A program made the translations under genes and the position numbers. Shown piece by piece: positions 1 to 35,003 of a stretch of DNA of 35,003 bases (positions are counted from its first letter, which is position 1; every line of letters begins with the position of its first letter). The stretch is from NCBI GenBank assembly GCA_030622435.1, contig JAUXGE010000004.1, positions 1 to 35,003 on the forward strand, read 5' to 3'. The notes under the pieces were generated by a model. It was not told the origin of the DNA. It made no database searches and was given only the letters and a program-made list of their open reading frames with translations. Source of the stretch: Planctomycetota bacterium. GTDB taxonomy: Bacteria; Planctomycetota; Phycisphaerae; UBA1845.

Positions 1-229
1 CCGGTCCTCGCTGCTTCAGGAATCGCGCGATCGAGCTGTCGTCCGACGTCGGTTCCAGCAACTCGATCTGGACCTCACCCAACCGAAACGAGACGACACG
101 CACCTTCTGGTCCGGGATCGTCTCGGTTCCGACTACCTCCAGTCCGAGCACGTCGCGGTAAAGCCGGCTCGCTTCCTCGATGGAGTGCACGGCGATGCCC
201 AAATGATCTATCTGTGACGGCGGCTGCAT
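1..229 (-). CDS. mce: Methylmalonyl-CoA epimerase (glyoxalase/VOC fold), 3' part cut by window edge
   Basis: Manual translation from ATG at 229: MQPPSQIDHLGIAVHSIEEASRLYRDVLGLEVVGTETIPDQKVRVVSFRLGEVQIELLEPTSDDSSIARFLKQRG, typical of the MCE family; adjacent to the mutase genes. Confidence 0.9.
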   Translation of the reverse strand, partial: MQPPSQIDHLGIAVHSIEEASRLYRDVLGLEVVGTETIPDQKVRVVSFRLGEVQIELLEPTSDDSSIARFLKQRGP

Positions 230-239
230 AGCACTACAT

Positions 240-548
240 AAACGTCGAAACGTCGAAAAGTCAAAACTTCAAAACAACAAAAGCAAAACAACAAAAAAGA
301 AGAACAACAAAAAAGCAAGAAAGCAAGACGGAAAAACGGCAAAAGGCGAAAAATCGAGAAGTCTAAACAAGGAACCGAGGAGGCGTCAACCTCCTCTTTC
401 AACGTTGTGCGTTTGTCCTCTTCGGCTTTTGTTGTTTGACATCTCAAAGTTTCAAAGTGTTGAATTCTCTTCTTCTCTTCTTCTCTTCTTTTTTTCTTTT
501 TTTCTTTTCTCAGTTTTGACGTTTCGACTTTTTGACGTTTCGACGTTT
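240..548. repeat. Low-complexity, strand-asymmetric giant inverted repeat (arms 240-275 and 513-548)
   Basis: Left arm AAACGTCGAAACGTCGAAAAGTCAAAACTTCAAAAC versus reverse complement of right arm AAACGTCGAAACGTCAAAAAGTCGAAACGTCAAAAC = 33/36 identical; interior is purine-rich on the left and pyrimidine-rich on the right. Confidence 0.9.
377..396. other. Central perfect hairpin of the inverted-repeat island (GAGGAGG-CGTCAA-CCTCCTC)
   Basis: 7-bp perfect stem, 6-nt loop, near the symmetry centre of the 240-548 repeat; could act as a terminator or processing hairpin. Confidence 0.7.
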
Positions 549-2222
549 CTACGTCGTTTGTTCTTCGTACTCCCCGAACACGTTCCGCAAGCGATCGCAA
601 ATCTCGCCGACGGAAGCGTACGCGCTGACGGCGTCGAGAATCAGCGGCATGAGGTTGTCCTCGCTGCGGGCGGCGGCCTCGAGCGTATCGAGCGCCCGCT
701 CGACCGCTGCCTCATCGCGCTCAGCGCGGACCCTGGTCAGTCGATCGATCTGCCGGCGTGTGGCCTCCTCGCCAATCGTCAGGGTATCCGGCTGCGTGTC
801 CTCCTTGGTGGTGTAGCGGTTGACGCCGACGATCGTTCGCTCACCGCGCTCGATCTCCTGCTGATAACGGTAGGCGGACTGCTCGATCTCGCCTTGCGGG
901 TAACATCGCTCGATCGCCCGCACCATGCCGCCCATCTCGTCAATTCGCTTGATGTATGCCTCCGCCTCCGCCTCGATCCGGTCCGTTAGCTGCTCGACAT
1001 AGTAGCTGCCCGCCAGCGGATCGACCGTGTTGGCGACCCCCGACTCATGAGCGATGATCTGCTGCGTTCTAAGGGCGATCTGGACGGCCTGTTCCGTGGG
1101 CAGTGCGAGAGCCTCGTCCCGGCTGTTCGTGTGGAGCGACTGGGTGCCGCCTAGCACGGCCGCCAGCGCCTGGAGTGTCACACGAACGACATTATTATCG
1201 ACCTGCTGCGCCGTGAGAGTCGCGCCGCATGTCTGCGTATGGAACCGTAGCATACAGCTTCGCGGGCTCTTCGCGCCGAACCGATCTCTCATGATCCTTG
1301 CCCACAGCCTCCTGGCTGCGCGGAACTTGGCCACCTCCTCCAGCACGTCCGTCATTGCACCGAAGAAAAACGCGACCCGTGGGGCGAACCGGTCCACGTC
1401 CAGGCCCGCGGCTTGGGCGGCTTGGACGTAGGCAATGCCGTCGGCCAGCGTAAAGCCTATCTCCTGGGCGGCCGTCGAACCCGCTTCGCGGATGTGATAA
1501 CCACTGACGCTGATCGTGTTGAACTGCGGAACGTGCCGGGCCGCGAAGGCGAAGATGTCGGTGATCAACCGGAGTGACGGCGCGGGTGGGAAAATGTACG
1601 TTCCACGTGCAATGTACTCCTTGAGCACGTCGTTCTGGATCGTACCGGTGAGCTTCTCCGGCGAAACCCCCTGCTTTGCCCCGACGGCGATGTACATCGC
1701 CAGCAGCACCGCCGCCGGCGCGTTGATCGTCATCGACGTCGAAACATTGTCGAGCGGGATCGAGTCGAACAGAATCTCCATGTCGGCCAGGGTGTCGATC
1801 GCGACACCGACCTTGCCGATCTCGCCGGCTGCCAGGACGTGGTCACTGTCGTAGCCGATCTGCGTCGGCAGATCGAACGCGACACTGAGCCCGGTTTGAC
1901 CCTGTTCGAGTAGAAAGCGATAACGCTCATTCGTCTCCTCGGCTGTCGCGAAGCCGGCGTATTGACGCATCGTCCAGAAACGCGAGCGATACATCGTCGG
2001 CTGTACACCGCGCGTGAACGGGTACTCGCCGGGAAAACCAGTTTGACGCAGGTACCCCTCGCACACTGCCTGATCCGCCACGTTCTGGGGAAGATACAGC
2101 GTCTCGACGGGCGTGCCGGAAACCGTCACCTGCCGATCCGCCTGTTCAGGTATTTTCTCGACAGACCGAGCGAGCATCTCCGTCTTCCATCGCTCAACGT
2201 GTGGTCGCAACGCATCGCTCAT
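549..2222 (-). CDS. mcmA: Methylmalonyl-CoA mutase large subunit (catalytic domain, no B12 domain)
   Basis: 557 aa; [91 protein letters not shown]. Tyr in RQYAGF and Ala in SVAFD fit mutase acting on methylmalonyl-CoA rather than isobutyryl/hydroxyisobutyryl variants. Confidence 0.95.
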
Positions 2223-2306
2223 AACCGGACTCCTGATGATCCGCCGTACGTCACGGATGCCGGACTCCGAAGCTCGGGCTCAAACGCGCCTGCAGAGTAG
2301 CATGTC

Positions 2307-3380
2307 TCATGCCGAGTCTTCTCCCGGCACGTCCCCCGCGTCGGGCGATTCCCGATACAGCTCCGTCGCCGCATCCGCCGCGAACCTGCCCGCCATCATA
2401 TCGAGAGAGCATTCGCCGTGAAGAAGCCTGTCGACATGGGCTCTGTATGTCGGATTGGACAACACACGATCCAACGATTCCTCGAACCGCTTCATCGCGC
2501 TTCGTCTGATCTCACCCAGGACACGGCGATCGTGGAGACTCTGCCGCCGCGCAGGCTCACGAGCCACCCGGTCAGCCTCCATGAGCGTATCGAGCAGTTC
2601 CTCGACACCCCTTCCGGATTTCGCCTCGACCCCGAGAACCTCCACACGCCTGACGCTCGCTGAGACCGATTCGTCACCCTCGGCGTCCGAACCTGCTGAG
2701 TCCGGCGTATGTGGATCAGGGAGCCGGCTCGCTTCAGCAACCCCCACGATGCCCGCAAATGCGCTATGCACCTCTTTCAAGAGCCGCCCCGCCTCAGGCA
2801 GATCACACTTGTTGACCACGACAACGTCGGCAACCTCCAGCAATCCGGCTTTGATGAGCTGAATGTCGTCGCCGTATCCAGGACCGAGTACCACCACGCA
2901 TACGTCGGCCACCGACGCCACATCGACTTCGTTCTGCCCGACCCCCACCGTCTCGATCAACACCGGGTCGTAGCTTGCCAACTCCAAAAGACGGGCACAA
3001 TGCACGGCCGCATCCGACAGACCGCCCTCCCGCCCGCGCGTTGCAAGAGAACGGATGAAAACGTCCCGATCGACCGCGTGCCGCATCATACGCACGCGAT
3101 CACCCAACAGCGCCCCGCCCGACACGGGCGAGGTCGGGTCTATGGCTATGATGCCGGTCCGATGCGCGCTCCTTCTCAGCAGCGTCACGAGGGCATCGAT
3201 CAGAGTCGATTTCCCGACGCCCGGCGGGCCGGTGAAACCCCACCACGGCACGTCACCCGTCGATTGGCGCAGGCGATCCTTCAATTCCGTCACGTCCGGC
3301 CCGACTCCGTCAACGAGAGTCATGGCCCGCGCGAGTGAGCGGCGATCCCCACGGCGTATCTGGTCGACGAGTTCATCCAT
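2307..3380 (-). CDS. meaB: MeaB/ArgK-family G3E GTPase, methylmalonyl-CoA mutase chaperone
   Basis: 357 aa; WWGFTGPPGVGKSTLIDAL (P-loop), IAIDPTSPVSGGALLGDRVRM, ETVGVGQNEVDVA, VVVNKCDLPEA. Confidence 0.95.
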   Translation of the reverse strand: MDELVDQIRRGDRRSLARAMTLVDGVGPDVTELKDRLRQSTGDVPWWGFTGPPGVGKSTLIDALVTLLRRSAHRTGIIAIDPTSPVSGGALLGDRVRMMRHAVDRDVFIRSLATRGREGGLSDAAVHCARLLELASYDPVLIETVGVGQNEVDVASVADVCVVVLGPGYGDDIQLIKAGLLEVADVVVVNKCDLPEAGRLLKEVHSAFAGIVGVAEASRLPDPHTPDSAGSDAEGDESVSASVRRVEVLGVEAKSGRGVEELLDTLMEADRVAREPARRQSLHDRRVLGEIRRSAMKRFEESLDRVLSNPTYRAHVDRLLHGECSLDMMAGRFAADAATELYRESPDAGDVPGEDSA

Positions 3381-3503
3381 CTTACCGGTGTGCTAACCTC
3401 CGTCCCGTTCTCCCAGACATCTGAATCCCGTTAGCCTGCGCCGCCACCCCCATCCACTCACAGAGCTTCATCGGCAGCTCCGAACGCGACGGCGCCAGCG
3501 ACG

Positions 3504-3911
3504 TCAAACGCCCTCTTTCAGCTCCTCGTCCAGAGCGGACAGGATCTTCGACAGCGGCGCGCCGGGCGTGAACACCCATTTGAAGCCCAGGGACTCGAGG
3601 TGGGGAATGTCTCGGTCGGGTATCGTCCCGCCGGCGAAAAGGACGATGTTGCCGGCGTCTTCCTCACGAAGCAGCTCCGCCACGCGCGCGAGCAGCTCGT
3701 TGTGCGCCCCGCTCAAGAGACTGAGCCCGATCACATCCACATCTTCGTCAACGGCGGTCCGCACGATCTGCTCCGGCGTCCTGCGAATGCCCGAGTAAAT
3801 CACCTCGTAGCCGGCGTTGCGTAAGGCCCGAACGATGAACTTGGCACCACGGTCGTGACCGTCAAGGCCGACCTTCCCGATGAGAATCCGCTTGGTTCTA
3901 CTGCCGTCCAC
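3504..3911 (-). CDS. Methylmalonyl-CoA mutase small subunit (cobalamin-binding domain)
   Basis: 135 aa; RILIGKVGLDGHDRGAKFIVRALRNAGYEVIYSGIRRTPEQIV with the DxHxxG B12-binding motif and VIGLSLLSGAHNELL. Confidence 0.95.
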   Translation of the reverse strand: MDGSRTKRILIGKVGLDGHDRGAKFIVRALRNAGYEVIYSGIRRTPEQIVRTAVDEDVDVIGLSLLSGAHNELLARVAELLREEDAGNIVLFAGGTIPDRDIPHLESLGFKWVFTPGAPLSKILSALDEELKEGV

Positions 3912-4047
3912 GATACGAGACCTCGCCTGGTCCGATGGGTATCACAATGAACACACCGATCAGCATACGCCTCATACGTCGAATCACAAGGGACGGATCC
4001 GCTAGGATGCCCCTGCCCACACGACCGGACCGATCGAAACATCTCGC

Positions 4048-5034
4048 CTACTCCGGCCATTCCCCCGTGAAAACCTCGGTCGCCGGGCCGGTCATATACA
4101 CGTGATCGTTGTCGAGCCACTCCAACTGCAGGTCGCCACCGGGCAGGTTCGCGGTGATCTTTCTCTCGGCCCGCCTGGTGAGGGCACCGGCAACGCAAAC
4201 TGCACACGCACCCGTACCACAAGCTCGCGTGACTCCGCTGCCGCGCTCCCAGGTCTTCATCGTCACATGCCCGGGTGAATCCACGCGAACGAAATGCGCG
4301 TTGATGCGCTCGGGAAACTCGGGGGCATGCTCGATCATCGGACCGACCATCTCCAACTCGACCGTATCAAGACCCTCGACAAACACGACCGCGTGAGGAT
4401 TGCCCATCGAAACGCAAGTCACCGTGTAATCGACCGCGACCTGCGCGCTGTCCGGCGGATCATCCGTCCCACCGACATTAGCGCAATCCGAAGTCCACGG
4501 CTCGTCATGGGACTCGGTATCCGCACAGGACAAGGCCAGCGGCTCACCATCATCCGCGGGCCGCACACGGGGAAAAGCAAGCAACGTCCTCGACCGCAGA
4601 CGAAGCAAATGGTTGATGATGCGGTCCGTGGAGATCGTCGATGGAATCTTGGAAGCGGACAGGGACGGCCGACCCATGTCGACCCGAACGGCATTCACGC
4701 GACCGCCCACAAGCCGGCACTCCGCGACCTTGACCCCGGCATCGGTCTCAATCCGCACGGCCGGACCCGATGCCAGACCCTGATCCACTGCGTACTTGGC
4801 AACGCAGCGGATGCCGTTCCCACACATCTGCGCACGCGATCCGTCGGAGTTGTACACGATCATGCTGACATCGGCAGTTTCCGAGCCCCCGACGAGAATC
4901 AGCCCGTCACTTCCGACGCCGGTGTGACGATCGGATATCTTGCGTGTCAGCGCGATTGGATCCGGGACGGTTTCTCTGCGCACATCGACAAAGACATAGT
5001 CGTTCCCCAGACCGTGCATCTTCGTGAACTTCAT
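4048..5034 (-). CDS. dapF: Diaminopimelate epimerase
   Basis: MKFTKMHGLGNDYVFVDV start; catalytic Cys motifs YNSDGSRAQMCGNGIRC and GSGVTRACGTGACAV; SMGNPHAV. ORF track extends to a GTG at 5055, but ATG at 5034 gives the canonical N-terminus. Confidence 0.93.
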   Translation of the reverse strand: MKFTKMHGLGNDYVFVDVRRETVPDPIALTRKISDRHTGVGSDGLILVGGSETADVSMIVYNSDGSRAQMCGNGIRCVAKYAVDQGLASGPAVRIETDAGVKVAECRLVGGRVNAVRVDMGRPSLSASKIPSTISTDRIINHLLRLRSRTLLAFPRVRPADDGEPLALSCADTESHDEPWTSDCANVGGTDDPPDSAQVAVDYTVTCVSMGNPHAVVFVEGLDTVELEMVGPMIEHAPEFPERINAHFVRVDSPGHVTMKTWERGSGVTRACGTGACAVCVAGALTRRAERKITANLPGGDLQLEWLDNDHVYMTGPATEVFTGEWPE

Positions 5035-5130
5035 GCCGGAATTGTACGCAGCCACGCGCTAATCACGAAACAGGTAGGTATCGTGAAGATGGAGTCTTCG
5101 AGCAAGAACGACGGGCATCAGCGGACCTCG

Positions 5131-5454
5131 CTACGCTTCAATGTCGATATGGAGCTGGCCGTCATCACCTCGCTCGATCCCCTTTCGGCCGGCATCTTCG
5201 CCGGCTTCCTCCTGGGTGGGATTCTCCTCCTCGAAGGGACGGCCCTTGCTGCCGGTCCCTTCCGCGTCGGTGAAGACGGCGACATCTTCATCTCCCGTCT
5301 CGACGGTGCTGCCGGCCTCGTCAACACTCTTGACCTGCCGGTTCGCGGCTGCCGCCTGACCCACGCGGCGGGCCTCCCGGTCTTTCGCAATCTCCCTGGC
5401 CTGAACGCCGGACTGAGCGGCAGAGGACGGGAGGTCGAGAGGTATCTCCGTCAT
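5131..5454 (-). CDS. Small acidic hypothetical protein (107 aa) directly downstream of fliA
   Basis: ORF from ATG 5454 (MTEIPLDLPSSAAQSGVQAREIAKDREARRVGQ...GDDGQLHIDIEA), preceded by AGGAAG-like ribosome-binding site; fits the gap between fliA and dapF. No family recognised. Confidence 0.6.
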   Translation of the reverse strand: MTEIPLDLPSSAAQSGVQAREIAKDREARRVGQAAAANRQVKSVDEAGSTVETGDEDVAVFTDAEGTGSKGRPFEEENPTQEEAGEDAGRKGIERGDDGQLHIDIEA

Positions 5455-5732
5455 GGCGGCACTTCCTGTAACAAGTATCCGGCAGCCCGAAGGTCGATCG
5501 TCAAGAGCTTGACGACCCGCCATGAGAGAATATCGGAGAGATCGAAGATTTGCGCCAGTTTGGACGCCCCGGCGGTCTCGACGAGCGCACCGCCCGGATC
5601 GGTCGCTGTCGCTCCGGCGGAACCTCAACGAGTGGACCTATGTCGGCCCGGCGCCGAACCCGGCAATCGAATGACCGGCAAAGTGTCGTGATACCAAGCG
5701 CAGGTCCGATTTCAAGGCGAGGGCGGCGCCCT

Positions 5733-6515
5733 TTATCCAGGGACGAATTCCTTCTTGCGCAGTTCGAGGTGTTCCTTGAGCCTGGCGAGAATGGCCGAGT
5801 GCATCTGCGACACGCGGCTCTCGGAGAGATCGAGCGTCAACCCGATCTCCTTCATCGTCATCTCCTCATAGTAATAGAGCACGAGGATGAGGCGCTCGGC
5901 ACGGGTCAATCCGCGCGTGACAAGCTCCTTGAGGTCTCGTCTCTGCACTTCGGAGATCGGATTCCTCCCGCGTTTGTCGACTATGACATCGATCTCGCAT
6001 ACGTCCTTGTTCGAGTCCGTCTCGCTGTACTTGCGGGAAAGTGACACCTGCATGACGGCAGTTGCTCCTCTCAGGAGTCTGTCGCACTCGGATCGTGAGA
6101 TCTCGAGCCTGTCGGCGATTTCGGCCTCGCTAGGCGCCCGACCCAACAGTGACTGCAGCTCCCTGGCAACAGCCTCGACCATATGTGCACGACTTCGCAC
6201 TAACCGGGGCACCCAGTCCATGCTGCGCAGCTCGTCGAGGATGGCACCGCGGATACGCGGGGCACAGTATGTTTCGAATTTGACGCCGCGACTGAGGTCG
6301 TACGCCTGGATCGCATCCATCAGACCGAAGATACCCGCGGAAATCAGATCATCCGGATCGATCTCGTCGGGCAGCTTGGCCCCGATGCGCTCGGCGTTGT
6401 ACTTGACGATAGGGAGGAATCTCTCCATCAACCGGTTTCGCAGCGCCCGGCCTCCTTCCGCCTTGAACCGCCGCCACAACTCACCGATGTCACATTCAGC
6501 CGCCGATGTTGGCAT
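5733..6515 (-). CDS. fliA: Flagellar sigma factor sigma28 (FliA/WhiG family)
   Basis: 260 aa; DEIDPDDLISAGIFGLMDAIQAYDLSRGVKFETYCAPRIRGAILDELRSMDWVPR and region 4 TRAERLILVLYYYEEMTMKEIGLTLDLSESRVSQMHS. Confidence 0.96.
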   Translation of the reverse strand: MPTSAAECDIGELWRRFKAEGGRALRNRLMERFLPIVKYNAERIGAKLPDEIDPDDLISAGIFGLMDAIQAYDLSRGVKFETYCAPRIRGAILDELRSMDWVPRLVRSRAHMVEAVARELQSLLGRAPSEAEIADRLEISRSECDRLLRGATAVMQVSLSRKYSETDSNKDVCEIDVIVDKRGRNPISEVQRRDLKELVTRGLTRAERLILVLYYYEEMTMKEIGLTLDLSESRVSQMHSAILARLKEHLELRKKEFVPG

Positions 6516-6643
6516 CGAATCTGCTCCTTCGGCACCGATACGGGCCCGGACCGCGGACGCCGCAAGGCGCTCTCCAAGCCGGTCGAATCGAGGCCGCGGT
6601 TGTCACCACTCTATGGAGCAACCGGGAACCTACCGACCGATCC

Positions 6644-7027
6644 TCAATTGTCCTCGCTCGATTCCTCGTCCGGACCACCGCTGACCGCCTCGGCGGAATC
6701 CGAACGATACTTCTTCCGAATATCGGCCTGTCCGCTCGTCTCGAACTCGGTGATGACCATATTGGCCGCCGTCCCGAGCGCAAGTCCGAGCAGGCAAAAC
6801 AGCAACAGGGCGAGAAGACTACGGGACAGGGTGACCGACACCGGGTTCTGCGCCAGCAGACCGGTGATGATCGTGATGGTGAATGCAAGCAGTCCTAATG
6901 CGGCGCCAGCATAGCGAGCAACCACAACCGCAACCTCCCTGTCGCCCTGTTCGGCTGCACGAGGAAGCGACCGAAGTGCCAAACTAATGGCACGATGGTA
7001 CCCACGGACTAGGCTGTCTTCAGCCAT
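6644..7027 (-). CDS. Small two-TM membrane protein between flhG and fliA
   Basis: MAEDSLVRGYHRAISLALRSLPRAAEQGDREVAVVVARYAGAALGLLAFTITIITGLLAQ...SRSLLALLLFCLLGLALGTAANMVI; two hydrophobic helices. Start could be ATG 7045. Confidence 0.65.
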   Translation of the reverse strand: MAEDSLVRGYHRAISLALRSLPRAAEQGDREVAVVVARYAGAALGLLAFTITIITGLLAQNPVSVTLSRSLLALLLFCLLGLALGTAANMVITEFETSGQADIRKKYRSDSAEAVSGGPDEESSEDN

Positions 7028-7092
7028 GGTCGCCCACTCCGACATCCGTGCCGGAGCTTGGCACCACAGGCGAGTCAATCGTCCAATGCGAC

Positions 7093-7965
7093 CTAAACGA
7101 ACAAGCCGGCCACACGACTGAAGAACCCGCCACGGTGTCGTTGACCTGTCAGCGTCCGGGTCAACTTCCTCGCCATCGCAGCGATGCAGGCACTGGCGTT
7201 CGAGCCGGGGTACCGGATCACGAAAGGGCACCGCGCCTCAACGGCCAGTTCCACTGCTGCATCATGCAGCATATATCCGTGGTCCGCAATACCATAATTC
7301 AAAAATCTCCGCGCCACCTGCGAGACCCGGCGATAAGTATCCACGGCATCCGCCCGACCTCGAGCCATGTTCACGAACAATCCGATCGGAGCGGGGCATC
7401 GTTCGACGTGTAATGACTTGATCGTGGCATAGGCATCGGTCAAGGCGGTGGGTTGCGGAGTCGTGACGACAACAACCCGATCGGCCGCGAGTGCGAAGCT
7501 CATGACGTTACGTGAGATCCCCGCACCACAATCCAAAACCACGATATCAGCACTGTTCTCCAACGCTCTCAGTTGTGCTATGAGGTTTCGGCGTTCAAAC
7601 TCGGAGAGGTCGGCAAGCTCGCACAAACCTGACGCGCCGGGCACGAAGCGGATGCCGCCAGGACCGTCCATGCAAATCTCCTCAACGCTACGGACTCCCG
7701 AAATGACGTGCGACATCGTGTAGCGAGGCATGAGACCCATCAGCAGATCGGCGTTCGCCAACCCCATATCCGCGTCCACCAACGCCACCCGAAAGCGCTC
7801 CAAAGCGAGACAGATCGAGAGATTCACGGCGATATTGGACTTGCCGACGCCCCCCTTCCCGCTCAACACGGCGATAGTCATGGCATCAGACCGGCCACCA
7901 CGCGCCAGCTCGCGCAGGCGGCTTGCCTGATCTGCTCTCGGCATTGGGGTCGCTCCACGCGCCAT
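7093..7965 (-). CDS. flhG: FlhG (MinD/ParA-like ATPase, YlxH/FleN)
   Basis: Deviant Walker A VLSGKGGVGKSNIAVNL; DADMGLANADLLMGL; N-terminal DQASRLREL matching the FlhG DQAxxLR activator helix. GGGGAG before ATG 7965. Confidence 0.93.
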   Translation of the reverse strand: MARGATPMPRADQASRLRELARGGRSDAMTIAVLSGKGGVGKSNIAVNLSICLALERFRVALVDADMGLANADLLMGLMPRYTMSHVISGVRSVEEICMDGPGGIRFVPGASGLCELADLSEFERRNLIAQLRALENSADIVVLDCGAGISRNVMSFALAADRVVVVTTPQPTALTDAYATIKSLHVERCPAPIGLFVNMARGRADAVDTYRRVSQVARRFLNYGIADHGYMLHDAAVELAVEARCPFVIRYPGSNASACIAAMARKLTRTLTGQRHRGGFFSRVAGLFV

Positions 7966-8085
7966 CACGTCTCCCCGCAAACGCCTCCCAACAAACACGT
8001 AGCCAAATCTTGTCGGTTCCAGACCAGGACCGGCCACCTCGCAACGGGTGGGTGCTGCACCTACCACACGACCACGGCCACTCAC

Positions 8086-9273
8086 CTAGTCGTGTTCACC
8101 TCCCTGGCGCTCCCGACCGAGGATCAGTTGGGCGAGAGCCTTACCCTCCCCCACCTGGATGTCCTCGGGTACGTCCTGCCCGGTCGTCACGTAGGACAGT
8201 TGTGCCTCCGCCTTCTTCAGACAACCCAGCATGACGCCGAAGCCAACCGTCTCGTCCAGCTTCGTGAAGAGAACACGGTCGATGCCGACTGCTCTGAACC
8301 GCTGGATGGCCTCCTGCAACACGCCCTCGCTGCACGCACCGGAGAGGACGAGGTGAACCTCGTCCGGCCTGACTACGTCGAAGAACTCCTTGAGTTCCTT
8401 GATCTTCTCACAGTCCCGCTGGCTCCGACCGGCCGTATCGATCAGGATCATCTCTCGATCCTGCATGCGCGTTATGGCGTCCTCGAGTTCAGCAGGAGAC
8501 ACAACGACCTCGAGCGGGACGTCGATTATCTGCGCGTACGTCTTGAGTTGCTCGACCGCCGCGATCCGGTAAGTGTCGATCGTAACGAGACCGACTTTGC
8601 GGTGCTCCCGAAGACAGAGGTTCGCCGCGAGTTTGGCAATCGTCGTCGTCTTGCCGACACCGGTCGGACCGATCAATGCGATAACTGTCGGACCGGATGT
8701 ACGCACGGGCCGAACCGGACCGGAAGTCGGCAACATCGATTCCATCGCACGAGCAAGATGGGCACGGACGACCTTCGCATCACGAAGTTGCTCGGCAGTC
8801 AACTCACGCCTCAAACCCTCGACCAACCATCGCGCGATCTCATCGGCCACTGCGCGCTCCACGAGCTTCCGATACGTTTCGTACAGCGCATCGGGAAGGT
8901 TGCCGGCCTGAGATCTTCGCGTTTCGCGCACCAAGTCATTTACCAGGCTTCGCAGAGAACCCAGTTCCGAAAGCACTTCTTCGGATGACGGAGTGGCAGC
9001 AGGTTGGAGGGGTGCGGACACCGGCGTGGCAGCTCCTTCTGCACAAACGCGTCGATCGAGTCCGACTCTTATGGTATCACGTCTCAACGGCGCAGGCAAG
9101 TCAGATATCCGCCTGGCCGCAGTGATTTCCACATAGGGTCTTTCCCCAATCCCCAACAGGCCGCCTCGGGTGAGCGTTCGCGTGTTGAGAATAACAGCAT
9201 CCCGCCCGAACTGGCGTTTGACCAGTTCCAGCGCCTCGGCCATCGTCTTTCCTCTGAATGTCTTAAGCTTCAT
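8086..9273 (-). CDS. flhF: FlhF, SRP-type GTPase for flagellar placement
   Basis: MKLKTFRGKTMAEALELVKRQFGRDAVILNTRT N-terminus; LIGPTGVGKTTTIAKLAANLCLREHRKVGLVTIDTYRIAAVEQLKTYA. Confidence 0.96.
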   Translation of the reverse strand: MKLKTFRGKTMAEALELVKRQFGRDAVILNTRTLTRGGLLGIGERPYVEITAARRISDLPAPLRRDTIRVGLDRRVCAEGAATPVSAPLQPAATPSSEEVLSELGSLRSLVNDLVRETRRSQAGNLPDALYETYRKLVERAVADEIARWLVEGLRRELTAEQLRDAKVVRAHLARAMESMLPTSGPVRPVRTSGPTVIALIGPTGVGKTTTIAKLAANLCLREHRKVGLVTIDTYRIAAVEQLKTYAQIIDVPLEVVVSPAELEDAITRMQDREMILIDTAGRSQRDCEKIKELKEFFDVVRPDEVHLVLSGACSEGVLQEAIQRFRAVGIDRVLFTKLDETVGFGVMLGCLKKAEAQLSYVTTGQDVPEDIQVGEGKALAQLILGRERQGGEHD

Positions 9274-11344
9274 CCTTCAATATCACCATACCATGGGATT
9301 CGACTTCAAAACCGCGTATGACTTCGTTGTATGACAGTACCGCCACTGACGGCATCTGCGTCTCGATCATACGGCGCACCCACGGTCTCACTTGCGGTGG
9401 GCAAAGCAGAACCGGTGGGCGACCGCCAAGTGTCGGTGTCACCTCCTCGACCTGTGCACGAATCGCATTCACGATCCTAGTTTGAAGCGCCGGAGGAAGT
9501 GTCAGTATCGTGCCATGCTCGGTGCGCTCCAGCCCTTTGCCGATCAACTCCTCGAGTGACGGATCCAATGCGATGCAATGGATGCGCCCATCATCGCTCT
9601 TGTGTCTATGGCACAACGCACGGGCGAGCGCATGGCGGGCATATTCCGTGAGAATCTCGGGATCCTTGGTTCGCGGAGCCACATCAGCAATCGTCTCGAT
9701 GATGGACTCCAGGTCACGGATCGGCACACGTTCGCGCAGCAGCATCTGCAACACGCGCTGGATCTCTCCCGGCTTGAGTACATCAGGAATAACCTCCTCC
9801 ACCAACCGTCCCGCGCGCTCGCGAAGATGATCAATCAGCCTGTTCACTTCCTGCCTGGTCAACAACTCATCAGCATGGCGTTTGATGAGCTCGGTCAGGT
9901 ATGTGGCGATCACGCTGGACGGCTCGACCACCGTGTAGTTGCGGTGCTCAGCCTCGTGACGCTGACTCTCGTCGATCCAAAGCGCGGGCAGACCGAACGC
10001 CGGCTCGGTCGTCTCGATCCCGTGAATCCTCTCACTCACTGTCCCCGGATCCATCGCCAGCAGGTGCCCGGGCATCACTTCACCCTCACCTACCGCCAGA
10101 CCCTTGAGCTTGACCTGAAACCAGTTAGGCTGAAGCTGAATGTCATCGCGGATGCGAATCGGCGGCACGACTATGCCGAGTTCCTCCGCCACCTGGCGCC
10201 TCATGTTCGTGATTCGGTCCAGCAGATCACCACCCTGCTTGCGATCGACCAGCCCGATCAACCCATACCCTACGTCGAGTTCCATCGGATCCGGTGACAG
10301 GTGCTGTTCGATTCTCTCTGAGGCGGCCGGTCGTGACTTGGCCGCGGCAGCATGCGCGGCAACCGCACTGCGGTGCTGAGTCAACAGATGCGCCATCGCA
10401 TAACAGGAGACAATCAGGAGTATCAGCGGCGTTTTGGGAAGGGGCGTCAGCGTCAGCACCATCAGAAACACACCGGTAAGAACCAGAGCGATCGGCTGAC
10501 CGGTCAGTTGCCCGAGCAGCTCCTCCCCCAGGCTCTTCTTCTCGGCAGATCGCGTAACGATCATGGCCGCAGCCGTGGACACGATGAAGGCGGGAATCTG
10601 CGACACCAGCCCGTCACCAATCGTCAGAATCGTGAACCGTCGCAGCGTCTCGCCGATGGGCAGGCCCAACTCCACCAGTCCGACATAAATGCCGCCGAGA
10701 ATATTGATCAGCGTGATGACGATCCCGGCGATGGCATCACCCCGAACGAACTTGCTCGCTCCATCCATCGCCCCGTAAAAGTCGGCCTCACGCGTGATTT
10801 CCGCCCGGCGTTCTTTGGCCTCCACGTCGGTGATGATCCCGGCGTTCAGATCGGCGTCGACGGCCATCTGCTTGCCCGGCATACCGTCCAGGGTGAACCT
10901 GGCAGCCACCTCGGCGATCCGCGTCGCCCCCTTGGTGATCACGACGAACTGAATGACGACAATGATGGCGAAGATGATGATGCCCACCGTCAGTGAACCG
11001 CCCGCCACGAAACCACCGAAGGTCGTGATGACCTGCCCCGCGTCGGCGTTCGTCAGGATCAGGCGCGTCGTCGCCGTGTTCAGGACCAGCCGGTAAAGAG
11101 TCAGACCGAGCAGGAGCGAAGGAAACGAGGAAAAATCCAGAGGTCCCCTCATGTACATCACGGTGAGCAGAACGATGCCCGACAGCGTTATGTTGATAAG
11201 CAGAAGCAGGTCCATTATGGACGTCGGCAGAGGTATGAGGATGACGAGGATCAGGCTCAGCACCACGGCGGGCAACAGCAAGCCGTGGTACTTCAGCACG
11301 AACCCCGGAACCTTCAACTTCGGCATGCTCGCCAACGCCATCAA
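9263..11344 (-). CDS. flhA: Flagellar export protein FlhA
   Basis: 693 aa; RIAEVAARFTLDGMPGKQMAVDADLNAGIITDVEAKERRAEI, multi-TM N-terminus; overlaps flhF start by 11 nt. Confidence 0.98.
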   Translation of the reverse strand: MMALASMPKLKVPGFVLKYHGLLLPAVVLSLILVILIPLPTSIMDLLLLINITLSGIVLLTVMYMRGPLDFSSFPSLLLGLTLYRLVLNTATTRLILTNADAGQVITTFGGFVAGGSLTVGIIIFAIIVVIQFVVITKGATRIAEVAARFTLDGMPGKQMAVDADLNAGIITDVEAKERRAEITREADFYGAMDGASKFVRGDAIAGIVITLINILGGIYVGLVELGLPIGETLRRFTILTIGDGLVSQIPAFIVSTAAAMIVTRSAEKKSLGEELLGQLTGQPIALVLTGVFLMVLTLTPLPKTPLILLIVSCYAMAHLLTQHRSAVAAHAAAAKSRPAASERIEQHLSPDPMELDVGYGLIGLVDRKQGGDLLDRITNMRRQVAEELGIVVPPIRIRDDIQLQPNWFQVKLKGLAVGEGEVMPGHLLAMDPGTVSERIHGIETTEPAFGLPALWIDESQRHEAEHRNYTVVEPSSVIATYLTELIKRHADELLTRQEVNRLIDHLRERAGRLVEEVIPDVLKPGEIQRVLQMLLRERVPIRDLESIIETIADVAPRTKDPEILTEYARHALARALCHRHKSDDGRIHCIALDPSLEELIGKGLERTEHGTILTLPPALQTRIVNAIRAQVEEVTPTLGGRPPVLLCPPQVRPWVRRMIETQMPSVAVLSYNEVIRGFEVESHGMVILKDEA

Positions 11345-11458
11345 TCACCACCCGCTTGACGCATCAGACTCCCGCCCATCGCAGCGCACCGTCCGGCCGA
11401 ACTCATCGCCCCGACTCCACAGACAGCCACACTCTCTCTGACAAAACCATGGCACTTC

Positions 11459-12553
11459 CTATGCATGAACCACCGAGCGCCCTCGCCGACCGGTCAGCGG
11501 CGACCGTCCCGTCAGCTCGTACACGTATGCCAGAATCTCCGCGATCGCCTGATACAGACGCTCCGGAACATGATCACCCACATCGACCGCCTCGTACAAT
11601 GCACGAGCCAGCGGCGGTCGCTGCACGATCGGTATCCCGAACTCCGAAGCCAACTGCCGAATCCTCAGGGCGAGCAGGTCGGCCCCCTTCGCAACGACCT
11701 TCGGAGCCGCCATCATCTCGGGCTCATAACGGATGGCGACCGCCACATGCGTCGGATTCGTCACCACGACGTCGGCCTTGGGAACCTCCTGGCGCAGACG
11801 CTGCAAGGCCAACTGGATCTGCACCTCGCGCCGGCGCCGCTTGATCTGCGGATCACCGTCCATACTTCGCAACTCGTCCTTTACCTCCTCCTTGGTCATA
11901 CGCATGTCACGCTCGTGCTTGTATCGCTGCCAAGCCAAATCCAGTAGCGCGAGGATCAGCAAGGCTGCAGCAAGACGCATCCCCAGGTCAAACACGAAGG
12001 ACGAACTCAAACTGAAGATCTCGGGAAACCCGAACGTAACCGCGTTGATGATCGCGGGAGCGCTCCACATAATCGTCAAATAAGCCACCGTGCCGACGAC
12101 AAGCAGCTTGCCGAAGCTCGACACCGCCATCATGACCGAGCGAATCGAGAAGAGACGCTTGAAGCCGCTGAGCGGACTTATCTTGCTGAGACTCGGCATA
12201 AGCGGCTTCCACGTGAACAGAAAACCCACCTGCGCAAAAACGCTCAAGAGGATGGCGAAAAAGAGAATGATCAGAAAGGGCAGCAGGCGTCGGAACGACT
12301 CGACAGCCACCGCTCCGGCAAACGGCATGACCTCGTCAAGCCGTGTCGCAGAGTCCATCCCCAGCCCCGTCCGCGTTATCGCGAGCAGAGTCCTCCAGAT
12401 CCCTGGCCCGAGCAGCGCCAGGGCGATGAAGCTCGACAGGAGAAGCACGGCCGCACTCAGATCCTGGCTCTTGGCAACGTTGCCCTGCTCGCGCGTCTGC
12501 TCACGCCGTCGCGGTGTCGGTGGTTCGGTCTTGTCGTCAGCGTAACCGGCCAT
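11459..12553 (-). CDS. flhB: Flagellar export switch protein FlhB
   Basis: DDKTEPPTPRRREQTREQGNVAKSQDL; autocleavage motif NPTH in VVVTNPTHVAVAIRYEPEMMAAPKVVAKGAD. ATG at 12553 overlaps the fliR stop. Confidence 0.97.
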   Translation of the reverse strand: MAGYADDKTEPPTPRRREQTREQGNVAKSQDLSAAVLLLSSFIALALLGPGIWRTLLAITRTGLGMDSATRLDEVMPFAGAVAVESFRRLLPFLIILFFAILLSVFAQVGFLFTWKPLMPSLSKISPLSGFKRLFSIRSVMMAVSSFGKLLVVGTVAYLTIMWSAPAIINAVTFGFPEIFSLSSSFVFDLGMRLAAALLILALLDLAWQRYKHERDMRMTKEEVKDELRSMDGDPQIKRRRREVQIQLALQRLRQEVPKADVVVTNPTHVAVAIRYEPEMMAAPKVVAKGADLLALRIRQLASEFGIPIVQRPPLARALYEAVDVGDHVPERLYQAIAEILAYVYELTGRSPLTGRRGRSVVHA

Positions 12554-13353
12554 TAGTTCACCAGGGTGTGATGACTCGGGTCGAGTCCGAACGTCACACG
12601 AATCAAATCCACCGAATCCCAAATCGCGTCAAGCAACACGTCTTGCGATACACTGATCGCAAGACCCGCGACCAAAAAGGCCAACAACAAACGTAGCGTG
12701 AATCCGACAGTCAATATGTTGAGCTGCGGCATCGTCCGCGACAGAAACCCCAGAGCAGTCCCCATCATGAACAAGGCAAGAAGGACGGGGCCGGCAAGGC
12801 GAATCCCGAGAATAAAGGCAGCCGCCAGAATCTCGACGATGAGCAGAACAAAGGTCTCATCAAGTCGAAACGTCAGAAGAGGGATCACTTCGAACGTATC
12901 CAGCAAGGCCGCCATCGCAGCCCTGTGCCCACCGGCCAGCAGAAACAGGAACGTCATCACGATCGTGTAGAGCTGCCCCATGACCGTCGCTTGTTCGTCA
13001 CTACTCGGGTCGAACACGTTGGCCAACGCGAGACCGGCTTGGCGCCCGATCATCAAACCGCCGACCTCGGCTCCCATGAGCAGTCCGCTGAGGGCGAGTC
13101 CGATGATCGCTCCCACCATTATCTCGGACACACCTCCCACCACGGCTCCGAACAACGTCAGCTCGGCCGGAGCCTGATCTCTGACCAGAGGGAAAATCAG
13201 TGCGGCCGTTATTGCAGCCAACCCCGCTCGAAAACGCACTGGAACCATCGAACTCTTGAAGAGCGGTGCCGTGAGCATCAGACCCGACACCCGAAACAGC
13301 ACGAGCGCGTAGGTCGGCAACTCCATCAGAATGTCAAGAGACCGCCAAGGCAT
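12553..13353 (-). CDS. fliR: Flagellar export protein FliR
   Basis: Hydrophobic multi-TM protein with RVSGLMLTAPLFKSSMVPVRFRAGLA; position between fliQ and flhB. Start codon choice uncertain (13353 or 13326). Confidence 0.93.
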   Translation of the reverse strand: MPWRSLDILMELPTYALVLFRVSGLMLTAPLFKSSMVPVRFRAGLAAITAALIFPLVRDQAPAELTLFGAVVGGVSEIMVGAIIGLALSGLLMGAEVGGLMIGRQAGLALANVFDPSSDEQATVMGQLYTIVMTFLFLLAGGHRAAMAALLDTFEVIPLLTFRLDETFVLLIVEILAAAFILGIRLAGPVLLALFMMGTALGFLSRTMPQLNILTVGFTLRLLLAFLVAGLAISVSQDVLLDAIWDSVDLIRVTFGLDPSHHTLVN

Positions 13354-13431
13354 ATCCGCTGCTCTGTCAGCGCGCGTGCAGCTCACCGCGCAGCATTTCC
13401 CTCTGATTCCACGTCGATCCCGACGATCTTC

Positions 13432-13692
13432 TCACCACGGCAACGTTCCGAGCATGTTCTGCGCGAACACCACCATCCGCTCTGAAATCCACGGGATGAA
13501 AATGGACGCCGCCACGACCATGGCGGCGATCTTGGGCACGAACGTCAGCGTCTGCTCCTGAAGCTGGGTGACCGCCTGAAACAACGCGATGGCCAGCCCG
13601 ACCACAAGCCCGATCAACAGGATCGGCGCGGATGTCGACATGGCCATCCAAAACGCGTTTCGGCCCAGCTCGAGCGCCTCGTTGAACTCCAT
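13432..13692 (-). CDS. fliQ: Flagellar export protein FliQ
   Basis: MEFNEALELGRNAFWMAMSTSAPILLIGLVVGLAIALFQAVTQLQEQTLTFVPKIAA; ATG 13692 preceded by GGAGAAG. Confidence 0.95.
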   Translation of the reverse strand: MEFNEALELGRNAFWMAMSTSAPILLIGLVVGLAIALFQAVTQLQEQTLTFVPKIAAMVVAASIFIPWISERMVVFAQNMLGTLPW

Positions 13693-13746
13693 TCTCTTCT
13701 CCGCATTAAGCTTAAATGCCACACTTGCGGCACCACTACCGCATGG

Positions 13747-14583
13747 CTATACAAAACTGAACAGCAGAGTCTCGACCACCAGATGCCAACCATCCGCCAG
13801 CACGAAAAGAATGATCTTGAACGGCAGGGAAATCAGCACCGGCGGCAACATCATCATCCCCATCGACAGAAGGATCGTCGCTATGACCATGTCGATCACT
13901 AGAAACGGAAGGTAGATCCGGAAACCCATGATGAACGCGGTCTTGAGCTCACTCAGCATGAACGCCGGAATCATGACGGTCAGCGGAACATCTGCCGGAT
14001 CGATCTCCTCCTCCGGCTGGACCTCGCGATTCTCGGCGTATTCGAGGAACAGATACATGTCCTCGTAGTTGCCCGCCTGGGCAATCTGTCGATACATGAA
14101 GTCCTTGAGGTGACCGGCCGTGATGTCGAACGCCGCCTCCTGACCCAGCCGGTTGTCCAGGTAAGGCTCCACCGCCTCCGCCTGAATCTTGTGCCACGTC
14201 GGAGCCATGATCAGAGCGGTCATGAAAAGCGACAACCCCAACAACACCTGTCCGGGCGGAAGTTGCGGCGTGCCCATGGCCTGACGAAGAAGCGCGAGAA
14301 CTACGATGATACGCGGAAAGGCAGTCGCCATCACCAGGATGGCGGGCACCAGCGTAAGCACCGTCAACAGAACGAGAATCTGCAGACTGGATGACACCCC
14401 TCGCGCATCGGAGGCCGGCGGAAGGATGTTCGTGATATCGGGAATGCCGACGGGGTTGCTGAGACCGGCGGGCATGTTGGGCGGCGGGGCCTGCGCGTAC
14501 GCCGCGCCGGTGCATAAAATCACCACCAACGCGGCCACCGCCAGACGGCGGCCGCCGATCGAGCATCCATGCTCTACGATCAT
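13747..14583 (-). CDS. fliP: Flagellar export protein FliP
   Basis: 278 aa with signal peptide; FPRIIVVLALLRQAMGTPQLPPGQVLLGLSLFMT...PAFMLSELKTAFIMGFRIYLPFLVIDMV. Confidence 0.97.
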   Translation of the reverse strand: MIVEHGCSIGGRRLAVAALVVILCTGAAYAQAPPPNMPAGLSNPVGIPDITNILPPASDARGVSSSLQILVLLTVLTLVPAILVMATAFPRIIVVLALLRQAMGTPQLPPGQVLLGLSLFMTALIMAPTWHKIQAEAVEPYLDNRLGQEAAFDITAGHLKDFMYRQIAQAGNYEDMYLFLEYAENREVQPEEEIDPADVPLTVMIPAFMLSELKTAFIMGFRIYLPFLVIDMVIATILLSMGMMMLPPVLISLPFKIILFVLADGWHLVVETLLFSFV

Positions 14584-14678
14584 GCGCTACTCCACACGCA
14601 TGGTCACACCACAACCTCGGCGGTGTGATACGACAACTACCTTCTCATCTATCCGCGATGCGACCCCGGGTGCTTGCC

Positions 14679-14820
14679 CATGGATCGCAAGCCCAGGTGG
14701 GTGGCCCATGGCTTTAGCCGTGAGGGATGCGGATCGTCGTGCCCCCCATCCATAGGCAACCCATCAAACCAGCAGTGACAGAGCACTAGGCGTTTTCCCC
14801 TGGATCGCAAAACCAGGCTT
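14679..14820. repeat. REP-like palindromic repeat cluster between fliO and fliP
   Basis: Near-palindrome CCCATGGCTTTAGCCGTGAGGG (14705-14726) flanked by two related copies TGGATCGCAAGCCCAGG (14681-14697) and TGGATCGCAAAACCAGG (14801-14817), 15/17 identical. Confidence 0.65.
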
Positions 14821-14849
14821 TTCCGCATCGCCCAATCCCGTTTGGTCAC

Positions 14850-15701
14850 TCAACTCGACTGCAGCGAACGCAGTCTTTGCAGCAGGTCGCCCAACGGCTC
14901 CCGCACCGGTGACTCGGCGTGCTCGGACAACCCGGCATCCCCAACGTCCACGTCCAGGAATGAACCGGATCCGATCGCCTCCCTGACACCCGATGGTTCG
15001 CGGTCGACTCGTCCAGCTCTATCAGACTCGTTGTCCTCGAGCGTTCCAGTGGTAGTCGATGAGGCATAGTCCCCGGACTCACGACTCAACAGGTCGTCGA
15101 ACACCCCACCGGTCCGCACGGCACCGGCACCAGCACCAGCACGAACTGAGAGCTCAGCCACCTCCTCAGGATCGGTAACCTCACCCAACGGAGTCACACG
15201 ATCCCCTGAAACACCAAGGAGAAGAAACCGACGCCCCACGCCAAGAAGCACAACACTATGCTTGGGGGAGACATTTGCCCGGGCCACAACTTGTAGTACC
15301 CGACCATCGACAGCACGCGCTGTCGGCATCCAACGGCGTATCCCCCATGCAGCCGCACCGACAAGGGCGAGCACGATGGCCAACGCGCCTATCCCAGAGC
15401 GGTACCATGGAGTGGCTCCATCGCCCATACGTCCAGCCGACTCGCGAGAGGATCTCTGTCGTAACCCGCGAGTTCTGCTCGAGGTCGCAGAAGGTGGATT
15501 CGTGTCGGCAGCAGCAGAATCCTCACTGACAATTGCATCCGAGGCAGATTGGTCAGAGGAATCGCCGTGGTTCAGCGAAACCGGATCATCGCCGGCCGGG
15601 TCCCCTTCCCCACGCGCGTTACCGGTCGTGCAGATCGAGATAACCGCGAGCAGCGCGATCCCCCCGCAAGCTGCAATTCCGAAACCGCGCATCCTTGCCA
15701 T
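14850..15701 (-). CDS. fliO: FliO-like flagellar export assembly protein
   Basis: One central TM helix (GIGALAIVLALVGAAAWGIRRWMPT) followed by DGRVLQVVARANVSPKHSVVLLGVGRRFLLLGVSGDRVTPLGEV; AAAGGAGG before ATG 15701; located fliN-fliO-fliP. Confidence 0.88.
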   Translation of the reverse strand: MARMRGFGIAACGGIALLAVISICTTGNARGEGDPAGDDPVSLNHGDSSDQSASDAIVSEDSAAADTNPPSATSSRTRGLRQRSSRESAGRMGDGATPWYRSGIGALAIVLALVGAAAWGIRRWMPTARAVDGRVLQVVARANVSPKHSVVLLGVGRRFLLLGVSGDRVTPLGEVTDPEEVAELSVRAGAGAGAVRTGGVFDDLLSRESGDYASSTTTGTLEDNESDRAGRVDREPSGVREAIGSGSFLDVDVGDAGLSEHAESPVREPLGDLLQRLRSLQSS

Positions 15702-15733
15702 ACGGCCTCCTTTCCGTAAAGCGGCGCGACTCG

Positions 15734-16492
15734 TCACGCGCTAACGCGATGCGGATCACCTGACAGCACCTCGTTGATCCGCACGCAGAAGTTGTCGTTT
15801 AGAATAAGCACCTCACCGCGTGCGACCAAGCGTTCGTTCACATAGACGTCGACCGGATCGCCCGCGAGCTTGTCGAGTTCGACCACGCTACCCTCACCCA
15901 AGCCAAGAACGTCCTCCACGAGCATGCGCGTCCGACCCAGTTCGATCTTCACGCGAAGCTTGACGTCATTGAGCATGGTCACCCGCTTGGGATCTATGCC
16001 CAGACCCGCAGGAATACTCAGCTCAGGCAACGAATACGGCGACGTTTCCGGCGGCGGGGCAGCAGGCACCGCGGGCGAGCCGGGCACCGGAACCGGATCG
16101 AGTGCCGAAGTCGGGCTCTCCGCAGCCTTTGCGGCTGACTCATCCTCCAGGACCGCCTGCCTAGCTACAGCCGCGTCGTCGAATGGCCGCCCCAGTGTGT
16201 CCAGCGGCGTATCCGGCTCTGCCTTCGGCTCCGGCCGTCCGGCAGATCCCCCCGGCACGGAACCGACCTCACCGTCACCGGCCGCGTTCAACAACGCATC
16301 GATATCCGCCTGGCTCACCCCCTCCGACGGTGACGCACTCCCGGCGCCGTCCCCCTCATTCGCACCGGCTGACAGGGCGTCGATGGACGACTGGTGGATG
16401 GGCTCACCAGCCCCGTCGGGCGTCTGTCCAGGTTGTTCTTCTGAAGGAGTTACCACAGGTCTAGTCCGCGTGAGTGCCTCGCCCAACCTCAA
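15734..16492 (-). CDS. fliN: FliN-type flagellar switch protein with long N-terminal extension
   Basis: C-terminal SPOA domain [71 protein letters not shown]-terminal [14 protein letters not shown]. Listed start is TTG; exact start uncertain. Confidence 0.9.
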
Positions 16493-16535
16493 TAGCTACC
16501 CGGTATTATCGGAGAATCGCCGATGGGGGCGACAC

Positions 16536-17066
16536 TCAAAGCCCGGGTCCGGATTGCATGAAATGCGGGATGAGCACTTCCTCGATTAACTCGTCATCCT
16601 TGAGAACCTCGCCGAACTCATGCTTGAGCCGACGCCGGATTGTGTCCAGATTCGGCTCGTCGAAGTATTTCGGTTCAGCACCCCTGATCACAGTATTGAC
16701 GCTGTCCTCGAATCGCGCCCGGTTGTCCTTGGCAAGCTGCTGCGCTCGTGTCAGGTTCGCCGACACTACCAGCCCTGATACGCGGAGGTGAAACGAGATG
16801 AACTTACCGGACAGGGCGTTACTGGGCCTGCACTCGGCGAGCTCCACCTCCGCATACGCCTGACCACCCTCCGCGCCTCCCCCTTCGTCAATACCCCCGG
16901 CGCCGGCCGCAAGCGCCGGCACGGGACTGGGGCTGATAGCCTTGGCAAGGAGGAAGACGCCCAGCCCCTCAGCGCCCATCAGTACGGCCACAATCACGAC
17001 CGGTACCAGTCGCCCCTTGGCACGCGACTTCACGACCGGTGCAGAATCGAATTGCTCATCCGCCAT
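16536..17066 (-). CDS. fliL: Flagellar basal body-associated protein FliL
   Basis: N-terminal TM helix, LRVSGLVVSANLTRAQQLAKDNRARFEDSVNTVI; position next to motB and fliN; overlaps motB stop. Confidence 0.85.
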   Translation of the reverse strand: MADEQFDSAPVVKSRAKGRLVPVVIVAVLMGAEGLGVFLLAKAISPSPVPALAAGAGGIDEGGGAEGGQAYAEVELAECRPSNALSGKFISFHLRVSGLVVSANLTRAQQLAKDNRARFEDSVNTVIRGAEPKYFDEPNLDTIRRRLKHEFGEVLKDDELIEEVLIPHFMQSGPGL

Positions 17067-17820
17067 CGGAGGACTCCTTCAGATCATCCGCCAGGGTCGA
17101 CCCGGCGTAGTCGTCGATCAGGTCCTCCGTAACCAACAGCTCGACGCGCCGGTTCAAGGCACGTCGCTCTTCCGTGTATGCCTGCCGCACAAGCGGCTCC
17201 GTATCGCTAACCCCCACCAGCGTCAACCGAACACGGCGGACGCCGCTGCGCTCGAGCTCCAGGGCCACAGCACGCGCGCGTGCATACGACAAATCGCGTG
17301 CATCCTGGTACAGAGAATCTCCCGGCAACGGCTCGCGTGTGGCGTGCCCTCGCACGAGAATCTTCGTGTTATAGCCCCGCAGCACCTGCGCGGCCCTGCC
17401 GATGATCTCGCTTGCCTCGGGCTTGAGGGTGGCGCTGAACCGGTCAAACGTGACCCGCCCACCCACGACAACCTCCAGCCCGTCGCGCACGTTGGTCACG
17501 CGGAACTTCTTGCCCTGAATGCCCTCCTCGTCGGCATCGCCCTTGTGCTTCGTGAGTTTCGGCACTTCGATTTCCAGGAGCTTCGCCAGCAACGTGTTGG
17601 TCGGGAGGCCCTGGATCGGAACCGCCCCGACGGCTCCCTGATAACCACCGAACGCGCGACGTAGCGACTCCATCACCTTTTGAAAACGCTGATCCTGCTT
17701 AATCTCGCTCATGGAAACGATGATCACGAAGAAACACAGCAGAAGAGTCATGGCATCCCCGTAGGTCACCATCCACGCCGGGGCGCCAGCCTCTTTCTCT
17801 TCTTGCTTGCCTCGTGCCAT
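17056..17820 (-). CDS. motB: Stator protein MotB (PomB-like), OmpA-like C-terminus
   Basis: APAWMVTYGDAMTLLLCFFVIIVSMSEIKQDQRF with the TM Asp; OmpA-type ...ILVRGHATREPLPGDSLYQDARDLSYARARAVALELERSGV. Confidence 0.95.
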   Translation of the reverse strand: MARGKQEEKEAGAPAWMVTYGDAMTLLLCFFVIIVSMSEIKQDQRFQKVMESLRRAFGGYQGAVGAVPIQGLPTNTLLAKLLEIEVPKLTKHKGDADEEGIQGKKFRVTNVRDGLEVVVGGRVTFDRFSATLKPEASEIIGRAAQVLRGYNTKILVRGHATREPLPGDSLYQDARDLSYARARAVALELERSGVRRVRLTLVGVSDTEPLVRQAYTEERRALNRRVELLVTEDLIDDYAGSTLADDLKESSDGG

Positions 17821-17831
17821 CGTATAACCAC

Positions 17832-18608
17832 CTATGCCGCCTGAGCTTCGGCTCCACTCTCGCGCATCCGGTTCGGCAGGAATGTCTTGAGCTTCTGCTC
17901 CACAATGCGCGGATTGTCCCCCGACTGGATCGCCATCACTCCCTTGATTACGATCATTTTGAGCAGCACCTCTTCACGGCTCCGCCTGCCCAGCTTCTCC
18001 GCCATCGGCAGCGCAAACAGGTTCGCGAGCAACGCCCCGTAGAGGGTCGTGAGCAGCGCGACCGCCATGGCCGGACCGATCTTCGACGGGTCCGCCATGT
18101 TCTGCAGCATGATGACCAGACCGATCAGCGTCCCGATCATGCCAAATGCCGGCGCAAACTTCCCGATGTTGTCGAACAACGCCTTGCCTTCGGAATGCCT
18201 CGCCTCGACCGACTCGAGGTCGCTAACCATGATCGCCTCGATCAAATCCGGGTCGGTCCCGTCCACCGCCATCTGAATGCCGGACACGATGAACGGATCG
18301 TCAATATCAGCCGTAACGTTTTCCAACGCGAGAATCCCGTCGCGGCGAGCCACCTCGGCAAACTTCACCATCTCTGTGATCAGGCTGCCCGTATCACGCG
18401 TCTTGGAGAAGAAACAGTTCTTCACGATTCTCGCAATCGCCATGATGTTCCGGAGCGGGAAGCTGATCAGGGCGGCACTGACCGCGCCCCCTATGACGAT
18501 CGCCACCGAACCGTAGTCGATGAACGCACCGATATCGGACTTGCCCATGATGGCCCAGAGCATCAGGGCAACCCCCGAGATCAGCCCGATAAGTGTTGCG
18601 ATATCCAT
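17832..18608 (-). CDS. motA: Stator protein MotA (PomA-like)
   Basis: MDIATLIGLISGVALM...APAFGMIGTLIGLVIMLQNMADPSKIGPAMAVALLTTLYGALLANLFALPMAEKL. Confidence 0.96.
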   Translation of the reverse strand: MDIATLIGLISGVALMLWAIMGKSDIGAFIDYGSVAIVIGGAVSAALISFPLRNIMAIARIVKNCFFSKTRDTGSLITEMVKFAEVARRDGILALENVTADIDDPFIVSGIQMAVDGTDPDLIEAIMVSDLESVEARHSEGKALFDNIGKFAPAFGMIGTLIGLVIMLQNMADPSKIGPAMAVALLTTLYGALLANLFALPMAEKLGRRSREEVLLKMIVIKGVMAIQSGDNPRIVEQKLKTFLPNRMRESGAEAQAA

Positions 18609-18815
18609 TGGCTCTCACCACCCGGCGCACCGGCGCGCACCTGTTCCGCTTCTAGTCCTATCGACGCGAGCAACAGGCGTCCTTAGGCATCACCTTCCGA
18701 CACCTGCTCTGATCAGCCACGACATTCATCCCAACTAAACACACCCTTCGTCCGTCCGATACCGTTGGTCGTCGCCCAGGCCCATACCCGTGCGCGCCCG
18801 CAGCCCGCTCTAAGC

Positions 18816-18939
18816 GTGTTCGAGAAGTCGAGTGCCACCGGCAGCTTGCCGCCAGTGCCACTCCGCTCGTCGAGGAAAACACCGGCGGGCAAGCCGCCGG
18901 CGGCACCCCACAACGGACATCGATCGGATTCTCGAACAC
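18816..18939. repeat. Composite palindromic (REP/BIME- or MITE-like) element between flbD and motA
   Basis: 11-bp perfect terminal inverted repeats GTGTTCGAGAA (18816-18826) / TTCTCGAACAC (18929-18939); inside, two inverted copies of a 20-mer (18831-18850 reverse complement GGCAAGCTGCCGGTGGCACT; 18888-18907 GGCAAGCCGCCGGCGGCACC, 17/20). Confidence 0.8.
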
Positions 18940-18943
18940 ACCC

Positions 18944-19138
18944 TCAGACCACCTGAAAACCGCGCACCTGGCGCTGGTAATCTATGGCTCTCCTGACCAC
19001 CTCTTCGACCGATTCCCGCACGACCAGGGTGTCTCCTCTGATCAGCGTGATAATCGTGTCGGGCGTCGCCTCGAGCATCTTGATCAGGTCGGCGTTGAGC
19101 ACCACGACCCGCTGATCCAATCGTGTAAGCGTAATCAT
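18944..19138 (-). CDS. flbD: FlbD family small flagellar protein
   Basis: 64 aa MITLTRLDQRVVVLNADLIKMLEATPDTIITLIRGDTLVVRESVEEVVRRAIDYQRQV. Confidence 0.93.
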   Translation of the reverse strand: MITLTRLDQRVVVLNADLIKMLEATPDTIITLIRGDTLVVRESVEEVVRRAIDYQRQVRGFQVV

Positions 19139-19173
19139 GGTCGTCTACTCCTCCCGGCCGAGCCCGCGCAAAC

Positions 19174-20871
19174 TCATCGCACAAGCACCAGCAGCTCATC
19201 GAGAAGCTCGTCAGCCACCCGCACCACTCGGCTCGCGGACGAAATACCGGTCGAGGCCGTGATCAGGTTGACAAACTCCCTCGCAATCTCCACGTTGCTC
19301 TGCTCCAGGGCCGCGGACCGGACGGCACCGGTGCCCTCGGTCTGCGGTGCCACGATCGAGGCATCCCCGGAGTTCGGACCGAACGTGAAGGTGTTTTCGC
19401 TGAGAGCAACCAATCCCTCCTCGTTCGGGAACGTCGCAAATGCCACCTGCCCGAACACCCGGGTCTGCTGGTTCGAGTAGGTCCCGGTCACGATCCCGTC
19501 GGCGTCGACCGAGTATCCTGTCAGGATACCGGCCGGAGCTCCGTCCTGGCTCGCCATCACCAGTTCGGACGAACCGTCGGGACTCGCGAGTCCGGTCAAT
19601 CCCGAGAAATCGAGAGTGAACGATAGCGGCGACAACGACCCGACACCTTCACGGTCGATCGTCAGATCCGTCCCGGTCGCCCCGACGAACTGGCCGTTCG
19701 CGTCGAACGTAACCGTTCCGGTACCCAACGCAGGTGACAGGTCACTGTCATCAACGGATTCGGCATGGAACCGCCAGGTCGTACCGGCCGAGGATTTCGA
19801 CTCCATACTCAGGCGCAGCCTCGCATCCACCGGGTTGCCCAGAGAGTCGAACACGTTGAACGACGTGGTCACACCACCTCCCACACCGTCGGTTTCCGTC
19901 GAGAACGAGAAGGGCGATGTCACCGCACCCGTCGTGTTGGTGATCGAGCCGGCGTCGAGTTCGACGGCGTTGATCTCGCCGGTGTTCGAACGCACGACCA
20001 GAGCACCGACCGGAAAATCGGTCCCGTCCGAGACGCTCACACCGACCGATCCGTCAGTCACCCCGTCTGTCTGAATACCCAGCAGAGACTCGAGGAAATC
20101 GGCCAGGTCACCGAGAGTGCTCCCGGTCGTACCGACGATGAAGGTCGACTCCGCCGTCGTGATCTCTCCCTTCGTGCCGGCGATGCTCAACACGTCGCCG
20201 TCGGCGAACAACGGCACGCCGTTGTCGTCCACCAGATCGTTCAGGGACGAAGTGGCCGTCGCGGGGGCGCCGCTGGAAGTGGTCGATGCCTGCGAGACTG
20301 TAACTGCGCCGGTTGAAGCGATGTTCGTTCCGCTATCCAACCGGCCGTCCATGACCACGCTTGTGGTGGCAATTGCCTCGCTGGCGGTCCCGAGCGGTAT
20401 CACCAGATCGGACAACGTACCCCCGGAGATATTGCCGTCGGAGTCCGCGCCGAAGACCTGTACGTGCGCACCGCCCGCGGAGACAAGTGTCTGGCTCGCG
20501 TCAAGCCTGAATGATCCGTCGCGCGTATAGACCTGGTCCCCGGCAGCGGTATCGAGAACGAAGAAACCCTCTCCGTCGATGGCCAGGTCGCTTGAGAATC
20601 CCGTGCTGTCCAGCGCTCCCTGCTCAAAGTTCCGCTGGATCGAGCTGACGGTCGATCCGTACCCGATCTGTCTCGGGAGGGTTCCGCCGCTGTCGCCATC
20701 GGGGGCATCTCCCTCGCTGATTGTTCGATAGAGCAGCGTCTCGAACAGGGTCCGCTGCCCCTTGAATGCCGTCGTATTCAAGTTCGCCAGGTTGTTGCCA
20801 ACCGTAGCGACGGCGATGCTGTTGCTGTTGATGCCGGTGAACCCGACAAGCATGGTACCGGTCAATGACAT
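19174..20871 (-). CDS. flgE: Flagellar hook protein FlgE
   Basis: 565 aa; MSLTGTMLVGFTGINSNSIAVATVGNNLANLNTTAFKGQRTLFETLL, DSTGFSSDLAIDGEGFFVL, C-terminal EQSNVEIAREFVNLITASTGISSASRVVRVADELL. Confidence 0.95.
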   Translation of the reverse strand: MSLTGTMLVGFTGINSNSIAVATVGNNLANLNTTAFKGQRTLFETLLYRTISEGDAPDGDSGGTLPRQIGYGSTVSSIQRNFEQGALDSTGFSSDLAIDGEGFFVLDTAAGDQVYTRDGSFRLDASQTLVSAGGAHVQVFGADSDGNISGGTLSDLVIPLGTASEAIATTSVVMDGRLDSGTNIASTGAVTVSQASTTSSGAPATATSSLNDLVDDNGVPLFADGDVLSIAGTKGEITTAESTFIVGTTGSTLGDLADFLESLLGIQTDGVTDGSVGVSVSDGTDFPVGALVVRSNTGEINAVELDAGSITNTTGAVTSPFSFSTETDGVGGGVTTSFNVFDSLGNPVDARLRLSMESKSSAGTTWRFHAESVDDSDLSPALGTGTVTFDANGQFVGATGTDLTIDREGVGSLSPLSFTLDFSGLTGLASPDGSSELVMASQDGAPAGILTGYSVDADGIVTGTYSNQQTRVFGQVAFATFPNEEGLVALSENTFTFGPNSGDASIVAPQTEGTGAVRSAALEQSNVEIAREFVNLITASTGISSASRVVRVADELLDELLVLVR

Positions 20872-20995
20872 CGAATCCGCTCCTCAATGCTGATCGATTG
20901 TGCCGTCCGACTGCACTCGCAATCCCCCGACCCGGTTGATGCGGAGATACGCAGCCCTCGGCCCTCAAAGGAAGAAACACGTATCAAACCCGGCA

Positions 20996-21610
20996 TCAGA
21001 TCGCCTCCGCGGAACCGACTCGAACGAAATCCCGAAGCCGCAGGTCCTCGCCGGTGTCCAGCTCGAGGCATACCTCTCCGGTGGTCTCGCTGCGCACACC
21101 AGTCACGATGCCTTCCACAACTTGCGGAGCGTCCGGATCACGCCGATCCAGACCCAGGATCGATTGACCCACAAGCGACTGGGCAACCTCGAGGGGTGTC
21201 TGAATGGTGACAACCTGATCCACGGACATCTCGCCTCCGTTGGAAAGCTGTAAAACAGGCTGGCCTGCATCGGTGAATCGAACACCAGTGACGAGCGCAC
21301 CCTCCGCCACGCCGCTACCGTTGGAAATACCCGTAACGTACTTCCCGATGAACGACGCCGCCGACGCGAACCGCTGCTGCTCGGTGAGAGTCGAGAGCGA
21401 GGCGGTAAGTGAGGTGGACAGCTCGATGTCACGGATGGACGAGATCTGCTGAAGCAGTTCAGAGTTATCCATGGGTTCGAACGGGTCCTGATGTTGAAGC
21501 TGCATGATCAGCAACTTGAGGAACTCATCGCCGCCGAGTTCGGCCATCGAGTTTGGCGCGGCGACCACTGACGACGATGACGCCGACAAGGCAGTGTTGA
21601 TTGCTTCCAC
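20996..21610 (-). CDS. flgD: Hook assembly/capping protein FlgD
   Basis: ELGGDEFLKLLIMQLQHQDPFEPMDNSELLQQISSIRDIELS; GTG start preceded by TAGGAGAT. Confidence 0.93.
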   Translation of the reverse strand: MEAINTALSASSSSVVAAPNSMAELGGDEFLKLLIMQLQHQDPFEPMDNSELLQQISSIRDIELSTSLTASLSTLTEQQRFASAASFIGKYVTGISNGSGVAEGALVTGVRFTDAGQPVLQLSNGGEMSVDQVVTIQTPLEVAQSLVGQSILGLDRRDPDAPQVVEGIVTGVRSETTGEVCLELDTGEDLRLRDFVRVGSAEAI

Positions 21611-21729
21611 GCGCGGATCTCCTACAGTACAGGTCGGGGCATCGAGGATTCCACCTCGTCGCCCCGGCGTTCATTCCTTGGAACCGATGCTCCGATCGGT
21701 CGTCGGCAGGCCGGCGAACCTGTCCCGAT

Positions 21730-23094
21730 TCAAACCCGGATATCCAGCCGCGTCTCCGCCGCGACCGCCGTAGGCAACGCATTGCGCCAGGCTGTGGATG
21801 CTGCGGTGTCATCCGGTGACACCGCATCCGAGCGTAACGGCGAGTGCCGGTCCTCCTCGCCGTACTCACGATCCTCGAATAACTGAGAATCCGAGACGCC
21901 CGCGTCAAAAGCATCGGGGGCGTCAGACGGGCCTTGCTCCTGCCCGTCGGTCAAGACTTCGAAACGATCTACGGAAAGTCCATGCTCCTGCAATGCGGCG
22001 GCAAGCCGCGATGCCTGATGGGACACGAGATCCCGAGCCGTGGCCGTCTCCGTACGAACGATGATCTCCAGTCGCTCCCCATCCACACGTACGTCCACGT
22101 GAACACGACCGAGTTCGGGCGGATCGAGCCGTAATTGAGCCGATGAACGCCGCGCACCGGCGTTTAGCCGGATCGATCGAACGAGATCGTCAAAAGTCGT
22201 GCGTTCGGCGGTCCCGGTTTTGCCGTCGGCTCCGCCGGATCGCTGCGCAGAAGAGCCCAGGCTGCTTTGCCGGCCTGTCGTGGAACGTCGGGAGGTCTCT
22301 CGCCCTGCATTCGACGTTCGCGCATCCGCCGTCGACGGTGACGCCGTCCCACGCACCGACTCGACCTCACCCGCACGCTCCGTGCCCAGAAGCTGTGCCA
22401 CTTGCTGAGCGGGCGTCACTGCTCGCGACCCGCCCGTTGCGCCGGCCTGACCGACACCGGCCATACCTGCAACACCCGACGTCGCCAAATTCCCCGTTGC
22501 CGAGGATGCCACCCCCGTGTCAACGGAAATGAAAGATGAGACAGTGCCGTTGACGCCCCTGTTATCCGTCGGCGCCATCGCCCCTTGGTGACCCCTGTCG
22601 AACGCGCGAGCTGCGTTCCACAACTCCGCGTCGCCGCCGACTCTGCGCGCCTCCACGCCCGTGTCGGACCGGATTCCGCTCATGTCGATACCCGCTGATT
22701 CGAGTGTCGAGTTGGAGACTGTCGCTCGTGTATCAGTAGAAGGACCCGCGTTCGGTGCTTTGTTCGCATGCCCGCCGCTTGCATCGATCCGGCTGTCAGC
22801 GGCGCGAAGTCTGTCTCCACGAGACTCCGCGGTCAGAGCGGCAAGACGGCGATCGTGAGGATCGGATATGTTCTGCTCGAACATCTGAGTTGGAGACCTC
22901 TTGTCTCCACCCCGCACGCAATTGACCTCAGGGATGCTGCGCAAGGCATCCAACAGCGCCTCGAATGCCAAGGTAGTGACATCGTTTCCGGTCTCGCTCC
23001 CCTCCATCCTATCCCGCATGACCCGAATCGCCTGCGCATCGCCACGAGGCGATGTCGGCGTCGGTACGAGGTTTGTTGTCGGGTTCACTACCAT
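21730..23094 (-). CDS. fliK: Flagellar hook-length control protein FliK
   Basis: 454 aa, disordered N-terminus and C-terminal SSAQLRLDPPELGRVHVDVRVDGERLEIIVRTETATARDLVSHQASRLAAALQEHGLSVDRFEV. Confidence 0.92.
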   Translation of the reverse strand: MVVNPTTNLVPTPTSPRGDAQAIRVMRDRMEGSETGNDVTTLAFEALLDALRSIPEVNCVRGGDKRSPTQMFEQNISDPHDRRLAALTAESRGDRLRAADSRIDASGGHANKAPNAGPSTDTRATVSNSTLESAGIDMSGIRSDTGVEARRVGGDAELWNAARAFDRGHQGAMAPTDNRGVNGTVSSFISVDTGVASSATGNLATSGVAGMAGVGQAGATGGSRAVTPAQQVAQLLGTERAGEVESVRGTASPSTADARTSNAGRETSRRSTTGRQSSLGSSAQRSGGADGKTGTAERTTFDDLVRSIRLNAGARRSSAQLRLDPPELGRVHVDVRVDGERLEIIVRTETATARDLVSHQASRLAAALQEHGLSVDRFEVLTDGQEQGPSDAPDAFDAGVSDSQLFEDREYGEEDRHSPLRSDAVSPDDTAASTAWRNALPTAVAAETRLDIRV

Positions 23095-23106
23095 ATCGAT
23101 ACTCGT

Positions 23107-23793
23107 CTACGATTCATCAGCCCCGATTGCCGCCGACCTGTCGGGCGCCACCTCCCGAACACGCTGGAGAATCCCCTTCATCTTCTCCAACTGATCACCG
23201 CGCTTGGCCGCCTCGACGATCTTCTTGGACTTGCGCGTCTGGATCTCGAGCAGGATCCTCGCCGCCTCGTCCGGATCGGGCATGGCCAGCAAGTGCTCCA
23301 CTGCCGTCTTCGGTGCCAGCGATTCGTAGATCTCGATCTGCTTCTTGAAACCTTCGTCGTTTCTCTGTTCTCGCATTGCCTCGCGCCGGCGATCCGCCTC
23401 GGCTTGCTCCTCCTTGAACATCTCACGTTTCTCGACAACTCGCAGGAGGATGCTGTTGTTCAGCGCGAGACGCTGATCGAGTTCCGCCTTGATTCGCTCT
23501 CCCTCCCGGCGAAGGATCTCCTGATCCATCTGCGATTCAGCCACAACGTCCCGAACCGATCTCTTCTCCCCATCCTCGCTCTCCTGCTCGGTTTTCTCGG
23601 CGGGAACATCTTCCACTGCAGCAGCGGCATCCTCACCCCGAAGAACGGCCACGATTCGGCGCGCCTTCTCCGCGTCCACGCCGCCGCCGCCCACGAGGTA
23701 CAACACCAGCACAGCCAAAGCGCCTAAGTTGAGCAAGGCGAACAACGCCGCCGCGTCGTACGCTCGTCGGAAGATTGACGGGTTCGTTGTCAT
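23107..23793 (-). CDS. MotE-like (MgtE N-domain-like) membrane-anchored coiled-coil protein
   Basis: N-terminal TM helix, charged coiled coil, and EIYESLAPKTAVEHLLAMPDPDEAARILLEIQTRKSKKIVEAAK; located between fliJ and fliK as typical for motE-type genes. Confidence 0.75.
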   Translation of the reverse strand: MTTNPSIFRRAYDAAALFALLNLGALAVLVLYLVGGGGVDAEKARRIVAVLRGEDAAAAVEDVPAEKTEQESEDGEKRSVRDVVAESQMDQEILRREGERIKAELDQRLALNNSILLRVVEKREMFKEEQAEADRRREAMREQRNDEGFKKQIEIYESLAPKTAVEHLLAMPDPDEAARILLEIQTRKSKKIVEAAKRGDQLEKMKGILQRVREVAPDRSAAIGADES

Positions 23794-24263
23794 ACCGCGA
23801 CCTCATGTTCTCCCTGACGCCCGCGCATATACTGCTGCTGCGCCGCCTCATCGTGATCGAGACGTTCTTCGCGGGCCACCTCCGTCAGGTGCCGTTGCAA
23901 CTGTCGTTCCCGGAGCTTCTCGATCACCTTGAGATCCTTCTGAGTCTCCGCCAGCTTGGCGCGTTGCCTGTCGAGCTCAGCCCGCTTTGCGGACAGCTCC
24001 TCCTGAAACTGGACTATTTTTCGCTGCAGCCAACCTCGGTAGTGCTGGTGCCGGCGCAAAAGCACGGCGTCCAGACGACCCATCCGCCGGGCGTCGCGCG
24101 ACTCGGCCGAAACCGACCGCAACTCCCGTGAAGACTGCTCGATCCGATCCTCCGCGGACTTGACCACGCGCGCCGCATCCGCGACGACTCGCCGCTGGGC
24201 ATCTCGCGCCTGTTCACGCAAACGGCGAACAGTCTCGAGTCGGAAGCGAAACACTCTGGCCAT
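23790..24263 (-). CDS. fliJ: Flagellar export protein FliJ
   Basis: 157 aa all-helical MARVFRFRLETVRRLREQARDAQRRVVADAARVV; ATGA overlap with downstream gene; follows fliI. Confidence 0.88.
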   Translation of the reverse strand: MARVFRFRLETVRRLREQARDAQRRVVADAARVVKSAEDRIEQSSRELRSVSAESRDARRMGRLDAVLLRRHQHYRGWLQRKIVQFQEELSAKRAELDRQRAKLAETQKDLKVIEKLRERQLQRHLTEVAREERLDHDEAAQQQYMRGRQGEHEVAV

Positions 24264-24321
24264 CGCACATCCACCAACAGAACACCTTCACCACGCGAGA
24301 CGCCTTCGCACCTCCCGCGTC

Positions 24322-25695
24322 TCAAGAGGCCATCCTCACTTCGTTGGGCGTCGTCCCGGACGTCAACTTGGTCCGCAACGCCTCAATGTCCGTCGCCAGC
24401 GTCAATAGACCTTCCCGCGTCTCCGGCAGCGAGGCGCGCCTCTCGATCGGCTGCCGCAGAAAATCGTCTATGGCCGGCTTCATCCGCACGGCTACGTCGA
24501 ACTCCACATTAGTCCCTGTCGTGTAGGCACCCAGATTGACGAGGTCCTCGATATCATGCCAGACAGCCAGGACTCGTCGTATCGTCGCAGCCGCCGCATT
24601 GTGTTCCTTGTCGACCACGTCGACCATCACGCGGCTTATGCTGTCGAGAACCGAGACGGCCGGGTAGTGTCCGCGGTTGGCCAGATCGCGCGACAGCCAG
24701 ACGTGCCCGTCCAGCGTGCCTCGAATCGCATCCGACACCGGCTCGGTAATGTCATCACCTTCAACCAGAACGGTATAGAGCCCGGTGATGCTACCTCGCT
24801 CTGTCTGCCCACTCCGCTCGAGCAGCTTGGGCAGCAGACTGAACACGCTGGGCGGATACCCCTTCGTCGTCGGGGGCTCGCCGGCGGACAGCCCGATTTG
24901 CCGCTGCGCCATGGCCATGCGCGTGGTCGAATCCGTCAGGAGCAGAACGTCACTGCCTCGATCCCGGAAGTACTCCGCCACCGCCGTAGCCACGAACGCC
25001 GCACGAACGCGCAACACCGGCGATTCATCCGACGTGCTTACAACGAGCACGCTGCGCTCGAGACCCTCGTCCCCGAGATCCTTCCGCAGGAAATCACCCA
25101 CCTCCCGTCCGCGCTCACCTATGAGTGCCACTACTATGACATCTGCGGAAGTGTATCGGGCGATCATTCCCATCAGCACGCTCTTGCCGACACCCGTTCC
25201 GGCGAAGATCCCCATGCGCTGACCGCCGCCGACGGTGTGCAGGGCATCTATCGACCGGATACCCGTCGCGATCGCCCGCTGGATGGGCCTGCGGCTGAGG
25301 GCGGGAGGCGCATCGGCGTAGACGGGATAGTGCGCTTCGACCGTGTAGTCGGTCCGACCGCCGATCGGTCGACCCATACCGTCAAGAACGCTGCCCAACA
25401 TCTGCCGGCCGACAGGCACGTACTGCAAACCGACCTTGCTCGTGACCGGATCACCGACCCCCATCCCGAGCGGCTCCTGTAGTGTCATCATGATGGCACG
25501 ATCGCCTCGAGCTCCCACGACCTGCGCAGCGATCGGCGCGTCGCCGGCTCGCTCGATCTCACAGAGCGATCCGACCGGCAGCGCCAGCCCCTCGGCAACC
25601 ACCGTCAACCCGGTCACTTCGACCACGCGCCCCGTGATCCGGCAGGTTCGAGCACGCTTCAACAGCGCGCGATGGCTCACAAAAAGATCAGCCAT
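24322..25695 (-). CDS. fliI: Flagellum-specific ATPase FliI
   Basis: GIFAGTGVGKSVLMGMIARYTSADVIVVALIGERGREVGDFL, LLTDSTTRMAMAQRQIGLSAGEPPTTKGYPPSVFSLLPKLLERSG; ATG 25695 overlaps fliH stop. Confidence 0.97.
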   Translation of the reverse strand: MADLFVSHRALLKRARTCRITGRVVEVTGLTVVAEGLALPVGSLCEIERAGDAPIAAQVVGARGDRAIMMTLQEPLGMGVGDPVTSKVGLQYVPVGRQMLGSVLDGMGRPIGGRTDYTVEAHYPVYADAPPALSRRPIQRAIATGIRSIDALHTVGGGQRMGIFAGTGVGKSVLMGMIARYTSADVIVVALIGERGREVGDFLRKDLGDEGLERSVLVVSTSDESPVLRVRAAFVATAVAEYFRDRGSDVLLLTDSTTRMAMAQRQIGLSAGEPPTTKGYPPSVFSLLPKLLERSGQTERGSITGLYTVLVEGDDITEPVSDAIRGTLDGHVWLSRDLANRGHYPAVSVLDSISRVMVDVVDKEHNAAAATIRRVLAVWHDIEDLVNLGAYTTGTNVEFDVAVRMKPAIDDFLRQPIERRASLPETREGLLTLATDIEALRTKLTSGTTPNEVRMAS

Positions 25696-26401
25696 CGAAC
25701 ACCTCCCCACCGGTCAGAAGCGCCACGACCTCCTCGACCTGCGTCTCCAACGTCGCGTCCACACGGGTCGGACCGCTCTCCACCTTGCAGCCGCCGGGCG
25801 ACAACGAATCGTCGGACACGACACCGACCACGCGAGATGTGTCCACCTGCCTCAGCACGTCGTCCGCGAATTTCTCGGCGGACTCCGCGTCGTCGGGATG
25901 CACTCGGATGATGACATCCCTCCTGGACTCGACGAGGCGAAGCGCCCGCCGGAGGTTTTCAACCGCCGACTCGCGATGAAGCCGGCCTACGGCGAATGTC
26001 AACTTCTCCGCCAACATGACGGCGAAGTCGAGCAGATCCTTCTCGGCCGCTATCCTCAGGTCCTCCTTGATCGCGTTTATGTCCGCGACAGCGCCACGCA
26101 GGGCGGAGACCAGATGTCCCTGCTCCCGCTCGAACCGCTCGATCGCCTCATCGTGAGCTTCAATGCGACCGGCCTCGACTCCTTCCGAGTGCCCTTTCTC
26201 GCGGCCTTCCTTGTAGCCGGTCTCACTCGCTTCGATGATCGTGCGCTTTGCCTGCACCTCGGCATCCGCAATGATCTGCGCTGCCCGGTGCCTCGCAGCA
26301 TCGACGACCGAACGGGCCTCGGCAAGGTGGTCAGCAAGATCCACGGTCGATAGATGCTTGACAACACTGCCTGCCTCGCCGGCTTTGATCACGGTCGACA
26401 T
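25688..26401 (-). CDS. fliH: Flagellar assembly protein FliH
   Basis: Helical charged N-terminus and ...LAEKLTFAVGRLHRESAVENLRRALRLVESRRDVIIRVHPDDAESAEKFADDVL; GGAGGG before ATG 26401; between fliG and fliI. Confidence 0.9.
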   Translation of the reverse strand: MSTVIKAGEAGSVVKHLSTVDLADHLAEARSVVDAARHRAAQIIADAEVQAKRTIIEASETGYKEGREKGHSEGVEAGRIEAHDEAIERFEREQGHLVSALRGAVADINAIKEDLRIAAEKDLLDFAVMLAEKLTFAVGRLHRESAVENLRRALRLVESRRDVIIRVHPDDAESAEKFADDVLRQVDTSRVVGVVSDDSLSPGGCKVESGPTRVDATLETQVEEVVALLTGGEVFDG

Positions 26402-26465
26402 CGACAACCCTCCGTCGTTTTGGGGTGCCGCAGTTCGAATCGGTCAGAGCTGGCTCGCAGCGCGA

Positions 26466-27509
26466 TCACACAATCATCTCCCTCTCCGTTCCGCGACCGG
26501 AGATAATGAGTTCGCCGGAGTCCTCCAATCGTCGAACGACATCGACGATCCGCTGCTGTGCCCCCTCCACGTCACTTACACGGACCGGGCCCATATACTC
26601 CATATCCTCCTTGATGAGTTGAGATGCCCGATCGGACATGTTCTTGAAGATCTTCTCCTGAAGCTCTTCGCTCGCGGTTTTCAGGGCGAGGGCGAGTTCT
26701 TCGTTCTCGATCTCCTTGAGCACGAGCTGGATCCCCTTGTCGTTGACCAGGAGGATGTCCTCGAACACGAACATCAACCGCCGGATTTGCTCGACCAGAT
26801 CCGGATCCTGCCCCTCCAAGGCTTCGAGGATGCCCTTCTCGGTCGTCCGATCGGCAAGATTGAGCACCTCGGCAACCGCCTCCACTCCTCCCGCAGTCTG
26901 AAACGTCTGCGACATCACGCCCGAAAGACGCATTTCCAGGCCTTTCTCGACCTCCTTGATGACCTCGGGATTGGTGTTGTCCATGTTGGCAATGCGGGTC
27001 ACGACCTCGAGCTGCTTGTTCAGCGGCAGACCGGCCAGAATCTCCGCCGACTTGTCCGGTGTGACATGCGAGAGAATCAGCGCAATCGTCTGCGGATGCT
27101 CGTCCTGAATGAACGTCATCAGGTTCTCGGCGTCCGTCTTGGCCAGGAAGGCGAACGGTCGCTTGTTCACTTCGTGCTCGATGACCTTCAGAATGTAGCT
27201 GGCCTGGTCAGCCGGAAGCGCTTTCTCCAACAATGCCCGCGCATAGGGGATACCACCCTGCTTCATGTATTGGCGCGCGAGGGCGAGGTTGTAGAACTCC
27301 TCGATGATCTTCCCACGCTGCACCGGATCAACCAGATCCAATTGCGCAATCTCGCGCGTGATATCCTCCACGATGTCCGAGTCCAGGTGCTTGAGCACCT
27401 CGGCTCCGGAATCCCGGTCGAGGCCGACGAGCAGAATCGCCGCCTTTGTCACACCTTTCACCGACGCACTGTCGGAACCTGTAGAGTTTGTCTGCCGTTC
27501 TATGGACAT
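26466..27509 (-). CDS. fliG: Flagellar motor switch protein FliG
   Basis: 347 aa; KAAILLVGLDRDSGAEVLKHLDSDIVEDITREIA, EHPQTIALILSHVTPDKSAEILAGLP, FEDILLVNDKGIQLVLKEIENEELALALKTASEELQEKIFKNMSDRASQLIKEDMEYMGPVR. Confidence 0.98.
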   Translation of the reverse strand: MSIERQTNSTGSDSASVKGVTKAAILLVGLDRDSGAEVLKHLDSDIVEDITREIAQLDLVDPVQRGKIIEEFYNLALARQYMKQGGIPYARALLEKALPADQASYILKVIEHEVNKRPFAFLAKTDAENLMTFIQDEHPQTIALILSHVTPDKSAEILAGLPLNKQLEVVTRIANMDNTNPEVIKEVEKGLEMRLSGVMSQTFQTAGGVEAVAEVLNLADRTTEKGILEALEGQDPDLVEQIRRLMFVFEDILLVNDKGIQLVLKEIENEELALALKTASEELQEKIFKNMSDRASQLIKEDMEYMGPVRVSDVEGAQQRIVDVVRRLEDSGELIISGRGTEREMIV

Positions 27510-27643
27510 TCCCGATTACCGAAACGGATCGTCGTGATGGCGGATGCCCCTGTTGGGCACTACCTCAGACTCTGAGCACCGCCATCCAGTCCATCGCCTC
27601 ATCGAACCTACCTCATGACAAGCTCGACCATCCCACACGACCA

Positions 27644-29329
27644 TCACTTGGAATCCGCAACCCATCGCCGAACCAGAGAGGCCGCACCCCCCGGGTCGTT
27701 TCGCACCATCTCGGAAACTTCCACCATGAGTTCCTCGTATCGCAGAGTCTCCGGATCGACCTCCTTGGCGGTCAGCATCGTCTCCGATACCTCGGCTCGA
27801 CCGACGGTGCCCGACGACACGGTCAGGGGTACATCCCCCTCACCCTGATCACCGGCTTCGGCACCGAACCGGCGGTGTGGAGGCATCATCTCTGATGACT
27901 TGCGGACCATACGCATCATCATCGACAGACTCACGAGGGCGAGCAGCCCGAGCCCGACTTGCGGACCGTACGTGCGCACCATGCCGATCGTATCGAACGC
28001 CTCGTCACCCGACGGACCGATTCCCGCAACTCCCGGCGCACGACTCCTCAGGCCGCCCTCCGCCGTCCATTCCATGTCGGGGTACACATCCACCTCGACG
28101 TCATCCGAGTCCCCGGCCATCACGATCCGTTCGACGCCGGCCTTGACCCGCGCAACCTGCTCGTTGCGGACGGCAACGAATTGTGGATTGTCGTCCTTGG
28201 GACCCTCGGTCACATCCGGATACTTCACCCGGTACACACCGACGATGAAACTTCGAGGAATGCCGATCGCAGCCGTCACCTTCTTCGTCGTGAGCGGAAT
28301 CTGCTCGACCGTTTCCCTCTGTGTAACCTGCGGGGGGAAGTTCTCGACAGTCGTCTCTTCGGTCGTGCCCGTTTGTTCCCCGGAACCCGCAGTCAGAGCC
28401 GTCCCCAGGTTGGCTTGCACACCCGGCTCCGCGGCAGGTGCGCCCGAAGACTGTTCAGTCGAGCTGCCCGTCTCCAGCCTGGGCTGCGGAAGACCGTGCT
28501 TGATGTTCTGTGTCACACGTTTGTTCGTATCCAGCTCGACCGAGACTGCAACCTGAATGCCGGGGATGTCTGCAAGCTTGTTGAGAATCTTGGCGCGGAA
28601 GTGCTCCTCGCGCTCCTTGATCAATGACAGAAGATCGAAACTGATCTCATCATCGGGATGAGGCACACTGTAGGACCTCCAAGTGCGCCTGTCCGTGATG
28701 TTCACATTATGTGGCTTGAGCCCCGTAACCGCCCCCGCCACCAGCTTCGCAAAAGCCTCCACCATCCTGTGGTTCATCTCCCTGCCCTGAGCCAGAGTGA
28801 CGGCCACAGACGCCGTCGGCGTGTCAGTGACACCTCCGAGGCGACGCTTTGTGGTCGGGTTTACGATCACCGACACCTGCTTGACAGCCGGCGACGTCGC
28901 GATGATTTTCGCCAGCTCGTTGCCTTTCGCGTAATTCTGAGCAAATTCCCGAGCAACCGGCGACTGAAACGGATTCGTCTCCTCCACGACGCTCGCCATA
29001 TCGAACAGGCTCCCCTCGGGAAGCGCTTCATCAGTATGGAGCAGGCGGAGCGCGTTGTGTCGATCGGCAGTACGGACGAACATTCTCGTACCACGTATCG
29101 AATAGGTAATGCCGTTGGCTTTGAGAGACTGCTCGGCCGCATCCAACTCTTCATAGGAGAATTCACGCATGACCAGCGGCACCATCTCCGGGGCCGTGGA
29201 CCATTGCAGCAGCCAAAGTAAAGACCCGGCGGCCAACGCGGCGCAGAGACCGATCGCAATGCGCTGGGAGATCGTCAGTACGCTCAGTTGAGCGCTGATG
29301 TTGATGAGTAACTGTCGCAGTCGCTCCAT
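27644..29329 (-). CDS. fliF: Flagellar MS-ring protein FliF
   Basis: 561 aa; MFVRTADRHNALRLLHTDEALPEGSLFDMASV, FAQNYAKGNELAKIIATSPAVKQVSVIVNP, C-terminal FliG-binding-like RNDPGGAASLVRRWVADSK. Confidence 0.97.
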   Translation of the reverse strand: MERLRQLLINISAQLSVLTISQRIAIGLCAALAAGSLLWLLQWSTAPEMVPLVMREFSYEELDAAEQSLKANGITYSIRGTRMFVRTADRHNALRLLHTDEALPEGSLFDMASVVEETNPFQSPVAREFAQNYAKGNELAKIIATSPAVKQVSVIVNPTTKRRLGGVTDTPTASVAVTLAQGREMNHRMVEAFAKLVAGAVTGLKPHNVNITDRRTWRSYSVPHPDDEISFDLLSLIKEREEHFRAKILNKLADIPGIQVAVSVELDTNKRVTQNIKHGLPQPRLETGSSTEQSSGAPAAEPGVQANLGTALTAGSGEQTGTTEETTVENFPPQVTQRETVEQIPLTTKKVTAAIGIPRSFIVGVYRVKYPDVTEGPKDDNPQFVAVRNEQVARVKAGVERIVMAGDSDDVEVDVYPDMEWTAEGGLRSRAPGVAGIGPSGDEAFDTIGMVRTYGPQVGLGLLALVSLSMMMRMVRKSSEMMPPHRRFGAEAGDQGEGDVPLTVSSGTVGRAEVSETMLTAKEVDPETLRYEELMVEVSEMVRNDPGGAASLVRRWVADSK

Positions 29330-29552
29330 CGTCTGCTACATCCTCGAGGACCCATGCGCACCCCCGGTCAATACCGACGGTATGCCGCACTTCGCGGGAA
29401 ACACGTCAAAGGCGGCAGGTCGACCCTCCATGTCCCACCTCTCGCCGATCTCTACACCCGGAAACACCAAACACCTCTCAGCCCGCAGATGGACCCGGTG
29501 AAACTCGCGGCGTCCGGGATTCTATGTGCCACGTCAACAAACAAACGCGGCG

Positions 29553-29867
29553 TCAGATCCTCATTTGCTGGATCTCACGATACGCCTCGGTCATCTTGTT
29601 CCGAATCTCCATCAGCAGATCGAAGGCGATGCCGGCCTTGTTCACGGCATGCATGACCTCGGCCACGTTGTCCGTCTCACCCGTGACAAGCCGCTGAACA
29701 CCCTGATCCGCCTCCTGCTGCAGCTTGTTCACCTCTTCGAGACTTTCCAGCAGAATCGTCTTGAAGTCCCTGCCCTTGACCTCCTGGGCCGCGGGGGCTC
29801 CCGGCGGTTCAACCGACACCGGTAGCATCTGTTGAATCGAACCCGGCATCTGGATCGGATCAGTCAT
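29553..29867 (-). CDS. fliE: Flagellar hook-basal body protein FliE
   Basis: FKTILLESLEEVNKLQQEADQGVQRLVTGETDNVAEVMHAVNKAGIAFDLLMEIRNKMTEAYREIQQMRI. Confidence 0.96.
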   Translation of the reverse strand: MTDPIQMPGSIQQMLPVSVEPPGAPAAQEVKGRDFKTILLESLEEVNKLQQEADQGVQRLVTGETDNVAEVMHAVNKAGIAFDLLMEIRNKMTEAYREIQQMRI

Positions 29868-29932
29868 CCCGCAAACCTTCTCCTTGTACGAACGTCAGCA
29901 CTTCCCACGGCCCGCGACCGACCGACCGGCGC

Positions 29933-30352
29933 CTACCCAATCAGCCTCAGGGTCTTCGCCGCCATCGACTTGGCCATTTCCATCACGGTCACGTTGGCCT
30001 CGTACGCCCGAGCGGCCGTGATCGCGTTGACCATCTCAGTGTGATAATCCACGTTCGATGTACGAACGTAGCCCTTGTGCTCGCCTTCCTTGACCGCATG
30101 CACATGGTCAGGATCCCATCGCAAACCGAAAGGCGCCGGATCCTCGATGATCCCGGCCACATGAACGCCCGGAGCATCGCGACCGCGCGACGGATCACCC
30201 GGCGCCAAGAGCGGAACGCGCCGTCGGTACGGAACGGCCTCTCCACCCTCAAACCGCACCGCATCCTTCATCGCGATGTTGCCGGCGACCACATCGAGGG
30301 TCGACCGATACGCCACAAGAGCCGAAGTACTGACATCCAGCACACCGAACAT
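29933..30352 (-). CDS. flgC: Flagellar proximal rod protein FlgC
   Basis: MFGVLDVSTSALVAYRSTLDVVAGNIA; VRTSNVDYHTEMVNAITAARAYEANVTVMEMAKSMAAKTLRLIG. Confidence 0.96.
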   Translation of the reverse strand: MFGVLDVSTSALVAYRSTLDVVAGNIAMKDAVRFEGGEAVPYRRRVPLLAPGDPSRGRDAPGVHVAGIIEDPAPFGLRWDPDHVHAVKEGEHKGYVRTSNVDYHTEMVNAITAARAYEANVTVMEMAKSMAAKTLRLIG

Positions 30353-30370
30353 TACCTACACCTCATCAGA

Positions 30371-30823
30371 TTACACTTGCCCGCGAATCGCCTTCCGCAG
30401 TCTATCCGTTCGGTCCCGCAGCAACGACGTCGCCAGATCGTGCCACATCCCGATCCGGGCCAGATCGGCCATCTCCCGCTCGATCGAGAGGTTCGTCCCG
30501 TCGTGGTGCAGGGTATGTTCGACCGGCCGCTCCGACGGCGTGACAGCCAGGTATCCTTGCTCGTCAGTCCGCACTTCCCGGCCGACCTCGACGGTAAACT
30601 GCCTGTTCCCGCCGCGCCCCCTGGTATCGAAGGCCTTCCGCAACGCCGCACGGAACGCCCCATCATCCAGTTGCTTCGCTCGATACCCGGGCGTGTGGAT
30701 GTTGGCGACGTTCTCCGCAATAACACTCAGCTTTGCCTGGCTATACGCAAGGGTCTTGACCAGCGCGGGCGTGGCTCCGCGATCCGTTATGGATGACAGA
30801 AACACTTCCGACTCAACCTCCAT
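30371..30823 (-). CDS. flgB: Flagellar proximal rod protein FlgB
   Basis: ALVKTLAYSQAKLSVIAENVANIHTPGYRAKQLDDGAFRAALRKAF; ATG at 30823 chosen over the GTG at 30841. Confidence 0.93.
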   Translation of the reverse strand: MEVESEVFLSSITDRGATPALVKTLAYSQAKLSVIAENVANIHTPGYRAKQLDDGAFRAALRKAFDTRGRGGNRQFTVEVGREVRTDEQGYLAVTPSERPVEHTLHHDGTNLSIEREMADLARIGMWHDLATSLLRDRTDRLRKAIRGQV

Positions 30824-30892
30824 CCAGACCGAACAGACCACACACCCGAAACACCTCGTGACGGGCGCAACATCTCGGCTTCACCGCCCGAT

Positions 30893-30908
30893 CGCACATT
30901 CCATACCA
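30893..30908 (-). promoter_or_regulatory. Candidate sigma54 (-24/-12) promoter upstream of flgB
   Basis: Minus strand TGGTATG-GAAT-GTGCG, i.e. GG-N10-GC spacing fitting TGGYAYR-N4-TTGCW with one mismatch in TTGC and one at W; 70 nt upstream of the flgB ATG. Confidence 0.45.
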
Positions 30909-31055
30909 CTCGCACAAACCACGCTCTTGGCCCGGTCAAGGGACTCCGCGCGCCATACGCGACCGGCAAAATCTGCGCATCGGCCGTTTCTGCGCCATGC
31001 AGACACCAGCCGCTCACCAGCACTCAAACCCCTCCGCGAGACCGAGCCCACAGCA

Positions 31056-32450
31056 TCACACACCGACGCCGACGGTCACCAGGGACCGCTGCGGCTCCTG
31101 CGACTCTTCCCGCCACTGCTTGAGCTTCATGCCCAGAGTCCGAACGCCCATGCCCAGCGCCTTGGCCGTCTTCGCACGGTGACCATTGAATCTGGTCAGC
31201 GTCCGCTCGATGAGCCTCCGCTCCATATCCTCCAGCATCCGCCCGTCTCGCAACGGCCCCAACCCCTCGACCGCCGGAACTCTCGAACCCAACCAGGGTT
31301 CGATCAGGTCGGCAGTAATCCTCCCGGTCTTGCACAGTGTGCCCGCCCGAAGGCAGAGGTTTTCCAGCTCGCGGACGTTCCCAGGCCAGGAGTAAGCCAC
31401 CAGAGCCCGCATCGCATCCGGATCAATCTCCAATGCGGCACCACCCTCGTGCCGGGCAGCACGCTCGAGGAAGTAGGCGGCCAGTTCCTCGACATCCTCC
31501 ACATGGTCACGCAACGCCGGAACCGTCACCGGCAGCACGTTCAGCCGGTAGTACAGATCATCTCGAAACCGCTTCTGCGCAACCCACTCCTCCAGGTTCC
31601 GATTCGTCGTCGCGATCACCCGCACGTCCACACGCCGCGTGACGCTGCTGCCAACCCGTTCGAACTCGTTTTCCTGAAGCACGCGAAGCAGCTTGGCCTG
31701 GAGCGGCAACGCCATCTCCGACAGCTCGTCTAGAAGCAGCGTACCACCGTCCGCCAACTCGAAACGCCCCTTGCGCGTCCTGTCGGCACCGGTGAACGCC
31801 CCACGCTCGTGACCGAACAGCTCGCTTTCCAGGAGACTTGCCGACAACGCGGCACAGTTCAGGCACAACATCGGCCGATCCGCGCGCGGCGAAGCCCGGT
31901 GAATGAAGGCACTGACCAATTCCTTGCCGGTTCCGGATTCACCTGTGACAAGCACCGTCGCGTGGCTGGCAGCCACTCGCTCCAACTGCTCCTGGAGCGC
32001 CGTCATCGCAGGCCCGGAACCGATGAGCTCGTGGCGCCTCTGCAGGTCGGCAACCGACGCGCGAAGGGCCTCGTTCTCCCGGCGCAGACGCGCGTGCTCC
32101 AGCGCCCGCTCGACAAGTACCACCACCGTGTCGGCCTCGAAAGGCTTCTGCATGTAGTCGAACGCACCGAGCTTCATGGCCTCGACTGCGGTCGCCACCG
32201 TCGCATAGGCGGTCATCATGATAATGGGCGTGTCACAGCCGGCCGACCGTATCTCACGGATCAGCGTCAACCCGTCCATTCTGGGCATCTTCAAATCGGA
32301 GAGAATAAGGTCGAAACGGCGTTCCTTGATCTCAGCCAGCGCCTCGGTCGGATCGGCAAACTTGCTGACCGTATGGTCTTCACGCTCCAACGCCGCCGCC
32401 AGCGACTCCCGCAGAATTTCCTTGTCATCCACGACACAGATACGGGACAT
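31056..32450 (-). CDS. Sigma54-dependent response regulator (NtrC family; FleR/FlrC/FlgR-like)
   Basis: Receiver DLILSDLKMPRMDG; AAA+ GESGTGKELVSAFIH, ELFGHERGAFTGADRTRKGRFELADGGTLLLDE with intact GAFTGA; C-terminal HTH GHRAKTAKALGMGVRTLGMKLKQW. Confidence 0.96.
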   Translation of the reverse strand: MSRICVVDDKEILRESLAAALEREDHTVSKFADPTEALAEIKERRFDLILSDLKMPRMDGLTLIREIRSAGCDTPIIMMTAYATVATAVEAMKLGAFDYMQKPFEADTVVVLVERALEHARLRRENEALRASVADLQRRHELIGSGPAMTALQEQLERVAASHATVLVTGESGTGKELVSAFIHRASPRADRPMLCLNCAALSASLLESELFGHERGAFTGADRTRKGRFELADGGTLLLDELSEMALPLQAKLLRVLQENEFERVGSSVTRRVDVRVIATTNRNLEEWVAQKRFRDDLYYRLNVLPVTVPALRDHVEDVEELAAYFLERAARHEGGAALEIDPDAMRALVAYSWPGNVRELENLCLRAGTLCKTGRITADLIEPWLGSRVPAVEGLGPLRDGRMLEDMERRLIERTLTRFNGHRAKTAKALGMGVRTLGMKLKQWREESQEPQRSLVTVGVGV

Positions 32451-33314
32451 TTACTCCGATCCTCCTGGCAAAGTTTCTTCAAGCTCATCATCCGCCGACG
32501 GAATCGACAACATGAACGCCGCACCGCCGCCCCGACTACTCCCCGCACGGATCGACCCTCCGTTCATCTCCGCGATGCGATGCACGATCGCCAACCCCAA
32601 GCCGGTTCCAGTGTGCTTCGTCGTGTAGAACGGGTTGAAGATTCGATGCAACAGCTCGGGATCGAGCCCCGGACCGTCGTCCTCCACCCACACGCGGAGA
32701 AAACGCCCGTCGGCTCGACGATCATCTCGGCGAATCCGGATATGTCCGTCAGATGAAATCGCGTCTATCGAGTTGAGGACCAGATTCAACAGCGCCCGTT
32801 CCATCTGAGCGGCGTCGCAGAAAACCTCCGCCGACGCCAGGGATGGATCCACGTCTATCCTGATCCGTGACGCCTCGGCCTTTGGCGCGGTCTGATCGAC
32901 CACGGCCTCGACAATTACGCCCATGGTGACCCGCTCCCTATCCGGCGCGGCATCACCGGCAAACACCAGGATATCCCCGACAATGTTGTCCAGGTTTCGC
33001 ACACCCGCCGACAACTTCCGAACCAGATCCTGCTCCTTGGGGCGATCGTCCAGATCCCGATAGAGCAACGAGGCATACAGCCCTATCCCGCCCAACGGGT
33101 TGCGAATCTCGTGTGCCACGCCGGCGGCCATCTCCCCCAATGCCGCCAGACGTTCACGCCGCTCAAGTTCCTTGTTCTTCTCATGCAACTCATCGCGAAG
33201 CCGGCAAACCTCCCGTGCCAGAGCCTCATGCGAACGTTTCAGCCTCTCCGTTACGGAGTTGTAGGCCTGGATGATTGAAGACAAATCGGGCTCTGTCGTT
33301 ACGGTCGCTGGCAT
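32451..33314 (-). CDS. Soluble sensor histidine kinase (FleS/FlgS-like)
   Basis: 287 aa, no TM helix; coiled coil then GEMAAGVAHEIRNPLGGIGLYASLLYRDL (H-box), ALLNLVLNSIDAIS (N-box), VEDDGPGLDPELLHRIFNPFYTTKHTGTGLGLAIVHRI. Confidence 0.95.
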   Translation of the reverse strand: MPATVTTEPDLSSIIQAYNSVTERLKRSHEALAREVCRLRDELHEKNKELERRERLAALGEMAAGVAHEIRNPLGGIGLYASLLYRDLDDRPKEQDLVRKLSAGVRNLDNIVGDILVFAGDAAPDRERVTMGVIVEAVVDQTAPKAEASRIRIDVDPSLASAEVFCDAAQMERALLNLVLNSIDAISSDGHIRIRRDDRRADGRFLRVWVEDDGPGLDPELLHRIFNPFYTTKHTGTGLGLAIVHRIAEMNGGSIRAGSSRGGGAAFMLSIPSADDELEETLPGGSE

Positions 33315-33322
33315 CGTTGAAA

Positions 33323-33799
33323 TCAGACTCCGTCATTCATGCAGTCGAGGAGGCCCGCTTGAGCCGTCGTCGTTCGATACGCCGTCATCGCACTCCCCTT
33401 GACGTGCGTCGACCGCAACGCGGCGGCCACCGCCTGCTTCCGCCCGGACAGCACACGGGAATCCTGCTCGTCACTTTCGATGATCCGCTGGAGACGCTCT
33501 CCAACCTCATGGAGCTGACGATCGGCTTCGACACGCTCATCGGGCGTGAATCGGGCTCTATATGCCTCCCAGTCTCGCCGCACCGGCAAAAGCCGCGTCG
33601 CAATCTGCGTCAGCCGCTCCGACAGCTTCTGTCGATCCGCCAGCACGGACAGCAACGGACCGACATCATCACCCGAAACCAAAGATCGTTGACGCGATGC
33701 AAGAGACTCCAAACGCCCATACAACGACGCCTGCTCACGCAGCAGTCGCAGCACGCCATCAGTCCCGGCGATGTCATCATCTGCAGCCATGCCTTGCAT
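33323..33799 (-). CDS. FlgN-like flagellar export chaperone
   Basis: All-helical protein with LLREQASLYGRLESLASRQRSLVSGDDVGPLLSVLADRQKLSERLTQIATRLLPVRRDW, typical of FlgN layout; start uncertain (ORF extends to a TTG at 33877). Confidence 0.65.
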   Translation of the reverse strand: MQGMAADDDIAGTDGVLRLLREQASLYGRLESLASRQRSLVSGDDVGPLLSVLADRQKLSERLTQIATRLLPVRRDWEAYRARFTPDERVEADRQLHEVGERLQRIIESDEQDSRVLSGRKQAVAAALRSTHVKGSAMTAYRTTTAQAGLLDCMNDGV

Positions 33800-33979
33800 C
33801 CCGGCTCTATCCTCCACCGCTGTCACCTCACCCTTCCTCACGTCACTCACAGTCCTAATCTTCGACACGCATCGCAACCGCCGAGCGACAACTCACGATC
33901 AGGTACCGCCGGGCCGATCCGCTACTGAAGCCGAGCTGTCTCCCGGAATCCACGGGGGAACCCACTCGCGCATCATGAT

Positions 33980-35003
33980 TCACAGCAGCTCGGACTCCCC
34001 CAGCCATCCAAAGTACCGTCTCCAATCCTCCCGCGTCTCCGGTGACACCGTATCTGCAAAGGCCTCGTCGGAGATCGCATCAACCAACACGAGCGCCCGA
34101 GCCAGCGCAGCCCGTGCCCCATCCCTTTCCCCGAGGAATACATGGCTGTTAATGATCTGAACGTACGCAGCAAGTGCACTCGGCGTATCCTTGTACATCC
34201 CGCTCGCCTCTTCGTAGAGCTTCAGGGCACGCCCGTAATCCTGGGTCTCGAAGAAACAGTCCGCCTCGTAAAGGTATGCGTGACGGAGGTACATCCGCTC
34301 GAGGCGGTTCAGCGCCGTCGGATCGCGAAGCTCATAGTCCGCAACCAACTGGCGGTATAGCCGCTGCGAGGCCCGGAAGCGGGCGACGTACTCCAACCGC
34401 ATCTGCTCGATCTCACCCGCCGACGTCGCACTCGCAACCTCGGCCTTGAGCGCCAGACCGCTCTTGCGGTGTGAATCCGCCAGAAGATAGCTCGCACGCA
34501 CGATGCGCGGATCGTCCGGGTAACGCTCCAGCACCTCCTCGAGCGTGGCGATCGCTCGCTCGAAATCGCCTCGCCGGTTTAGCGCGTCACCGTAGAGAAA
34601 CAGCGCGTCGGCAAACTCCGGAGCCTGCGGCGTGAATACTTCGGATTCCTCCAGCACGACACGTAGCGTCTTCTCGGCCAGATCCTCGTACTCCGGCCCC
34701 ATCGCCAGATAGCATCGCGCCAACGGCGTCAAAACACGCGCCCCGGCCAGGGTGCGTGGAAACCGCTGATAACATTCCTTGTACCCCTCGATGGCCTCCG
34801 GAAGTCTCCCGGAAAGCTGACGCAGTTGACCGACCCGCAGCAAAGCCCGGGGAACCAGGGCATGATGGGGACGCTCGACCGAAAACGCACGATACAGCTT
34901 CACCGCGCGATCCCGTTCACCAGCACGCACCAGCAGCTCGGCCCCACGCCACGTCACATCGGCGGCGAGTTCCTCGTTCAGAGCGTTGATTTGCGCTACC
35001 TGA
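33980..35003 (-). CDS. TPR-repeat protein, 5' end outside the window
   Basis: Repeated TPR-like units (GRLPEAIEGYKECYQRFPRTLAGARVLTPLARCYLAMG; GDFERAIATLEEVLERYPDDPRIVRASYLLADSHRKSG). Frame remains open through the window edge (QVAQINALNEELAADVTWRGAELL). Confidence 0.8.
   Translation of the reverse strand, partial: QVAQINALNEELAADVTWRGAELLVRAGERDRAVKLYRAFSVERPHHALVPRALLRVGQLRQLSGRLPEAIEGYKECYQRFPRTLAGARVLTPLARCYLAMGPEYEDLAEKTLRVVLEESEVFTPQAPEFADALFLYGDALNRRGDFERAIATLEEVLERYPDDPRIVRASYLLADSHRKSGLALKAEVASATSAGEIEQMRLEYVARFRASQRLYRQLVADYELRDPTALNRLERMYLRHAYLYEADCFFETQDYGRALKLYEEASGMYKDTPSALAAYVQIINSHVFLGERDGARAALARALVLVDAISDEAFADTVSPETREDWRRYFGWLGESELL

Follow-up and report, generated by a model that had tools for sequence, protein, structure and literature searches.

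A REP doublet probably nested in an IS5-type MITE between flbD and motA of an uncultured planctomycete

We propose, with a probability of roughly 80%, that the element between flbD and motA is a REPIN, in which two REP hairpins lie inverted with their tags outward, nested in a non-autonomous IS5-type MITE. This is the best reading because the REP family is linked to RAYT genes, the whole composite occurs in further copies, elements lacking the REPIN share the same terminal inverted repeats (TIRs), and the ends are IS5-like. The first-pass annotation had offered a REP/inverted-REP pair (BIME) or a small MITE as alternatives, and both are supported together, as a REPIN inside MITE-type terminal repeats. 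The object is of an ordinary class and the combination is unusual, with a precedent for REP dimers in larger palindromes (PMC3733652). The window, the whole stretch of 35,003 nucleotides that was analysed, lies in contig C70 of the host assembly (G000; 4.2 Mb in 423 contigs, 76% complete), and the host is an uncultured Phycisphaerae-like planctomycete. G001 and G002 are genomes of the same genus; contigs are labelled C and loci L.

The element sits in a flagellar cluster that runs flgE, flbD, element, motA and motB, all on the minus strand, and it occupies the 3' side of the FlbD-like gene, with 4 bp between its core and the flbD stop, in agreement with the first-pass annotation.

19174-20871, minus strand: flgE (Pfam)
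18944-19138, minus strand: flbD-like gene of 64 aa with its 3' end at the element (named from position and resemblance)
17832-18608, minus strand: motA, the downstream gene (PF01618, 104 bits)
17056-17820, minus strand: motB (Pfam)

Within the element we distinguish the following parts.

18816-18826, plus strand: left TIR, exact core GTGTTCGAGAA, also found in the copies on C385, C253 and C295
18830-18859, plus strand: left REP unit, tag GAGTGC and hairpin CACCGGCAGCTTGCCGCCAGTG (REP model R1, 37.0 bits)
18860-18877, unstranded: spacer separating the REPs, partly conserved across the other composite copies
18878-18908, minus strand: right REP unit GGGTGCCGCCGGCGGCTTGCCCGCCGGTGTT (REP model R1, 44.3 bits)
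18909-18928, unstranded: right arm from REP to TIR, AACGGACATCGAYYGG-like, conserved in C385 and C253
18929-18939, minus strand: right TIR, exact core TTCTCGAACAC, the exact complement of GTGTTCGAGAA
18812-18943, unstranded: likely full MITE-type element, with ends 5 nt longer and GARCG-like, in a TNA-type target (putative boundary from the four-copy alignment and flank comparison)

The 124-bp block with perfect 11-bp TIRs described before is right to the base, and when extended its arms reach 16 nt at 88% matching. The inverted inner 20-mers, 37 bp apart, were likewise borne out, and the pair extends to 24 nt at 83% (18827-18850 / 18888-18911). The direct repeat AGTGCCAC noted at 18831 and 18854 is real, although it is a by-product of the near-symmetry of the left REP, which the REP model matches on both strands (18830-18859, plus; 18834-18863, minus). 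The 136-nt region folds far better than chance: the predicted energy is -90.1 kcal/mol for RNA (z -8.6) and -37.8 for DNA (z -5.4), and none of 200 shuffles was as good in either case. The alignment of the copies suggests that the true ends lie about 4-5 bp outside the exact TIRs (18812-18943), for a total of 132 bases. An alternative reading, to which the data are equally open, puts the ends at the exact TIRs, with the GCTT-like adjacent sequence resembling that of relatives.

The inner repeats belong to a large family. With the element as a BLAST query, we found about 45 places in the host genome, mainly matching the right inner repeat, and a covariance model of the REP unit gave 112 candidates in the host assembly (79 matches at 27 bits or more; 93 at 20.9 bits or more, on 58 contigs); the exact 27-mer GTGCCACTGGCGGCTTGCCCGCCAGTG is present at 13 places in the host loci first read. 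The genome-wide search that the first-pass annotation had proposed therefore returns about 80-90 REP units, together with four composite copies. REP doublets in the host are inverted with tags outward in 19 cases, with tags inward in none, and direct or tandem in four. The tags-outward doublet is the REPIN arrangement, REPINs being inverted REP doublets with a spacer that form one hairpin and are linked to RAYT genes (PMC3116915). Two host loci (L014 and L015; G000:C406:3850-3920 and 6230-6300) hold direct tandem REP pairs 40 bp apart, in similar surroundings duplicated 2.4 kb apart.

The unpaired tag or foot of this REP is GGGTGC / GTGC, with neither a GTAG nor a CGTC tag, so the family falls in neither of the superfamilies of those names (PMC3733652). 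Within the GTDB collection, 53 stretches contain the exact 29-mer REP, and almost all of them bear Phycisphaerae or Planctomycetota in their titles. One locus outside Planctomycetota, L298 (DUZM01000018.1), carries the exact REP and an inverted partner in a MAG titled Candidatus Hydrogenedentota. No paper that joins Phycisphaerae with repetitive extragenic palindromic sequences was found in the literature collection searched. The closest comparison is with the REPINs of Pseudomonas fluorescens SBW25 (Bertels and Rainey 2011, PMC3116915), which are also inverted, spaced, RAYT-linked doublets that form one hairpin; the stem-loop heart GGCTTGCC resembles that of the SBW25 REPs, GTGAGCGGGCTTGCCC (PMC3116915). 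In contrast to those, our REPIN comes from a planctomycete lineage, has a GTGC foot and lies inside MITE-type terminal repeats. Enterobacterial BIMEs are similar in being intergenic mosaics that combine REP units with other sequence (intergenic placement is established here for the window copy only), but the element differs from them in its transposon-type outer repeats and in the empty site visible in relatives.

Linkage to a RAYT, which the first-pass annotation had suggested looking for, is found in relatives but not in the host assembly. In two loci (L313 and L334) a Y1 transposase (RAYT) gene has this REP at most about 150 bp away on both sides, and in a third (L309) a complete REPIN lies just downstream of the RAYT gene. 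The two proteins scored, from L309 and L313, both pass the 80-bit cut-off of the NCBIfam model REP_Tyr_transpos (92.5 and 82.8 bits). From this arrangement, the REP family of the element likely has a RAYT partner in relatives. None of the 13 Y1 transposase genes checked in the host assembly is flanked by this REP, with weak related REPs only at L255. Since the assembly is only 76% complete, the absence of a cognate RAYT, and of an IS5 partner, is weak evidence. Two related host RAYT genes (L253 and L257; G000:C97 and C124) are flanked by another type of repeat, GGTGCCCCATCCTTCCGCCC / GTCCCCCACCCATTCCGGCG.

The whole composite, with outer repeats, REP pair and spacer, is present in three more host copies, on C385, C253 and C295, the last truncated inside the right REP. 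Alignment of the four copies shows conserved arms, REPs and spacer between distinct flanks, with a mean column identity of 79%. Because spacer and arms are common to the copies, the composite was most likely multiplied as a unit. A search for TIR plus REP at three mismatches gave mostly noise, while the 11-mer TIR alone was found at 11 places genome-wide, compared to one for the reversed control. We considered that the palindrome might have arisen by chance or as an assembly artefact, as metagenome assemblies can yield spurious inverted repeats, with nothing that points to this case in particular. With four copies in distinct flanks at that identity, the same exact REP in independent MAGs, and fold z-scores of -8.6 and -5.4, such an origin is scarcely credible.

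The outer repeats behave as ends in their own right. In G089 and G092, two genomes from another family of the same order as the host, the TIR 14-mer with at most one mismatch occurs 13 and 12 times, compared to 0 and 1 for the reversed control, and these 14-mers pair at 112-136 bp around interiors without this REPIN, in one case with TCA/TCA flanks. The element matches a MITE in being short and non-coding, with TIRs, in four host copies, and with more in G089 and G092. Similar, not identical, ends are borne by transposons of G016, G051 and G046 (GAACGTGTTTAAAAAG, GAGAGTGTATAAGAAGTC and GAGCGTGTTTAAAAAG), and the G016 element has an IS5-family transposase in two frames. We take the IS5-family comparison elements to be IS427-like, with two overlapping frames. 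A literature search with the TIR string returned unrelated sequences only. The outer repeats, then, resemble in sequence the IS5-family ends of relatives and would be transposon-type ends. Flanking the copies we found TGA/TGA at C385, TCA/TCA at L187 and TCT/TCA in the window, with several others mismatched; the copy flanks look like decayed TNA duplications.

The element resembles IS5-family IS and MITEs in its GARCGTGTTTGAGAAG-type ends and in its putative TNA/CTNAG-like target. Unlike an IS5-family IS, it is non-coding and has a REPIN interior, and the host assembly shows no autonomous partner for it. A search of that assembly for PF13340 (the IS5-family DUF4096 transposase) found none, and none of its five PF01609 matches carries the TIR. 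Against the nested reading, the number of composite copies is low (four), the target duplication in the window is imperfect (TCT vs TCA), and most REPs lie outside larger palindromes, as described below.

These data also bear on whether the element might be a plain REPIN or BIME moved by a RAYT only, its outer repeats being the outer part of a REPIN subfamily rather than MITE ends. The tags-outward doublet and the RAYT linkage in relatives would fit such an element, as would the spacer and arms shared by the composite copies, and REP dimers inside longer palindromes have been published (PMC3733652, section 7): GTAG-15 of Anabaena variabilis and CGTC-1 of H. neapolitanus are REP dimers within longer, genome-repeated palindromes (Di Nocera et al. 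2013). Three species are described there, and for two of them, A. variabilis and H. neapolitanus, no copies of the palindrome free of REPs were found (PMC3733652), whereas REP-free elements with the same outer TIR are present here in two genomes of the same order. That the TIR bounds REPIN-free elements in G089 and G092 and resembles IS5-type transposon ends argues against a plain REPIN, as does the finding that the other REP doublets of the host have different arms and almost no spacer. We therefore regard this explanation as unlikely, and favour a REPIN nested in an IS5-type MITE.

Comparison of the flbD-motA junctions reveals empty sites. The spacer is 335 bp here, compared to 161 bp in both same-genus genomes (G001 and G002), whose junctions are without the element; no copy was seen in the flbD-motA spacers of the 29 relatives read, and a search for the element across relatives matched the flbD-motA junction in none. 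G001 and G002 have GTCTGAGG at the flbD stop, including CTGAG, which by its sequence is a putative unoccupied CTNAG-type site. Since about 200 bp would remain after removal of the element, about 40 bp of extra spacer is lineage-specific. Judging from these junctions, the insertion appears recent enough to be absent from same-genus relatives, and its target was probably the CTGAG that spans the flbD stop codon, with flbD itself left whole. If the ends lie 4-5 bp past the exact TIRs, then the stop codon would itself be one copy of the target duplication.

18944-18946, minus strand: flbD stop codon TGA, probable target-duplication copy; the other copy would be TCT at 18809-18811, with one mismatch

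From the spacers compared, the flbD-motA junction looks like a recurrent insertion site. Different insertions lie in this spacer at L089, L096, L099 and L103, among them a CTAGTGTAGTG...CACTACACTAG palindrome at L096 and a GTGGCACCGGTTTTCAACCGGTG REP-like hairpin at L103. Locally, then, insertions are tolerated in this spacer, and the promoter that motA retains for itself is a plausible reason.

18659-18685, minus strand: predicted sigma-28-like motA promoter, TAAG-N16-GTCGATA (conserved spacer motif)

The conserved form upstream of motA is TAAS-N16-GTCGATA, and TAA-N17-GTCGATA occurs at fixed spacing in 18 of 30 homologous spacers (L079-L106), compared to 0.04 on average in shuffles. The promoter lies 130 bp downstream of the element; since the element is upstream of motA's own sigma-28-like promoter, that promoter is intact and a weak local effect is expected. 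In read-through transcripts the element would form one very stable hairpin at the flbD 3' end (predicted -90 kcal/mol), which might stabilise the 3' end of flbD mRNA or reduce flbD-to-motA read-through.

Such a hairpin, lying where flbD ends and ahead of the conserved promoter of motA, would also fit a local RNA regulator, or an attenuator of transcription, under selection to keep flbD and motA expression apart. The hairpin, however, is without the following T-run typical of an intrinsic terminator, and other relatives have unrelated insertions in the same spacer. Moreover, the first-pass annotation would have turned to a local RNA had the element been single-copy and conserved in all relatives; it is instead multicopy, repeated elsewhere in the genome, and absent from the same-genus genomes. 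We consequently rejected the regulatory RNA as very unlikely.

Under the nested reading, the following history may be envisaged. A RAYT, a single-strand HUH transposase, would have spread the REPs; a REPIN then became part of a MITE, whose ends would be recognised in trans by an IS5-family transposase, and an autonomous IS5-family partner would bear the ends GARCGTGTTTGAGAAGTC. Copying of the composite as a whole would then have filled at least four sites, among them the present one, probably at the CTGAG that overlaps the flbD stop.

REPs do nest in larger palindromes, but only a minority of them. Pairing of REP flanks exceeded the 99th percentile of shuffles in 6 of 28 host units and 3 of 22 elsewhere (about 0.3 and 0.2 expected); for the copy in the window it no more than reaches that value. 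Left and right flanks taken from different units also pair above this threshold, in 5.3% and 2.8% of the combinations, as outer arms that form repeated families of their own would be expected to do. We also considered whether location inside a palindrome is a general rule for REPs; for most copies this is not supported. Other outer-arm types around REPs are CTAGTGCTTTGTCA..., GTCCGTGACAGTT... and TAGTACCGTGTTTCACAAG....

We suggest only tentatively that, in Phycisphaerae-like planctomycetes, REPINs might insert time and again into the middle of palindromic MITEs that are unrelated to one another, and be carried along as these spread. One sequence would then be mobilised by two enzymes of unrelated kinds, a RAYT acting on single strands and an IS5-type transposase acting on double strands; the CTAGTGCTTTGTCA... 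and GTCCGTGACAGTT... arms, at least two outer-arm types besides the present one, bear on this idea. With this element, the known REP families gain one from planctomycetes whose foot is not GTAG, along with its likely RAYT. The element is also a clean example of a mobile repeat carried within a second one, for which elements with the same ends but no REPs can serve as comparison. It allows one to ask if REPINs favour the loops that palindromic elements form, as one would naturally predict of a transposase acting on single strands.

Some RAYT genes lie in frame within other genes. In the host locus L255 (G000:C249:5000-7500), an uninterrupted frame of 811 aa (66-2501, minus strand) reads as a PurH into which a complete RAYT, together with translated REPs, is inserted in frame; this one chain matches Pfam AICARFT_IMPCHas, MGS and Y1_Tnp, and its RAYT scores 88.7 bits. 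In G096 (L343, 291-3041) a different Y1 transposase lies in frame at the same place in PurH, between ELCAELTR and CFIKHTNACG. Further in-frame RAYTs occur in an apparent isoleucyl-tRNA synthetase (L346; G092:C438, frame from 1057) and inside an apparent DNA methyltransferase (L344; G032:C454, frame 1-2772), both named by reading only.
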